The notes beneath the pieces are model-generated. The model searched no databases and was not told the origin of the DNA. It saw nothing but the letters and a program-made list of their open reading frames with translations. A stretch of 64,000 nt of DNA, taken from NCBI RefSeq assembly GCF_017310035.1, contig NZ_CP022296.1:3410001-3474000 (forward strand). The letters are read 5' to 3'. The DNA is from Nocardioides sp. S5. Its GTDB lineage: Bacteria; Actinomycetota; Actinomycetes; Propionibacteriales; Nocardioidaceae. Below are positions 1-64,000 of the stretch, piece after piece (position 1 is the first letter of the stretch; every line of letters begins with the position of its first letter). The position numbers were made by a program, and so were the translations under genes.

Positions 1-668
1 AACCCGGCCTCCCGCAGTGCGCGGGTGGCCGGAGCGCCGATGCCGCGCGGCAGCGGGGTGCCCTCCTCGCGCGGTCGGCGTACGCGCGGCTCGGGGAGGC
101 CGGCGTCGACGACGGCCCGGCCCCGCGGCGACAGCAGGTAGCCGATCGCCAGGGACTCGGTCAGCCCGAGCTCCTTGAGCTTGCGCACGTCCTTCTTGAA
201 GTCCGGCGTCTCGCGCCCCACCCGGGCGGCGAGGTCGGGCGCGCGCACGCCTCCGTGGAGGTCGATCAGGTCGAGCGTCTCCCGTGTCCACGCCCCGTGG
301 GCCGAGGCGGCGTCAAGGCGGTCGAGCCGAGCGTTGATCGCGGCGATCTCGTCGGCGTCCGGGATGCTCTCCCGCAGCAGCTCACGCGGGTCGGGACCGG
401 CGTACGCCAACCCGATGCGCCAGGCGGGGTCGTCCGGTCGGGCGGCGAGCGCCTCCCGGAGCGCGGCCAGCGACGGTGCGCCGGCCCGGCGGGCGTCCTC
501 GGCGCGCAGGCTCGCGACGCCGACCTGCTCGACCGAGGTGACCTCGACCAGCCCGACCGCCGTACGCATCCTGGTGCCGACCACGACGCGCGGCCTCGCC
601 CAGCGACGGAAGGCGAGGTCGACGGTGCCGGCCCTGATGGCGGCCAGCTCGGCCGGTCGGATCATCAT
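1..668 (-). CDS. ASCH/PUA-like domain protein, 3' end beyond window
   Basis: Reading down from the ATG at 668 the frame stays open to base 1, giving about 222 visible residues, so the C-terminus lies outside the window. The first 45 residues (FRRW near residue 18, then GTRMRTAVGLVEV) resemble actinobacterial ASCH-fold proteins, a PUA-like RNA-binding family. The later part (DLIDLHGGVRAPDLAARVG) looks like a winged-helix segment. No enzymatic function can be assigned. The XRE/DUF2975 pair lies immediately upstream on the same strand (stop at 681), so the three could be cotranscribed. The ASCH assignment rests on remembered family similarity, not on a search. Confidence 0.55.
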   Translation of the reverse strand, partial: MMIRPAELAAIRAGTVDLAFRRWARPRVVVGTRMRTAVGLVEVTSVEQVGVASLRAEDARRAGAPSLAALREALAARPDDPAWRIGLAYAGPDPRELLRESIPDADEIAAINARLDRLDAASAHGAWTRETLDLIDLHGGVRAPDLAARVGRETPDFKKDVRKLKELGLTESLAIGYLLSPRGRAVVDAGLPEPRVRRPREEGTPLPRGIGAPATRALREAG

Positions 669-680
669 GACGGCAGTTTC

Positions 681-935
681 TCAGTCGACCCGGAGGATGT
701 CTCCCGGCTGGCAGTCCAGTGCGCGGCAGATCCCGGTGAGGGTGCTGAAGCGCACCGCCTTGGCCCGCCCGTTCTTCAGCACGCTGAGGTTGACCACGGT
801 GACGCCGACCCGGTCGGCCAGCTCGGTCAGTGTCATGCCCCGCGCGGCCAGGACCGCGTCGAGGTGGACGCTCACGCCGTGCGGCTCGTCGGGCTCCGGC
901 TCGGTCGCGGACCGGCCCGCGGCTCGTCTCGCCAT
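681..935 (-). CDS. XRE-family small HTH regulator (YozG-like)
   Basis: An 84-residue protein with one helix-turn-helix of the Cro/C1 type at about residues 33-70 (TLTELADRVGVTVVNLSVLK, then FSTLTGICRALDCQPGDIL). The LDCQPGDIL ending is typical of YozG-like regulators that travel with DUF2975 membrane proteins. Its start codon shares one base with the stop of the DUF2975 gene in a TGATG junction, so translation is probably coupled. The inferred role is to control its own operon through the repeats upstream of the DUF2975 gene. It is probably a cytoplasmic dimer. Confidence 0.85.
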   Translation of the reverse strand: MARRAAGRSATEPEPDEPHGVSVHLDAVLAARGMTLTELADRVGVTVVNLSVLKNGRAKAVRFSTLTGICRALDCQPGDILRVD

Positions 936-1567
936 CAGATCGTGGCCTCGGCGTCACGCCGCAGGTCGACGGCCTGCGCGATGACGCGTGCCAGCGCGAG
1001 CAGGGTGACACCGACCAGAACGGGCAGCCAGGGGACGTCCCCGGACAGGATCACGGTGCTGTCGGTCATCCGGGTGAGCAACGCGGCGTCGACCAGCCCG
1101 GACACGAAGAAGTCGAGCACTGCCCACGCGACCAGGATCCGTCCGAGGGTGCGGAGCCCGCCCGGCACCCGGTCGGCGAAGACTCCCTCGCGGCGCGCGC
1201 GGCGCAGCAGGCGCCAGAGCAGCGAGAAGAAGAGCAGGGGCGCCCCGGCCCACACCACGAGGCCGACCGCCGCGAGCGCCCGCGTGCCACCGTCTGGGTC
1301 GGGGTCGCAGATCTGCACCTCGTCGGCACGCCACGTGATTCCCTCGCCGAGGCCCACCGGACCGGTCGAGTCGCCCTCGGCCCTGCGGAAGGCAGGGGCG
1401 TCCCCCGCCGTGGAGGCGCACACCTCGGCATTGACCCCCGGGATGGTCCCGGTGCCGACGATGGTGCCCAGCAGCACGAGGCCGGCGAGCAGGGCCATCA
1501 GCGAGACGATCACCCCGACCAGGAGCTCGAGGGTCCTCAGTGGGTCGTTGCCGCGCGTGCCGTCCAT
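935..1567 (-). CDS. DUF2975 family membrane protein
   Basis: A 210-residue protein with four hydrophobic segments, at about residues 15-37, 105-130, 145-170 and 180-200. A polar extracytoplasmic stretch with two cysteines lies between the first two. Layout and length match DUF2975 membrane proteins, which are almost always followed by a small XRE regulator, as here. The biochemical role of the family is not known. It is the first gene of a two-gene operon, and the dyad array at 1588-1629 lies just upstream and probably holds its promoter and operator. Confidence 0.8.
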   Translation of the reverse strand: MDGTRGNDPLRTLELLVGVIVSLMALLAGLVLLGTIVGTGTIPGVNAEVCASTAGDAPAFRRAEGDSTGPVGLGEGITWRADEVQICDPDPDGGTRALAAVGLVVWAGAPLLFFSLLWRLLRRARREGVFADRVPGGLRTLGRILVAWAVLDFFVSGLVDAALLTRMTDSTVILSGDVPWLPVLVGVTLLALARVIAQAVDLRRDAEATI

Positions 1568-1587
1568 GGATCCCCCGCATGTCGAAT

Positions 1588-1629
1588 GTCGATGCTGTCG
1601 ACAAACGATAGGGCATCGTTTTTCGATGC
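1588..1629. promoter_or_regulatory. Overlapping dyad array upstream of the DUF2975/XRE operon
   Basis: Three perfect inverted repeats lie within 42 bp: GTCGA-5-TCGAC at 1588-1602, AAACGAT-5-ATCGTTT at 1603-1621, and GCATCG-TTTTT-CGATGC at 1613-1629. The core ATCG/CGAT occurs in both directions. They begin about 20 bp upstream of the DUF2975 start at 1567. Position and symmetry suggest an operator for the XRE protein encoded in the operon. That link is an inference. Confidence 0.6.
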
Positions 1630-1727
1630 GTCAACGGATCGGCGTACGACGCTCTCCCCGGCGGTGAGTGAGACAGGTTTCGCCGCACGGAAACCTGTCT
1701 CCCTCACCGCTCGGCAGCGGGCCGGGG

Positions 1728-3520
<1,793 letters not shown>

Positions 3521-3528
<8 letters not shown>

Positions 3529-3601
3529 CCAGGCAGGTCGAGGTGGCGTGGGCGACGAGCCTGCCGGAGGCGTCGGTGAGCGGAGCCGTCACCGCAACCG
3601 C
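3521..3601 (-). pseudogene. Possible hotdog thioesterase C-terminal remnant
   Basis: Just beyond the IclR stop, in a different frame, the minus strand reads AVAVTAPLTDASGRLVAHAT then STCLVMQ. This closely resembles the last strands of PaaI-type hotdog thioesterases. There is no start codon and no room for the rest of such a domain, because the upstream DNA codes for IclR. It could be the stump of a gene deleted when the IclR gene moved next to it, or a coincidence. Confidence 0.3.
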
Positions 3602-4224
3602 TCGGCCACCTCGTGCGCCGCTGCCATCACCTGCGGCGCCACGACGTCCTCGTCGATCGCGCCGTCCAAGGTCACCACGCCCACGCTGGCGTGCAGGCCC
3701 TCGACGCCCAGCACGGGGGCGGCGAGGCCGCGCGCGCCGGACTGCAGCTCGCCGCTCGTGACGGCGTACGCCGACCCGGCCGGGTCGGTGAGCGCGATCG
3801 CCTTGCCGGCCGCACCCTGCGAGAGCGGATGGCGGGCGCCGACGCGGTAGGACACGTGGAAGTCGGTCCACGTGGGCTCCACGACCGCGAGCGCCAGCGC
3901 CTCGTCACCGTCGGCGACGGTGAGGTGCGCGGTGGAGCCGACCGACTCGGCGAGGCGGCGGAGCACCGGCATCGCGAGGTCGCGCAGCAGCGGCTGGACC
4001 CCGCTGGCCAGGTGCAGCACGCCCAGCCCGACGAAGAGGCGCGAACGGGCGTCGCGGCGTACGAGCCCGTGCTGCTCGAGGGTGCTGACGAGGCGGTAGA
4101 CGACCGTGCGGTTGACCTGGAGGCGTCCCGACAGCTCGGTGACGGTGAGTCCGTCGGGGCTCTCGGAGAGGACCCGCAGCACCCTCAGCCCGCGGTCGAG
4201 CGTCTGCGAGGTCTCCGAGGGCAT
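3589..4224 (-). CDS. IclR family transcriptional regulator
   Basis: A 211-residue protein. The N-terminal winged HTH is at about residues 8-62 (LRVLRVLSESPDGLTVTELS, then VNRTVVYRLVSTLEQHGLV). The IclR effector-binding domain follows (LAESVGSTAHLTVADGDEAL, GAAGKAIAL). It is shorter than the usual roughly 250 residues, and the effector domain ends early after AHEVAERLR. Its target is unknown. It is convergent with the Lrp-type gene and downstream of the helicase, so no operon partner identifies its regulon. Confidence 0.85.
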   Translation of the reverse strand: MPSETSQTLDRGLRVLRVLSESPDGLTVTELSGRLQVNRTVVYRLVSTLEQHGLVRRDARSRLFVGLGVLHLASGVQPLLRDLAMPVLRRLAESVGSTAHLTVADGDEALALAVVEPTWTDFHVSYRVGARHPLSQGAAGKAIALTDPAGSAYAVTSGELQSGARGLAAPVLGVEGLHASVGVVTLDGAIDEDVVAPQVMAAAHEVAERLR

Positions 4225-4279
4225 GTCACGAGCCTAGCCGGGGGCGACGGAGTCGCACCCGGCGTGACGAGGGAGGTCC

Positions 4280-6058
4280 TCAGGACGTCTGACGCATCGC
4301 CCACTCGCGGATCCGGTTGATCCGCTCGTGCAGCTGCTCCGCGTTGGCGACGGCGGCGGGCGGCCCGCCGCACTCCTTGCGCAGCGCCGAGTGGGTGATG
4401 CCGTGCGCCTGGCCGGTGCGGTGGTGCCACGCGGCGACGAGACCGTTGAGCTCGCGGCGCAGCACCCCGAGCTGCTGGTGGGTGCTCATCTGCGCCACCG
4501 ACTCCACCACGCGGTCTCCCCCGCCGTCGGCGCGCTGCTTGCGCGCCCGCTCGCTCTGGCGCGAGTGCAGGAGCTCGCGCACCTGGTCCGGCTCGAGCAG
4601 GCCGGGGATGCCGAGGAAGTCCATCTCCTCCTCCGAGCCTGCGTGCACCTCGCCGGAGTGGCCGAACTGGGCGCCCTCGTAGAGGACGTGGTCGAAGGAC
4701 GCGGTGGACCCGAGCGCCTCCCACGACATCTCCAGCTCCTCGGACGTCCCCTCCTCGGCGTTGGCCTGGGCGAGCAGGTCGTCCTCGGCGGCGAAGATGT
4801 CGCCCTCGTCGGTGACGCGGCGCCCCAGGACGTGGTCGCGCTGCGCCTCCATGTCGGAGGCGAACTCGAGCAGGTGTGGCACCGACGGCAGGAAGACCGA
4901 CGCCGTCTCACCGCGCGAACGGGCACGCACGAAGCGGCCCACGGCCTGGGCGAAGAACAGCGGCGTCGAGGTGGTGGTCGCCCACACGCCGACGGCCAGG
5001 CGCGGCACGTCCACGCCCTCGGAGACCATGCGCACGGCCACCAGCCAGCGCTTGTCGGAGTCGGTGAAGGTCGCGATCTTCTTCGACGCGCCCTTCTCGT
5101 CCGAGAGCACCACGGTGGGCGACTCGCCGGAGATCTTCTTCAGCAGCCCGGCGTAGGCGCGCGCGGTCTCCTGGTCGCTGGCGATGACCATCCCGCCGGC
5201 GTCGGGGACGTGGCGGCGTACCTCCGACAGGCGTCGGTCGGCGGCCTGCAGCACCGCCGGCATCCACGACCCCTTCGGGTCCAGTGCCGTACGCAGCGCG
5301 TGGGCGTGCATGTCCTTGGTGAGCGGCTCGCCGAGGCGCGCGGTGATCTCGTCGCCGGCGCGGGTGCGCCACTGCATCTCGCCCGAGTAGGCCATGAACA
5401 GCACCGGGCGCACGACGTGGTCCGACAGCGCGTGGGCGTAGCCGTAGGTGTAGTCGGCGACCGAGGTGGGGATGCCGTCGTCGCCCGGGGCGTAGGTGAC
5501 GAACGGGATCGGGTTGATGTCGGAGCGGAACGGGGTGCCGGTCAGCGAGAGCCGGCGGGTCGCGGGGTCGAACGCCTCGCGCACGCCCTCGCCCCAGGAC
5601 AGGGCGTCGCCGGCGTGGTGGATCTCGTCGAGGATGACCAGGGTCTTCGAGCGCTCGGTGCGGATCCGCATCGCGAGCGGGTTGACCGCGACGCCGGCGT
5701 AGGTGACCGCGATCCCGACGTAGTCGTCGGAGGTGCGCCCCTTGCCGGCGGAGTAGGCGGGGTCGATCGGGATGCCCGCACGTGCGGCGGCCTCGGCCCA
5801 CTGGGTCTTCAGGTGCTCGGTCGGGGCGACCACGATGATGCGGTCGACGACGCGCCGACCGAGGAGGTCGGCGGCGACGGTCAGCGCGAAGGTCGTCTTG
5901 CCGGCACCCGGGGTCGCGACCGCGAGGAAGTCACGCGGCTGGCGCGAGGCGTAGAGGTCCATCGCCGCCTGCTGCCAGGCACGCAGCGAGGGCGCGGTGC
6001 CCCAGGCGGCCCGGTCGGGCCACGCGGGAGGCAGCGGCGCGTCTGGGCGCCCCGTCAC
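4280..6058 (-). CDS. DEAD/DEAH-type superfamily 2 helicase
   Basis: A 592-residue SF2 helicase. Walker A ATPGAGKTT is at about residues 48-56, motif II is DEIHH, motif III is LTGTPFR, and the C-terminal lobe ends with QAVGRFVRARSRG. The N-terminal RecA lobe resembles UvsW/XPB-like DNA helicases common in actinobacteria. The last 150 residues are charged and helical. An in-frame upstream start exists, but the GTG at 6058 overlaps the DUF3039 stop by 4 bases (GTGA), the common coupling arrangement, and starts right before a normal N-terminus. A role in DNA repair or remodelling is likely but the substrate is unknown. Confidence 0.85.
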   Translation of the reverse strand: MTGRPDAPLPPAWPDRAAWGTAPSLRAWQQAAMDLYASRQPRDFLAVATPGAGKTTFALTVAADLLGRRVVDRIIVVAPTEHLKTQWAEAAARAGIPIDPAYSAGKGRTSDDYVGIAVTYAGVAVNPLAMRIRTERSKTLVILDEIHHAGDALSWGEGVREAFDPATRRLSLTGTPFRSDINPIPFVTYAPGDDGIPTSVADYTYGYAHALSDHVVRPVLFMAYSGEMQWRTRAGDEITARLGEPLTKDMHAHALRTALDPKGSWMPAVLQAADRRLSEVRRHVPDAGGMVIASDQETARAYAGLLKKISGESPTVVLSDEKGASKKIATFTDSDKRWLVAVRMVSEGVDVPRLAVGVWATTTSTPLFFAQAVGRFVRARSRGETASVFLPSVPHLLEFASDMEAQRDHVLGRRVTDEGDIFAAEDDLLAQANAEEGTSEELEMSWEALGSTASFDHVLYEGAQFGHSGEVHAGSEEEMDFLGIPGLLEPDQVRELLHSRQSERARKQRADGGGDRVVESVAQMSTHQQLGVLRRELNGLVAAWHHRTGQAHGITHSALRKECGGPPAAVANAEQLHERINRIREWAMRQTS

Positions 6059-6336
6059 GCCTCGGGACCCGAGCCGTCCGAACCCGAGCCGTCCCCGGAC
6101 TTCATGGACTCCCAGACTTCCTTGCACTCCGGGCACACCGGGAACTTCTCCGGCGCCCGTGAGGGCACCCACACCTTGCCGCACAGCGCGATCACGGGGG
6201 TGCCCATGACCATCGCCTCGGTGAGCTTGTCCTTCGGGACGTAGTGGGAGAACCGCTCGTGGTCACCCTCGTCCGTCGGGACGGTCTGACGCTCTTCGAT
6301 CGTCTGGCTGCCCGGGGAGAATCCGATGGTGCTCAT
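6055..6336 (-). CDS. DUF3039 family protein
   Basis: A small acidic protein of 93 residues. Its centre (HYVPKDKLTEAMVMGTPVIA, LCGKVWVPSR, then FPVCPECKEVWESM) is the DUF3039 pattern found throughout Actinobacteria. One cysteine in LCGK and the CPEC pair could bind a metal. A TTG at 6345 is an alternative start three codons earlier; the ATG at 6336 is preferred. The gene overlaps the helicase start by four bases, so the two are almost certainly cotranscribed. The function is unknown. Confidence 0.85.
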   Translation of the reverse strand: MSTIGFSPGSQTIEERQTVPTDEGDHERFSHYVPKDKLTEAMVMGTPVIALCGKVWVPSRAPEKFPVCPECKEVWESMKSGDGSGSDGSGPEA

Positions 6337-6359
6337 GATGGACAAGCCTAACGCGGAGC

Positions 6360-6926
6360 TCAGTTCATGTCCGGATCGACGGGCCGGTTCACGTGCCAGG
6401 CGAGCATCCCGGGCTGGCGTCGCATGACGTCGCGGCGCAGCCCGTCCGTCTCACCACGGAAGGCGTCGCCGGCCTCGCCGCTGACGACGTACCAGCTGCC
6501 CTCCTCGATCTCCCCGGCGAGCTGCCCGACACCCCACCCGGCGTAGCCGGCGTAGACCCGCATCGCGGCGAGCGAGCCGTCGACGAGCTCGGCGGGGGTG
6601 TCGAGGTCGACCATGCCGAGCAGTCCCGCGACCGGGCGCCAGCCCACGGGCGGGTCGTCGGGGTCGGACAGCCGGGCCACGGCGAGCGCACCGTCGGTGC
6701 CGACGGGTCCGCCGCGGAACAGGACCTCGGGGGCGGCCACGACGTCGCTCCACGGCTCGAGCACGTCGGCCACCAGGACCTGCGAGGGACGGTTGAGCAC
6801 GACGCCCAGGGCGCCGTCGTCGGTGACGTCGAGCAGCAGCACCACCGTGTCGACGAAGTTGGGATCCTGCAGGGCCGGCGTCGCCACCAGCAGCATCCCC
6901 GATGCCAGCTGCATACGGTCCATCAT
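6360..6926 (-). CDS. YqgE/AlgH family protein
   Basis: A protein of 188 residues from the ATG at 6926 (a second ATG follows at once). The signature LASGMLLVATPALQDPNFVD at the N-terminus, then VVLLLDVTDDGALGVVLNRP and FRGGPVGTDGAL, defines the YqgE/AlgH (DUF179) family. The molecular role of the family is not established. The stop lies 24 bp from the downstream DUF3039 start, so it may head a YqgE-DUF3039-helicase transcript. The upstream open frame is not needed by any family member. Confidence 0.9.
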   Translation of the reverse strand: MMDRMQLASGMLLVATPALQDPNFVDTVVLLLDVTDDGALGVVLNRPSQVLVADVLEPWSDVVAAPEVLFRGGPVGTDGALAVARLSDPDDPPVGWRPVAGLLGMVDLDTPAELVDGSLAAMRVYAGYAGWGVGQLAGEIEEGSWYVVSGEAGDAFRGETDGLRRDVMRRQPGMLAWHVNRPVDPDMN

Positions 6927-7032
6927 GGCCGATGCCGCAACTTTCCGCGCCCAGGTCGCATCCCAAGGCCGACCGGTGCCTCCGGGGCGAGCGGCTCCGC
7001 TCGTGCGAGCGCCGCGGCTGAACGCCAGCGGC

Positions 7033-7560
7033 TCAGGCGGCGATGACTGCGCGGAGCCGCTGCACGAGCGAGGCAGGGCGGGTGGCCCTGCCGGGCCGCG
7101 CACCCGGGACGTACGACGCCCGCGCAGCGCGCTCGATCGCACGGCCGACGCGCTGGGCGGCCGCCCCGGGCGCACTCGCCCGCCCGGCCATCAGGGCGAG
7201 CATCTCGTGCTCCTTGCCGGTCGCGACCGCCGTGGCTCGGGCCATCTCCGGGCTCGTCGGGTGGTCGACGTGGTGGTCGAGGACCGCCCGGATCCCGGGC
7301 ATGTCCTCGGCGGCGCGCAACCACGCGAGGGCGACGGCGTTCTCGAGGTCGAGCGGCTGGTCGGCGAGCTCGCGCTCGATGTGGCCGGCCAGGCGGGTGT
7401 GCCAGCGCAGCTGCAGCGCGCCGAGCAGGGTCTGGTCGTCGCCGAAGGTCTCGGCGACCCCGTCGACGTCGAGGGGCAGGCGGGCGTCGAGGCGGGTGTC
7501 GGCGGCACTGATCACGGCGCGGAGCACGTCTGCGCGTCGGTGGTGGGACGTCCAGGTCAT
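7033..7560 (-). CDS. Unknown actinobacterial protein
   Basis: A protein of 175 residues with no domain I can name. It is mostly helical: SHHRRADVLRAVISAADTRL and ALQLRWHTRLAGHIERELAD, then a basic C-terminus. The ATG at 7560 is chosen because GAGGAG sits 8 bases upstream; an earlier ATG at 7581 overlaps the inverted repeat. It diverges from a TetR regulator across a 120-bp region with a clear dyad, so it is the likely regulated target. Confidence 0.65.
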   Translation of the reverse strand: MTWTSHHRRADVLRAVISAADTRLDARLPLDVDGVAETFGDDQTLLGALQLRWHTRLAGHIERELADQPLDLENAVALAWLRAAEDMPGIRAVLDHHVDHPTSPEMARATAVATGKEHEMLALMAGRASAPGAAAQRVGRAIERAARASYVPGARPGRATRPASLVQRLRAVIAA

Positions 7561-7578
7561 GGCGGTCTCCTCAGCTGA

Positions 7579-7606
7579 CATACCGGCGGTACGTACTTTC
7601 AGTATG
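7579..7606. promoter_or_regulatory. Dyad in the TetR divergent promoter region
   Basis: CATAC at 7579-7583 and GTATG at 7602-7606 form the outer arms of a 28-bp dyad. A smaller palindrome, TACCGGCGGTA, is at 7581-7591. The dyad overlaps the upstream edge of the unknown gene and lies about 75 bp before the TetR start. Size and symmetry fit a TetR-type operator. Confidence 0.5.
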
Positions 7607-7681
7607 CCCAGCGCTCCACCGCGCTCCAACCACTCCGAGCGTGAGCCGGGTCACCTAGGCTGCGCCCATGGGGACACGCCA

Positions 7682-8305
7682 GTGAGGACGCGCCGGCAGC
7701 GCTACTCGGACTCGACCAAGCGCGCACTCGTCGACGTCGCCGAGCAGCTCTTCACCACCCACGGCTACTCCGCCACCTCGCTCGACGCGATCGTCGCCGG
7801 CGCGGACGTCACCAAGGGCGCGCTCTACCACCACTTCAGCGGCAAGCAGGCGATCTTCGAGGCCGCCTTCGAGCGGGTCGAGTCACGCGCCAGCAGCGGC
7901 ATCGCCCACGCGACCGAGGGGCGCGACGACCCGTGGGAGAAGGCGCAGGCAGGACTGCGCGCCTTCCTCGAGGCCGTGCAGGAGCCGGCCTACCGCCAGG
8001 TCGTCATCTCCGACGGGCCCTCGGTGCTCGGGCACGAGCGGTTCCGCGAGCAGGAGGAGCGCTCGACGTACGCCATCGTCGACGAGATCGTCCGCTCCGC
8101 GCTCGGCACCGACGCCTACGACCTCGACGACGCGATGCTCGACACCTTCACCCGGATCTTCTTCGGTGCGATGTCGGCTGCCGGCGGTGCCGTCGCGGTG
8201 AGCCAGGACCCCGCGGCCGCGGCCGCCCGCGTGGAGTTCGCGATCGGCACCATCATGGCCGGGCTGCGCCAGCTCCTGGACAGCGGCGCTACTTCGCGAA
8301 GGTGA
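7682..8305 (+). CDS. TetR/AcrR family transcriptional regulator
   Basis: A 207-residue protein. The N-terminal TetR HTH spans about residues 10-55 (LVDVAEQLFTTHGYSATSLD, then GADVTKGALYHHFSGKQAIF). The helical ligand domain follows. The GTG at 7682 is the only sensible start. It overlaps the stop of a five-codon ORF beginning at the ATG at 7669 (MGTRQ), so reinitiation is possible. The last 17 bp overlap the convergent DUF3048 gene. The probable targets are itself and the divergent unknown gene. Confidence 0.9.
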   Translation: MRTRRQRYSDSTKRALVDVAEQLFTTHGYSATSLDAIVAGADVTKGALYHHFSGKQAIFEAAFERVESRASSGIAHATEGRDDPWEKAQAGLRAFLEAVQEPAYRQVVISDGPSVLGHERFREQEERSTYAIVDEIVRSALGTDAYDLDDAMLDTFTRIFFGAMSAAGGAVAVSQDPAAAAARVEFAIGTIMAGLRQLLDSGATSRR

Positions 8306-9299
8306 CGTTGCCGTTGACCGCCGGCACGAGCTCGACCCAGACCTTGCCGGCCGGCACGGCGAGCTCGCCGCCCTTCGTGGCGAGCTCGATGGCGCCGGTG
8401 AGGCCGTCCTTGGACCAGGTGCCACGGATGACGCGGCCGCCGTGGAAGAGCAGCGCGGCGCCCTTGCCCTCGAACTTGGTCTCCGGGACGGGGTAGCCCG
8501 CCGGGTCGCGGTAGCCGGCGTCGCCGACCTGCACCCGCAGGACGAGCACGGAGTCGGCCGGGAACTCGTCACCCTCGGCGGCGTAGGAGTCGGTGTTGAC
8601 GTAGCGACCGCCCTGGAACTGCCAGCTCGTGGAGTGGGCGCCGAAGTCGGCGGTCAGGGTGCGGGCCTTCGCGCCCTTGGGGAGGTCGGCCGGCGTGCCC
8701 CACGGCAGGTAGGCGGGCGGCTCCTCCTCGGCCTTCAGCCGCCGGGAGATCTCGCCGAGGCGGGCGAAGAGGTTGTAGGGCGCCGAGCGGGTGGTCTCGC
8801 GGTAGACGCCGGCGGCACCCTCGGTGATCCACGGGATCCCGGCGCCGTTGACCCGCTTGATGGTGATCGGCGCAGCACCACTGGTCACGACCGTGGCCCC
8901 CTCGGGCACGATCCCGATGTCGCTGGCACGCATCGAGCGCACCGGGCCGATGCTGGCGGGCACCTTGGAGTAGTAGAACGCCGCCAGGCGGGTGTAGCCG
9001 CCCTCGACGAGCTCCTCGACGACGAGGTCGGCCGCACCCAGGCCGACCTGCGGCGCACTCGAGGAGGTGTTGTCGACCTTGGTCACGATCACCGGGTGCT
9101 TCGGGGCCTTGCCCGTGCGCTCGAGCCCGGTGAGGGGCCAGTACGTCGGCTCCGGCGGCTCGCTCGTCGCGGAGGCCGTCGGCTCCGAGGACGGAGCGGC
9201 GCCCGCCGGCGCCTCCTGCTCGTCCCCGCCGCCGCAGCCGGCCAGGAGGAGCGAGGCCGCGACGAGCGCGGCGACGGAGGTGGGGAGACGGTGACGCAC
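8289..9299 (-). CDS. DUF3048 family lipoprotein (YerB-like)
   Basis: A 336-residue protein with a lipoprotein signal peptide and lipobox LLAGC at about residues 18-22, followed by a low-complexity Ala/Glu/Ser linker. The DUF3048 domain covers the rest: PLTGLERTGKAPKHPVIVTK near 55, then GPVRSMRASDI and YNLFARLGEIS. It is predicted to be anchored to the outer face of the membrane. The closest named relative is B. subtilis YerB, of unclear function. It overlaps the TetR gene end to end by 17 bp. Confidence 0.85.
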   Translation of the reverse strand: MRHRLPTSVAALVAASLLLAGCGGGDEQEAPAGAAPSSEPTASATSEPPEPTYWPLTGLERTGKAPKHPVIVTKVDNTSSSAPQVGLGAADLVVEELVEGGYTRLAAFYYSKVPASIGPVRSMRASDIGIVPEGATVVTSGAAPITIKRVNGAGIPWITEGAAGVYRETTRSAPYNLFARLGEISRRLKAEEEPPAYLPWGTPADLPKGAKARTLTADFGAHSTSWQFQGGRYVNTDSYAAEGDEFPADSVLVLRVQVGDAGYRDPAGYPVPETKFEGKGAALLFHGGRVIRGTWSKDGLTGAIELATKGGELAVPAGKVWVELVPAVNGNVTFAK

Positions 9300-9386
9300 G
9301 GGGGAACTCCGATCGAGCGGGGGACTCTGCCTGGAAAGTGTGGCGGCGCGCCCTCCCCGTTCGGGGAAGGCGCGCCACAGGGTAGA

Positions 9387-9959
9387 TCAGCGGCGGCGCA
9401 GGGTCCCACCGAACCACTGCGAGGTCCACGGGGCGGAGATGCGGACGCGCTGGCCCGAGCCGGGCGAGTGCAGCATCAGGGCGTGGCCCTTCGACCAGCG
9501 CAGGAAGATCCCGGCGTGGTAGACCCCGCCGCTGCCGTAGAAGAACATCAGGTCGCCGGCACGCATGTTCTTCTTCGCGATGCGGCGGGTGTGGCCCGCC
9601 TGGGCCCTGGACGTACGCGGCACGTCGAAGCCGGCGCGGGCGTAGCTGTAGCGGATCAGCCCGGAGCAGTCGAAGCGGTGCGGGCCGGCGGCACCGTAGG
9701 CGTAGGCGTCACCGCGCTGGCGCATGGCGATGTCACGGGCGCTGAGCACGCGGGAGGACACGCGACGGGCAGCGGTGCGCTTCGCGGTCCTCTTCGTGGT
9801 CGTCTTCGTGGTCGTCTTGGTGGCCGTCGTGGTCGTGGTGGCCGATCCCGGGTCGCCGTCGGCCGCGGCGGCGGGCAGGGCCGTCAGCGTCGAGGCGGAG
9901 AGTCCGAGCCCGGCGAGGGCGAGCGCGCAGGTGCGCAGCGTGCGAGGGGTTGCAGGCAT
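9387..9959 (-). CDS. Secreted NlpC/P60 peptidoglycan hydrolase
   Basis: A 190-residue protein. A signal peptide ends near residue 33 (ALPAAAA). A Thr/Lys-rich linker with repeated TTTK follows at about 40-65, then a C-terminal NlpC/P60 domain. The catalytic Cys is in FDCSGLIRYSY, and the His is in GGVYHAGIFL. It should cleave D-gamma-glutamyl-meso-diaminopimelate links in the wall. AAAGGA lies 8 bases before the ATG at 9959. The long 5' leader contains a c-di-AMP riboswitch, as is typical for actinobacterial wall hydrolases. Confidence 0.9.
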   Translation of the reverse strand: MPATPRTLRTCALALAGLGLSASTLTALPAAAADGDPGSATTTTTATKTTTKTTTKRTAKRTAARRVSSRVLSARDIAMRQRGDAYAYGAAGPHRFDCSGLIRYSYARAGFDVPRTSRAQAGHTRRIAKKNMRAGDLMFFYGSGGVYHAGIFLRWSKGHALMLHSPGSGQRVRISAPWTSQWFGGTLRRR

Positions 9960-9971
9960 GAGGTGGGTCCT

Positions 9972-10150
9972 TTCCCACGCCTGTGAGGTGAGCTGTCGGG
10001 TTGGGACTGGAAGGTGTCCCGCCGCCGTCCTCCCGGAGGAGGGGGTGGCTTCACCCCTAGCCGTGGCGCGCGGTCGCACGCAGCGGCGGTGGAACCTGTG
10101 GGTCCCCCACTCCTGCCCTCGATCTTCTCGGGGGGCCGCTCCGGCGGGGC
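9972..10150 (-). promoter_or_regulatory. ydaO/yuaA-type c-di-AMP riboswitch
   Basis: On the minus strand the leader has the blocks that mark this class, in order: GCAGGAGTGGGGGACCCA, then GGGGTGAAGCCACCCC, then the invariant-like 3' block CCGACAGCTCACCTCACAGG followed by CGT (9977-9999). The aptamer ends about 20 bases before the start codon of the NlpC/P60 gene and leaves AAAGGA as its ribosome site. Known members bind c-di-AMP and usually switch off wall hydrolase or osmolyte genes. The 5' limit is approximate. Confidence 0.85.
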
Positions 10151-10292
10151 AGGACTCGGCGTCGCCCGGGGCGGGTGTCGTCAGACACGATCTTCGTGAC
10201 GGAGTCCGACGCCAGCAGGGCGACCCGAGCCGTCCTGTGGGTCTCTCGACTCCTCCGACAAGGTGACAGAGGCCCCCGAGACGCGCAAACCC

Positions 10293-10323
10293 GGCCACGA
10301 CCCGACGCGCGTGGGTCGTGGCC
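10293..10323 (-). terminator. Strong hairpin after fabG
   Basis: GGCCACGACCC (10293-10303) and GGGTCGTGGCC (10313-10323) form a perfect 11-bp stem with a 9-base loop. It lies 11 bp beyond the fabG stop. There is no U-run, as is usual for actinobacterial terminators. It separates fabG from the riboswitch-controlled gene transcribed in the same direction. Confidence 0.75.
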
Positions 10324-10333
10324 GAGATCACGC

Positions 10334-11101
10334 TCAGCCGAGCTTGCGCCCGCCGTCGACGTACAACGTCTGGCCGGTGATGAAGGACGCCTCGTCGCTG
10401 CACAGGAAGGCGGCAGCCGCGGCGATGTCCTCGGGCTGCCCCACCCGGCGCACGGGGGTGGCCTCGGCGTTGAGCCGCTGCAGCTCCTCGGGCTCCATCT
10501 TGAGCCGGCGCGCGGTGGCGTCGGTCATCTCGGTGACGATGAATCCGGGCGCGATGGCGTTGGCGGTCACGCCGAACGGGCCGAGCTCGATCCCGAGGGT
10601 GCGGGTGAGGCCCTGGATGCCCATCTTGGCGGCCGAGTAGTTGGCCTGGCCGCGGTTGCCCAGCGCGGAGACGCTGGAGAGGTTGAGGATCTTGCCGTAC
10701 TTCTGCTCCACGAACCGCGACTGCGCGGCCTTGGTCATGTTGAAGACGCCCTTGAGGTGGACGTTCATGACGAGGTCCCAGTCCTCCTCGGTCATCTTGA
10801 AGAGCAGGTTGTCACGGGTGACGCCAGCGTTGTTGACCAGGACGTGGATCCCGCCGAGCTCGTCGACCACGCGCTGCACCGCGGCCTCCGCGGCGGCGGA
10901 GTCGACGACGTCGCACCCGATGCCGACCGCGCGGGCGCCGTCGGCGAGCTCGAGGCGGCCCGCGGCGTCGGCGGCGGCCGACTCGTCGAGGTCGAGGATC
11001 GCGACGGACGCGCCCTCGCTGGCGAGGCGCTGGGCGATGCCGAAGCCGATGCCTCGGGCTGCTCCGGTGATGACGGCGACGCGGCGGTCGAACCGGCCCA
11101 T
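10334..11101 (-). CDS. fabG: 3-oxoacyl-ACP/CoA reductase, SDR family
   Basis: A 255-residue classical short-chain dehydrogenase. It has GAARGIGFGIAQ near residue 13 (nucleotide binding), NNAGV near 88, the catalytic Ser in LSSVSALG, and YSAAK near 157. The C-terminus is VDGGRKLG. Family length and motifs match FabG, which reduces 3-oxoacyl thioesters with NADPH. It stands alone between a strong terminator and a divergent PAP2 gene, so a role outside the core fatty acid synthase is possible. Confidence 0.85.
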   Translation of the reverse strand: MGRFDRRVAVITGAARGIGFGIAQRLASEGASVAILDLDESAAADAAGRLELADGARAVGIGCDVVDSAAAEAAVQRVVDELGGIHVLVNNAGVTRDNLLFKMTEEDWDLVMNVHLKGVFNMTKAAQSRFVEQKYGKILNLSSVSALGNRGQANYSAAKMGIQGLTRTLGIELGPFGVTANAIAPGFIVTEMTDATARRLKMEPEELQRLNAEATPVRRVGQPEDIAAAAAFLCSDEASFITGQTLYVDGGRKLG

Positions 11102-11172
11102 GGGGAACTCCTTGGGGTATGTGGGAGGTCGGGAGACAGATCGAGGCCGAGGCTAGTCGCTACGGTGGGCAG

Positions 11173-12219
11173 ATGGGTCGGGGGGAGTTCCGCGCCGCTG
11201 CGGTCGTGGCTGCCGTGATGGCGCTCGCAGCCGCCCTCGTGGCGTGGACCCACCACCTGCCGCTGCGCGACCCCGACGGCGCGAACCTGCCCACGTGGTT
11301 CCGGCTGCCGGTGATCGTCGCGTCCGCCGTCGCCCTCGACGTGCTGGCGCGGTGGGCGCTGCTGGTCCGCCGCCGCGGCGTGGCGGCCCGGGCGACGCTG
11401 CGCGAGGTGGTGCGCGAGCGCTGGGACCGCGACCAGGTCCGGTTCACCGCCAGCGGACTGCTCACCTGGTACGTCGCCTACGTCGCGTTCCGCAACCTGA
11501 AGGGCTACGTCCCCTTCGTCACCGACCGCCTCCACGACGAGGAGCTGGCCCGGCTGGACCGCTTCATGTGGCTCGGCAACGACCCGGCTCTCGTCCTGCA
11601 CGACGCCCTCGGCACCGGCTGGGCCAACTGGGTGATGGCCGCGGTCTACCTGGTGTGGATCGGCCTGGTGCCGGCCACCCTGGCCATCGCGCTGGTGTGG
11701 ACGCGTCGCTCGACGGCGGGTGCGTGGTACGTCACCGCCACGTCGCTCAACTGGTGCCTCGGTGCCCTGCTCTACTACGCCGTGCCGTCGCTGGGACCGA
11801 CGTACTCCTCCCCCGCGTGGTTCGCGGACCTGGCCCGCACCCCCAACACCTCGGTGCGCGACCTGCTGCTGTCGGACCGCGTCGAGGTGCTCGCCGGGCC
11901 GTGGGACACCTCGGCCGTGCAGACGATCGCGGCCTTCGCCTCGCTGCACGTGGCGGTGATGGTGACGATCTGCCTGGTGAGCGAGCTGATCCGGCTGCCG
12001 CTCGTCGTGCGGGTCGCGAGCTGGACCTTCCTCGTCCTCACGATCGTGGCGACGGTCTACCTCGGCTGGCACTTCTTCGTCGACGTCCTCGGCGGGATCG
12101 CCGTCGGGTGCGCGTCGGTCGCCCTCGCCGCCCACGTCACGGGCAACTCGCTGCGACGGCGCGAGGAGGCGTGGACCCTGCGGCCGGAGCCCGCCGACGA
12201 GGTGACCCGCGCGGTCTAG
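11173..12219 (+). CDS. PAP2-superfamily membrane phosphatase/transferase
   Basis: A 348-residue protein with about six to seven transmembrane segments (for example VVAAVMALAAALVAW at the N-terminus and LTIVATVYLGWHFFVDVLGG near the end). The catalytic signature is of the Aur1/inositolphosphotransferase-like PAP2 type: SLHVAVM and GWHFFVDVLGG, with the histidines facing the outside. The likely substrate is a lipid phosphate. The ATG at 11173 follows only a weak ribosome site, so leaderless translation is plausible. Its end overlaps the convergent HIT gene by 4 bases. Confidence 0.8.
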   Translation: MGRGEFRAAAVVAAVMALAAALVAWTHHLPLRDPDGANLPTWFRLPVIVASAVALDVLARWALLVRRRGVAARATLREVVRERWDRDQVRFTASGLLTWYVAYVAFRNLKGYVPFVTDRLHDEELARLDRFMWLGNDPALVLHDALGTGWANWVMAAVYLVWIGLVPATLAIALVWTRRSTAGAWYVTATSLNWCLGALLYYAVPSLGPTYSSPAWFADLARTPNTSVRDLLLSDRVEVLAGPWDTSAVQTIAAFASLHVAVMVTICLVSELIRLPLVVRVASWTFLVLTIVATVYLGWHFFVDVLGGIAVGCASVALAAHVTGNSLRRREEAWTLRPEPADEVTRAV

Positions 12220-12632
12220 ACGTCGCCGAGGGCGCCGCGCAGGCGCTCGGCGTACGCCGCCTCCTCGCCGTCGGCGTACTTCGTGCGGGGCCAGAAGAAG
12301 CCGCGCAGCCCGTCGCCCTTGGTGCGCGGGACGACGTGGAGGTGCAGGTGGGGCACGGACTGGCTGACCGTGTTGTTGATCGCGACGAAGGATCCTTGCG
12401 CGCCGAGGCCGTCCTCGACCGCGGTCGCGATCCGCTGCGCGGCGGCGAGGAAGCCGTCGCGCAGCCCGGCCGGCAGGTCCGGCAGGGTCTCGACGTGCTC
12501 GCGCGGGACGAGCAGGACGTGGCCCTTGAAGACCGGCCGGATGTCGAGGAAGGCGACGAGGTCGTCGGTCTCCAGCACGAGGTGGCCGGGCAGGTCGCCG
12601 GACACGATCCGGCAGAAGACGCAGGCAGCCAT
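12216..12632 (-). CDS. HIT family nucleotide-binding protein
   Basis: A 138-residue protein. Residues CVFCRIVSGDLPG form the N-terminal metal-binding half, and VPHLHLHVVPR carries the histidine triad HxHxHxx near residue 100. Such proteins hydrolyse or transfer nucleoside phosphoramidates and dinucleotides. The C-terminal stretch FFWPRTKYADGEEAA is typical of actinobacterial members. The start lies 16 bp after the stop of the UvrA-like gene, so the two are probably cotranscribed. Confidence 0.9.
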   Translation of the reverse strand: MAACVFCRIVSGDLPGHLVLETDDLVAFLDIRPVFKGHVLLVPREHVETLPDLPAGLRDGFLAAAQRIATAVEDGLGAQGSFVAINNTVSQSVPHLHLHVVPRTKGDGLRGFFWPRTKYADGEEAAYAERLRGALGDV

Positions 12633-12648
12633 GGCGCCAGTGTGCCCG

Positions 12649-15075
12649 TCAGGCCAGGTGCCGGGCCAGGTAGGACCCGGTGGCGCTGCCGGGTGCTGCG
12701 GCGATGTCGTGCGGTGTCCCGGTGGCCACCACCGTGCCGCCCCGGTCCCCGCCGCCGGGGCCGAGGTCGATGACCCAGTCGGCCGTGGCGATGGTGTCCA
12801 GGTCGTGCTCGACGAGCACCACGGTGTTGCCGGCGTCGACCAGCCTGTGGAGCTGGCGCAGCAGCAGCGCGGTGTCGGCGGGGTGCAAGCCGGCGGTGGG
12901 CTCGTCCAGCAGGTAGAGCGCGTGCCCGCGCCGGGCGCGCTGCAGCTCGGTCGCGAGCTTGATGCGCTGCGCCTCGCCGCCACTGAGCTCCGTGGCCGGC
13001 TGGCCCAGGCGGAGGTAGCCGAGACCGACCTCCTGCAGGGTCTGGAGGCTGCGTGCCGCGGCCGGCACGTCGGCCAGCGCGTCGGCCGCCTGCTCGACGG
13101 TGAGACCGAGCACGTCGGCGACGGTCAGGTCGTGCCAGGTGACCTCGAGTGTCTCGGCGTTGTAGCGCGCGCTGTGGCACGTCGGGCACGGCGCGTAGGT
13201 CCCGGGGAGGAAGAGCAGCTCGACCGAGACGAACCCCTCGCCCTGGCAGGTCTCGCAACGACCCTCGGCGACGTTGAAGGAGAACCGGCCCACGCCGTAG
13301 CCGCGGGCCTTCGCCTCGGGTGTGGCGGCGAACACCTTGCGGACGGCGTCGAAGAGACCGGTGTAGGTCGCCAGGTTGGACCGTGGTGTGCGACCGATCG
13401 GACGCTGGTCCACCCGCACGAGACGATCAAAGGCCTCGATTCCCGTTGCCTCGTCCACGTCGATCTCGAGCTCGCTCTCCTCGGCATCGTCCGGGGCCTG
13501 GCCGAGGTGGCGGCGTACGAGCTCGGCGAGCACCTGGGTGACCAGCGTGGACTTGCCCGACCCGGAGACACCGGTGACCGCCGTGAGCACGCACAGCGGG
13601 AGGTCGACCGAGAGGTCGGTCAGGTTGTGCCTGCTGATGCCGCGCAGGTGGAGCCAGCCGTGCGGGGTGCGGCCGTGGCGCTCGAGCGGAGCCACGCGGC
13701 CGAACAGGTGGGCCCCCGTCACCGACTCTGCGACGTCCTCGAGCCCCTCGACCGGTCCGGAGTAGAGCACCTGTCCCCCGGCCTCGCCCGCGCCCGGGCC
13801 GATGTCGACGATCCAGTCGGCCCGACGGACGACGTCGAGGTCGTGCTCGACGACGAACAGCGAGTTGCCCGAGCCCTTCAGGCGGTCGAGCACGTCGAGC
13901 AGCGGCGCGGCGTCGGCGGGGTGCAGCCCGGCGGACGGCTCGTCGAGCACGTAGACGACCCCGAAGAGGCCCGAGCGCAGCTGGGTCGCGATCCGGAGCC
14001 GCTGGGCCTCCCCGGGCGAGAGCGTGGTGGAGCTGCGGCCCAGCGCGAGGTAGCCGAGTCCCAGGTCGAGGAGCACCTCCACCCGTTCGACGACGTCCGC
14101 GCAGAGACGCACCGCGACCTCCGTCTCGCCCTCCAACGGGCGCAGCAGGGCCGCGAGCTCTACGAAGGAGAGGGCGTTGGTCTCGGCGATGCCCAACCCC
14201 CGGAAGGTCACCGCGAGGGCCTCGGGCCGCAGCCCGGAGCCGTGGCAGACCGGGCAGACGGTGCTGCGGACGAAGCGCATCGCCTTGTCGCGCATCATCT
14301 GGCTCTTGGTGTCGGCCAGCGTGTGGCGCACGTGCTTGCGCGCGCTCCAGAAGGTGCCGTGGTAGTCGCGCCCGGTCGTGTCGTCGGCCTCGCCGCGCCG
14401 GTCGATGAGGACGCGCGGCTGCTCGTCGGTGTAGAGCAGCCAGTCGCGGTCCTTGCGGGACAGCTCCCGCCACGGCACGTCGACGTCGATGCCGACCGCC
14501 CTGGTCACCCGCAGCAGGTTCTTGCCCTGCCAGGCGCCGGGCCAGGCCGCGATCGCGCCCTCCCGGATGCTCAGCGACTCGTCGGGCACGAGGAGGTCCT
14601 CGGCGACGTCGTGCGCCTGTCCCAGTCCGTGACAGGTGGGGCACGCTCCCGCGGCCGTGTTCGGCGAGAACGCCTCGGCCGCCAGTCTCTCGGCTCCCTC
14701 CGGGTAGGTGCCGGCCCGCGAGTAGAGGATCCGGACCAGGTTGGACAGCGTCGTCAGCGTCCCGACGCTCGAGCGCGAGCTGGGCGCGCCGCGCCGCTGC
14801 TGGAGGGCCACGGCCGGTGGCAGCCCGGTGATCTCCTGCACGTGCGGAGCGCCGACCTGCTGCAGCAGGCGACGGGCGTACGGCGCCACGGACTCGAAGT
14901 AGCGCCGCTGAGCCTCGGCGTAGAGGGTGCCGAAGGCGAGGGACGACTTGCCGGACCCGGAGACGCCGGTGAAGGCCACCATCGCGTCGCGTGGGATGTC
15001 GAGGTCGACGTCGCGCAGGTTGTTCTCGCTCGCCCCGCGGACGTGGACGAAGTGGTCCGTCGGGTCATGGGTCAC
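12649..15075 (-). CDS. UvrA-like ABC ATPase (short paralogue)
   Basis: An 808-residue protein with two ABC ATPase halves. The first Walker A, GVSGSGKSSLAFGTL, is near residue 37 and the second, GVSGSGKSTLVTQVL, near 500. ABC signatures LSPGEAQRLRIATQL and LSGGEAQRIKLATEL are present, as are zinc cysteine pairs CPTCHGLG and CETCQGEG with CPTCHSARYN. It is about 140 residues shorter than UvrA, with much of the UvrB-binding insertion missing. It belongs to the UvrA-related group often linked to DNA-intercalating drug tolerance rather than to the housekeeping UvrA. It starts with GTG. The HIT gene follows. Confidence 0.88.
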   Translation of the reverse strand: MTHDPTDHFVHVRGASENNLRDVDLDIPRDAMVAFTGVSGSGKSSLAFGTLYAEAQRRYFESVAPYARRLLQQVGAPHVQEITGLPPAVALQQRRGAPSSRSSVGTLTTLSNLVRILYSRAGTYPEGAERLAAEAFSPNTAAGACPTCHGLGQAHDVAEDLLVPDESLSIREGAIAAWPGAWQGKNLLRVTRAVGIDVDVPWRELSRKDRDWLLYTDEQPRVLIDRRGEADDTTGRDYHGTFWSARKHVRHTLADTKSQMMRDKAMRFVRSTVCPVCHGSGLRPEALAVTFRGLGIAETNALSFVELAALLRPLEGETEVAVRLCADVVERVEVLLDLGLGYLALGRSSTTLSPGEAQRLRIATQLRSGLFGVVYVLDEPSAGLHPADAAPLLDVLDRLKGSGNSLFVVEHDLDVVRRADWIVDIGPGAGEAGGQVLYSGPVEGLEDVAESVTGAHLFGRVAPLERHGRTPHGWLHLRGISRHNLTDLSVDLPLCVLTAVTGVSGSGKSTLVTQVLAELVRRHLGQAPDDAEESELEIDVDEATGIEAFDRLVRVDQRPIGRTPRSNLATYTGLFDAVRKVFAATPEAKARGYGVGRFSFNVAEGRCETCQGEGFVSVELLFLPGTYAPCPTCHSARYNAETLEVTWHDLTVADVLGLTVEQAADALADVPAAARSLQTLQEVGLGYLRLGQPATELSGGEAQRIKLATELQRARRGHALYLLDEPTAGLHPADTALLLRQLHRLVDAGNTVVLVEHDLDTIATADWVIDLGPGGGDRGGTVVATGTPHDIAAAPGSATGSYLARHLA

Positions 15076-15185
15076 CCGGCATTCCTACCTCGTCGGGGAA
15101 CTGACGCGCGCGCGGGGCAACTTTCGCCCGCTACGGTGCGTCTGATCCGCTGACACCACATCACGTCACTTCCGGGGAGACCTCC

Positions 15186-16547
15186 ATGATCCGCACGCGG
15201 GCGCTCGTCGCATCGGTCCTGGCCGCCGGACTCACGACTCCGCTGACGGCCGTCGCACCATACGCCGCCGCGGCCCCCGGCGCCGCGCAGTCCACGGTCG
15301 CGTCGAGCGCTGCTGCCGCACCCGTCCTGCGGAAGTTCGTGGCCTACGGCGACGAGGCCGTGTGGACACCCAAGGGAAGCCGGCTCTTCCTGAGCTTCGA
15401 GGGTCGTCGTGGCGACCTCGTCACGACGAATCGCTTCGCGCGGCTGTTCTCCCGCGGGCGGGCGGTGCGTCCGGCCTGGGAGGACAGCGACCTCCACCGG
15501 TTGCCGCGCAACGGGCGCTTCACCTTCCGGGTGCCCGCCAACCGGTTCGCCCGGCAGGAGGTGAGCCTGGTCAAGGCCCGCGTCCACGACCTGGCCGTCG
15601 ACGGCCGAGCGCTCCGCACGTCGAACCGCCGCGGCTACATCGACCTCGCGGCGATGCGCCTCCGTCGTGGCGACCGCGTGACCGTGGACAGCGGCCGCGA
15701 CGAGCAGCGGGTCTACCTGCCGGACGGGACCTCCTGCGTCGGCTACGGCGGGCCCCTGCTGCTGCGCCCCGGACATGACATCCGGGTGGCAAACGACGTC
15801 TCGGCCGTCTGCGACGAGGCCCTGCCGGGCCGGACGCTGGTGCGGGTGCGCTCGGGCCGTCGCGTCACCGCCGCCCGCGCCGTCGAGGTGGCCGCGCAGC
15901 CCGACGGCGCGCCCGTCACCGTCTCGGCCGAGCGCCGCGCGCTGCGCGAGGTCGTCCTCACCTTCGACGGGGCGGCCGACGACCTGGTCTACGTCGACGA
16001 CATCACGGGTGCGCGACTCAGCGACGGCGACAGCGCGCTCAACCGTTGGGGCGCCACGCACCCGGGGTTGATCAGCCATTCCGACGGCGGGTCCGAGAGC
16101 TTCGTCATTCGCACCTCTGGTGCGACCGAGGTCTCGACCGTGACCGACGCCGTGCGCGGCTCGCGCACCGCCACCGTCCGCCTGCGCAAGGGCATCCGGG
16201 TGGCGGACCTCGTCACCGACGGCCCGGCATTCGACATCGCCCTCGACGGCTCCGGGACGCGCCTCTACTCCTTCGCGATCGGCACCGGGCGCCGGCTGGA
16301 AAGCACCTCACGAGACCTGGGCGCCGACGAGGGGTGGTCGGTGGAGCTGGGTTCCCGCTCCCCCTGGACCTGCGGACACGAGCCCGGTGGGCCGATGGGA
16401 TGCGCTGACAACGGCTTCGCCGCGGTCTCCGCGTCAGTGCCTGTCGCGACGTCGTACTTCTTCCTGCGCGAGCCGGTCGCGGTCGCCCTGCCCGCACCCG
16501 GGGCCACCGGCACGGTGAGCCTGCGACTGGTGACCGCCAGCCCCTAG
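15186..16547 (+). CDS. Secreted protein of unknown function
   Basis: A 453-residue protein with a Sec signal peptide of about 30 residues ending in APYAAAA. GGGGAG lies 6 bases before the ATG. The mature part is rich in beta-strand patterns, with repeated short motifs such as RGDRVTV and RVRSGRRVT, and contains Cys pairs near the end (WTCGHEPGGPMGCADN). I recognise no catalytic motif. It may be a beta-sandwich cell-surface protein. It lies 110 bp from the divergent UvrA-like gene and 9 bp before the BtuF-like gene. Confidence 0.7.
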   Translation: MIRTRALVASVLAAGLTTPLTAVAPYAAAAPGAAQSTVASSAAAAPVLRKFVAYGDEAVWTPKGSRLFLSFEGRRGDLVTTNRFARLFSRGRAVRPAWEDSDLHRLPRNGRFTFRVPANRFARQEVSLVKARVHDLAVDGRALRTSNRRGYIDLAAMRLRRGDRVTVDSGRDEQRVYLPDGTSCVGYGGPLLLRPGHDIRVANDVSAVCDEALPGRTLVRVRSGRRVTAARAVEVAAQPDGAPVTVSAERRALREVVLTFDGAADDLVYVDDITGARLSDGDSALNRWGATHPGLISHSDGGSESFVIRTSGATEVSTVTDAVRGSRTATVRLRKGIRVADLVTDGPAFDIALDGSGTRLYSFAIGTGRRLESTSRDLGADEGWSVELGSRSPWTCGHEPGGPMGCADNGFAAVSASVPVATSYFFLREPVAVALPAPGATGTVSLRLVTASP

Positions 16548-16556
16548 GCTCGCGGG

Positions 16557-17429
16557 ATGCGCATCGTCTCCCTGATCCCGTCCGCGACGGAGATCCTCTT
16601 CGCGGTCGGTGCCGGGGACGACGTGGTCGGGGTGACCTTCGAGTGCGACCACCCGCCCGCGGCGCGCGAGCGGCGCGTGGTGTCGACCTCGGCGATGCCC
16701 GAGGGCCTGACGCCCAAGGAGATCGACGACTTCGTCGGGGCTGCGATGGCGGCCGGCGAGGACCTCTACCGCCTCGACGCCGGCGCGCTCGCCGAGATCG
16801 ACGCCGACCTCGTGGTCACCCAGGACCTGTGCGCGGTGTGCGCCGTGGACGTGTCCACCGTCGACGACGCCCTCTCCCACCTCGGCTGCCGGGCAGAGGT
16901 CGCGACGATCGACCCACACATCCTCGACGACGTGCTGGGCTCGATCACCGAGATCGGCCGGCTGACCGGCCGGGAGTCCGGGGCCGCCGAGGTGGTGCGC
17001 TCCCTCGAGGAGCGTCTGGCCGCGGTGGCCGAGCGGGTCGCCGGTCGAACGCGACCCCGGGTGCTGGTCCTCGAGTGGACCGACCCGCCCTTCGCGCCGG
17101 GGCACTGGATCCCCGAGATGGTCGAGCGCGCCGGCGGCGAGCCCACCATCGGCGTCACCGGCGCGAAGTCGACCCGGATCACGTGGGACGACGCCACCGG
17201 CTCGCAGCCCGACGTCGTGGTGTGCGCGCCCTGCGGCTTCGACCTCGCGGGCAGCGCGGCGCTCGCCGAGGACGTACGCCACCGCTTCCCCGGCGTGCCC
17301 GTCTGGGCCGTCGACGCCGACGGGCAGTTCGCCCGCCCGGGCCCGCGGCTCGTCGACGGGGTCGAGGTGCTGGCAGGCATCCTGCACCCGGAGGTCCAGG
17401 AGCCCTCGCCGGACGCCCGTCAGGTCTGA
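16557..17429 (+). CDS. BtuF-like cobalamin-binding protein without signal peptide
   Basis: A 290-residue protein. The N-terminus RIVSLIPSATEILFAVGAGD and the middle DLVVTQDLCAVCAVDVSTVD belong to the periplasmic-binding-like fold of BtuF/FecB type. The protein begins directly at the fold, with no signal peptide and no lipobox. Such free-standing cytoplasmic members are common in Actinobacteria and their role is unclear. No ABC transporter genes are nearby. The start lies 9 bp after the secreted protein gene. Confidence 0.8.
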   Translation: MRIVSLIPSATEILFAVGAGDDVVGVTFECDHPPAARERRVVSTSAMPEGLTPKEIDDFVGAAMAAGEDLYRLDAGALAEIDADLVVTQDLCAVCAVDVSTVDDALSHLGCRAEVATIDPHILDDVLGSITEIGRLTGRESGAAEVVRSLEERLAAVAERVAGRTRPRVLVLEWTDPPFAPGHWIPEMVERAGGEPTIGVTGAKSTRITWDDATGSQPDVVVCAPCGFDLAGSAALAEDVRHRFPGVPVWAVDADGQFARPGPRLVDGVEVLAGILHPEVQEPSPDARQV

Positions 17430-17586
17430 CGCCCCGACCCTGACGAGGCGTTGAGCACGGCCCAGGCGATGAGCTCGTCCAGGCAGCGGATCGATCAGAT
17501 CCAGACCGGACGCAACCTCATGGCGACATCGGGAGTCAGGAGAGGTGGACGGCACCGCTGTGGTGCCGGGTGAGGCGGGGGTGGGG

Positions 17587-18111
17587 ATGTTCTCGGCGAC
17601 CGACACGCAGGTGCCCTCGTTCGAGGAGTACGCCGCCGTCTCGTGGCCACGGCTCTACCGCAGCGCCTACCTGCTGGCGGGCAACCACGCGGATGCCGAG
17701 GACCTCGCACAGCAGACGCTGATCAAGGCCCACGGCGCGTGGGGCAGGGTGCGCGCCTCGGACTCGATGGACGCCTACGTGCGGCGGATCCTCACCAACG
17801 CCTTCCTCTCCTCCAAGCGGCCCCGAGGGCGACGGCTGGAGCTGCTGACCGACGCGCTCCCGGAGTCCACCGCGACCGCCGGGAGCCCCGACGACCGGAT
17901 GGCGCTGTGGCCGCACGTCAGGGAGCTCCCGCCGCAACAGCGTGCGGTGGTCGTGCTGCGCTACTACGAGGACCTGAGCGAGGCGGAGATCGCCGAGACG
18001 CTCGGTTGCTCGCGCGGCACCGTGAAGTCCACCGCCCACCGCGCGCTCAAGAGCCTGCGGTCCGCGCTCGACGACCAGGACAGACTCGACTCCGAAGGGA
18101 GGGAGGGCTGA
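17587..18111 (+). CDS. SigE-family RNA polymerase sigma factor
   Basis: A 174-residue protein. Sigma region 2 spans about residues 15-75 (LYRSAYLLAGNHADAEDLAQ, then AYVRRILTNAFLS) and region 4 spans about 115-165 (LPPQQRAVVVLRYYEDLSEA, then LGCSRGTVKSTAHRALKSLR). It matches the SigE family common in Streptomyces and Nocardioides. The ATG at 17587 is preceded by a G-rich ribosome site. A GTG at 17545 would add 14 residues, but its AGGAG is too close. The next gene begins 1 base after the stop and is its likely membrane partner. Confidence 0.88.
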   Translation: MFSATDTQVPSFEEYAAVSWPRLYRSAYLLAGNHADAEDLAQQTLIKAHGAWGRVRASDSMDAYVRRILTNAFLSSKRPRGRRLELLTDALPESTATAGSPDDRMALWPHVRELPPQQRAVVVLRYYEDLSEAEIAETLGCSRGTVKSTAHRALKSLRSALDDQDRLDSEGREG

Positions 18112-18112
18112 C

Positions 18113-19264
18113 ATGCACGACGACATCGAGACGATCCTGACCCGCGAGCTGCGTGAGGTCGCCGACGGCCTGGACGTCCCTGCCCGGCCGCACCTGCCCG
18201 CACGACCGCCGTCCCGGTTCCTCTGGGCTCCACTCGTGGCGGTGGCCGCCGCTGTCCTGGTCGCGCTGGTCTTCCTGGTCGCCGACCCGGCGGGTCGGAG
18301 CGCCAGGCTCGATCCGGCCCCGGAGCCGACCCCGCAGCCGACCGAGGTGGTCACCGACGACGCGACCGATCCGCTGCCGACGGAGGTGCCCACCGGGCAG
18401 CCCCGGGTGCCGTACGTCCTCGACGGCGTCGTGCACGTGGGAGGGGACTCGTTCCCCGGGGACTCGTCCCCCGGCTACTACGAGGTCGACGGCACGACGC
18501 AGGGTTGGTTGGCGGTGGAGCCGCCGTTCGTGTGGGCGTGGAGCAACGGTGGAGCACCGAACGTGCTGGACGTCGCCCTCGAGCAGCCGCCCGTCGTGTC
18601 ACCCAACGGTCAGTACGTCGCCTACCTCTCCAGCGAGGGCGACCTGAACGGGTTCGAGACCGCACCGGCGGGCGAGGGGATGGGCCTCCCGGTGCCGGTC
18701 CCCGTCCGGGACGACGACGGGGTCGGCACCCGCATCGGGGCTGTCACCGACGACGGCTGGGTGATCGCGAGCGGCCGGGGTGTCGGCGTCCTGTGGCGCC
18801 CCTTCGACGGTGCCGACCCGGTCGACCTGACCCGGACCGCTCCCGGCCAGCTGGTCTGGAAGGCGACGGACGCCGGCCTCGTGGTGGTCGACGGGACTGA
18901 CGGCTCCCGCGACCCGGCGGACGGCCGCGTCTACCTCGCCGACATGAGTGCCGACGGCGAGCTCGTCGAGATCGCGGAGCTGCCGAATTTCGGGATCGCC
19001 GACGTCTCCAGGGAGTGGGTGGCATGGGCGCGGGCGGACGTGGTGTCGGGTGACGTCCCTGAGTACGAGGAGATCCAGGTCCGCGACCTCGACGGCGAGC
19101 GCGAGGGCGTACTGGCTCCGCCGCGGGGGTGGCGCTTCGTCAACACCGCCTTCACCTTCGAGGACGACCAGTTCCTCGTCGCCCGGGTGACGGACGGGCA
19201 GCAGGAGCGGATGGTGCGCTGCAGCCCCGCGCTGCAGGAGTGCGTCCTGCTCGGGGCCCCCTGA
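18113..19264 (+). CDS. Membrane-anchored partner of the sigma factor
   Basis: A 383-residue protein. A short cytoplasmic N-terminus (HDDIETILTRELREVADGLD) precedes one transmembrane helix at about residues 40-60 (APLVAVAAAVLVALVFLVAD). A Pro/Thr linker follows, then about 270 residues of beta-propeller-like extracytoplasmic sequence (SPNGQYVAYLSSEGD and similar blades). Position directly after a SigE gene and topology suggest an anti-sigma or signal-sensing role. No zinc anti-sigma motif (HxxxCxxC) is visible, so the mechanism would differ from the classical ZAS type. Confidence 0.75.
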   Translation: MHDDIETILTRELREVADGLDVPARPHLPARPPSRFLWAPLVAVAAAVLVALVFLVADPAGRSARLDPAPEPTPQPTEVVTDDATDPLPTEVPTGQPRVPYVLDGVVHVGGDSFPGDSSPGYYEVDGTTQGWLAVEPPFVWAWSNGGAPNVLDVALEQPPVVSPNGQYVAYLSSEGDLNGFETAPAGEGMGLPVPVPVRDDDGVGTRIGAVTDDGWVIASGRGVGVLWRPFDGADPVDLTRTAPGQLVWKATDAGLVVVDGTDGSRDPADGRVYLADMSADGELVEIAELPNFGIADVSREWVAWARADVVSGDVPEYEEIQVRDLDGEREGVLAPPRGWRFVNTAFTFEDDQFLVARVTDGQQERMVRCSPALQECVLLGAP

Positions 19265-19329
19265 GCCAGCGGCCCGAAATCGCGAAAACACCGACACCGG
19301 TCGACGCGCTCGCGCACCATGGGCGGACC

Positions 19330-20517
19330 ATGCTCCTCGCCCCGCTCGTCCGCGCCCTCGCTGCCACCGTCCTGGTGGCGGCGCCCCTGGCCGTGCCGGG
19401 GGCGAGTCCCGCGGCACCGGCCCCGACGGTGTCCGACGCTGCACCGGCCCCGGCGCGTACGTCGTCGCTCCCGGTCTGGCTCGCACCCGTGAGCCCCCAC
19501 GCCGAGAACCCGACGAACCCGCTCGCGGGACGGCTGTGGGGCGTCTACGAGGGTCCGCAGGACCAGGTGTGGCGACCCTTCACGAAGGCGACCGGACGCA
19601 AGCGGGAGGCGCTCGCCGTCATCGCCGAGCGACCCCGCACCAAGTGGTACGGCGCGTTCGTTCCCGACCACCGCATCCGCACGACGGTGACCGGCTACAT
19701 CGCGTCCGCTCAGGACGGCAACCCCGAGACCCTGGCGCAGATGGCCGTCTTCCGGATGAAGCCGTGGGAGGGCGAGGCCTGCAAGCGGCCCACGACGCCC
19801 GCCGAGGCGGCGAGCTACCGCGCCTGGATCACCGAGCTCGCCGCGGGCATCGGCAGCGCGCACACGCTCGTGGTGATGCAGCCCGACGGACCGTTCCTCC
19901 TCTGCGCGCCGGACCGTGCAGTGAAGTCCGAGCTGCTCACGTGGGCCACCCAGACGCTGAGCGCCCTGCCGAACACCAACGTCTACATCGACGCGGGCGC
20001 GGCCGACTGGTGCGAGAACGGGACCGCGCAGGAGTCGTTCCGCTGCGCCGAGATCCTGAAGCTGTCGGGCATCCAGTACGCCCGCGGCTTCGCGCTCGAC
20101 TCCACCCACTACGCCGGCCCGGTCGAGAACATCGACCGCGGCAGCGAGATCCTGGCGCTGCTCGAAGCCGACGGCTACGGCGAGAAGCACTTCATCGTCG
20201 ACACCGCGAAGTCCGGCCGGCCCACCCTGTGGCGCGACATGGTCCCGGCGACGAAGAGGGACCTGAAGGACAACGCGCGCACGTGCCGGACCCGGACGAT
20301 GGAGCGCTGCGTCACCCTCGGGATCCCGCCGACCCCGCGCCCCGCCGACCCGCAGTGGGGGTTGCCGCCCGAGCAGCGCGCGGTCGCCGCGAAGTCCGTC
20401 GACGGCTTCGTCTGGTTCGGCCGCCCGTGGCTCTACAACCAGGCCGACCCGTTCGTGGCCCGTCGCGCGCTCGACATGGCCCGGACGACGCCCTGGACGG
20501 CCACCGGCCCCCGCTGA
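19330..20517 (+). CDS. Secreted glycoside hydrolase family 6 protein
   Basis: A 395-residue protein with a signal peptide ending near residue 30 (AVPGASPAAPA). The GH6 pattern is clear: WYGAFVPDHRIRTTVTGYIA, VVMQPDGPFLLCAP (in place of the usual E/D-containing strand), VYIDAGAADW, GFALDSTHY and FIVDTAKSG. GH6 enzymes cleave beta-1,4-glucan with inversion. No cellulose-binding module is attached. The ATG at 19330 is the only start compatible with a signal peptide. The catalytic acid normally lies in a D-rich loop, which I could not place with certainty. Confidence 0.82.
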   Translation: MLLAPLVRALAATVLVAAPLAVPGASPAAPAPTVSDAAPAPARTSSLPVWLAPVSPHAENPTNPLAGRLWGVYEGPQDQVWRPFTKATGRKREALAVIAERPRTKWYGAFVPDHRIRTTVTGYIASAQDGNPETLAQMAVFRMKPWEGEACKRPTTPAEAASYRAWITELAAGIGSAHTLVVMQPDGPFLLCAPDRAVKSELLTWATQTLSALPNTNVYIDAGAADWCENGTAQESFRCAEILKLSGIQYARGFALDSTHYAGPVENIDRGSEILALLEADGYGEKHFIVDTAKSGRPTLWRDMVPATKRDLKDNARTCRTRTMERCVTLGIPPTPRPADPQWGLPPEQRAVAAKSVDGFVWFGRPWLYNQADPFVARRALDMARTTPWTATGPR

Positions 20518-20524
20518 CGACCCG

Positions 20525-21016
20525 TCAGCTCCTCTCGTCGCGGACCAGCACGTCGAACGGCCGTCCGTCGCGACGGGCGGCGAACGAGCCGACCACCTCG
20601 AACCCGAGCGACTCGACCGTACGCCGCGCGCGGGCGTTGAAGGACGCGACCGTGACCCGGAAGGCGGCAGGCGCGAACCGCGCGCGCCCGAAGTCGAGCC
20701 CGGCCGCGATCGCCGCCCTGCCCAGGCCCTGCCCGGTCAGCGACGGCCTCAGGCCTCCCCCGGTGTCCAGGGCGGAGTCGTCGTAGTCCCAGCCGGGCAC
20801 CCGGCCGTCCGGTCCGAAGGACCGGAAGCCGATCAGCTCATCTCCTGCCAGGACCGCGTGGAAGCCCAACGCCGGGTCGAGCAGGTCGTCGGGCTGGGCG
20901 TCCGCCATGTCGTAGACGCCGTACGGCGCGGCGTAGCGCCACGTGACGATGTCCTCGGCGTGCGCGCGGGTCAGCGGCGCGATGCGGATGGACGCGAGGT
21001 CGACGGGAGGAGGCAC
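20525..21016 (-). CDS. GNAT family N-acetyltransferase
   Basis: A 163-residue protein. The acetyl-CoA pocket motif is GLRPSLTGQGLGRAAI, and the C-terminal strand VESLGFEVVGSF is typical of the GNAT fold. It resembles RimJ/RimL-like or small-molecule acetyltransferases; no substrate can be named. The GTG at 21016 is chosen because it opens the conserved part (RIAPLTRAHAEDIVTW) and has GGGAG upstream. It is convergent with the GH6 gene and divergent from the HEAT/glycosyltransferase gene. Confidence 0.8.
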   Translation of the reverse strand: MPPPVDLASIRIAPLTRAHAEDIVTWRYAAPYGVYDMADAQPDDLLDPALGFHAVLAGDELIGFRSFGPDGRVPGWDYDDSALDTGGGLRPSLTGQGLGRAAIAAGLDFGRARFAPAAFRVTVASFNARARRTVESLGFEVVGSFAARRDGRPFDVLVRDERS

Positions 21017-21105
21017 CCGCGCATGCTCCCACCAGGTCCGCGGCGGACTGGTCCAGACCAGTCGATCGCAGCCATCCGATGTCGCTTCGGCACCGAACAC
21101 CGCAC

Positions 21106-23217
21106 ATGACCCAGTCTCTGCAGCGCGCTCTCGACGAGGTCCAGCAGGCGCCGTTCGTCGTGGACGTGCTGCGCAGCGGGGATCGTCTGGCGGCTGCCGC
21201 GGGCGGCGAGGGCGGGGCGGACGCGGTCCGCCTGCTCGCCTCGGTGATCCAGGAGCCCGACGAGCTGACCGCGATCGCCGCCGTGCACGCACTGGCCCGG
21301 GTGTTCGACGACGGCGCGGACGCCGTGCTGACGGAGCTGCTGTCGCATCCCCGGCCCTTCCTGCGGGAGCACGCGAGCTGGGCCCTCCAGCGGCGTCTTC
21401 CCCGCATCGATGCGATCGGCAGGCTGGTCGGGGTCGTGGTCACCGGGGGGTTCTCCGGCGTCCTCGCGCAGCGCACGCTCGGCCAGTGGGGCGTCTGCGC
21501 GCCCGAGCAGGTCGCCCTCGCCGTCGAGGGTGCGCTCGCCGGTGCGTCCGGTCCGTCGGTCCGCGGCCGGCTGGTCGAGACCCTCGGGCTGGTGCCCGGC
21601 CCGCTCGCCGGCCGCGCGTTGCTCGCGCACGCCACCGATGCCCACGAGCACCCCGCGGCACGATTGGCCGCCGTCGCCGCGCTCGGCGACCGCCCGTCCG
21701 ACGCCGCCGCAGTCGAGGTGGTCCGTGACCTGGGCACGGCCGAGGGTGACCTGGGCGACGTGGCCCGGCTCGCCGCGATCGACCTCGGCCTCGACGCCGT
21801 CGAGCACGGCGAGTCCCGGACCGGCCTGACCGTCGCCCAGCTCTTCCTGCACGCCGACATCGACCGCGACATCAGCCGGGCGGGCGCCGGCGACAACGGA
21901 GGGGTCGCGACCCTGCTGGTCCGGCTGGGCGACGCGCTGGCGACGGGGTCGGGTGTCGGCCGGGTGCTGACCCTGTCCCGCGGCACCGCACGTGACGCCC
22001 TGGAGGCGCTGGCACCGGCCGACGGGCACTTGCTGACCCCGGTGCCCCTCCTTGCCGAGGCCACCTCCGCCCCGCAGGCATGGCCGTCGCGGATCGCGGC
22101 CGAACGGGGAATCCGTCGCGTGCTGCGCACGCACCGCGCCGACGTCCTGCACCTGCGGATGGCCGAGGTGGGCAGCCTGGCAGCCGCCGACGTGGCCCGC
22201 GAGCTGGGCATCCCGGTGGTGTTCACCCTCGCGCCCGACCCGCACGCCGTCGTCCATGCCCTGGACATGACCGGCGGCCTCCATCGGGGCAACTTCGGCA
22301 CCGAGGACGAACGCGAGCACTACTGGTTCCGCGCCCGGCTCGTGCAGCGACTGGCCGAGGACTCAGCCCACGTCGTCCTCTTCCCCCGCCCGGAGCTCCA
22401 GCACGACATGCGCGAGCTGCTGGGCCTCGACGTGAACGGGCAGCCCGGCAGGTTCACCGTGGTGCCGGAGGGCATCGACCTGCGGGTCAGCGCAGCGGCC
22501 GCCGCCGAGCTGGAGCGACCCGGAGCGCCCGGATCGGCACTGGCCGAGCTCGACGTGCTCGTCGCCGCGCTGCCCGAGCACCGCCGGGGGCTGCCGCTGG
22601 TCATCAGCGTGGGGCGCCTGCACCGGGTCAAGGGGATGGCGACGCTGGTCGAGGCCTGGGCCGGTGATCCGGAGCTGGCCGAGCGGTGCAACCTGCTCGT
22701 CGTCGGCGGGGACCTCGCCGACCCGTCCCAGGACGAGCGCGAGCAGCTGGACCGCATCGCCGAGGTGCTCGCACGGTTCCCCGGTGCGGCCGACGGCCTG
22801 CTGATGCCCGGCCACCGCCCCAACGACGTCGTCGCGGTGTGGCTCGCGGCCGCTCGCGAGGGTCGGGCGGGCGGCATCGGCCCGGCCGGGGTCTACGTCT
22901 GCAGCAGCCTCAAGGAGGAGTTCGGCCTGGCCCTCCTGGAGGCCCTGGCCTCCGGCCTGGTGGTGGTGGGTCCGGCAGCGGGTGGTCCGGCCACCTACAT
23001 AGACGACGGGGTGACCGGGATGCTGGTCGACACCCGCCGGCCCGACGAGGTGGCCCGCGCGGTCAAGGCGGCCTTCGACCTCGCCACCGCGCCGGACCAG
23101 GCCGACAGGATGAGCCGGGCCCGGGAGCGGATCGAGGCCGACTTCACCGTCCAGGCGATGGCCGAGCGGCTGAGCACCATCTACGCCGGCGCTGTCCGGA
23201 CCGCCGCTCGCTCGTGA
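21106..23217 (+). CDS. HEAT-repeat and GT4 glycosyltransferase fusion
   Basis: A 703-residue protein with two parts. The first 240 residues are helical HEAT-like repeats (AIAAVHALARVFDDGADAVL, LREHASWALQRRLP and ARLAAVAALGD). The rest is a GT-B glycosyltransferase of family 4, with VISVGRLHRVKGMATLVEAW near residue 510 and the acidic E-x7-E site in EEFGLALLEALASG near 610. It is about 300 residues longer than a plain GT4 enzyme. The ATG at 21079 is an alternative start. The next gene, 13 bp downstream, is a GT1 glycosyltransferase, so the two likely act on a shared glycoconjugate. Confidence 0.85.
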   Translation: MTQSLQRALDEVQQAPFVVDVLRSGDRLAAAAGGEGGADAVRLLASVIQEPDELTAIAAVHALARVFDDGADAVLTELLSHPRPFLREHASWALQRRLPRIDAIGRLVGVVVTGGFSGVLAQRTLGQWGVCAPEQVALAVEGALAGASGPSVRGRLVETLGLVPGPLAGRALLAHATDAHEHPAARLAAVAALGDRPSDAAAVEVVRDLGTAEGDLGDVARLAAIDLGLDAVEHGESRTGLTVAQLFLHADIDRDISRAGAGDNGGVATLLVRLGDALATGSGVGRVLTLSRGTARDALEALAPADGHLLTPVPLLAEATSAPQAWPSRIAAERGIRRVLRTHRADVLHLRMAEVGSLAAADVARELGIPVVFTLAPDPHAVVHALDMTGGLHRGNFGTEDEREHYWFRARLVQRLAEDSAHVVLFPRPELQHDMRELLGLDVNGQPGRFTVVPEGIDLRVSAAAAAELERPGAPGSALAELDVLVAALPEHRRGLPLVISVGRLHRVKGMATLVEAWAGDPELAERCNLLVVGGDLADPSQDEREQLDRIAEVLARFPGAADGLLMPGHRPNDVVAVWLAAAREGRAGGIGPAGVYVCSSLKEEFGLALLEALASGLVVVGPAAGGPATYIDDGVTGMLVDTRRPDEVARAVKAAFDLATAPDQADRMSRARERIEADFTVQAMAERLSTIYAGAVRTAARS

Positions 23218-23230
23218 CAGCGTTGCCCTC

Positions 23231-24517
23231 ATGACCCTGTTGGTGATCAGCCCGGACTACGCCTCGCACCTGTTGCCGCTGGCGACCCTCGCGACGGCCT
23301 GGCGCGACGCCGGCGAGTCGGTGGTGGTGGCGACCGGGCCGGCGACCGCGGGCATCGTCGCCGACTTCGGCTTCGACCGTGCCGACCTGGTGCTGGGCCG
23401 CGGCTCGAACCCCGGTGTCATCCGGGCCGAGGAGCAACCACCCGGTGAGGACCGGGCACTGCGTGGCTTCTTCGACGCCACCCGGCGCGGCATGGTGGCG
23501 ACGCTGCGCTACCAGGCCGAGGTCCGGCGCAACGACCTGCTGTGGGACCCGGTGGGACGGGCCCGCGCCGTCCTGGACGTCGTCGACCGGGTCAGGCCCG
23601 ACCAGGTCGTCGTCGACCACCTCGCGTTCAGCGCCCGTCTCGCGCTCGTCGCGGCGGGCGTCCCGCACGCCGACGTCGTCCTCGGCCACCCGTCCGCGCT
23701 CCCGGTCGGCGACGAGGTGTACGGCTACCCGACTGCCTGGCCGGCCGCCCTCGACGCTCCGGAGCCCGAGCTCACCGCGCTGCACCGGCTGTGCTGCGAG
23801 GTCCGCGACGCCTTCACCGAGGAGTGGAACGCCGCCATGCACGTGCTCGCACCCGGCGTCGCGCCGTCGCAGGACGCGTTCGCGGAGCACGGCGACCTGC
23901 TGCTGCTGAACTACCCGGCGGCCCTGCACGACCCGGCTCGTACGGCGAAGCTGTCGCCGCACGCGTTCCTCGGGTCCGCGGTGCGGGCCGAGCCGGCGGA
24001 CGACGACGTCCGGGACTGGCTGGCGGCCGACGACCGGCCGGTGGTCTACGTGAGCTTCGGCAGCTTCCTCTCGGCACGCGGCGACGTGCTGGCGACGGTG
24101 CTGGAGGCGCTGCGCCCGCTCGGCCTCCGGGTCGCAGTGGCGACCGGTTCCGCCACCGGGCTGCCGGACGTCCCGTCGGACTGGCTGGTGCGTGCCTACC
24201 TGCCGCAGGTCGCGCTGCTGGACCGCGCGGCGGTGGCGGTCACGCACGGCGGCAACAACAGCGTGACGGAGGCGCTCACCGCCGGGGTGCCGATGGTGGT
24301 GCTGCCCTTCTCCACCGACCAGTTCGCGGGGGCGGCGGCGATCGAGGCCGCCGGGCTGGGGGTGGCGCTCGCCCCGAACACGGCGACGTCCGCGGAGCTG
24401 ACTGCCGCCGTGCGCGCCGTCCTCGACGGCCCCGCGCCGCGCCTGGCCCGCACGCTCGGCGAGGAGCTGCGCCGGGAGCCCGGCCGCGACGTGGCCCGCG
24501 CCGCCATGCTCGGCTGA
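23231..24517 (+). CDS. GT1-family glycosyltransferase (UGT/macrolide-type)
   Basis: A 428-residue GT-B enzyme. The N-terminal acceptor half begins LLVISPDYASHLLPLATLAT. The C-terminal half has VYVSFGSFLSARGD and the nucleotide-sugar motif VTHGGNNSVTEAL near residue 340, then GVPMVVLPFSTDQF. This matches UDP- or dTDP-sugar glycosyltransferases of the MGT/UGT type that modify lipids or secondary metabolites. It follows the HEAT/GT4 gene by 13 bp. The acceptor is unknown. Confidence 0.9.
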   Translation: MTLLVISPDYASHLLPLATLATAWRDAGESVVVATGPATAGIVADFGFDRADLVLGRGSNPGVIRAEEQPPGEDRALRGFFDATRRGMVATLRYQAEVRRNDLLWDPVGRARAVLDVVDRVRPDQVVVDHLAFSARLALVAAGVPHADVVLGHPSALPVGDEVYGYPTAWPAALDAPEPELTALHRLCCEVRDAFTEEWNAAMHVLAPGVAPSQDAFAEHGDLLLLNYPAALHDPARTAKLSPHAFLGSAVRAEPADDDVRDWLAADDRPVVYVSFGSFLSARGDVLATVLEALRPLGLRVAVATGSATGLPDVPSDWLVRAYLPQVALLDRAAVAVTHGGNNSVTEALTAGVPMVVLPFSTDQFAGAAAIEAAGLGVALAPNTATSAELTAAVRAVLDGPAPRLARTLGEELRREPGRDVARAAMLG

Positions 24518-24523
24518 GCGGTC

Positions 24524-25015
24524 CTACAGCTCCAGCTTGAAGCCCTCGTGCGAAGCGGTGAACCCGAGTCCTGAGTAGAAGCGGTGCGCCTCGGGGCGCT
24601 GCTTGTCGCTCGTGAGCTGGATCAGTGCACAACCGCGACGCGCAGCCTCTCCCCTCGCCCACAGGAGAAGGGCCCGCCCCAGACCGCTGTTGCGCAGGTC
24701 GGCGTGGACCCTCACCGCCTCGATCTGTGCTCGGAGGGCGCCGCGACGTGCGAGTCCCGGGAGGAAGCTCAGCTGCATGGTGGCCACGACCTTGCCGTGC
24801 CTCTCGGCCACCAGCAGCAGGTGCGCAGGGTCCGCGTCAACGGCCGCGAAGGCGTGGAGGTAGCGCTGCAGCCCGCCCGAGTCATCATGACCGTCCCGTG
24901 ATGCGCCCAGCCGGTCGTCCGCCAAGAGCTCCACGATGCTCGGAACGTCCTCGATGACAGCACGCCGCAAGCTGGCGGTGCCGTTGGTCGTTCGGAGTGC
25001 TGCCAGTTCGGTCAC
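24524..25015 (-). CDS. GNAT family N-acetyltransferase
   Basis: A 163-residue protein of the GNAT fold. The CoA motif is VHADLRNSGLGRALLLWA near residue 110, followed by GCALIQLTSDKQRPEAHRFY and SGLGF, the usual motif B. It belongs to a widespread group of single-domain acetyltransferases with unknown substrates. It is convergent with the GT1 gene and lies about 60 bp upstream of the tmRNA terminator, on the same strand as ssrA. Confidence 0.88.
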   Translation of the reverse strand: MTELAALRTTNGTASLRRAVIEDVPSIVELLADDRLGASRDGHDDSGGLQRYLHAFAAVDADPAHLLLVAERHGKVVATMQLSFLPGLARRGALRAQIEAVRVHADLRNSGLGRALLLWARGEAARRGCALIQLTSDKQRPEAHRFYSGLGFTASHEGFKLEL

Positions 25016-25072
25016 GTCCCCGATGGTGCCCTACCCACGACAGCGAGCAGGTGGGCGTCATGGTCCTGACGC

Positions 25073-25110
25073 ACGAGAGCCGCCCCGACGGGTGTCGGGA
25101 CGGCTCTCGT
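25073..25110 (-). terminator. tmRNA terminator hairpin
   Basis: Bases 25073-25089 and 25094-25110 form a 17-bp stem with one mismatch and a 4-base loop. One arm begins ACGAGAGCCG and the other ends CGGCTCTCGT. It starts 24 bp after the 3' end of ssrA. No U-run follows on either strand, so it is an I-shaped terminator and may also stop transcripts from the opposite side. Confidence 0.85.
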
Positions 25111-25133
25111 CAAGAGGGCTGCGCGTGCGTGCG

Positions 25134-25500
25134 TGGAGCTGCGGGGAATCGAACCCCGGTCCTCGAGCGTCGATCCAGGTCTTCTCCGGGTGCAGTCCGT
25201 GCTGTCGCTTTTCTCGGCCTCGGTGCTCCCACGGACAGGTCACCGACAGGCTCAGTCAGGATTGAGTCCCGGCCGCCCCTCCTGACAGAGAGCGACCAGC
25301 AAGTCTCCTAGATGAGGCCTGGGTCCGGGACGGAGACGGGTGCCCGGTCAGACCCTTCGATCACTGCTCAGGCAGCGAGAGCGAAGTCGTTGCGATTGGT
25401 GTCGGCAACTGTGTTTTCCAGCGGTCGTTTACGAGATGACGCTGGCTTCTCGACCCGCTTCTCCTGGAACTAACGTCCCAAGTCGAAACCGATCAGCCCC
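25134..25500 (-). ncRNA. ssrA: tmRNA (ssrA)
   Basis: The RNA runs 25500 to 25134, 367 nt. The 5' end GGGGCTGATCGGTTTCGACT and the 3' end GGGGTTCGATTCCCCGCAGC plus TCCA make the tRNA-like domain, with acceptor strands GGGGCTG and CAGCTCC. CCA is not encoded. The tag reading frame is at 25371-25406: GCC GAC ACC AAT CGC AAC GAC TTC GCT CTC GCT GCC then TGA, giving ADTNRNDFALAA. It rescues stalled ribosomes and marks peptides for proteolysis. Its partner SmpB is encoded 2.8 kb upstream on the same strand. Confidence 0.97.
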
Positions 25501-25576
25501 TCTTGTGTTGTCAAGCAGACCGGTGGCGCTGGCCTGCACCCACAGTCTACGTGCCTCAACCGACCGGCGGCGAACG

Positions 25577-27337
25577 CTATTCCGCCGCGAGCACCGGGTC
25601 GCTGTGCCACTCGCCGTCGTCGAGGCGCCAGACCTGGCGATCAGGACCGGACGGGAGCGCGTGCGGGACGCTGCCGGTGTCGAAGGCGAGCCCACGCTCC
25701 GCGATCGCGTGGCGGTAGGCCGTCCAGGCGGTGCGGTGGTCGCGCTCGATGACCGCCTTCTCCTCGGACGTCGCCTGCGGTGGAATCACCATCACCTCGG
25801 CCGGGACGTCGAGGTCCGCGGACTCCTCCCGGCCGTCGGGGGTGATGACGAAGAGCCGCTCGCTCGTCATCCGGTGGTCCGCGCGCACCAGGAGGCCCCC
25901 GTCGGGCTGCCAGCGGAAGCGCACGAGCCAGCCGTGCCCGTGGACGTGGCCGTCGGCGCGGCTCGCGACCGCCTCGTCGGGCAGGAAGAGCCCCCACACG
26001 GCGAAGTGGCGGGCGAAGGCGACCTGCTGGGCGCCCAGGTGGGCGTCGCCGACCTCGGCGGGCACGCCGGGTGCCACGGGCTCGTGGACGCGTACGCGCG
26101 TGATGCGGTGCCCGTCGACCTCGGCCACCTCGAGGGTGTGCTCGCCGACCGGAACCTTGTCGCCCACGTCGGCCATCCGGGCCAGGCGGTGGAGCACGAA
26201 GCCGGCCACCGTCTCGTACGGCCCGTCCACCAGCTCGACACCGGTGCGCTCGCCGAACTCCTCGATCGTCAGGCCCGCGTCGACCGTCTCGGGGTCGGCG
26301 GAGGCGGCGATCTCGGCGTCGCGGTCGTACTCGTCGTGGATCTCGCCGACGAGCTCCTCCATCAGGTCCTCGAGGGTCACGATGCCGTCGGTGCCGCCGT
26401 ACTCGTCGACGACCAGCGCGATGTGGGCGCCCTGGCTGCGCAGCTGGTCGATCGAGGGCAGCACGCGGTTGGTGCGCGGCAGCACCGGCAGGTCGCGGAC
26501 GATGTCGCCCACCGTGGTCGCGTGGTCGTCGGCGCGGCCCAGCACGTCTCGCAGGTGGAGGTAGCCCAGGATCTCGTCGAACGACTCCCCCGTGACCGGG
26601 TAGCGCGTGTAGGGCTCGGTGACGATCACCGCGACCGCCTCGGCCAGCGTGAGGTCACCGGCGAGGAAGACGACGTCACCGCGCGGCTTCATCACCTCGC
26701 TCAGCGAGCGGTCGCCGGCCTCGAAGACGTCGTCGACGAGGCGGCGCTCGCCCTCGGGGATGTTCTCGTGGCCCGAGATCATCATCCGCAGCTCCTCCTC
26801 GTCCACCTCGTCGCCTGCGGCGTCGGGGTTGCCGCCCAGCAGCCGGACGAGCAGGTTGGTCGAGAGCGAGAGCAGCCAGATGACGGGCGTCATGACGGTG
26901 GCGAAGCGACCCAGCGGCGGGGCGAAGAGCTTGGCCACGCCGACCGAGCGCTGGAGCGCGAGCCTCTTGGGCACGAGCTCACCGAGCACGAGCGAGAGGT
27001 AGGACACCACGAGGGTCGTCACGACGAGCGACACCGTGTCCGGGCCCGGCAGGCCGAGCCCCTCGAAGACCGGCGCGAAGGACGGCGCGAGCGTCGAGGC
27101 GCCGAAGGCGGCGGAGAAGAAGCCCGCCACCGTGACGCCGATCTGCACTGCCGAGAGGAAGCGGTTCGGGTCGCGTGACAACGAGGCCACCGAGTGACCA
27201 CGGCCACCCTCGGTCTCCAGCCGGTCCACCTGTCCCGAGCGCAGCGAGACCAACGCGATCTCGGTCGCGGCGAACACACCGCCCACGAGGATGAACGCGA
27301 GGACGAGCAGGACGTCGATCCAGGTGCCGGGTTCCAC
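25577..27337 (-). CDS. CNNM/CorC-type membrane protein with C-terminal extension
   Basis: A 586-residue protein. A DUF21/CNNM membrane domain with about four hydrophobic segments spans residues 1-200 (FAATEIALVSL, GELVPKRLALQRS). A CBS pair spans about 215-345 (RYPVTGESFDEILGYLHLRD, ALVVDEYGGTDGIVTLEDLM). A CorC_HlyC domain spans about 360-430. These proteins are linked to Mg2+/Co2+ efflux. About 150 further residues (GDAHLGAQQVAFARHFAVWG onwards) are not part of the family and contain HVHGHGW. The stop is 76 bp before the 5' end of ssrA. Confidence 0.88.
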   Translation of the reverse strand: MEPGTWIDVLLVLAFILVGGVFAATEIALVSLRSGQVDRLETEGGRGHSVASLSRDPNRFLSAVQIGVTVAGFFSAAFGASTLAPSFAPVFEGLGLPGPDTVSLVVTTLVVSYLSLVLGELVPKRLALQRSVGVAKLFAPPLGRFATVMTPVIWLLSLSTNLLVRLLGGNPDAAGDEVDEEELRMMISGHENIPEGERRLVDDVFEAGDRSLSEVMKPRGDVVFLAGDLTLAEAVAVIVTEPYTRYPVTGESFDEILGYLHLRDVLGRADDHATTVGDIVRDLPVLPRTNRVLPSIDQLRSQGAHIALVVDEYGGTDGIVTLEDLMEELVGEIHDEYDRDAEIAASADPETVDAGLTIEEFGERTGVELVDGPYETVAGFVLHRLARMADVGDKVPVGEHTLEVAEVDGHRITRVRVHEPVAPGVPAEVGDAHLGAQQVAFARHFAVWGLFLPDEAVASRADGHVHGHGWLVRFRWQPDGGLLVRADHRMTSERLFVITPDGREESADLDVPAEVMVIPPQATSEEKAVIERDHRTAWTAYRHAIAERGLAFDTGSVPHALPSGPDRQVWRLDDGEWHSDPVLAAE

Positions 27338-27372
27338 GGCACGAACCTATCGGCGGAACCTGAGAGGGGCCC

Positions 27373-28251
27373 TCATCCGAGCAGGGCCTCGGTGTTGGTC
27401 CAGCACACCGCGCGCAGCCACTCCTCGCCCAGGTCGAGCCGCTCGAGCGCGTCGAGCTGGGTGGCGTAGGGGTAGGGGATGTTGGGGAAGTCGCTCCCGA
27501 GGTGGACCCTGCCGGCCAGCCCGAGATCGCGCAGCCGCGGCAGCAGCTCGGGTGGGTAGGCGCCGCCCATCTCCTCGAAGAACGGCGTGAACGCCATCGT
27601 GGTGTCGAGCGCGACCCGCTCGTGGGCCTCGGCGAGGGCGAGGAACTCGGCGTACTCCGGTGCGCCGGCGTGGGCGATCACCAGTCGCAGCCGCGGGTGG
27701 CGCGCCAGCAGCGCGGCGACCGGCGCGGGACCGGTGTGCTCAGTGGGGACGGGCCCGCTCCCGGCGTGGAGCACGACCGGGGTGCCGGTGTCGGCGACGA
27801 TCCCCCACGCCTCGTCGAGCAGCGGGTCGGTGACGTCGAACGCGCCGACCTGCACGTGGACCTTCCAGACCTGCACCCGGTGCGGCGACGGCGCGGAGCG
27901 GGAGGCGACGTACGCCGCGACGCCGGGCTCGGGGAAGAACGTCCCGCACACGAGGGCCTCGGGCACCCGTGCGGCGAAATCGGCGGCCCAGTCGTTGAGG
28001 AACTCGGCCATGTCCGGCCGGTGGGCGTAGGGCAGGGCGGTGAAGCGGCGTACGCCGAACGAGCGCAGCGTCTCGACCAGCGCCTCGTCGTCGTCGCGGT
28101 AGTGCAGCGGCCACGGACGTCCGATCAGCGGCCCGGCGGCGTCGAACTGCGCGCGCACCTTGGCCATCACCCGCGGCGGCAGGAAGTGGGTGTGCAGGTC
28201 GAGCAGGCCCGGGAGCCCGAGCGACCCGGCGAACGCGACGGGGTCCCTCAT
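27373..28251 (-). CDS. Amidohydrolase family protein
   Basis: A 292-residue TIM-barrel amidohydrolase (Amidohydro_2/ACMSD-like). The metal motif HTHFLPP is near residue 20. A His lies in VVLHAGSGPVP, another in LVIAHAGAPEYAEF, and the late Asp in HLGSDFPNIPY. The substrate is not known; relatives act as decarboxylases or lactonases on aromatic or 2-pyrone compounds. The start is 4 bp after the smpB stop, so it shares the smpB transcript, although the functions look unrelated. Confidence 0.85.
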   Translation of the reverse strand: MRDPVAFAGSLGLPGLLDLHTHFLPPRVMAKVRAQFDAAGPLIGRPWPLHYRDDDEALVETLRSFGVRRFTALPYAHRPDMAEFLNDWAADFAARVPEALVCGTFFPEPGVAAYVASRSAPSPHRVQVWKVHVQVGAFDVTDPLLDEAWGIVADTGTPVVLHAGSGPVPTEHTGPAPVAALLARHPRLRLVIAHAGAPEYAEFLALAEAHERVALDTTMAFTPFFEEMGGAYPPELLPRLRDLGLAGRVHLGSDFPNIPYPYATQLDALERLDLGEEWLRAVCWTNTEALLG

Positions 28252-28255
28252 CGGG

Positions 28256-28735
28256 TCAGTCCCGGTGACCCTTGAGGCGACGCTGCACCGCCTCCACCTT
28301 CTCGCGGTTGGCCGTGCGCTCGGCGAGGGTGTGGCGCTTGTCGTAGGACTTCTTGCCCTTCGCGAGCGCGATCTCGACCTTCGCGCGGCCGTCCTTGAAG
28401 TAGAGGGCGAGCGGGACGATCGTGTAGCCCTTGTCGGTGATCTTGCGCTCGATCTTGTCGATCTCGGAGCGGTTGAGCAGCAGCTTGCGGCGGCGGCGCG
28501 CGGAGTGGTTGGTCCAGGTGCCCTGGCTGTACTCCGGGATGTGCACGCCGAGCAGCCATGCCTCGCCGTTGTCGATCTCGGCGAAGCCGTCGACGAGGGA
28601 CGCGCGGCCCTGGCGCAACGACTTCACCTCGGTGCCCATCAGGACCAGCCCGGCCTCCCAGGTGTCCTCGATGTGGTAGTCGTGGCGGGCCTTCTTGTTC
28701 TGCGCGACCATCTTCTGGCCCTGCTCCTTCGCCAT
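28256..28735 (-). CDS. smpB: SsrA-binding protein SmpB
   Basis: A 159-residue protein. The OB-fold core shows [40 protein letters not shown] and [20 protein letters not shown]. The basic C-terminal tail [20 protein letters not shown], which enters the ribosomal decoding site, is intact. SmpB binds the tRNA-like part of tmRNA and brings it to stalled ribosomes. It lies between an M23 peptidase gene and an amidohydrolase gene on the same strand as ftsEX and ssrA. Confidence 0.97.
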
Positions 28736-28766
28736 GGAGCCATTCTCTCAGGCGGTGTCCAGCGCC

Positions 28767-30050
28767 TTACAGCCAGTTCATCGGGTCGACGGCCCGGCCG
28801 TTGGCCATCACGGTGAAGTGCAGGTGGCAGCCCGTGGACCAGCCGGTGCTCCCCTCGAAGCCGATGACCTGTCCCTCGGCCACCCGGTCGCCCACGCCGA
28901 CGTTGTAGCCGCTGGCGTGGTTGTAGATCGTGGCGATGCCGCGGCCGCCGAGGACGCCGTGGTCGATGATCAGCCGGTTGCCGTAGACGCCGCTGAAGTA
29001 GGACGACACCACCCTGCCGGGAGCGGCCGCGCGCAGCGGGGTCCCGCAGCCGCCACCGAAGTCGACGCCGTCGTGGAGGCCCCAGTAGCGGTAGATCGGG
29101 TGGGTGCGGTAGCCGAAGGGGGAGGTGACGTAGCCATCGACCGGGTAGGCCAGCAGACCGGGGCTCGGGGCGGCCGCCTGCGATCGCGCCTGTGACCGGG
29201 CCTTCGCTGCCTCTGCGCGCTGGCGGCGCAGGGCGGCGAGGGCCCGCTTGCGCAGCATCTCCTCGATCTGCTCCTGCTCCCGCTGCAGCTTGCGGAGCTT
29301 GGCCACGTCGGCCGCACGCGCCTCGCGGGCGCCGACCCGGGCGTCGCGACGCTCGACGACCATCGAGACGACGGAGTCCTTGGCCGACTGCTCCTCGGCC
29401 TCGAGCTGCTGCATGAGGAGGAGGTGCTCGGCGGCTGCCTCGCGCTTGGCGGCCACGTCGTCGCGCGCCTCGGTGACCTCCTGCTCGCGGACCTCGAGCA
29501 GCACCTCGGCGGCCGTGAGCTCGTCGTACGCCCGGGCCTCCTGCCCGACGATGACGTCGCGTACGCCGTCGCGGCGGGTGAGCTCCTCGGTCGTCTCGGC
29601 GTCGATGAGCGACGAGAAGGCGATCAGCTCGGGGTCGCCCTCGGAGTACATGTCGGCGATCGTCGCCGCGACGCGCTCGCGCTGCTCCTCACGGTCGACC
29701 TGGCCCTGCTCCAGCGCCTCCTCCGCGGACGCCAGCTCGGCCTCGGCAGTGGCGAGCTCGGCCTGCATCCGGGCGTCTCGCTCGCGGGCGACCTCGACCT
29801 TGCCCCGCGCCGTGGCCAGCTGGGTCTTGGCGTCGGCTAGCTGGGCCTGGGCGGCCTGGAGCCGGGCACTGGCGCGGCGCAGCTGCGAGCTCGACTCGCC
29901 GAGGTCGTCCTGGGCGCTCTCGAGCTGTCGCTCGACCTTGTCCTGCTTGTCCTTGAGGTCGTCGGCGTGCGCGGCGGAGACGCCCAGGGCCATGACGGCG
30001 ACAAGTGCTGCGGCCGTGCGGCGATGAGCGGTACGGGGGAAGGAACGCAC
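28767..30050 (-). CDS. Secreted coiled-coil M23 peptidase (FtsEX-associated type)
   Basis: A protein of about 427 residues. A signal peptide ends at VSAAHA. A long coiled coil with heptads rich in Glu, Arg, Lys and Ala follows to about residue 270. A C-terminal LytM/M23 domain has the metal His and Asp in HDGVDFGGGCGTPL and the HLH in GCHLHFTVMANG. Architecture and position right after ftsX match RipC/EnvC/PcsB-type hydrolases or activators driven by FtsEX at the septum. An AAAGG ribosome site supports the GTG at 30050 over a GTG at 30083. Confidence 0.9.
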   Translation of the reverse strand: MRSFPRTAHRRTAAALVAVMALGVSAAHADDLKDKQDKVERQLESAQDDLGESSSQLRRASARLQAAQAQLADAKTQLATARGKVEVARERDARMQAELATAEAELASAEEALEQGQVDREEQRERVAATIADMYSEGDPELIAFSSLIDAETTEELTRRDGVRDVIVGQEARAYDELTAAEVLLEVREQEVTEARDDVAAKREAAAEHLLLMQQLEAEEQSAKDSVVSMVVERRDARVGAREARAADVAKLRKLQREQEQIEEMLRKRALAALRRQRAEAAKARSQARSQAAAPSPGLLAYPVDGYVTSPFGYRTHPIYRYWGLHDGVDFGGGCGTPLRAAAPGRVVSSYFSGVYGNRLIIDHGVLGGRGIATIYNHASGYNVGVGDRVAEGQVIGFEGSTGWSTGCHLHFTVMANGRAVDPMNWL

Positions 30051-30104
30051 CGGAGGAGCCTTTGTGTTCGGGGAAGGGAACACCCCGACGCTAACCCCCG
30101 CGGA

Positions 30105-31016
30105 TCACACTTTGAGGTATTTGCGCGTCAACACGAGTGTCGGGAGCAGCGTGAGCAGCGGGCCGAGGATCGCGACCGACCCGGCGGCCAGCCAGAACTC
30201 GTCCCAGCCGATCCACGGGACGAACTTCAGCCGGTTCGCGGAGAGCTCGTCGATGCCGAAGTACATGAAGCCCCAGAGCGCGCCGCCGGCCAGCACGACG
30301 CCGATCAGGGCGGTCACCAGTGCCTCGAGGAGGAAGGGCAGCGCGATGTAGAGCGTCGAGGCGCCCACCAGCCGCATGATGCCGATCTCCTTGCGCCTGG
30401 CGAAGGCCGCGAGCCTGATCGTGTTGGCCACCAGGAGCAGGGCGGCGAACACCAGGAAGGCGGCGGTGCCGAGCGCGACCCACTGGAGCATGTTGATCGA
30501 CTCCAGGATCGGAGCCACCTGCTCGCGCATGTCGCGCACCTTGGAGACGCCGTCGAGGCCCTGCACGGCACTGGTGATGCCTTCGTACTCGTCGGGGTCC
30601 TGCAGCGTGATCCACAACGTCTGCGGCATGTCCTCGGCGGTGATCGCGGGGTTCTCACCGGTGAACAGCTCGTCACCGTAGAGCTCGCGGGCCTTGCCGA
30701 GCGCCTGCTCGCTGGACTCGAAGTGGTAGTCCGCGACCTCCGGGTTGTCCTCGACGACGGCGGCGATCTCGGTCTTCTGCGCGTCGGTGACCGCGTTGGG
30801 GCACACCGCGCTGCTGTCGTTGACCCGGCACAGGTAGACCGTGATCTGGAGCTGGTTGCCCCAGTGGTCGGCGGCCTTGGACGCCTGCTGGTTGAACAGG
30901 ACGCCGACGCCGACGAGCGTGAGCGAGACGAAGAGGGTCAGCACCACGGCGAGGTGCATGGACACGTTGCGCCGCAGGCCCTGGCCGAGCTCGGAGGAGA
31001 CGTAGCGAAGCTGCAT
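30105..31016 (-). CDS. ftsX: Cell division protein FtsX
   Basis: A 303-residue membrane protein. Four transmembrane segments fit the FtsX layout: one near residue 25-45 and three in the last 130 residues (WVALGTAAFLVFAALLLVAN, LLEALVTALIGVVLAGGALW). A 120-residue extracellular loop contains two Cys (YLCRVNDSSAVCPNAVTD), a feature shared by mycobacterial FtsX. It would transmit ATP hydrolysis by FtsE to the M23 protein encoded directly after it. Confidence 0.95.
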   Translation of the reverse strand: MQLRYVSSELGQGLRRNVSMHLAVVLTLFVSLTLVGVGVLFNQQASKAADHWGNQLQITVYLCRVNDSSAVCPNAVTDAQKTEIAAVVEDNPEVADYHFESSEQALGKARELYGDELFTGENPAITAEDMPQTLWITLQDPDEYEGITSAVQGLDGVSKVRDMREQVAPILESINMLQWVALGTAAFLVFAALLLVANTIRLAAFARRKEIGIMRLVGASTLYIALPFLLEALVTALIGVVLAGGALWGFMYFGIDELSANRLKFVPWIGWDEFWLAAGSVAILGPLLTLLPTLVLTRKYLKV

Positions 31017-31078
31017 GGAGGGGAGGCTCTCGATCTGTTGCGTCGAAGATCTGGGGGTTGTCAGCGCACGCGAGCGCG

Positions 31079-31768
31079 TCAGGTCTGGTGGCCGTAGACG
31101 CCCTGCGCCTGGTCGCGCACGACGTGGCCGTTCTCGAGCTCGATGACGCGCTTGCGCATCTGGTCGACGACGCCGGAGTCGTGGGTCGCCATGACGACGG
31201 TCGTGCCGGTGCGGTTGATGCGGTCGAGGAGCTTCATGATCCCGACCGACGTGGTCGGGTCCAGGTTTCCGGTCGGCTCGTCGGCGATGAGGATCATCGG
31301 TCGGTTGACGAAGGCACGGGCCACGGCCACGCGCTGCTGCTCGCCACCGGAGAGCTCGTCGGGCATCCGGTCGCCCTTGCCGCTGAGGCCGACCAGCTCG
31401 AGCGTCTCGGGGACCAGGTCCTTGATCTCCTTGCGCGACTTGCCGATCACCTGGAGCGCGAAGGCGACGTTCTCGGTGACGGTCTTGTTGGGCAGCAGCC
31501 GGAAGTCCTGGAAGACGGTGCCGATGTCGCGGCGCAGCCGCGGGACCTTCCAGCTGGCCAGCCGGTTGATCTCCTTGCCCGCGACGTAGACCCGGCCCGA
31601 GGTGGGGCGGTACTCCCGGAGCACCAGCCGCAGGAAGGTCGACTTGCCGGAGCCCGAGGACCCGACGAGGAAGACGAACTCCCCCTTCTCCACGTCGACC
31701 GAGATGTTGTCGAGGGCGGGGTGGGGGTGGCCGGGGTAGGCCTTGGTGACCTTCTCGAAGCGAATCAC
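31079..31768 (-). CDS. ftsE: Cell division ATP-binding protein FtsE
   Basis: A 229-residue ABC ATPase. Walker [16 protein letters not shown] is near residue 36, the signature [15 protein letters not shown] near 138, Walker [14 protein letters not shown] near 160 and the switch His in [14 protein letters not shown]. Together with FtsX, 62 bp downstream, it forms the membrane complex that activates septal wall hydrolysis. The gene lies between prfB and ftsX, the conserved order in Actinobacteria. Confidence 0.97.
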
Positions 31769-31829
31769 GGCGTCGAGGCTACGTCAGTGGTGGACGCAGG
31801 CCCGAAACGCGCCCGCGGCGCTGCCGCAC

Positions 31830-32945
31830 TCAGGCGTCGACCTTGTCCGCCCCGCGCCGCCAACGGATGCCGGCCTCCATGAAGTCGTCGAGGTCGCCGT
31901 CGAAGACGGCGCTGGGGTTGCCCGACTCGTGGCCCGTCCGGAGGTCCTTGACGACCTGGTAGGGGTTGAGGACGTAGTTGCGCATCTGGTCGCCCCAGCT
32001 GGCCTGGACGTCGCCCTTGAGGTCCTTCTTGAGCGCGGCCTCCTCGGCCTTCTTGCGGGCGAGGAGCTTGGCCTTGAGCACGACCATCGCGGAGGCCTTG
32101 TTCTGCAGCTGCGACTTCTCGTTCTGGCAGGACACGACGATGCCGGTGGGGATGTGCGTCAGTCGGACCGCGGAGTCGGTCGTGTTGACCGACTGGCCGC
32201 CGGGACCGCCCGAGCGGAAGACGTCGGTGCGGATCTCGTTCTCGTCGACCTCGATCTCGTCGGTCTGCTCGAGCATGGGCACCACCTCGACGGCAGCGAA
32301 GGAGGTCTGGCGGCGGCCCTGGTTGTCGAAGGGGCTGATCCGCACCAGGCGGTGGGTGCCGGCCTCGACCGAGAGCGTGCCGTAGGCGTAGGGCGCGTGG
32401 ATGGCGAACTCGGCGGACTTGATGCCCGCCTCCTCGGCGTAGGACACCTCGTAGACCTCGACGCCGTACTTGTGCTGCTCGGCCCAGCGCGTGTACATCC
32501 GCATCAGCATCTCGGCGAAGTCGGCGGCGTCGACGCCACCGGCGCCCGAGCGGATCGTCACGATCGCCTCGCGCTCGTCGTACTCCCCCGACAGCAGGGT
32601 GCGGATCTCGAGGGACTCCACCGACTTCTTGATCCGGTTGAGCTCACGCTCGGAGTCGGCGAGCGAGTCGGCGTCGCCCTCCTCCTGGGCCATCTCGACC
32701 ATCAGGCCGAGGTCCTCGATGCGGGTCTCGAGACCGGTGAAGCGGTCGAGCTCGCCCTGGAGCGCGGACAGGCGGCCCGTGATGCGGGTCGCGCTCGCGA
32801 CGTCGTCCCAGAGGTCCGGTGCGGCGACCTGCTCGCTGAGGTCGGCGATCTCCCCGCGCATCCGGTCGATGTTCAGCACCGAGCCGATGGTCTTCATCGT
32901 CGCCTGGAGCTGCTTGATCTCTGCTTCGTAGTCGATGCCTGCCAC
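31830..32945 (-). CDS. prfB: Peptide chain release factor 2
   Basis: A 371-residue protein. The tripeptide anticodon SPF is in [14 protein letters not shown] and the catalytic GGQ in [20 protein letters not shown]. It reads UGA and UAA. The GTG at 32945 gives the standard N-terminus ([19 protein letters not shown]). The programmed +1 frameshift found in many bacterial prfB genes is absent, as expected for Actinobacteria. It is the first gene upstream of ftsE. Confidence 0.97.
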
Positions 32946-33084
32946 AAGAGCCAAGCCTACGGGCAAACCCGTGCGCGCTGCTGATCGGTGGTCCGGGCTC
33001 GGCGGACGGGACGTGCAACGGCGGACGCCGCCGGGGCCTGTGATTCCCGGTGGCGCCCGCCGCTGGGGACCGTGCTGCTCCCGG

Positions 33085-33864
33085 TCAGCGGGTGCAGAGG
33101 ACCTCCGGGGTGGCGACGGCGGCCGTCGCGGCCGGGGTCGCGCTGGTGATGGCGTCGACCTTGAGGCGGAAGATGCCGGCGAGGTCGAGGGTCTCGTCGG
33201 CCACGAGGGTGCCGATCGCGAGCGCGTGGCTGGCCAGGACGGCACCGTCGCCGGCGACGGTCACCGAGCCGGTGGCGCCCGACGCGGACTCGTCGGTCAG
33301 GGCGTACGACGCGCGCATCTCGATGCACTTGCGGCCCAGGGTGTACTCCACCGAGGACGGCGTGCCGGCGGTGGTGGTGGCGAGGCTCGAGCCGTAGTAC
33401 TCGGCGCCGATGTTGACGCCGGCGGGGCCGGCGAAGTTGGTCGCGGGTCCGGCGTCGCGGCCGACGAGCTTCTCCCACTTGTAGACCTCGACGGGCATCG
33501 ACTTGCTGATGCCCTTCTGCACGCCGTTGCTGGCCGCCTTGACCACGCGGTACTCGCGCGACCCGGGCGTGGTCGGCTTGTCCTTCAGGACGTAGGTGCC
33601 GTTGCCCTTGACCTTGGCACTCGCGGTGACCTTCCAGGACTTCTTGTTGCCCACGCGCTGCTGGAGGACGACCTTCTGGCCGGCGGCCTTCGGGGTCACG
33701 CGGCCACGGATCTTGACCGTGTCCTCCTTGACGATGGCGATCTCGGTGTTGGCCTTCGCGGTGACCTTGTACTTCGCGGGCGCCGCCTGGGCGGCGGGAG
33801 CGGTCAGGGCGAGCGAGCCGGCGGCGAGTGCCACGGTGGCGGCGAGTGCGGTGATGCGGTTCAT
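33085..33864 (-). CDS. Secreted Ala/Lys/Thr-rich protein of unknown function
   Basis: A 259-residue protein. A Sec signal peptide ends near residue 27 (TAPAAQA). An Ig-like beta region follows ([20 protein letters not shown] then [19 protein letters not shown]), the pattern of surface proteins with carbohydrate- or wall-facing repeats. The second half ([20 protein letters not shown]) carries a Cys matched by one close to the C-terminus (VLCTR), possibly a disulfide. No catalytic motif is visible. It is transcribed with the same orientation as treZ and prfB but has 140-bp and 72-bp gaps. Confidence 0.7.
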
Positions 33865-33936
33865 GACGTTCCCCGTCGTGTGGGGCCCGGGTGCGGGCCG
33901 TTCACGAGGGAGACGCCGGATACCCGGACAAAGTTG

Positions 33937-35661
33937 TCAGACCCCCAGCAGCGCACCCGCGTGGGAAGGCACCGACAGCACCCCGTCGCGTACGACGACT
34001 CCTGCAGGGGTCTCGAAGAGCACCTCGCGGTCCCCGACCTCCACCTCGGTCGCCACCTCCCCGGTGTTGACCACGACGAGCAGGTCGCCGCGCCGCATGG
34101 TGAACAGCCGCCCGTCCACGGTGCACGACACGGCACCGAAGTCCGGGTCGGTGAGCTGGGGCAGCTCGCGTCGCAGCCGGCCGAGGCGGCGGTAGCAGTC
34201 GAGGACCACCGCGTGGCGGCCGCCGGCCCGCTCGTCCCAGTCGAGGCGCGAGCGATGGAAGGTCTCGGGGTCCTGGGGGTCGAGCACCTCGTCGGGGTCC
34301 CATCCCATCTGCTCGAACTCCGCGATCCGGCCGTCCGCCGTCGCCCTGCCGAGCTCCGGCTCGGGGTGGGAGGTGAAGAAGGCGAAGGGCGAGGACGCCG
34401 CCCACTCCTCCCCCATGAAGAGCATCGGGGTGAACGGACCGGCCAGCGTCAGCAGCGCCGCGCAGGCGACCTGGTCGTCGTCGAGGTGCTCGGCCGGGCG
34501 GTCGCCGCGCGCACGGTTGCCGACCTGGTCGTGGTTCTGGTTGGCGACCACGAGGCGCCACGTGGGCATGTGCGCGGTGTCGACCGGCCGGCCGTGGTCG
34601 CGGTCGCGGAAGGAGGAGAAGGTCCCGTCGTGGAAGAAGCCCTTCTCGCACACCTTGGCCAGCGCCTCGAGCGGCTCGAAGTCGGCGTAGTAGCCGGTGG
34701 TCTCGCCGGTCAGCGCGACGTGGACGGCGTGGTGGAAGTCGTCGCTCCACTGCGCGTCGAGGCCCCGGCCGCCGGCCTCGCGCGGGGTGACGAGGGTGGT
34801 GTCGTTGAGGTCGGACTCGGCGATGAGCGTCAGCGGCCGGCGCAGGTGCGCGGACAGCGCGGCGGTCTCGATCGCCATCTCCTCGAGGAGGTGCACCTCG
34901 GAGGTGTCGCTCAGCGCGTGCACCGCGTCGAGGCGGAGCGCGTCGACGTGGAAGTCCTCGAACCACATCCGCACGTTGTCGAGGATGTAGCGCCGCACCT
35001 CGGCCGAGCCCTCGCCGTCCAGGTTGACCAGGTCGCCCCACGTGTTGCGCCCGGCCTTGAGGTAGGGCCCGAAGAGCGGGAGGTAGTTGCCCGAAGGACC
35101 GAGGTGGTTGTGCACCACGTCCTGCACGACGCCCAGCCCGCGGGCGTGGCACGCGTCGACGAAGCGGCGGTAGGCGTCCGGCCCGCCGTAGGACTCGGCG
35201 ACCGCGAACCAGGCGACGCCGTCGTAGCCCCAGTTGTGGGTGCCGTTGAACGCGTTGACCGGCATCACCTCGACGAGGTCCACACCGAGGTCGACGAGGT
35301 GGTCGAGCCGCTCGACCGCGGAGTCGAGCGTGCCGCCGGGGGTAAACGTGCCCACGTGCAGCTCGTAGATCACCGACCCGGCGAGCTGGCGCCCGGTCCA
35401 GGAGGCGTCGGCCCACTCGTACGCCGTCGCGTCGCGCCGCGACAGCCCGTGCACGCCGTCGGGCTGGCGGCGCGAGCGCGGGTCGGGCCGCGGGTCCGGG
35501 TCGTCGTCGAGGAGGTAGCCGTAGTCGACCGCCCCGTCCGGCACCGGGCCGGCCGGCGACCACCAGTCGTCGTCGCCGCGCGTCATCGCGACGACCTCGC
35601 CGGCCACGTGCAGGCGGACGCGCTCGGGCCGCGGGGCCCAGACGTCGTACGGACCGCGCAT
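33937..35661 (-). CDS. treZ: Malto-oligosyltrehalose trehalohydrolase
   Basis: A 574-residue GH13 enzyme. An N-terminal CBM48-like part comes first. The four GH13 regions follow: DVVHNH near residue 183, [11 protein letters not shown] near 244 (nucleophile Asp), LIAESDLND near 280 (acid Glu) and NHDQVGNR near 380. It releases trehalose from maltooligosyltrehalose made by TreY. The ATG at 35661 is 5 bp after the treY stop. The much longer open frame upstream lies opposite the coding sense of treY and is ignored. Confidence 0.95.
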
Positions 35662-35666
35662 GCGGA

Positions 35667-37972
35667 TCAGTCCTTCCTCACCAGCAGGGCGACGGGGTGC
35701 ACCGCCAGCAGGTCGGCCAGCCGGCCGTCGGTGTCGAGCCCGGTGAGCACGTCGTGCCACGTCCCGGGCGGGAGGTCGAGCGTGGTGTCGCCCCAGCCGC
35801 CGGCGGCCTCGAGGCCGACGGGGAGCCGGGTGACGACCGCGATCGCACCGCCGCGGTCGTACGCCACCGCGTGGCCCGCCGCGGAGCCGGTCGCGCCGAC
35901 CGGGGTGTAGCCGGTGAACAGCTCGGGCCGCTCGCGGCGCAGGGTGAGCGCCGAGCAGGTGACGTGCAGCTTGGTCGCGGCGTCGTCCTCGGCCGTGCCG
36001 GCGAGCACCGCGGCGCGGTGCTCGAAGTCGACCGGGCGGCGGTTGTCGGGGTCGACCAGCGAGGTCTCCCACAGCTCGCTGCCCTGGTAGACGTCGGGCA
36101 CGCCCGGCATCGTCAGGGCGAGCAGCTTGGCTGCCAGCGAGTTGGCCTGCGCGGGGGCGTCGATGCGGGCCGCGAGCTCGGTCAGCACCGCGCGGACCTC
36201 GTCGGAGGCGAAGACCGCGTCGACCGCGGCGTGCACCGCAGCCTCGTACGCCTCGTCGGGCTCGGTCCACGTGGTGTGGTCGCCGGCCTCGCGCATCGCC
36301 TTCTCGGCGTAGCCGTGGAGTCGCTCGGGAAGATCGGGGAGGTGGTCGGGGGTCCACGCGCCGAGCACGGCCTGCCACAGCAGCGAGCCGAACGCCGGGT
36401 CGGAGACGGGCGCGAGGCGCAGCAGCTCGTCGAGCGCCTGCTCCCAGTGGCCGGGCTCCTCGGCCAGCACGGTGATGCGGGCGCGGACGTCCTCGCCGCG
36501 CTTGGTGTCGTGGGTCGACAGGGTGGTCATCGAGACCGGCCAGTCGCGCTGGCGGGAGGCCATCGCGTCGTGGAAGGCCTCAACGTCGACGGAGAAGACC
36601 GACGGGTCGGCGCCGACCTCGTTGAGCGAGGTGAGGCGCGACCAGCGGTAGAACGAGCAGTCCTCGACGCCCTTGGCCATCACCATGCCGGAGGTCTGCT
36701 GGAAGCGGCGGGCCGGCTGGCCCCACTCGTCGTTCATCACCGGCTCGAGGACGTCGTAGGTCTCCGCGAGGTCGGGCCGCTCGGCGCGAGCGGCAGCGAA
36801 GGCCTCGTCGAGGTGGTGGCGGCCCTCGGGGAGGTAGGAGCGGTAGACGGGGAAGCACGCGAGGAGCTCACCGATCGCGTCGGCGACGGCGTCCTCGTCG
36901 GCGCTCTCGTCCCGGGCCTCGAGGTAGGTGCCCACCTCGCGGGTGATCCGCAGGACCTCCGAGTGCAGGATCCCGTCGGCGACGGCGCGCTTGTTGTCAT
37001 GGACCATCCGCGCCCAGTCGACGGGGGCCCCGCGCAGCCGGTCCTCGAGCGCCGTCAGGGGCGCCTTGCCGGCGGGGTCGGTGAGCACGCGGTCGACGAG
37101 CGCGAGCGCGTCGTAGCCGGTGGTGCCGGCGGTCGCCCACTCGGACGGCAGCTCCTCCCCCGGCTCGAGGATCTTCTCGACCAGGACGTAGGCGCCGCCG
37201 GTCAGGGCAGCGAGGTCGTCGAGGTAGCGCTTCGGGTCGCGCAGGCCGTCGGGGTGGTCGACGCGGAGGCCGTCGACGAGCCCCTCGTCGAACCAGCGCT
37301 TGATCTCCACGTGGGTCTCGGCGAAGACCTCGGGGTCCTCGACGCGCACGGCGGCGAGGGTGTTGACCGCGAAGAAGCGGCGGTAGTTGAGGTCCTCGTC
37401 GGCCGCGCGCCAGTTGACCAGCTCGTAGTGCTGCTCCTCCAGCGTCGTGGTGCCGGGCGCGAGCGGGAAGCGCTGGTCGTGGTAGCGGACCTCGCCCCCA
37501 CCCTTGGCCGAGGGCACGATCTTGATGGCGTCCTCGTCGTCGTCACCGATGACGGGGATCACGATGCGACCGTCACCTGCGGCCCAGTCGACGTCGAAGG
37601 CGTTGGCGTGCTCGGAGGCACGGCCCAGGCGCAGCACGTCCCACCACCACGGGTCCTCGCTCGGCGTGGCCACACCGACGTGGTTGGGCACGATGTCGAC
37701 CAGGATCCCCATGCCGAGGCGGCGTGCCTCGGCGGAGACCGCGGCCAGGCCGGCCTCGCCGCCGCGCTCCTCGTCGATGTGGTCGAAGGCGACCACGTCG
37801 TAGCCGTGGGTGCTTCCCGGCTCGGACGCCAGGATCGGCGAGAGGTAGACCCAGTCCACGCCGAGGTCGTGGAGGTAGGGCAGCACCCGCGCCGCGGCGT
37901 GGAGGTCGAAGTCGGGGCTGACCTGGAGCCGGTAGGTGCTGTGGGGCGTACGCATCGCGCGGGCGGGATCGG

Positions 37973-37976
<4 letters not shown>
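35667..37976 (-). CDS. treY: Malto-oligosyltrehalose synthase
   Basis: A 769-residue GH13 enzyme that turns the reducing end of a malto-oligosaccharide into an alpha,alpha-1,1 bond. Region I is DIVPNHVG near residue 95, region [16 protein letters not shown] near 236, region [15 protein letters not shown] near 268, and region [15 protein letters not shown] near 489. The start overlaps the glgX stop by four bases (ATGA), so glgX-treY-treZ form one operon from glycogen debranching to trehalose. Confidence 0.95.
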
Positions 37977-40153
<2,177 letters not shown>

Positions 40154-40254
40154 GGCACGACGCTACCGGCGACCGGCGTGGATTCCGCCAGCGTCCATCC
40201 ACCGGGGTGAGGGCCGGTGACGACCGTCACCAGCCTCCGCCGGGTCCCACCGGG

Positions 40255-41277
40255 TCAGCGGCGGACCTTGGCCGTCCGGGCAGTGCGGACAGTGAGGGAC
40301 TGGTACGACGGCGCCGAGGCAGTGACCCGCACGGTCATCCGCTTGCCGAGGTGCTTCCTCGTCAGCGTGAGTCGCGGCCGGTCCGCGCGCTTGATGAGCC
40401 GGCCGCTGGCGTACCAGGCGTAGTCGAGCCGGCTCGGGGCCGGTGTCCAGATTCCCTTCGTCACCCGGATGGTCCGGCCGACGCGCAGGATGCCTCTGAT
40501 GAGCGGGAGCCGGTGGTTGACGACCGCCGCGACCGGAGGTGCCGGCGGTTCGGTGACGACGCCGCCCAGGAGCGCGCCGATCCCCGTGACGTGGTCACCG
40601 CTGGCGACGACGATCGAGGTCGCGCTCGTGATGTCGCCCTGGTCGTTCCAGGTCTCCGTGGCCCCGGACGCCGGGTCCCGGAACGACAGCGCGTACGTGG
40701 CGGCCGGCAGCGCGGGGATCACGTAGCGCCCGTCACTGTCCGTGGTGTGCTCCTCCATCCAGGCATAGGACCGCGGGGCGTACTGCCACCACACGGAGAC
40801 CGTCCCTTGGTCGACCGGAGTGCCGGCTCCGACGGTGAGCCGTCCCGAGATGCTGCCGCCCGGCTCGAGCTCGGTGTCGGGCAGCGTGTTCACCTCGCCC
40901 TCGGCCACCGGGACCCAGGTCGCGAAGGTGCCCGCGACGACGTTGCGGTGCCACTCGGTGGCGTACGCGGCGTCCTGGTCGCTGAACCGGACCTTGTAGT
41001 AGGCGTCCGGGTCGATCCCGTCCACCTGGTAGGCACCGTCGGCCCCAGTGACGTCCTGCCCGACCACGATCTCCCCGTAGCCCACGTTGTCCCAGACGGT
41101 GACCTCGATGCCCTCGAAGGGCGCCCCGATGTCATCCCTGACCACCCCGGCGATGCTGCCCGGAGGAAGGCCGGAGGCGGTGGGCGCAGGAGCCAGCACG
41201 CCCAGCACGAGTACTGCTCCGGCGAGTGCTGCGGTCAGGCCCGCGGTGGGCCGGGCTGGCAGGCGTAGGGATCCCAT
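40255..41277 (-). CDS. Secreted carboxypeptidase-regulatory-like protein
   Basis: A 340-residue protein. A signal peptide ends near residue 35 (APAPTASG). Two tandem beta-sandwich modules follow: SIAGVVRDDIGAPFEGIEVT with TGADGAYQVDGIDPDAYYKV, and SISGRLTVGAGTPVDQGTVS with SDGRYVIPALPAATYALSF. The C-terminus VGRTIRVTKGIWTPAPSRLD is a further Ig-like unit common in Nocardioides surface proteins. GAGGAA stands 8 bases before the ATG at 41277. It probably decorates the cell surface; the ligand is unknown. Confidence 0.8.
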   Translation of the reverse strand: MGSLRLPARPTAGLTAALAGAVLVLGVLAPAPTASGLPPGSIAGVVRDDIGAPFEGIEVTVWDNVGYGEIVVGQDVTGADGAYQVDGIDPDAYYKVRFSDQDAAYATEWHRNVVAGTFATWVPVAEGEVNTLPDTELEPGGSISGRLTVGAGTPVDQGTVSVWWQYAPRSYAWMEEHTTDSDGRYVIPALPAATYALSFRDPASGATETWNDQGDITSATSIVVASGDHVTGIGALLGGVVTEPPAPPVAAVVNHRLPLIRGILRVGRTIRVTKGIWTPAPSRLDYAWYASGRLIKRADRPRLTLTRKHLGKRMTVRVTASAPSYQSLTVRTARTAKVRR

Positions 41278-41913
41278 GGCGGTCTTCCTCACTGTCCGTG
41301 TGGTTCCAGCCTCGCCGCGGCCCGCATCAGGTGGAAGGAGCGAACGTCGCGTCCGGCAGGGCACAAGGACCCCCCGTGCTGGGCTCACGACTACCTGAGC
41401 ATCGGTGCCTTGTTCATCTTCCTGGGCGTCTTCGCGCAAGCAGTTCTGGCGACCGTCTACGCCGCCACCTGGAACGGCAGACCACTGGAGGTGAGGGACC
41501 GACCTTGCCGCGAGAATGAAGGGCAGCTGTGGAGTCGCTCGGCGTCCTCAGACTGGCGCAGATCATGGATCTTGGTGTCCGTCTTGCGCCCTGGCCAGAG
41601 GTCGCTGGGTGGCCCGAAGCCTCGACGGCTTCACCCTTGGGGCGCATCAGCAACGACACGGGTCATTTTCGGCCGGCTCGATGAGTCACGAGCAGGCAGC
41701 CCTTTTGACCCATTGGTCCCAGAAGCGGGGTACAGCCCGTCATGTTCGCGAGAGCATTCGCACGATCCCGCACAGCGACCGGCGAAGACTGCCAGTCTTG
41801 GCTCTCGACGTAGCTCCATGCGTCGTGAGGCGGAACAAGCCCCGGGGCTCATGGTGTCCGCAACCCTGCTGTCCGCGTCCCGACGATGCTCGCACAAGGA
41901 GTCACGCTCCCCC
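41278..41913. other. 636-bp gene-poor stretch
   Basis: No convincing gene is present. An in-frame extension of the downstream protease runs through it but lacks coding character and ribosome sites. A short segment at 41398-41465 reads like one transmembrane helix (ALFIFLGVFAQAVLATVYAA) and may be a gene remnant. The right end should hold the protease promoter. Confidence 0.5.
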
Positions 41914-43320
41914 ATGCCCCGCCGACCCGCCGTCTTCGGCACCGTTGCCGCAGCCCTCCTCGTCCCGCTCGCCACGATCTCGTCGGCACAGGCCGACGTC
42001 ATCAACGGCTGCGACGTCCACGATGACAACACTTCCCCCGCCTGCCTGGCCTTCAACACCGACGGCTACCCCTGGCTCGACCCGGAGGTGGAGTTCACGT
42101 GGCCGAGCGGCCCGTTCCACTACGGGCAGACCGTCACCGTCACCGCGACGGGTGCCGACCTGCTGCGTCCCGTCACGGTCCCCATCACCCGCTACACCGA
42201 CGATGGCGACAACGAGGTCCAGGTCGCATCGCTCACCGTCGGGCCCGGCTCGCTGGCCGCTTCGACCACCTTCGTCCTCGACGGCGTCGGCGACCTCGAC
42301 TACTCGGTCTGGGTCGACGACTACGACGCCGTGGGCCTCTACGTCTCCGACGACTTCAGCGCCTTCGTCCCGGCTGTCGCGTCCTCCCTGACCTCCGACC
42401 TGCCTCCGGGCCGCGTCGTGAAGGTCGGCGCGAAGGCGACCCCGGCCACCGGCACCGTGACCGGAGGGCCCCGGCCCGTGCACCTCCAGGTGCGCGCCAA
42501 GGACGGCGCCTGGGTCACGGTCGCGGAGACCACCTCGGCCGCCAACGGCGGCTACACCCTGGCCGTCCCCACGTTCTGGGTCGGCAACCACACCTACCGC
42601 GCCCACGCCCCCGCGCACGGGTCCTCGGCCGCCGTCGACGGCACCAGGACCAGCAGCCTGAAGGTCACGCGCACCTACAAGCCGACGGGAACCAAGGCGC
42701 ACAACTTCCTGTTCGGCCGCGGCCCCCGCTGGAACGCTTGCACGCCCATCCGCTACGGCTTCAACACGTCCCGGATGCCGAAGTGGGCCCGATCCGAGGT
42801 CCGCTACGCGCTGCGCGAGGTCTCCGCCGCCACCGGCCTGCGGTTCGCCGACACCGGGTCCACCACCACCCACGTCCCCTGGGCGCGCAAGGAGACCGAC
42901 TTCCCAGAGACCCTCGACCTCGTCTTCGCGTTCTCGACCCCGAAACAGGTCCCGGGCCTCACAGGATCCACCATCGGTCTCGGCGGCGCGGCGTACTCCG
43001 GCAGCGTCGCCTTCGAGGGTGGCGTCACCCTCGACGTGGCCCAGAAGGCGTCCAGGAAGGTCTGGCGCGAGGTCGTGCTCCACGAGATCGGCCACGTCAT
43101 CGGGCTCGGCCACGTCGGCGACAAGCGTCAGGTCATGGCCTCTGGAGCGATCGGCAAGACCCGCTACCAGAAGGGCGACCTGGTCGGACTCGCCGCGCTC
43201 GGCGCCGGAGCAGGCGCCTGCACCGGCGATCCCGACCTGTGGGGCCGCGCCTCCACCCGCACCGCCCCCGACCACCGCCGCAGCACGACCGCCGAGGTCC
43301 GCCGGGTGGTGCTCCCGTAA
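41914..43320 (+). CDS. Secreted metzincin-type zinc protease
   Basis: A 468-residue protein. A signal peptide ends at SSAQA. Two Ig-like segments occupy about residues 45-250 (for example VHLQVRAKDGAWVTVAETTS). The C-terminal protease has the zinc site HEIGHVIGLGH and, 8 residues later, the Met-turn VMASG. This HExxHxxGxxH plus Met pattern is that of matrixin-like metzincins. NACTPIRYGFNTSRMPKWAR is the usual start of such a domain. AAGGAG lies 12 bases before the ATG at 41914. It is the only plus-strand gene between 25 and 48 kb. Confidence 0.85.
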   Translation: MPRRPAVFGTVAAALLVPLATISSAQADVINGCDVHDDNTSPACLAFNTDGYPWLDPEVEFTWPSGPFHYGQTVTVTATGADLLRPVTVPITRYTDDGDNEVQVASLTVGPGSLAASTTFVLDGVGDLDYSVWVDDYDAVGLYVSDDFSAFVPAVASSLTSDLPPGRVVKVGAKATPATGTVTGGPRPVHLQVRAKDGAWVTVAETTSAANGGYTLAVPTFWVGNHTYRAHAPAHGSSAAVDGTRTSSLKVTRTYKPTGTKAHNFLFGRGPRWNACTPIRYGFNTSRMPKWARSEVRYALREVSAATGLRFADTGSTTTHVPWARKETDFPETLDLVFAFSTPKQVPGLTGSTIGLGGAAYSGSVAFEGGVTLDVAQKASRKVWREVVLHEIGHVIGLGHVGDKRQVMASGAIGKTRYQKGDLVGLAALGAGAGACTGDPDLWGRASTRTAPDHRRSTTAEVRRVVLP

Positions 43321-43669
43321 TGCACCCAGCGGTGCGTCAAGGGAGTGTTCGACGCGGACGGCGAGGCGGACCGCACAGCCCGTTCTAGACCGTTTGCTCG
43401 TGACCAACCCTGAGGCCGGTACAGGTCGTGGCAGAGTCCAGCCCAGGACCCGGGAGCGCTCGCGGTTGAGCGCGTAGCTCAGGACCAGGTCGATGGCGTG
43501 CGCGGAGCACCCCTCTTCCAACAGCACCCGGCGGGCTTGGGTGGGCGTGCGGAAAGATGGTCGTCCACACCCCGGCCGTCGCCCTCCCTGCGTCCCTCGC
43601 CTGCTTCATACGTTCCTGCACTCATCAGTGCGGGTTCGCATGACGCAGGATGACCGGATCACCAGCACC
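43321..43669. other. 349-bp gene-free stretch after the protease
   Basis: Short open frames exist on both strands but none has a ribosome site or a recognisable domain. A minus-strand run (SAHAIDLVLSYALNRERSRV at about 43440-43500) looks protein-like but is unassigned and has no start. The stretch separates the plus-strand protease from the 3' end of the minus-strand Tad operon. Confidence 0.5.
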
Positions 43670-44119
43670 TCACCCGCCCGGCACCACGGTCACCGCGGCC
43701 GTGCTGCTGGCCCCGATCCGCGGGCTGGCAGGCGAGCCCGGGATCCGCAGCGGCAGGTCGAGCGGCGCCCGCAGGAGCACCGTGACCGAGCGACCGGCCG
43801 GGTCGACCCGCACGGCCACGTCGATGCCGGGGTACTTCGCCCCCGCCTCGGCTCGGCCGAGGTAGTCGCGGACGGCCGCCTCGACCGCAGCCTCCTGCTG
43901 GAGCAGACGCTGCCCGTCGAGGCCCTGCTCGTAGATGCCGGCCGACCCGAGGTCCGCGCCGTAGAGGGCGGCCCCGTCGGCGAGGTTGTCGAGCCCCTGC
44001 CGCTGGAGGTACGCCGCCGAGGCGTCCACGACGACCACGATGGCCATCACCAGGATGCCGGCGAAGCCGAGGATCAGCATCGTGACCTGACCGGCCTCGT
44101 CGCGCGCCCTCCCCTTCAC
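43670..44119 (-). CDS. TadG-like pilus assembly protein
   Basis: A 149-residue protein. It begins with a charged stretch and EAGQVTMLILGFAGILVMAI then VVVVDASAAYLQRQGLDNLA, the TadE/TadG-type N-terminal membrane helix followed by an Asp-Ala-Ala turn. The remaining residues are extracytoplasmic. The GTG at 44119 overlaps the previous stop by four bases. It is the last gene of the Tad operon and should be a minor pilin or anchor of the Flp pilus. Confidence 0.82.
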   Translation of the reverse strand: MKGRARDEAGQVTMLILGFAGILVMAIVVVVDASAAYLQRQGLDNLADGAALYGADLGSAGIYEQGLDGQRLLQQEAAVEAAVRDYLGRAEAGAKYPGIDVAVRVDPAGRSVTVLLRAPLDLPLRIPGSPASPRIGASSTAAVTVVPGG

Positions 44120-44583
44120 GGGCCGAGCTCCTCGTCGTCGTCCGGCGCGCTCACCACGTACTGGCCGATGGGCACCGTGTGCGTGGCGTCGAGAGAGAAG
44201 CTGGGTGCGCCCTCCGCGTCGAAGATCGCCGGGAAGAACGGGAGGTCCACACCGGAGTCGACCCGCACGGTGATGACCGCCGTGCCGGCGTGGCAGCTCC
44301 CGGTCGGCGACTCGCACGTGACCTGGACGCGAGCCCGCTGGCCGGGAGCGCCCTGGTCGGCAAGGACCTGCTGCACCACCGCCTCGGCCCGCGCCTGGCC
44401 GGTCGCGTCGTCGGGCGCGAGGGCGTACGCCCGTCCGGCCGCACGCGCGGCCGCGGTCGTGGCGAACGCGCCCTGCTGCACCTCGAAGACCGACAGGATG
44501 ATCCACATCAGCGGGACGATCAGGATGATCGCGAGCCAGCTGAACTCGACGAGCGCGGAGCCGGAGTCGTCGCGGCGCCTCAC
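44116..44583 (-). CDS. TadE-like minor pilin protein
   Basis: A 155-residue protein. The N-terminus RRRDDSGSALVEFSWLAIIL is the TadE pattern: a short basic lead, Gly/Ser, Glu five residues into the hydrophobic helix. After it comes a 110-residue outer domain with one Cys pair (VTCESPTGSCHAG). Four-base overlaps on both sides show tight coupling with the neighbouring tad genes. Confidence 0.88.
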   Translation of the reverse strand: MRRRDDSGSALVEFSWLAIILIVPLMWIILSVFEVQQGAFATTAAARAAGRAYALAPDDATGQARAEAVVQQVLADQGAPGQRARVQVTCESPTGSCHAGTAVITVRVDSGVDLPFFPAIFDAEGAPSFSLDATHTVPIGQYVVSAPDDDEELGP

Positions 44584-44981
44584 GGCTGCACCGCGGCCTG
44601 CTCGGCGATGGCGTGGCCCTCGACGCGGACACGGATCCCGGCTTCCCCCAGTCCGAGGACGGCGACCTTCGCCTCGATGACCGCCTCGTAGCCCGGGGCG
44701 CCACCGACCAGGGCAGGTCGCACACTGACCGAGCGGGAGAACTCCTCGGAGAGCGCGCCGTCGACCAGCTCCTGCACCTTGGCCGCGCCGGCGGGCGCCG
44801 ACGACCCCGCGACTGCTGCGTGGCGCGCCCCCTCGGCCGCAGCCGAGGCGAGGGTGTTGCGCACGTGCAGCACCAGCGCGAGCTGGAGGATGCCGAGGAC
44901 CAGCGGCAGCAGGACCAGCAGGACGAGGACGAAGTCCACGACCGCCGCCCCGCGCTCCCCGGTCCGGGCGCGAGCCGACAC
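44580..44981 (-). CDS. TadE-like minor pilin protein
   Basis: A 133-residue protein. RARTGERGAAVVDFVLVLLV is a TadE-like prepilin-type helix in which Asp replaces the usual Glu of the VEF motif. HVRNTLASAAAEGARHAAVA follows, which is characteristic of actinobacterial TadE proteins. It overlaps the next gene by four bases and follows the small pilin-like gene by 9 bp. Confidence 0.88.
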   Translation of the reverse strand: MSARARTGERGAAVVDFVLVLLVLLPLVLGILQLALVLHVRNTLASAAAEGARHAAVAGSSAPAGAAKVQELVDGALSEEFSRSVSVRPALVGGAPGYEAVIEAKVAVLGLGEAGIRVRVEGHAIAEQAAVQP

Positions 44982-44990
44982 GGGTCCGGC

Positions 44991-45188
44991 CTAGCCCTGC
45001 ACCATCGAGAAGGCCTGGCGCAGCAGCCGCATGAGCTCGTCACTCACGAACGGCGTCAGCGCGGCGACCACGATGGCGGTCATCAGGGTGACCATCACCC
45101 AGCCGGGGACGTCGCCCCGGTCGTCGCGTGGTCGGTCGGGCGCCGGGAGGGCGATCTGGAGGAGGAGTCCCGAGATGAAGTGGTGCAT
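44991..45188 (-). CDS. Small Flp-pilin-like protein
   Basis: A 65-residue protein between tadC and the first TadE gene, the normal place of the major pilin in actinobacterial Tad loci. A polar lead DRPRDDRGDVPG precedes one hydrophobic helix WVMVTLMTAIVVAALTPFVS and an amphipathic tail. The Gly before the helix could be the prepilin peptidase site. The Glu found at position 5 of classical Flp pilins is missing, so its identity as the major pilin is uncertain. Confidence 0.6.
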   Translation of the reverse strand: MHHFISGLLLQIALPAPDRPRDDRGDVPGWVMVTLMTAIVVAALTPFVSDELMRLLRQAFSMVQG

Positions 45189-45240
45189 GTCGTGTCCTTC
45201 CGTGGTGCGACAGGTCGGCGGTGAAGAAGAGTCGGCGGGG

Positions 45241-46182
45241 TCAGGGCGTGGTGAGGCGCAGGCCCAGCACGCCGGGGTAGAAGGCGAACAGGATGGTCAC
45301 CGGGAGCACGAAGAAGACGACGGGCGCCATCATCGCGATCTCCTTGCGCGCGGCGGTCTCGATCAGCAGTCGGCGTCCGGCCTCGCGTACGTCGGCGGCC
45401 TGGGCGTGCAGCACGTCGGCCAGTGGTGTGCCGCGCTCCATCGCGACAGTGATGCCGGTGGCGAAGCGCGCCACGATCGGCAGACCTGTGGAGCGAGCGA
45501 GGGACTCGAAGGCCTGGCCGACCGGCTCACCGGTGCGGATCCGCGCCAGCACCTGGGCCAGATCCTCCGACAGCGCGCCGTGGCTGCGGCGTACGACCCG
45601 GTCGAGCGCGGCGACCGGGCTCTCGCCCGCCGCGACCGAGAGCGCAAGCAGCTCGGCGACGGTGGGGAACTCGGTGAGCACCTGGCGCTCGCGGTTCTTC
45701 ACCTGGGTGCTGAGCCGGTTGTCGCGCAGGAAGACACCGCAGACGAAGCCGAGGAGGCAGAACACCACCGCGGACCCGACGCCGCCGACACCTCCCAGAG
45801 CCCGGAGCAGCGCGATCGCGGCGGCTGCGCCGAAGCCGACCAGACCCCACACCACCTGCTCGATGCGGAAGTCCTGCACGGTCCGGTCGAGCCCGGCGCG
45901 CTGCAGGCGACGGCGTACGGAACTGCTGCCACCGAGGACGCGCTCGACGAGGTCGGCGGCCGAACGCAGCACGGGTCCGAAGATCCCGGCGGCGGCCGAT
46001 GTCGGGCTGCTGGGCGCTGGGTGGAGCGCCCGCGGCTGGTCGCGGAGCGGGACGTCACGGAGGTAGGGCATAACCCGCACGTCGAGCTGCGGACGGCGCA
46101 GCACCATCACCCGGAGCACGACCATGAGCAGGCCGACCGCGGCGACGCCGCCGAGCGCTCCGCCCCAGATCGCGGTGCTCAC
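45241..46182 (-). CDS. tadC: TadC-like type II secretion F-domain protein
   Basis: A 313-residue membrane protein. The T2SSF domain includes LTEFPTVAELLALSVAAGES, VVRRSHGALSEDLAQVLARI and the ending RKEIAMMAPVVFFVLPVTIL. It forms the inner-membrane platform together with TadB. The GTG at 46182 overlaps the tadB stop by 4 bases (GTGA). An in-frame extension upstream lies over tadB and is not real. Confidence 0.9.
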   Translation of the reverse strand: MSTAIWGGALGGVAAVGLLMVVLRVMVLRRPQLDVRVMPYLRDVPLRDQPRALHPAPSSPTSAAAGIFGPVLRSAADLVERVLGGSSSVRRRLQRAGLDRTVQDFRIEQVVWGLVGFGAAAAIALLRALGGVGGVGSAVVFCLLGFVCGVFLRDNRLSTQVKNRERQVLTEFPTVAELLALSVAAGESPVAALDRVVRRSHGALSEDLAQVLARIRTGEPVGQAFESLARSTGLPIVARFATGITVAMERGTPLADVLHAQAADVREAGRRLLIETAARKEIAMMAPVVFFVLPVTILFAFYPGVLGLRLTTP

Positions 46183-47033
46183 GACAGGATCCGCTTCTCG
46201 ACCGGGAGCCGGCCGATGCGCATCATCGCGGTGTAGGCGAGCACGCAGACCCCTGCTCCGATCCCGAGGACGATCACGCCGCCGGGCGACGCGTACTGCC
46301 GGATGGCCGTGGTCTGGAACGACATCAGCAGCAGCACGATCCAGGGCGCCGAGACCGCGAGGCGGGCGCCGTTGACCGTCCACGCCTGACGCGACTCGAG
46401 CTCCGAGCGCGTGCGGGCGTCGTCGCGCAGGAAGCCCGAGAGGTTGCGCAGCAGGCGGCCGAGGTCGCCGCCACCCACCTCGCGGGCGAGCCGCAGGCCC
46501 TCGATCACCCTGTCCCCGACGGGGTCGGCGAGGCGGTCCTTGAGCCGGTCGAGGCACTCGCCGAAGCGGCCGGTGACCTGGTAGTCGAGGGCGAAGCGGG
46601 CGAAGTCGGCGCGCAGCGCCTCGGGGCCGGTGGTGCCGAGCGCGGCGACGGCGTCGGGCAGGGACAGCCCCGCGCGTACGGCGCTGGCGAGGTTGTCGAC
46701 CGCCTCGGGCCACACCTCGGCGAAGTCGCGCAGTCGCCGGGCAGCCCGCTGGCGCAGGACCGCGATCGGCAGGTAGGCCGCCATCGCGGCGAAGACGACG
46801 GCCACCGGAGCGGTGCGGGAGACGGCCTGCACCAGCACGAAGGCGACCACGAAGAGGACGGCGCACAGCGACAGCACGCTCGCGGAGGTGACGTCTCCCA
46901 GACCCGCCCGGCCGAGCAGCCTCCCCAGCGCCGTCGACGTGGGCGTCGGGGTGCGCGGCTGGCGCGGCAGCGCGAAGGCCGACCAGACCAGCAGCAGCCC
47001 CACGCCCACGCCGAGTCCGACCAGCGCGCCCAT
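46179..47033 (-). CDS. tadB: TadB-like type II secretion F-domain protein
   Basis: A 284-residue protein with hydrophobic segments at the N-terminus, at about 60-95 and at the C-terminus. The T2SSF core reads EAVDNLASAVRAGLSLPDAV and AREVGGGDLGRLLRNLSGFL. It is the second platform protein of the Tad pilus. It starts at the last base of the tadA stop codon (shared base 47033). Confidence 0.92.
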   Translation of the reverse strand: MGALVGLGVGVGLLLVWSAFALPRQPRTPTPTSTALGRLLGRAGLGDVTSASVLSLCAVLFVVAFVLVQAVSRTAPVAVVFAAMAAYLPIAVLRQRAARRLRDFAEVWPEAVDNLASAVRAGLSLPDAVAALGTTGPEALRADFARFALDYQVTGRFGECLDRLKDRLADPVGDRVIEGLRLAREVGGGDLGRLLRNLSGFLRDDARTRSELESRQAWTVNGARLAVSAPWIVLLLMSFQTTAIRQYASPGGVIVLGIGAGVCVLAYTAMMRIGRLPVEKRILS

Positions 47034-47815
47034 CAGTGCTCCCCGGCCGTGCTCGTCAGGACCTGGTGGATGTCGATGCCCACGCGCTCGTAGCGCTCGA
47101 CCTTCGGGGGCACTCCCCCGGTGCGACGCAGCTCAGCGCCGTCGCGCACGAAGACCGGCTCCACCTCGATGACGTCCGCCTCGACGCGGCCCGGGACGGC
47201 CACGACCTCGTTGACACGGCGTACGCCGTCGGCGCCGAGACCGAGGTGGACGACGAGGTCCACCGAGCTCGCCACCGTCGGCACGACAAAGCGCGCCGAG
47301 ATGTTGTCGCCGGCGAGCAGCGGCAGCGTGCACATCTTCACCAGCGCCTCGCGCGCACTGTTGGCGTGGAGGGTGCACATGCCCGGCAGCCCGGAGTTGA
47401 GCGCCAGCAGGAGGTCGAGGCACTCCGCGGCACGCACCTCCCCGACCAGGATCCGGCTCGGCCGCATCCGGAGCGCCTCCTTGACCAGGTCGCGCAGCAC
47501 GATCGCGCCGGTCTGCTCGAGGCCTGCCTGGCGGGTCTGCATGGCGACCCAGTCGGGGTGGTTGAAGCGGAGCTCGAAGACCTCCTCGGCACTGATGACC
47601 CGCTCGCCGCCCGGCACGGCCGCGGCGAGGCAGTTGAGCATCGTGGTCTTGCCGGCCTGGGTGCCTCCGGCGACGAGGATGTTCATCCCCGCCCGCACCG
47701 ACGCCTCGAGGAACGCCGCCGCCTGCGGCGTGAGGCTGCCCAGCGCCACGAGATCGGACAGGCGGTGCGCGCGGAGGAGGAACTTGCGGATGTTGACCGC
47801 AGTGAGTAAAACCAC
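47033..47815 (-). pseudogene. tadA: TadA/CpaF secretion ATPase, N-terminally truncated
   Basis: 260 residues are readable: Walker A GGTQAGKTTML near residue 50, the Asp box region, Walker B SRILVGEVRAAECLDLLL and the C-terminus to HQVLTSTAGEH. Complete CpaF/TadA ATPases have about 400-450 residues. The part before VNIRKFLLRAHRL, including the N-terminal domain, is missing. The five residues before TAVNIRKF come from foreign sequence. No tadZ or cpaB gene lies upstream. The locus was cut at about 47,806 and the protein is unlikely to work. Confidence 0.85.
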
Positions 47816-47887
47816 GCAGGTTGACCTGCAAAGATGTGACGGGGCGATCTAAAAGGCCCTCGGGGTGGGAGGCGCCCGCAAGGTCAG

Positions 47888-48097
47888 CTATGTACTGTGC
47901 CAAGCCGTGATGATCTCTTGGCACTTTTTCTCTTGATACTCGTCCTCTGGGAGGTGAAGGCGCGGTGCCCTTGAGCCAGGCACGGACGATTCCTGGTCCT
48001 CGAACGTGAGTGTGCCGCCGTACTGCTCCAACTGATGGAGCAAGGGCGCCAACCCGCGGTTACAGTTAGGCTCCGGTTCGAACTTCTCGATCACCAT
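47888..48097 (-). CDS. Small unknown protein at the island edge
   Basis: A 69-residue acidic protein with the ATG at 48097 and a GAGAGA ribosome site. It contains two Cys (EPNCNRGL and KKCQEI) and no recognisable domain. Base composition is visibly lower in GC than the tad genes next to it, which suggests recent arrival. It is the first ORF beyond the broken tadA, on the same strand. Confidence 0.5.
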   Translation of the reverse strand: MVIEKFEPEPNCNRGLAPLLHQLEQYGGTLTFEDQESSVPGSRAPRLHLPEDEYQEKKCQEIITAWHST

Positions 48098-48140
48098 GGT
48101 CGTGGTCTCTCGTTCAGACGACAGGAAATCCCGAGAGTTT

Positions 48141-48188
48141 GTGCGGCCCCGTCGAGGGGTTGGGGGGAATATCTCGTCGAGGCCGCAC
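48141..48188. promoter_or_regulatory. Hairpin upstream of the small unknown gene
   Basis: GTGCGGCC (48141-48148) and GGCCGCAC (48181-48188) are exact inverted arms. Inside, CGTCGAG is repeated directly. The structure lies 44 bp before the ATG at 48097, so it would fold in the leader of that gene or bind a regulator. Confidence 0.4.
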
Positions 48189-48286
48189 GGCACACGACAA
48201 GCCCTAACCGACCTAAGGGGGGCGTCGTCCGGCACAGACTGCAGCTGCCAATCTTTGACGCTAGCGGCTACTGCTCGGTCACATAA

Positions 48287-48302
48287 CGTGACCTAGATCA
48301 CA
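48287..48302. promoter_or_regulatory. Crp-type binding site
   Basis: CGTGACCTAGATCACA contains the perfect dyad GTGA-6-TCAC (48288-48301) and agrees with the mycobacterial Crp consensus GTGAnnTnnnTCACA. A second dyad, TCAC-ATAAC-GTGA (48279-48291), shares its left arm. It sits between the divergent small unknown gene and the truncated sigma factor gene. Confidence 0.6.
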
Positions 48303-48453
48303 CTGGAGCGCGTAGTTGATTACGACTCAGTTCACCAGCACAGGATTCCTGCGCCAAGGTCGGCTCGCGTTGAGCGACGTCCGCTCTGCAGACCGCCCAG
48401 GTGGGCTCGATGCTCATCTTCGCCGAGTCCGTTGTGCAGCCATAGGAGAGTCA

Positions 48454-48987
48454 GTGACGACCGCAACACAATCGATCACGGCGGCGGACCACGCGTGGTT
48501 CTCCGGCGAGGTCCGCGCGCTGCTGCCGTCGCTGTACGGCGCGGCGGTGCGCCTGTGCCACGACCGTTGCAATGCTGAAGACTTGGTCGCCGAGGCGCTG
48601 GCGAAGGCTTGGCAGAAGTTGCCGACGCTGGCTGACCGGCAGGCCTTCCCCGCATGGCTGTTGCGCATTCTCACCCATATGATTCAGCACCGCGCGGCGA
48701 AGTCGCGCCCCGAGGTGGAGAGCCTGAGAGGAGACGCCGGTGACTTCTCCCTGTTCGAGCGGCTCCATCAGCCGATCCTGCTGTGGTGGGGAAACCCTGA
48801 GCAGGTCATCTCGGCGATGTCGACCAGGATGACGACGGTCCGGAACGGCTCGGCGAGCGCATCGATGGCTGCTGCGAGGTCGCGGCGGAGCAGACCGTCG
48901 AGAAACTCCTATGCCGAGGTGGCTCATGCGACCCCGGTATACTCTTGCACGTGGCAAGTAGGTACGTCCGCGGGGCGACGGGGTTGA
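48454..48987 (+). pseudogene. ECF sigma factor truncated after region 2
   Basis: The GTG at 48454 has GGAGAG 4 bases before it. Residues 8-95 are a sigma-70 region 2 (LLPSLYGAAVRLCHDRCNAE, DLVAEALAKAWQKLPTLADR, FPAWLLRILTHMIQHRAAK). After SLFERLHQPILLWWGNPEQV the frame loses all similarity; no region 4 HTH is found in any frame before the next gene. It is a 3'-truncated gene fused to unrelated sequence. Its end overlaps the tandem TetR gene. Confidence 0.65.
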
Positions 48988-50204
48988 CTGGGGCGCGGCC
49001 GACCAAAGGGTTTCGCCGCTCGTTGATCTTGCGCCAGGCCGCAGTGTTGTTCGCTCGGCAAGGCTTTCCAAGCACGACGATGGATGAGATCGCTGACGCA
49101 TCTCACATCACAAAACGCACCTTGTACCGCTACGTCACTTCAAAAGACCAATTGCTGTTCGATATTCATGACACGTTCGCGAGCGAGTCGCTGGTCGCTG
49201 GAATCAGTTCGGACATGGATCCTGTCGACGCATTCATAGCGCTGGTTCGTCGCCACGTCGAGATTGTCACGGAGCATCAGACGGAGATTGGTGTCTTCTT
49301 TGAAGAGCGTAAGCACCTCAGCCAAGAGCGTCAGCGGTTGGTGGAACTTCGACGAGACGCATATGAGCGGTACGCCGTCGCGCTCATCGAACAGGGGGCT
49401 GGTCGCGATGTCTTCCTCGACCTAAACCCGAGGCTTGTTGCGCAATTGGTTCTCGGTGCCCTGACTGAGATGTATCACTGGTACCGGCCTCAGGGCGATT
49501 CGACACCGATGGAGTTCGCGGACCGCTATATCGATCTGTTTCTTCGTGGCATCGCCCGCGAGCGTCGCCTAGATGTCCCCAGTCTGCCGGCCGGCCCCCT
49601 TCCTGTAAGATTGGATGAGGCCGATATGAGTCCTGGAGAGCGGGTACGGAGGGCGGCCATTCAGGAGTTCGCAAGGCGAGGGTTTCACGCGACCTCGATG
49701 CAGGATCTCGCCCGGGCCGCCGGCGCCACTAAGAGTGCTGTTATGTATCACACGGGGTCCAAACAACGTCTCCTTGAGGAAATTCACCGAGAGACCTTCT
49801 CTGCAGCGATCGCGGCGCTCCGAAGCGTATCGGGGTGCCCCGGCGTATCGCCGTCTGATGAGTTGTTCGGGCTGGTCGCTGCCCATCTCCGGTTTACGGC
49901 CGATCGCCTCGACGGCGTGGCCGTCGTCAACCAGAACATGAGGTATCTCGATGGCCCGGCCTACCACCGAGTAGACGAACTTCAGAGCGAATGGAAGTCG
50001 TACTTCGAGGCCGCGATCATGAGGGGTATTGAGGTTGGTTCCTACCGAAACGTCGAGCCTGATTTCGCGACTCGTACAGTTGTAGGCATGCTGAATTCCG
50101 TAGCGCTGTGGTACAAACCGGGGGGCTCCCTTACCCCCGATGACTTGGCACGGGTGAGCACTCTTCTACTGCTGCATGGCCTCGACGTCAGGCCTGAATC
50201 CTGA
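48951..50204 (+). CDS. Fused tandem TetR-family regulator
   Basis: A protein of 417 residues made of two complete TetR units. HTH 1 is at about residues 22-70 (RQAAVLFARQGFPSTTMDEI, then SHITKRTLYRYVTSKDQLLF). HTH 2 is at about 230-275 (AAIQEFARRGFHATSMQDLA, then GATKSAVMYHTGSKQRLLEE). Each is followed by its own ligand domain with an LGALTEMYHWYRPQ / VGMLNSVALWYKPG helix. TATACT at 48938-48943 ends 7 bp before the GTG at 48951, so the mRNA may be leaderless; a TTG at 48945 is also open. GC is lower than in the core genes. It may regulate the CoA-ester genes beyond the IS nest. Confidence 0.85.
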   Translation: MASRYVRGATGLTGARPTKGFRRSLILRQAAVLFARQGFPSTTMDEIADASHITKRTLYRYVTSKDQLLFDIHDTFASESLVAGISSDMDPVDAFIALVRRHVEIVTEHQTEIGVFFEERKHLSQERQRLVELRRDAYERYAVALIEQGAGRDVFLDLNPRLVAQLVLGALTEMYHWYRPQGDSTPMEFADRYIDLFLRGIARERRLDVPSLPAGPLPVRLDEADMSPGERVRRAAIQEFARRGFHATSMQDLARAAGATKSAVMYHTGSKQRLLEEIHRETFSAAIAALRSVSGCPGVSPSDELFGLVAAHLRFTADRLDGVAVVNQNMRYLDGPAYHRVDELQSEWKSYFEAAIMRGIEVGSYRNVEPDFATRTVVGMLNSVALWYKPGGSLTPDDLARVSTLLLLHGLDVRPES

Positions 50205-50722
50205 CCATATTGAGGAATGCTTCGGGGCGGAATCCACCGGTCAAAGCAACGCTGAGTGTGAGGCGGTGTTGTGAGTGTCGAAGGTGTTTGCCTACGAGGT
50301 CTATGAGGAGTTCTTCGAACTGGTCTGCGGCGGGGTGCCGGTGTCTCGTGCGGCGCGGTTGCTCGGCGTGTCGGATGACGCGGCAACCAGGTGTGGCGAC
50401 GCTCGGGCCTCATGAGTCCTGTGATCCAGTTTGGCGCGACCGGAGGCCTGCCCGGCAGCGCTGCGCCGACGGTGCCCGGCGTTGTCGGCCCCGACGAGCC
50501 CGCACGGCAACTACGGCCCTTGACCGGTGAGGATCGCTCAGCGATCGCAGTCGGTCTGATGTGTGGCTGCTCCTATGCCCAGATCGGGTCGATGATCGGG
50601 CGCGACAAGTCGATGGTGTGCCGTGAGGTCGCCCGCAACCGCGGACCTGACTGTCGCTTGCCACGGTGATGGGACCACCTCGTTGCCATGAGCATGGGAC
50701 CACCCGAAGGTGTGGGTGAGCA

Positions 50723-51526
50723 TCACAGGGCCTCGCTTCCTGGGTCAATGTCGGCGCGCTGGTTGAGTCGGTCTCGTTGCCGGTAGGAGGGGCCTTCGAT
50801 GACCAGGGTGTGCGCGCCTGAGGTGAGTCGGTCGATCGCGGACTGGGCGAGCAGCGCGTCGCTCATCATGGCCAGCCACTCGGCGGGGTCCCGGTTCGAG
50901 GTCACGATGGTGCTCGCGCGGCGGTGGCGTTCGACGATGATCTCGTAGAAGTCGTTGGTCTCGGTGGCCTCGAGCCGTCGTAGCGCGAAGTCGTCGATGA
51001 TCAGCACGTCGACGCGGGCGAGCTTGCGGATCTCGGCCTCGAGGGTGTTGTCGAGTCGGGCGGCGCGGAGCCGGGTGAACAGCTTGTCGGCGCGGGCGAA
51101 GTGGACGCTGAGCCGGCGTCGGATAGCGGTGTGGCCGAGCGCTGATGCGAGGTGGGTCTTCCCGACGCCGACCGGGCCGAGGATCAGGGCGCCGTGGCCG
51201 GCCTCGGTGAACCGCAGGCTGGTCAGGTCCGACAGCAGGGTCCGGTCGTAGGAGAGGTCGTCGAGCTCGTCCCAGGCTTCCAGCCGCATCGTGGGGTCCA
51301 GCCCGGCGGTGCGGGCGCGCAGCATCGCCGAGCGGGACTCCCGGCGAGTGATCTCGTCGGCCAGCACCAGCTCGAGGAACGCGGCATGGCCCATCTTGCG
51401 TTGCTTGGCCAGCGCGAGCCGCTCGGGCAGGGTGTCCTTCAGACCGCCGAGCTTGAGCGCCTTCAGTGTCCGCATCAGGTCGGTCCCGACCGGATCGACC
51501 GGCCCGACCTTGGTCGTTGTGCTCAT
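50723..51526 (-). CDS. istB: IS21-type helper ATPase IstB (element 1)
   Basis: A 267-residue AAA+ ATPase. Walker A GPVGVGKTHLASALG is near residue 105, Walker B VDVLIIDDFAL near 165, and the sensor region VTSNRDPAEW near 207. IstB assists the IstA transposase in target selection. The ATG at 51526 overlaps the istA stop by four bases (ATGA), the usual translational coupling. The protein itself appears intact. Confidence 0.93.
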   Translation of the reverse strand: MSTTTKVGPVDPVGTDLMRTLKALKLGGLKDTLPERLALAKQRKMGHAAFLELVLADEITRRESRSAMLRARTAGLDPTMRLEAWDELDDLSYDRTLLSDLTSLRFTEAGHGALILGPVGVGKTHLASALGHTAIRRRLSVHFARADKLFTRLRAARLDNTLEAEIRKLARVDVLIIDDFALRRLEATETNDFYEIIVERHRRASTIVTSNRDPAEWLAMMSDALLAQSAIDRLTSGAHTLVIEGPSYRQRDRLNQRADIDPGSEAL

Positions 51527-52743
51527 CGGGTGGGCTCCAGGTCTGTGCCATCCCCGGCGACCCGGCCGCCGGGGATGAGGGTGAGCCGGACGCTGCCGCG
51601 ACCGGAGTACTCCTTGGGGTCGCGAGCGAACCGGCCGCCCTGGGCGTTGTGGCCGGAGCCGGCTGCGGCAGGCAGCACCGGCTGTTCGCGCTCGGTGGCC
51701 TTCTCGAGCATCGAGGCGATCTTCGACACGCTGACCACGTCGAGGTCCAGCGCTCGTGCGCAGGCGTTCTCGACCGGCTCTGGGCCGTAGCGGCGGACCA
51801 GACCTTGTAGCCGGTACACGCTGCGCATCCTCGTCCAGGGCAGCGGATCGTCGAGCAGCCGCTCGGCATAGATCCCGATGTTCTCCCCGTGCCCGGCGCA
51901 CACGCCGATCAGCTTGGTGAGGTCTCGCAGCGCGTAGCCGGTCTTCTCCTCGGGCAGGTCCTCACGGTCCGTGGACCGTCCGCCGGGCGGCTGCCGTGGG
52001 TGGGTCTTGACCAGCCGGCCCGGTCCCACCTGGCCGGTCCGGCCGGTGGTGTAGAGCTTGACCAGCTCGCTGTCGGCGCGAGCGTCCAGCTGGCGGCCCA
52101 GGTATGGCTCGGGCACCGAGTAGAGCGCCTTGGCGACCTCGACGTGGAAGTCGCGGTGCACCTTGACCCGCTTGAACACCGGCACGTCATAGGGCTCCGG
52201 GGCCGGCAACAGGCAGCTCGCTTCGAGCTCGGCGAACGCCTCGGCCGGTCGGGCCTGGGTGGTGCCGTGGATCCGCATCCCGGCCCGCTGCGCACACCAT
52301 GCCTCGACGCGAGCCTGCGCATCGGCGAGGTCGGTGAAGGACTCCCCGGCCCAGAAGTTGCCGCGCACGTACTGCACCACCCGCTCCACCCGCGGCTTGT
52401 CCTGCGGCGAGCGGATGGGCCCTGCCCCCGGATCTTGGACACAGGGTGTGATTACGCAGCGGGTTGCAGCGTAGCGGCGTAGTTGGACTCGTAGGTGGAC
52501 GGGGACAGGTAGCGGCACCAGGAATGGCGTCGGCGGGTGTTGTAGCGCACGAGCCACTTGAAGACCTGCCGGCGACACGTCGCCTCGTCGCTCCAGCAGG
52601 CGGCGTCTTGGAGGATCTCGCGCTTCATCGTGGCGTTGAACGACTCCGCCAACGCGTTGTCGGCCGAGGAGCCGACCGCACCCATCGACTGGGTGACGCC
52701 GAGCCTCTTGCAGAGCTTGGCGTAGTCCTTCGAGCAGTAGACC

Positions 52744-54239
52744 TTGGGTTCAACCAGTCGATGCAACACTGGGTTGTTGAAGCGAGCGTAGTTGCTCATC
52801 GAACACCTCGGCAGGTGTCTTCCACCCAAGGATCTTGCGGGGCCGGTTGTTGAGCGCGTGAGCGACGGCCTCGAGGTCCTCGGCGGACCAACGCGACAGG
52901 TCCGTGCCTTTGGGGAAGTACTGGCGCAGCAGGCCGTTGGTGTTCTCGTTGCTCGGCCGCTGCCACGGCGAGTGGGGGTCGGCGAAGAACACCTTCGTGC
53001 CGGTCTCCAACGCGAACTGCGCGTGACCCGAGAGCTCCTTGCCGCGATCCCAGGTCAGGGTCTTGCGCAGCTGCTCGGGCAGCTTGGTGATCGACGCACT
53101 CAGCGCCGCGTTCATCGCGACGGCCCCGTAGCCGCCGAGCGATGGACCGTTCTTCACGTAGGGCTTCTCGCCCCAGCCCTCCATGCGTGGCAGGTGGACC
53201 AGGATCGTTGAGCGGCTGCTGCGCTCAACGATCGTCCCGATCGCCGACCGGCCAGTGCCGATGATCAGGTCGCCCTCCCAGTGACCCGGGACGGCGCGGT
53301 CTTCGGCTTCAGCGGGGCGCTCGCTGAGAACCACATCGGCCGTGACATGCCCACCGGGCTTGTTCTGCGATCGGGCCCTCGGCTGCCGTAGCGCACGTCC
53401 GGTGCGCAGACACGTGACCAGCTCGCGCTTGAGCGCACCACGCCCCTCAATGAACAGCGACTGGTAGATCGCCTCGTGGCTGATGCGCATGGACTCATCA
53501 TCGGGGAAGTCGACCTTCAACCGCTGTGCGATCTGCTCCGGGCTCCAGGCCAGCGACCAACGCCGGTCGGCACGGTGCGGCTTGTTCAGCCCCTTCCAGG
53601 GGGCCGGTGTGGGGCCAGTGACGATCGTGCCGTCGGGCCGGCGAACGTTGCCGGCGAGCCGATCTTGGACGTACTCCCGCAGTTTCGGGTTCTCGAGCAG
53701 CTTCGCGGTCTTGGGGCGCTTGGCCGCCTGCTGTGCCTTCCACTGCGCCACGGTGGCCCGGTACTCCTGCTTCCCCCCACGAGTCGCAGCGTTGCGGCGC
53801 AACTCGCGTGAGACCGTTCCGGGATCACGCCCGATCGCGCGGGCGATCTCGCGAACGCCCTTGTCCTGGGCGTGCAGGATGGCGATCTCCTCACGTTCCT
53901 CGAAGCTCAGATAGCGGCCGGTGGGCTCGGCCAGCGAAATGGGCGGCATGCCGCCAGCGTGGCGAAACCAGCGGGTCCCAACCGGCACTGACACACCGAC
54001 CGCCAGCGCCGCTTCTGCCGACGTGATGCCCGTGGCGATCAGCCGCCAGAACTGCCGTTGCACCGCTCGGGACGGGTCAGGACGCCCGGGCGAGCGCATC
54101 GCTGGCCGCAACGCCCGGTCAGCACGCCACTGCCGGCGAAGCTCCTCTGGCGCGTCGCTGGTCTTCTTGCTCCAGTCCGCTGTCGCCATGCTCGAACACC
54201 TCCGAACTCAAGGTGTTGCGACGACCGGTTGATTTCGCC
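52744..54239 (-). mobile_element. IS30-family element inside IS3 OrfB
   Basis: The 1,496-bp innermost element has imperfect terminal repeats TTCAACCAGTCGATGCAACA (left, at about 52749) and ATCAACCGGTCGTCGCAACA (right, opposite strand). A GACC target duplication is at 52740-52743 and 54240-54243. It contains one long transposase gene. Being uninterrupted and inside two other elements, it is the youngest insertion of the stack. Confidence 0.9.
52750..54189 (-). CDS. IS30-family transposase (innermost, intact)
   Basis: A 479-residue protein. The N-terminal HTH regions are at about 50-75 (ATGITSAEAALAVGVSVPVG) and 90-135 (YLSFEEREEIAILHAQDKGV, then IGRDPGTVSRELRRN). The DDE catalytic part has WEGDLIIG (first Asp), LTWDRGKELSGH (second Asp) and SPWQRPSNENTNGLLRQYFP (Glu). 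The C-terminus is NNRPRKILGWKTPAEVF. All family motifs are present, so the enzyme is likely active and could mobilise the element. Confidence 0.95.
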   Translation of the reverse strand: MATADWSKKTSDAPEELRRQWRADRALRPAMRSPGRPDPSRAVQRQFWRLIATGITSAEAALAVGVSVPVGTRWFRHAGGMPPISLAEPTGRYLSFEEREEIAILHAQDKGVREIARAIGRDPGTVSRELRRNAATRGGKQEYRATVAQWKAQQAAKRPKTAKLLENPKLREYVQDRLAGNVRRPDGTIVTGPTPAPWKGLNKPHRADRRWSLAWSPEQIAQRLKVDFPDDESMRISHEAIYQSLFIEGRGALKRELVTCLRTGRALRQPRARSQNKPGGHVTADVVLSERPAEAEDRAVPGHWEGDLIIGTGRSAIGTIVERSSRSTILVHLPRMEGWGEKPYVKNGPSLGGYGAVAMNAALSASITKLPEQLRKTLTWDRGKELSGHAQFALETGTKVFFADPHSPWQRPSNENTNGLLRQYFPKGTDLSRWSAEDLEAVAHALNNRPRKILGWKTPAEVFDEQLRSLQQPSVASTG

Positions 54240-54844
54240 GACCGACCCGTGGTCGCTGTGGAAGATCGCGCCCTTGAGGGTGCCGCGGGTTCCGGCAGCA
54301 GCCTTCAAGGCGTCCTCGACGAGCTCGGTGCGCATGTGGTCGGCGACGGCCCAGCCGGCGAGGCGACGTGAGTAGCAGTCGATGACGGTCGCCAGGTACA
54401 GGTTCGTCCCGTCGGCCAACGGCAGGTAGGTGATGTCCCCGACGTAGCGTTCGTTCGGGGCTTCGGCGGTGAAGTCCCGGTTGAGCAGGTCGGGGTACTT
54501 CTGCCCCGATGGCTCGGGGATCGTGGTCCGCACTCGACGCTTCTTCACATAGCCACGGATGCCCTCAAGGCGCATCACCCGGGCGACGCGCTTGTGGTTC
54601 ACGCGGTCGCCGGCAGGTGCGCCGTCGTTGAGCTCAGCGGTGATCCGTGGCGCACCCTGGGTGCTGTCCTCGGCATGCACCGCTCTGATCCGTTCCGCGA
54701 GCTCGGCATCGGCTCGGGTGCGCTCCTCGCGTGCTGGGGCCGCCTTGAGCCAGGCGTAGTAGGACGAGCGCTCGATCTCGACGAGCTCGCACAGTCGCTT
54801 CACCTCGAAGGTGGTGGAGTTGTCGGCGACGAACTGGAAGCGAC

Positions 54845-55213
54845 TCACCAGCGCGTCTCCCCGGCGAAATATTTGGCCGCCCGTTGGAGGATCTCGCGCT
54901 CGGTGGTGAGCTTGGTTGTCTCGACCTCGAGCTCGTTCACCCGGGCCTGAAGCCGGGCGATCTTCTGTTCCGGTGTCTCCTCGGGCGCCGCCGACGGGCT
55001 CCTGGACGAGCTCTTGGACTGCAGTGGGCTGGAGGTCAGCGTCCCGTCAGCGGCGGTCTTCTTGCCGGTCCCGTAGGCCTCGAGCCAGTGCCGCAGCGTG
55101 CCGCGCACGATGCCGAGGTCATCGGTGATGCCGCGGACCGTGGCGCCCGGGGTGGACTCGTACAAGTCGACGGCCTGACGACGGAACTCCTCGGAGTAGT
55201 TCTTCCTGGCCAT
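54845..55213 (-). CDS. IS3 OrfA helix-turn-helix protein
   Basis: A 122-residue protein. The N-terminal HTH is RKNYSEEFRRQAVDLYESTP then VRGITDDLGIVRGTLRHWLE. A leucine-zipper-like stretch QKIARLQARVNELEVETTKL follows. This is the standard OrfA of the IS3/IS150 group. The ATG at 55213 gives the conserved start; a GTG ten codons earlier is possible. The gene is intact although its OrfB partner is split. Confidence 0.92.
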   Translation of the reverse strand: MARKNYSEEFRRQAVDLYESTPGATVRGITDDLGIVRGTLRHWLEAYGTGKKTAADGTLTSSPLQSKSSSRSPSAAPEETPEQKIARLQARVNELEVETTKLTTEREILQRAAKYFAGETRW

Positions 55214-56592
55214 GATTCTCGGATCATCTCGCTTCCCCAGCACCAGATGCTGGATTCAGCGTGTCCAAGAACCGGGGTCAGGCCCCGATCCGGGCCGGGT
55301 CGGTCCCGAACCCGACGTGCTGGGCGTAGTCCAACCAGCCCACGTTCAGCGTCGGGTTCACCGCGTCGGCGTCGGTCACGACCGGCTTGAGGTTGTCCGG
55401 GATCAGCACCTTGAAGGCGCCGCCGAAGAACCGCCAGGCTGCCTCGCAGCCGGCGATCACCGCGACGAGCGTCTGGGAGTAGGTCAACCACACGAACATG
55501 TGCCTGCTGACCACGGCAGTGAAGATCAGCGCGTGCACCTTCCGCCGGCGACCGGTCTCCGGGTCGGTCAGGTAGCCCATCTGGGCGAAGTCGACCTGGC
55601 ACTCCACGCCCGGCTCGCCGTCGGCGACCCGCACCGTGGTCCTCTTCGGTCGGAATCCGCACCGCTCGACCGCGAACCGGTGCAGCGTCCGGTACGACAC
55701 CACGCACCCCTGCCGGGCGAGCAACTCCTCGATCTTCACGATGCTCAACGGCTCGGCGCCGTCGCCGCCCTTGACCCAGGCGCTGATCTGCTCCTCGTGA
55801 GCCAGCAGTAGCTCCCACGAAGCGCCGTGCCCGTTCGGCCGTGCCGGCCGCACCGCCTCGACCACGACACCGACCAGCTCATCGGTGAGCGCCTCGACAC
55901 CCGCGTCGCGCGACAGGCCGGCGGCCTCGGCCGCGGCCACGTACCGGCGAGCGGTCTTCCGGTCCACACCGGCCCGCTCGGCGACCTTCCGCAGCCCCAA
56001 CCCCGCGAGCCACGCCCGCAGCACCTCGAACACCTCAACCACGCTGACCTCCCTGAATCCCACCGCTGACGACCTCCGCGCCGACTGACCTGACGCGGCG
56101 ATCCAACGGCCGAACCGAGGACCCACCGGCCAGGCGCGCCGGGTGGTCCCATGACTGGCAATCCAGGTGGTCCCATGAACCTGGCAGAAAACCGCTCAGA
56201 GCGGTCCCATGCTCATGGCAGGCGACACTGACGGCTCCCACTGGGCCCCGGTCGCGCACCGGGCCGCCCACGAACGACGACATCGCCCCAAGGAGAGACC
56301 AAGCTGTCGCAAAACCCGGCGCTGTGCGGATGCGGTCAACCGGCAGTGGGACACCGGGCCCCAACACCCGTCTAGGTTGTCCGTGGCCATGAAAAAGTCC
56401 CCACTGGTGGCCAGGTAGCGGTCCCCACTGGTGGCCATGTCGGGTCCCCGGTGATGGCCAGGTCGAAGTCCCCGCTCCTCGTTCTTCGCGTGTTGTAACG
56501 GCTCGTGAGGGCCCTGCGTGGTGACGGTTGGCGATGTCTGGTCAGCCGTCGTCACCACGCAGGGGTCTTCATTGAAGAACGAGAGAGAACGA

Positions 56593-58149
56593 ATGGACAT
56601 CATTTCGGCCTACCGCGAGGTGGGCACTTACCGGGGAGCGGCCGAGTTGTGCGGCACGACCCACAAGACGGTGCGTCGGGTCATCGACGCCCACCAGGCC
56701 AGCAGTCGCGGCGAGCCGCCGGCGCCGCGGGTGGAGCGGGGTCGCAACTACGACTCGGTCGCCCACCTGGTCGCGGAGAAGGTCAACGACACCGTCGGCA
56801 AGATCAGCGCGAAGCGGCTGCTGCCGGCCGCGCGTGCGGCTGGGTATGAGGGGTCGGACCGGAACTTCCGGCGGCTGGTCGCGGACGCGAAGCGCGAGTG
56901 GCGCATCGGGCAGGCCCGTGCTGGCGGACGCCGACCGGCGGTGTGGACCCCGGGTGAGGTACTCGCCATCGACTGGGGCACCGAGATCGTGGCCGGCCGA
57001 CGGGTGCACGTGTTCTGTGCGGTGCTGGCCTGGTCGCGCTACCGGTTCGTCCGGTTCGGCCCCGATGAGCAGCAAACCACCACCCTGGCGCTGCTGGCCG
57101 AGTGCTTCGAGGAGCTCGGCGGGGTGCCGAAGCTGGTGCTGGCCGACCGGATGGCCTGTCTGAAGGGCAACGTGGTCGCGAACGTGGTCGTCCCGGCACC
57201 GGACTACGTCCGGTTCGCCGCCCACTACCGGTTCCGGCCCGACTTCTGCCACGCGAGCGATCCGGAATCCAAGGGCATCGTGGAGAACCTCGTCGGCTAC
57301 GCCAAGGACGACCTCCTCGTCCCCTTGAGGCTTGAGGACGACGCGACCGTGTGGGCAGGCGGCTATGCCGGACTGAACACCCGCGCGCGAGCCTGGTGCA
57401 CGGAGGTCAACGGCCGCCGGCACAGCGAGATCCACGCGATCCCGGACGACCGGCTGGTCACCGAGCGTGACCTGCTCGGCGAGCTGCCGTCGCTACGGCT
57501 CGAGGTGGGTCCCGCCCCGATCACCAGGAAGGTGGACAAGCTCTCCTGCATCCGATTCGGGTCCGCGCGCTACTCGGTCCCGAACCGGCTGATCGGGCGG
57601 ATCGTGACGGTGCTGGTCGACGAACGCGACCGGATCCTGCGCGTGATCGAGCCGATCACCGGCGAAGTCCACGCCGAGCACGGGCTGGTGGCGCCGGGTG
57701 AGACCAGCATCGACGACGCCCACTACGACCGGCCCCGACCGGCCACACCCGAGCGTCGGGCGCGGGGCCGGACCGTGGCCGAGAAGCAGTTCTTGGCCCT
57801 GGGTCCAGTGGCCGAGCAGTTCCTGGTCGGTGCCGCCGCGGCCGGGGTCACCAAGCTCAACACCGAGATAGCCACGGTGCTGGACCTGGGCGCCGCCCAC
57901 GGCACCGACGCACTGCAAGCGGCGCTGGAACGTGCGGTGGCGTTCGGGAGGTGGCGTTCCGACGACGTCCGGTCGATCCTGGCCACCAACGGACACGCAC
58001 CCCGACCCACCCCGGCCGGGCAGGCGCTGGTGATGACCCTGCCCACCGTCCCGACCCGAACGCTGGACGCCTACCGGATCAATCCCGACGCCCGACCAGC
58101 CGCAGGACCGCTCCTGGACGAAGCCGTGGACGGCGGTGACGTGTCGTGA
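56593..58149 (+). CDS. istA: IS21-type transposase IstA (element 2)
   Basis: A 518-residue protein from the ATG at 56593. The HTH is REVGTYRGAAELCGTTHKTV. The integrase core has VLAIDWGTEIVAGRRVHVFC (first Asp), KLVLADRMACLKG (second Asp) and DPESKGIVENLVGYAKDDLL (Glu). The C-terminal IS21 domain contains GSARYSVPNRLIGRIVTVLV. GTG 56518 and TTG 56572 are in-frame alternatives; the preceding KNERER is family-like, so the TTG may be used. The stop overlaps istB by four bases. Confidence 0.93.
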   Translation: MDIISAYREVGTYRGAAELCGTTHKTVRRVIDAHQASSRGEPPAPRVERGRNYDSVAHLVAEKVNDTVGKISAKRLLPAARAAGYEGSDRNFRRLVADAKREWRIGQARAGGRRPAVWTPGEVLAIDWGTEIVAGRRVHVFCAVLAWSRYRFVRFGPDEQQTTTLALLAECFEELGGVPKLVLADRMACLKGNVVANVVVPAPDYVRFAAHYRFRPDFCHASDPESKGIVENLVGYAKDDLLVPLRLEDDATVWAGGYAGLNTRARAWCTEVNGRRHSEIHAIPDDRLVTERDLLGELPSLRLEVGPAPITRKVDKLSCIRFGSARYSVPNRLIGRIVTVLVDERDRILRVIEPITGEVHAEHGLVAPGETSIDDAHYDRPRPATPERRARGRTVAEKQFLALGPVAEQFLVGAAAAGVTKLNTEIATVLDLGAAHGTDALQAALERAVAFGRWRSDDVRSILATNGHAPRPTPAGQALVMTLPTVPTRTLDAYRINPDARPAAGPLLDEAVDGGDVS

Positions 58150-58925
58150 CCGCCACGACCCCGCCGCCGCTGGCCACCGACCTGAACGACGGACTGAAGC
58201 GGCTCAAGATGGCCGCGATGCGCCGCCTGGCACCCGAGCTGCTCCTCACCGCGAAGACCCAACGCTGGAACCCCGAGGAGTTCCTCCGCACCCTCATCGA
58301 GGCCGAGATCGCCTCACGTGATGAGTCCAACCGGCGTACCCGGATGCGACAAGCCGGCTTCCCGGTCACCAAACGACTCGAGGAGTTCGACGTCGCCGCA
58401 TCCTCGATCCCACCGGCCACGTTCGACTACCTCGCCAGCCTGGAGTGGATCCGCGCCGCCGAGAACGTGTGCCTGATCGGGCCCGCCGGGACGGGGAAGT
58501 CACACACCCTGATCGCACTCGGGATCGCGGCAGTCGAAACAGGTCACCGGGTCCGTTACTTCACCGCCGCCGAACTCGTCGAGACCCTCTACCGCGGGCT
58601 GGCCGACAACTCCGTCGGGAAGGTCATCGAGAACCTGCTGCGCCACGACCTGCTCCTGGTCGACGAGCTCGGGTTCGCGCCGCTGGACGACACCGGCGCG
58701 CAGCTGCTGTTCCGGTTCGTCGCGGCTGCCTACGAACGCCGCTCGCTCGGGATCGCGTCCCACTGGCCCTTCGAGTCCTGGGGACGGTTCCTGCCCGAGC
58801 ACACCACCGCGGTCAGCATGCTCGACCGGCTCCTGCACCACTGCCACACCGTCGTCACCGACGGCGACTCCTACCGAATGAAACAGGCCCGAGCGAACGG
58901 AGGAACCCGCCTCAAGAGCAACTGA
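58146..58925 (+). CDS. istB: IS21-type helper ATPase IstB (element 2)
   Basis: A 259-residue AAA+ protein. Walker A GPAGTGKSHTLIALG is near residue 112, Walker B HDLLLVDELGFAPL near 165, and the sensor strand IASHWPFESWGRF near 205. The GTG at 58146 overlaps the istA stop by four bases. It is intact and should support transposition of element 2. It shares only the fold, not close sequence, with istB of element 1. Confidence 0.94.
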   Translation: MTATTPPPLATDLNDGLKRLKMAAMRRLAPELLLTAKTQRWNPEEFLRTLIEAEIASRDESNRRTRMRQAGFPVTKRLEEFDVAASSIPPATFDYLASLEWIRAAENVCLIGPAGTGKSHTLIALGIAAVETGHRVRYFTAAELVETLYRGLADNSVGKVIENLLRHDLLLVDELGFAPLDDTGAQLLFRFVAAAYERRSLGIASHWPFESWGRFLPEHTTAVSMLDRLLHHCHTVVTDGDSYRMKQARANGGTRLKSN

Positions 58926-59005
58926 GAACCCACGAGGGGTGGGGACTTTCAGTTGGCCACCAGTGGGGACCACGACTTGGCCATTGACACTAGGTCTGGG
59001 TCGGC

Positions 59006-59119
59006 GACATCAAATGCCGACGTCGGCATTTGATGTCCTATGCCGATCTCCGGTCTATGCCGACCAGCCCGCCAAGGGCGCAGGTCATGAGCGGTACTGA
59101 GGTTCGGAAGGTCGGCATA
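59006..59119. repeat. 32-bp perfect palindrome with repeated ATGCCGAC half-sites
   Basis: Bases 59006-59037 are a perfect palindrome without a loop; the left half is GACATCAAATGCCGAC. Its centre holds two ATGCCGAC half-sites back to back (59014-59021 and 59022-59029). Further copies are at 59040-59047 (ATGCCGAT), 59057-59064, and inverted at 59111-59118; TATGCCGACC and GGTCGGCATA at 59056-59065 and 59110-59119 form a 10-bp inverted pair. The spacing resembles a multi-site operator or a resolvase res region. No protein partner is encoded next to it. Confidence 0.7.
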
Positions 59120-59855
59120 GCCGCATAGTCGTCACGCTGCAGACACGGAGTGTCTGGAGGTGAGTTCCGTCACGAGAAGATCGCCGACGGCCCGGCCGCA
59201 CGCGGATCGAGTTCCGCGGATACCGGTGGGTCCCTTGGCGCCAACAGTGCGGGGCGAGTGCTCGGCTGAGTATGAGCTACGTGCCCCACCGCCGTACTCA
59301 TGCGGCCATGCCATCTCTTTCCAGCCGCGGTTGCCAAGGGCACGGCTGAAGTCTGGGTCGAGGCCACCCAGCCACGAGTCAACGCCCGGGGACGAAGGCC
59401 CCTCGGGCCAGTTGATCGCGCAGGAACGACCGCACTTCAGCGCGCAGACTATCCGCTGCGGGTGGCTATGTGGCCGCTGGAAGGTTGAAGCATGGATGCA
59501 CCACCCCTTGCTTTCTTATAATCAAACTCAATGTAGCAAAAGTATCAGGAATAGGCTATGAATGGTAGGAGACTTCCTTGTCCGAGTCGCGCCTGCCACG
59601 CGCTGCACGGAGCGCAGCTTGAGCAGTCACTTGTCCATCCTCGGCGGCTAGGACTGGGGCCGAAGCGCAGACCGGTCGGAGTTCGGAGTTGCACATGACA
59701 GTGGTTGGAGGCTCGTCCCTTGGTGAGAGGTACGTCCCCGGTGACTTGAGGCCGCGGACCTGGGTGCGACAACGCGGACAGCTCTCGTCGATGCTGAGGG
59801 TCAATGCTCACGCAGCTGACGTCGCTCGGGCCTGTGCCCGAGAGTTGGGCGAGGA
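59120..59855. other. 736-bp stretch without recognisable genes
   Basis: Beyond the half-site cluster there is a small hairpin, CAGACAC-GGA-GTGTCTG at 59140-59156, followed by GGAGG and a GTG at 59160 that opens a frame with no recognisable domain. At 59500-59560 the DNA is distinctly AT-rich. A minus-strand frame at 59556-59804 contains two CxxC-like spots but no domain I can name. The region looks like decayed intergenic DNA. Confidence 0.5.
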
Positions 59856-61065
59856 ATGATGGAGGCGGCCATCTCGGAGCGGATCAGGCCGCACCTGAGA
59901 GCTGGGTCGACGGTGTGGTTCGCGGACGGGCCGTGCGCCAGTCGGACTTAGCCGCGCGCTCACCCAGGCTGCTTATGACGTCGGCGGCGTACGGCTGGTT
60001 CTCGGCTGGTCCTTCCAGGTGCCGGTCGAGCTGGACGCCGCGGCATTCCCCGATGTGCGTGCACTGGTCGGCGGTTACGGACTGCGCAGACAGTTCCGGG
60101 AACATGTTCAATACCTACCGGTGCGTCTGAGTTCGGTTCCTGCCCTGCTGCACACTTCGCTGCGTCCGGACGTCGTGATCGCCCTCTGCGTCCCTGCCAG
60201 GACGGTCTCGGGTTCGGCAGCGAGGTGGCATGGATGCGTGCGGCCGTCGATACCGGTGCGCACGTGATCGCAGAGATCAACCACGGTCTGCCCCAAGGCA
60301 TCACGGGACCCGGCCTTCGCGCGGGGAAGAGTGACGGTGGTGCACGAGACGAACCGTGCTCCGCTCGAGCTTTCGCTGCCCGGGCGCACCGAGGTCACCG
60401 ATGAGTTCGGGCGGCTGGCTGCGACGCTGGTCAGACCTGGCGACAGCCTGCAATTCAGTCCCGGAGGCGTGGGGGACGCCTTCTTGCGTGCACTCGACGT
60501 GCCGGTGAGGATCGACTCCGGAACCGCGGGCGATGCGGACGTGGACCTGGATGCGCGGGGTCTCATCCTGGACAGTCCGCTCGCGACGTACCTCGCGGGG
60601 AGCGGCGTGGTATATCGATGGGCTGACACGCGGCGCATACTCGCGCGGGTCGAGCACACCCACAACCTCACCCGGCTGGCCAACCAGGAGCTGGTGGCGA
60701 TGAGCACAGCCCTGGAAATCGATCTCACAGGTCAGGTCAACGTCGAGGGCTTCGGTGCGGACGTGATCGCCGGTGTCGGGGGTCATCCGGACTACGCCGG
60801 AGCAGCGGTGCAGGCGATCGACGGGTTGAGCGTGGTCGCACTACCGACCGTACGGGGAGGTCGGCGCACGCTGGTCGACCGGCTCAGCACGCCCACGTCA
60901 ACGACGCGGTCCGACGTTGACGTCGTGGTGACCGAGAACGGGATCGCGGATCTCCGCGGTCTCAGCGATGCCGAGCGGACCAGAGCCCTGCGGTCGATCT
61001 GGGGTTCCGACCCGTCCTGAGTGACTTTGGCTATGAGGAGGCGAACAACACCTGCGGGACGGGGC
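59856..61065 (+). pseudogene. Acetyl-CoA hydrolase/CoA-transferase, frameshifted
   Basis: The frame starts MMEAAISERIRPHLRAGSTV at the ATG at 59856 (GAGG upstream) and stops near 59950. It continues in other frames with RALTQAAYDVGGVRLVLGWS, then VRLSSVPALLHTSLRPDVVI, then GSEVAWMRAAVDTGAHVIAE and finally VTVVHETNRAPLELSLPGRT to RALRSI, with a last shift before FRPVLSDFGYEEANN. These are consecutive parts of the Cat1/4-hydroxybutyrate CoA-transferase family. At least four single-base shifts are needed. The C-terminal domain (60331-61020) is the longest intact piece. Confidence 0.8.
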
Positions 61066-61069
61066 TGCT

Positions 61070-61329
61070 CTCGCGGATCCTGCCTCCAAGGCGTAGACGT
61101 CCTTGCTGAGGCCGGGCAGCATCAACGTCGTAAGGTACCCGTGGGCGATGGTCCCGCCGAACGGCGAGGGGCGGCTCGCTCGATGTCGACGTGGATCCAC
61201 TGGTGGTCCCTGGTCATGTCTGCGAAGCGGTTTACTGTGTCCTGAGTTATGGTACCTAGTCGGTGGTGCCGAGCGTCTCGCCGATCGCCGCCTCGATCTC
61301 GACGATCGAGGAAACAGGCGGGGTTCCAT
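61070..61329 (-). pseudogene. MaoC-like hydratase, frameshifted and truncated
   Basis: The ATG at 61329 overlaps the thiolase stop by one base (TGATG). In successive frames it reads [37 protein letters not shown] then VDIERAA, and [20 protein letters not shown] then KDVYALE. This is the MaoC hotdog signature, with catalytic Asp and His positions (FADMTRDHQ). At least two frameshifts and a stop break it, and the last third is missing. It would act as an (R)-specific enoyl-CoA hydratase. Confidence 0.7.
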
Positions 61330-62546
61330 CAGCTTACGCGCTCGAAGATCGCTGCGAGGCCTTGGCCGCCGCCGATGCACATCGTCTCCAGGCCGTATCG
61401 CGCCTCGCGCCGGTGCAGCTCGCGTGCCAAGGTGCCCAGCATCCGCGCGCCGGTCGCGCCGACGGGGTGGCCGAGTGAGATGCCGGAGCCGTGAACGTTG
61501 GTGCGCTCGTGGTCGGGCTCGGTGAACCCCCACTCGCGCATCACCGCCAGCGCCTGGGCGGCGAAGGCCTCGTTGAGCTCGATGACGTCGATGTCAGCAA
61601 GGGTGAGCCCGGCGCGCGCGAGGGCCGCGGCGGTCGCCGGCACAGGGCCGATACCCATGAGGTTCGGCGGCACGCCGTTGGCCGACCAGCTGACCATGCG
61701 GACCAGGGGAGCCAGGCCGAGATCGGCCGCCCTGTCGGCGGTGGTGACCAGGCAGGCGGCGGCGGCGTCGTTCTGGCCGCTGGCGTTGCCTGCGGTCACG
61801 GTCGCATCCGGGTCGGATGAGGCCAGGATCGGCCTGAGCTGAGCCAGGCTCTCCATTGTCGTTTCGGCGCGCGGGTGCTCGTCGGTGTCGAAGACCTGCT
61901 CGCCCTTCCGGCCCACCACGGTAACCGGCACGATCTCCTCTGCGAAGACGCCCGCGGCCTGCGCAGCGACGGCCCGTTTGTGGGAGGCAAGGGCGAGCGC
62001 GTCTTGCTCCTCGCGGGGGATGGCGTACTCGCGCCGTAGGTTCTCCGCCGTCTCGAGCATTCCACCGGGCACGGGGTAGTGCCGACCGCCGGCCGTCTGC
62101 CTACCACGTGTCAGGCCGTCGCGGATCCTCACGCCGGAACGGGCACCGCCCCAGCGCATGTCGAGGGAGTAGAACGCGACGTTGCTCATGGACTCGGCAC
62201 CACCGGCGATGACGACATCGCTGGCCCCCGTGCCGACCTGCATCACCGCGTTGATCACGGCCTGCAGGCCCGACCCGCAGCGGCGATCGACCTGCTGGCC
62301 ACCCACGGTGATCGGCAGGCCGGCGTCGAGCGCGATGACCCGGCCGATCGCCGGAGCCTCGGGGTTGGGATAGCAGTGGCCGACGATCACGTCGTCGACC
62401 TGGTCGTAGCCGATGCCGGTGCGCTCGAATAGGCCCTGCACCGCGATCACGCCGAGGTCGACCGGTGTGACGTCGACGAACATGCCGCCGTAGCGGCCGA
62501 TCGGGGTGCGGACGGGTTCGCAGATGACGACGTCACGTGCGCTCAT
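61329..62546 (-). CDS. Thiolase (acetyl-CoA acyltransferase type)
   Basis: A 405-residue thiolase. The nucleophile Cys is in QVDRRCGSGLQAVINAVMQV near residue 90. The His of the second site is in GSGISLGHPVGATGARML near 360, and the final Cys in CIGGGQGLAAIFE near 392. NEAFAAQ, the oxyanion motif, is present. It should cleave or form 3-oxoacyl-CoA. It is the only intact gene of the decayed CoA-ester cluster and follows the HTD2-like pseudogene by 26 bp. Confidence 0.93.
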   Translation of the reverse strand: MSARDVVICEPVRTPIGRYGGMFVDVTPVDLGVIAVQGLFERTGIGYDQVDDVIVGHCYPNPEAPAIGRVIALDAGLPITVGGQQVDRRCGSGLQAVINAVMQVGTGASDVVIAGGAESMSNVAFYSLDMRWGGARSGVRIRDGLTRGRQTAGGRHYPVPGGMLETAENLRREYAIPREEQDALALASHKRAVAAQAAGVFAEEIVPVTVVGRKGEQVFDTDEHPRAETTMESLAQLRPILASSDPDATVTAGNASGQNDAAAACLVTTADRAADLGLAPLVRMVSWSANGVPPNLMGIGPVPATAAALARAGLTLADIDVIELNEAFAAQALAVMREWGFTEPDHERTNVHGSGISLGHPVGATGARMLGTLARELHRREARYGLETMCIGGGQGLAAIFERVS

Positions 62547-62572
62547 GTCATGGCCTTTCGTGGGTGGTCAGG

Positions 62573-63408
62573 TCAGCCGACAGCGCGGCCGGCGGGGTCT
62601 CGTCGGAGCCGCGGAGGGAGACTCGCGCTGTCATCCGCGAGCGCGAAGATCAACCTGGCCGGGTGGCCACAGAACAGCGGGGCCGGGTTGCGGTGTCGAA
62701 GAGCGCATACGTCGTCCGAGGGCGCCGCGAATCGCAGCGCCTCCGTGAGCAGGAGCGTCGAGAGCGGGCCGTGCACGACGAGCCAGGGGTAGCCCTCGAC
62801 GCGGGTAGTGTGCGGCCAGACGTAGTGGATGCGATGGGGTTTGGCGGTCGCCGCGATGAAGCGCATCAGCGGCGTCGGATCGGTGGTGAAAAGTCCACGC
62901 CCGCTCACCATCGGCGATCGGTGGCGGCCCGGCAGGCGTGCGCCGAGGCAGGTGACGAATCGGTGTATGCCGTTGGCGCGGGAGCGGCCTCGTGGTAGCA
63001 CAAGTCCTGCCGCCGGATCAGCAGCAGGGCGCCGTCCGGCTCGCTGAGGCGGGTGGTCGCCCTCGCCACGGTACGACCCCTCTTCTCCTCGACCGAGTCG
63101 ACGACGGCCTCGCGGACCACCTCGGAGCCCGACCCACAGGTCGCCGTGCAACATCACCTCGCCGCCCGCGAACATCCGGCGCGGCATGTCGATCGGCAGC
63201 AAGGAGCCGCCGCGGCGCGGATGCCCGTCGGGCCGATGACGGAGGAGGCCGGCCAGCGGGGCAGTGCCACCCAGTGAAGCAGCAGCGGCAGTACGTCGAC
63301 GGCCGCCACCGCAGGGGCACCGCTGTCGAGCCGCGCGGTCGGGGCTTCCACCGGCGCCGGGTCGATCAACTCGACCGAGCGGTCGGTGCGAGACGTCCAG
63401 CCGGTCAC
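62573..63408 (-). pseudogene. HTD2-like MaoC hydratase, frameshifted
   Basis: The GTG at 63408 overlaps the SDR stop (GTGA). In different frames the strand reads [20 protein letters not shown] and [20 protein letters not shown], then [20 protein letters not shown] and WVG, then VREAVVDSVEEKRGRTVARA, then HRIHYVWPHTTRVEGYPWLV and VHGPL. The order matches mesaconyl-CoA/HTD2-type hydratases of two hotdog halves. At least three frameshifts are required, near 63230, 63120 and 62900. It is non-functional if the sequence is right. Confidence 0.7.
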
Positions 63409-64000
63409 ATGTGCCGCCCGCCCGTAACCTCGCTGACCGTGCCGGTCACGTAGGACGACAGCTCCGAGCCCAGGAACAGCGCCACCGACGCGATCTCGGA
63501 CGCCTCGCCGGCGCGCCCGATCGGGATCTCGGCCATCTTGGCGTCCCACACCCTCCGCGGCATCGCCTCGGTCATCGCCGAGCGGATCAGTCCGAGCTGG
63601 ATCGCGTTGACGCGCACACCGTGGTGGGCCACCTCCTTGGCCGCGGCCTTGGTCAGGCCGACGATGCCGGCCTTGGCGGCGGAGTAGTTGGTCTGCCCCA
63701 TCAGCCCCACCTTGCCGGAGATGGACGAGATGTTGATGATCGCTCCCGACCTTCTGCTCGCGCATGATCGCGGCGGCCAGCCGGGTGCCGTTCCAGCAAT
63801 CCTTGAGGTGGACCGCGATGACCGGGTCGAACTGGACCTCGGTCATCGTGCGCATCGTCGCGTCGCGCGTGATGCCGGCGTTGTTGACGACGACGTCGAG
63901 CGAGCCGTAAGCCGTCACCACGGCGTCGAGGGCACGTTGGACGTCCTCGGCGCTCACCACGTCACACGCGATGCCGGTAGCGACGTCCTCGCCAAGTGCT
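63405..64000 (-). pseudogene. SDR/FabG-type dehydrogenase, frameshifted, cut by window edge
   Basis: The upstream part reads [20 protein letters not shown] and [10 protein letters not shown]; near 63748 one extra base shifts the frame. The rest continues [20 protein letters not shown] then [18 protein letters not shown] and ends [14 protein letters not shown] at 63405. The catalytic Ser and the YxxxK motif lie in the second piece. The N-terminal nucleotide site lies outside the window. The stop overlaps the HTD2-like gene, so SDR, hydratase, thiolase and MaoC formed one operon. Confidence 0.8.

Follow-up and report, generated by a model that had tools for sequence, protein, structure and literature searches.

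Some mobile elements are specialised on other mobile elements. IS4321 and IS5075, of the IS1111 group, reportedly take the terminal repeats of the Tn21 family as their target, and IS1383 and the Tn402-type res hunters hit the ends or res sites of other mobile elements. The IS30-family element at the heart of the insertion-sequence nest described here appears to have a similar habit, but where those elements hit ends or res sites it hits codons for the active site of a transposase. Within its own family, IS1655 of Neisseria serves as one comparison element. For Escherichia coli IS30, the cited account describes preferred target sequences that are near-palindromic hot spots or the element's own inverted repeats (PMC9333248). 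Our element and E. coli IS30 thus belong to the same family and both have preferred sequences, whereas the motif found here is one-sided, lies among the catalytic codons of a different IS family and has the target-site duplication (TSD) at its edge. ISLxc3 of Leifsonia, also of the IS30 family, is 1511 bp long with ends CTT and GCC, and its authors are quoted as finding no conserved target (PMC2516522). Its ends are of the same kind as those of our element, and the "NTG" duplications given for two of its copies in that account (PMC2516522) would read CAN on the other strand, as here. ISLxx5 of Leifsonia is a further comparison element of the family.

A pneumococcal MITE, RUP, is reported from more than six families of IS elements, where transposase genes are inactivated, and a role in IS control has been proposed for it (PMC2229807). 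RUP is non-autonomous and has a TA target, with no fixed codon given in the cited part of that account (PMC2229807), whereas the IS30 element here uses one fixed codon. A search of the full-text literature, with most subscription papers and the IS databases outside its coverage, returned no report of IS30 elements that target IS3 transposase genes; PMC2430713 and PMC8811144 had no bearing on the matter. What we describe looks like widespread predation of one genetic parasite on another.

Architecture of the nest and order of arrival

The window, that is, the whole 64-kb stretch of DNA analysed, contains the elements listed in Table 1. An earlier note had described them as a nest, and exact coordinates together with copies elsewhere in the genome bear this out: IS21-1 lies in a relic IS30-family gene, IS3 in the istA of IS21-1, and IS30 in the OrfB of IS3. 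Intact copies of IS21-1, IS21-2, IS3 and the inner IS30 are all present elsewhere in the same genome.

Table 1. Elements of the nest and their parts, in window coordinates
Feature	Position	Strand	Basis
Relic IS30-family transposase gene ("old IS30"), 5' part	50226..50651	+	blastn, intact homologues L182/L183
Relic IS30-family gene, continuation past IS21-1	56230..56327	+	homology end = 56327
IS21-1	50652..56227	-	TSD CTGAC 50647-50651 / 56228-56232
IS21-1 istB	50723-51541	-	IstB Pfam
IS21-1 istA pieces	51523-52416 and 55290-56069	-	NCBIfam transpos_IS21
IS3::IS30 composite, 2870 bp	52417..55286	-	TSD GAT 52414-52416 / 55287-55289
IS3 OrfA	54845..55243	-	NCBIfam transpos_IS3, model positions 1-90
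IS3 OrfB, N-terminal part, last codons H-S-D-H-G-S-V at 54260-54240	54240..54848	-	NCBIfam transpos_IS3, model positions 90-285
IS3 OrfB, C-terminal part	52452..52742	-	NCBIfam transpos_IS3, model positions 287-369
IS30 insertion target, 21 bp coding HSDHGSV	54240..54260	-	V codon GTC 54240-54242, duplicated at 52740-52742
Inner IS30 element, 1497 bp, IS3-hunting clade member	52743..54239	-	seven 100% copies in genome
Inner IS30 transposase gene, 479 aa (P0001)	52750..54189	-	NCBIfam transpos_IS30 + HTH_38
IS21-2	56378..58989	+	TSD CTAGGT 56372-56377 / 58990-58995
IS21-2 istA and istB	56584-58149 and 58146-58925	+	Pfam
Possible IS3 OrfB codons VWVGDI (first catalytic Asp), then 18-bp palindrome 59013-59030	58994..59030	+	weak, HMM E 0.024

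Members of the IS21 family make TSDs of 4-8 bp; IS21-1 and IS21-2 encode IstA and IstB, have TSDs of 5 and 6 bp, and belong to this family. Two uninterrupted 2703-bp copies of IS21-1 (L005 and L007, 100% identity) have TSDs GGCGG and AGGAC, and two further 100% copies of IS21-2 have GGGGG and ATCGAG. The host of the inner IS30 is assigned to the IS3 family by OrfA/OrfB, its terminal repeats (imperfect, 26 bp, at the ends of the composite) and a 3-bp TSD, and two uninterrupted 1370-bp copies (TSDs GAA and GTC) equal the window IS3 minus IS30, apart from two SNPs. The inner IS30 is placed in its family by a match to transpos_IS30 NF033563 (244 bits, cut-off 80) and by HTH_38. Its transposase frame is open, its ends are imperfect terminal inverted repeats that share TCAACC-GTCG--GCAACAC when read directly, and its TSDs in this genome, GAC, TTG and CTG, fit the 2-3 bp duplication of the IS30 family. 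The duplications proposed earlier for IS21-1, IS21-2 and IS3 hold, other copies of these elements having TSDs of their own, whereas the GACC proposed for the inner IS30 shortens to GAC (3 bp), as two solo copies with identical element ends show TTG and CTG; the extra C is due to chance. Removal of each insert with one duplication leaves open frames, as had been claimed, with istA equal to the uninterrupted copies and OrfB reading through, and each inner element is indeed younger than the gene it breaks. The old relic, of an IS30 subgroup other than that of the inner IS30, shares 72-73% and 69-70% DNA identity with the homologues of two relatives (435 and 410 aa). It had been described as hit twice, which is correct for IS21-1; a hit by IS21-2 requires IS30 homology on both sides, but the homology ends at 56327 and none was found in 58990-59600 past IS21-2, so that the second hit is unsupported.

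The composite of IS3 and IS30 has four more copies in the genome (99.9-100% identity), one of them, L001 at 3664228, with TSD CAC. The earlier note regarded the order IS21-1, then IS3, then inner IS30 as fixed, and named recurrence of the composite, as one unit, at unrelated sites of related strains as evidence against this; such recurrence was found within this genome, and the fixed four-step order was abandoned once the composite turned up at five places, since one hop could have brought both elements. Because two SNPs, one to the left and one to the right of IS30, are common to the window composite and L001 but missing from both uninterrupted IS3s, a single hop of the composite into istA appears no less likely than two arrivals, and it takes fewer events. 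It is somewhat less likely than not that IS3 entered IS21-1 first and that IS30 inserted there afterwards: a site-specific IS30 entering several IS3 copies separately would leave identical junctions, and uninterrupted copies of both IS21-1 and IS3 exist, but the window and L001 have in common the two SNPs that both uninterrupted IS3s lack. The duplications at L001, L034, L155 and L056 (the last three read by eye) support IS30 riding on IS3 in trans. Mobility of the composite is nevertheless not decisive for one hop. In Brachybacterium, the IS3 arms of L055 and L056 differ at 51 positions, essentially none of them in the common interior, which is identical. Because these arms have diverged around an identical interior, identical composites could also stem from gene conversion or repeated targeted insertion, and identical nested insertions at several places do not require one origin.

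Target site and extent of the IS30 clade

The seven identical IS30 copies of this genome occupy one OrfB codon in three IS3-family OrfBs, five in one kind and one in each of two others, with the junctions HSDHGS/V, HSDAGS/Q and HSDRGS/Q (slash, insertion point). A relative of 69% identity in the same genome lies at HSDRGV/Q, another of 81% has HSDRGSV on one side, and a scar marks one further such insertion. Insertion occurs immediately behind the H-(S/T/A)-D-x-G-x codons, and the next codon (3 bp) is duplicated; the D of H-S-D-x-G-S is the second catalytic Asp, and OrfB is split between this residue and the catalytic Glu. We propose an IS3-orfB-hunting clade of IS30 elements, to which the inner element is assigned by its clean insertion after HSDxGx codons. 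Rather than making a random hit on what had been called a "safe landing site", the inner IS30 went to the usual target of its clade, the catalytic codons of IS3 OrfB.

Clean insertions, those with both flanks and a 3-bp TSD (itself a selection criterion), came from 58 genomes including this one, the best 80 loci of one search, 394 genomes and seven plasmid records. Genome loci were chosen by transposase similarity alone. Of the 68 distinct clean insertions that the clade has made outside this genome, 58 are in IS3 OrfB (57 by both sides, 1 by one side), or 52 of 62 when the six from hand-picked plasmid records are set aside, and CAYNNNGAY is found in identical register at all 58 IS3 insertions. 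When every entry with two usable flanks is counted, TSD or not (n=104), IS3 lies on both sides of 66, on one side of 22 and on neither side of 16. Orientation varies within the clade: it is opposite at 7 of the 57 two-sided clean sites, and L147 and L158 show both orientations within a single genome.

Among 18 hand-picked plasmid records (52-84% identity), IS3 OrfB adjoins the element on at least one side in 18/18; six (H7, H25, H40, H51, H53 and H60) already named an IS3 transposase in their search listing, and the 12 whose listing named none all adjoin IS3 OrfB as well. These plasmid-borne members span Actinomycetota, Pseudomonadota and Deinococcota. In control IS30 relatives (39-54% identity), hand-picked with clinical records skipped and L026 represented by one flank only, IS3 was present at 0/20 rows, or 0/18 distinct places. 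The upstream control scan of L026 and L049 fell within the gene, and whole-locus scans of L026, L049, L174, L176, L177, L178 and L180 found no IS3. The first HMM run omitted matches below 55% identity; L024-L026, L032, L044 and L045 were covered in the control scan. L205, a damaged relative from a set of six further plasmid records, has half an IS3 OrfB 14 bp after its gene, and a statement that nothing at or below 54% identity lies in IS3 was softened. The clade boundary is not sharp, because L205 (52%) adjoins IS3 and L026 (54%, one flank) is without it.

Recognition of the target and competing explanations

Ten of the 68 clean insertions lie outside IS3; CAYNNNGAY is kept in register at five of these and missing from the other five. 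Since half of these off-target sites keep the motif, DNA itself is probably recognised, and protein coding alone becomes a weaker explanation for the motif. Six distinct non-IS3 clean sites, a set fixed before three more were found, were scored by the IS3-derived motif: five rank within the top 0.73% of background, and L125, the sixth, ranks at 0.94% by the better of its two strands. On its own, the motif (with the T) is insufficient, because it occurs six times in the 64-kb window alone.

Judged from these comparisons of sequence, the clade of the inner element is very probably specialised for insertion into IS3-family transposase genes. We envision that its transposase recognises DNA, with CAYNNNGAY, 21 to 13 bp ahead of the insertion site, as the core and less strict flanking bases around it, probably via an N-terminal domain (residues about 28-88) and/or a linker (134-213), both of them specific to the clade. 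The N-terminus has 59% identity within the clade vs 25.5% to controls, and none of 16 controls aligned with the linker over 60% of its length. Insertion would disable the IS3 copy and mostly spare host genes, and the broken IS3 could then be moved in trans by another IS3 copy, carrying IS30 onward; in the window the outcome would be the IS3::IS30 unit now in the istA of IS21-1.

It is very improbable that these IS30 elements insert widely and persist only where they have hit a dispensable IS3 gene. The host can indeed do without IS3 genes, which are multi-copy, with 73 IS3-model matches in this genome, pieces included, but harmlessness cannot fix an exact nucleotide, and the exact register excludes survivorship as the main cause. 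Distant relatives, moreover, lie away from IS3 at all control places, and a five-copy IS30 relative in this genome is found in a palindromic repeat at 4/5 places (read by eye). Even less credible is descent of these pairs from a single ancient IS3::IS30 composite that spread as a unit while diversifying. Recurrent composite units are indeed seen within genomes, but the divergence of IS30 and IS3 is uncorrelated (rho -0.01 and 0.10), 253 of 347 IS30 pairs with at least 85% identity lie in IS3 genes less than 50% alike (upstream side), and orientation varies. The targeted OrfBs number 63 distinct sequences with median flank identities of 42% and 33%. Elements of the IS1111/IS110 types are described as RNA-guided (PMC11187229), and a long target (about 20 bp) that is tolerant at codon third positions might suggest a guide RNA, rather than the transposase protein, here too. 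We give this scarcely any weight: the 1440-bp gene in a 1497-bp element leaves 50 bp on one side and 7 bp on the other, which offers a guide RNA gene little space, and the encoded protein is a DDE transposase that has an HTH domain.

IS3 active-site codons as a possible landing pad

RIT-type elements consist of three overlapping tyrosine-recombinase genes. One at L204 (genome G275) has genes at 1888-2877, 2874-3824 and 3824-5107 on the minus strand, with PF00589 in all three; it is the only complete one, and copies in the Nocardioides genome are incomplete. The 18-bp palindrome that closes Table 1 recurs at the first-Asp codons of other IS3s, where the OrfB signal is stronger than in the window, and in one genome IS30 and the RIT-like element are both in the same OrfB. 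We tentatively raise the possibility, at somewhat short of an even chance, that the active-site codons of IS3 are a general landing pad, with the IS30 clade at the second Asp and a three-recombinase (RIT-like) element at the first, both of them hyperparasites that silence IS3, spare the host and spread via intact IS3 in trans.

A transposon clade whose sequence-specific predation falls on another family's most conserved codons would be a clear and testable case, a parallel to the homing elements lodged in conserved active-site codons. Such predation would account for many "IS nests" and broken IS3 genes, and could act as a natural brake on IS3 activity. It also makes one ask by what means a DDE transposase can read a ~20-bp coding motif and yet tolerate synonymous change.

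One codon in IS3-family transposase genes

The inner IS30 of the nest, a 1497-bp element within OrfB of an IS3 element, and its two solo copies in the same genome interrupt three different IS3-family OrfBs at one codon: HSDHGS|V, HSDAGS|Q and HSDRGS|Q, where the bar marks the insertion point. A 69% IS30 relative in this genome is inserted at HSDRGV|Q and its second copy has a C-terminal OrfB half on one side; an 81% relative is bordered by HSDRGSV at one of its ends. At 1969590 a ~20-bp scar of an IS30-type end, recognized by eye, is followed, again at that codon, by the C-terminal half of an OrfB. At these insertion places, matches to the IS3 profile NF033516 are split at model positions 285/286. 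The Asp in HSDxG is the second of the two in the catalytic DDE triad, and the 35 residues between this Asp and the Glu in the window OrfB agree with that reading. Since OrfB is cut between Asp and Glu, the IS3 copy should be disabled. In this genome the 81-83% IS30 relative that lies beside an IS3 piece (L014) has its own sequence split by ~1.7 kb of other DNA.

Loci in other genomes were chosen by transposase similarity alone, from 58 genomes including this one (matches in 11), from the top 80 among at least 494 matches in a contig scan, and from 394 genomes of the class including this one (22 with a match; the best 30 places made loci); 27 plasmid records were picked by hand from search hits. 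Among the best 80 contig matches, the named transposase relatives nearest to the query are from Nocardioides, so the source is likely an environmental actinobacterium. Flanks were scored one by one with profiles built from 8 uninterrupted IS3 OrfBs. Two usable flanks were present in 104 of the 129 entries (15, 80 and 27, plus 7 plasmid records), with IS3 OrfB on both sides in 66, on one side in 22 and on neither in 16. Requiring a matching 3-bp duplication and removing three duplicates gave 68 distinct insertions: 50 co-oriented with OrfB, 7 opposite, one bordered by IS3 at a single end and 10 lacking IS3. The motif CAYNNNGAY begins 21 bp before the insertion in all 58 IS3 cases. Hand-picked plasmid records account for six of the 68, all in IS3; excluding them, 52 of 62 lie in IS3. 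In two loci the IS30 sits between like halves of OrfB in inverted order, N-terminal halves on a Cupriavidus pinatubonensis plasmid (L163) and C-terminal halves in Streptomyces sp. NBS 14/10 (L131), arrangements that could come from recombination between oppositely oriented copies.

Across 63 distinct targeted OrfBs the median flank identities are 42% and 33%, and that of the IS30 transposases is 74%. IS30 divergence set against IS3 divergence gives Spearman coefficients of -0.01 for one flank and 0.10 for the other, and 253 of 347 IS30 pairs at least 85% identical lie in IS3 genes less than 50% alike on the upstream side. These sequence comparisons argue that the placement of IS30 in IS3 genes is a matter of repeated insertion, not of descent.

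Probable target recognition and the extent of the clade

The 45 distinct clean IS3 sites, drawn from this genome, the 58-genome sample and the top 80 among at least 494 scan matches, share invariant bases: CA at -21/-20, GA at -15/-14, GG at -9/-8 and T at 0. Because protein conservation alone would yield invariant bases, the off-target sites matter. CAYNNNGAY stands in register at 5 of 10 clean non-IS3 insertions (L053, L118, L121, L154 and L159). Motif scoring covered seven of the ten (L092 and L093 are one target; L154, L157 and L159 were found later, outside the scoring) and gave forward-strand background fractions of 0.00003 to 0.0072 for six and 0.0094 on the better strand for the seventh, L125; L074, which is without a duplication, scored at background level. 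The bare motif is common, with 6 matches in the 64-kb window, and therefore further bases contribute to targeting. Residues 28-88, the transposase N-terminal domain, show 59% identity among clade members against 25.5% to controls (aligning in 81% of pairs), and the linker, residues 134-213, aligned over 60% of its length with none of 16 controls. Judged by this clade specificity, the N-terminal domain and linker would be the candidate target readers.

In Propioniciclava, Leucobacter and Actinomyces (L092, L093 and L111) a related element occupies one non-IS3 sequence, GAGTGTCGTTCTGTG, with a target duplication in L092 and L093 and none in L111; this sequence is perhaps part of another mobile element.

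All 18 plasmid records at 52-84% identity adjoin IS3 OrfB at one end or both, and their hosts comprise Actinomycetota, Alpha-, Beta- and Gammaproteobacteria and one Deinococcus. For six, the listing had already named an IS3 when they were picked; the remaining 12 score 12 of 12. Among controls at 39-54% identity, IS3 was found at the junction in 0 of 20 rows (18 distinct places); in one, L172, IS3 lies 380 bp off, away from the junction. The boundary of the clade is not sharp, because a damaged 52% record annotated with an IS3 fragment (L205) adjoins IS3 OrfB. Among the controls, a 44-49% relative present five times in this genome (L046-L050) lies by eye between palindromic repeat halves GGTAGTCCACCGGG ... 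CCCGGTGGACTACC in 4 of 5, and its target appears to differ, being palindromic repeats. In a tree of 139 transposases, 131 clade members separate from 8 controls (node support 0.75; 0.98-0.99 for the next two nodes), and orientation in OrfB switches several times within the clade. Of 8000 scored protein candidates 7995 pass E 1e-100, a count of relatives whether inside or outside the clade, and the names among the 120 listed are the generic 'IS30 family'.

The nest and the movement of composites

Elements of the nest and sites of the RIT-like element or its palindromic end
Feature	Position	Other copies in this genome
IS21-1	50652-56227	two IS3-free copies, 2703 bp, duplications GGCGG and AGGAC
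IS21-2	56378-58989	two more copies, duplications GGGGG and ATCGAG
IS3	52417-55286	two uninterrupted copies, 1370 bp, duplications GAA and GTC
Inner IS30	52743-54239	two copies in other IS3 kinds, duplications TTG and CTG
Palindrome site	window 58994-59030	
Palindrome site	L012 ~4019-4083	
Palindrome site	L013 ~5110-5174	
Palindrome site	L192	
Palindrome site	L204 1781-5199 (full element)	

All layers named in the earlier note are present, and their ends could be set without guesswork because other copies of each element exist in the same genome, a single contig of 4.75 Mb in which the window spans bases 3410001-3474000, with a GC content of about 70%. The ends of the other copies correct the inner IS30 duplication from GACC to GAC. 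Matches to intact IS30-family transposase genes of two relatives (435 and 410 aa) at 50226-50651 and 56230-56327 flank IS21-1, which was therefore inserted into an IS30-type gene, as had been proposed. That IS21-2 also interrupts this gene was not borne out: the homology stops at 56327, and none was found at 58990-59600, right of IS21-2, in comparison with the two relatives' genes, so IS21-2 may lie within or beside the relic. An alternative for the bases at 58994-59011 is that they encode part of an IS3 OrfB (VWVGDI), a stretch too short for a good score (E 0.024 against the IS3 OrfB profile).

The nesting stands, but the proposed order of arrival, IS3 followed by the inner IS30, is not fixed: the IS3::IS30 composite occurs at five places in the genome, and the simplest history of the window copy is that a ready-made composite hopped into istA. 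The window composite has the duplication GAT and a 100% identical one at 3664228 (L001) has CAC; the other three have none. Substitutions at 52616 and 55126, which lie to either side of the IS30, are common to the window and L001 composites, where the other three and both uninterrupted IS3 copies carry the alternative base. The hop is unproven because this site-specific IS30 would give an identical junction in every copy of that IS3 it entered. Composites flanked by 3-bp or 4-bp duplications at L001 and, by eye, in other genomes at L034, L155 and L056 are consistent with mobilisation in trans by an intact IS3; the partner copies L028, L137 and L055 lack a duplication. Composite copies may also come from gene conversion or repeated targeting, a possibility raised by L055/L056 of Brachybacterium squillarum, two copies that share an identical interior but differ in their IS3 arms.

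The same Brachybacterium IS3 holds both the IS30 and an element whose protein, judged by eye, is IS110-like. In this genome, L002 and L003, both composites without duplications (about 162-187 kb), have a flank ending in the same GAG, on the right of L002 and on the left of L003, suggesting a ~19 kb inversion between two inverted composites.

A second element in OrfB, and known relatives in habit

In exact form, an 18-bp palindrome near IS21-2 is present three times in this genome, once in G032 (2 of 58 genomes including this one) and once in G275 (2 of 394 including this one). At four of the five the adjoining frame scores as an IS3 OrfB that stops with the first catalytic Asp (E 6e-9 to 1e-17), two of these, both in this genome, being near-identical; at the fifth, in the window, the frame is too short to score as IS3 OrfB. 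G275 carries a full element of ~3.4 kb with three overlapping tyrosine-recombinase genes, splitting OrfB at ...WVAD|, and the same OrfB (L204) is also split by a clade IS30 at the second-Asp codons, HSDRGV|Q. A RIT-like three-recombinase element, or its palindromic end, directly follows first-Asp codons of IS3 OrfB.

No description of IS30 targeting IS3 transposase codons was found in searches of the open full-text literature, a scope outside which IS databases and most subscription papers fall. Two papers (PMC9333248; PMC2516522) describe IS30-family elements with sequence preferences, which the clade resembles in its sequence-preferred insertion. It also resembles RUP (PMC2229807) and IS4321/IS5075 (PMC11187229, via its reference list) in preying on other mobile elements.
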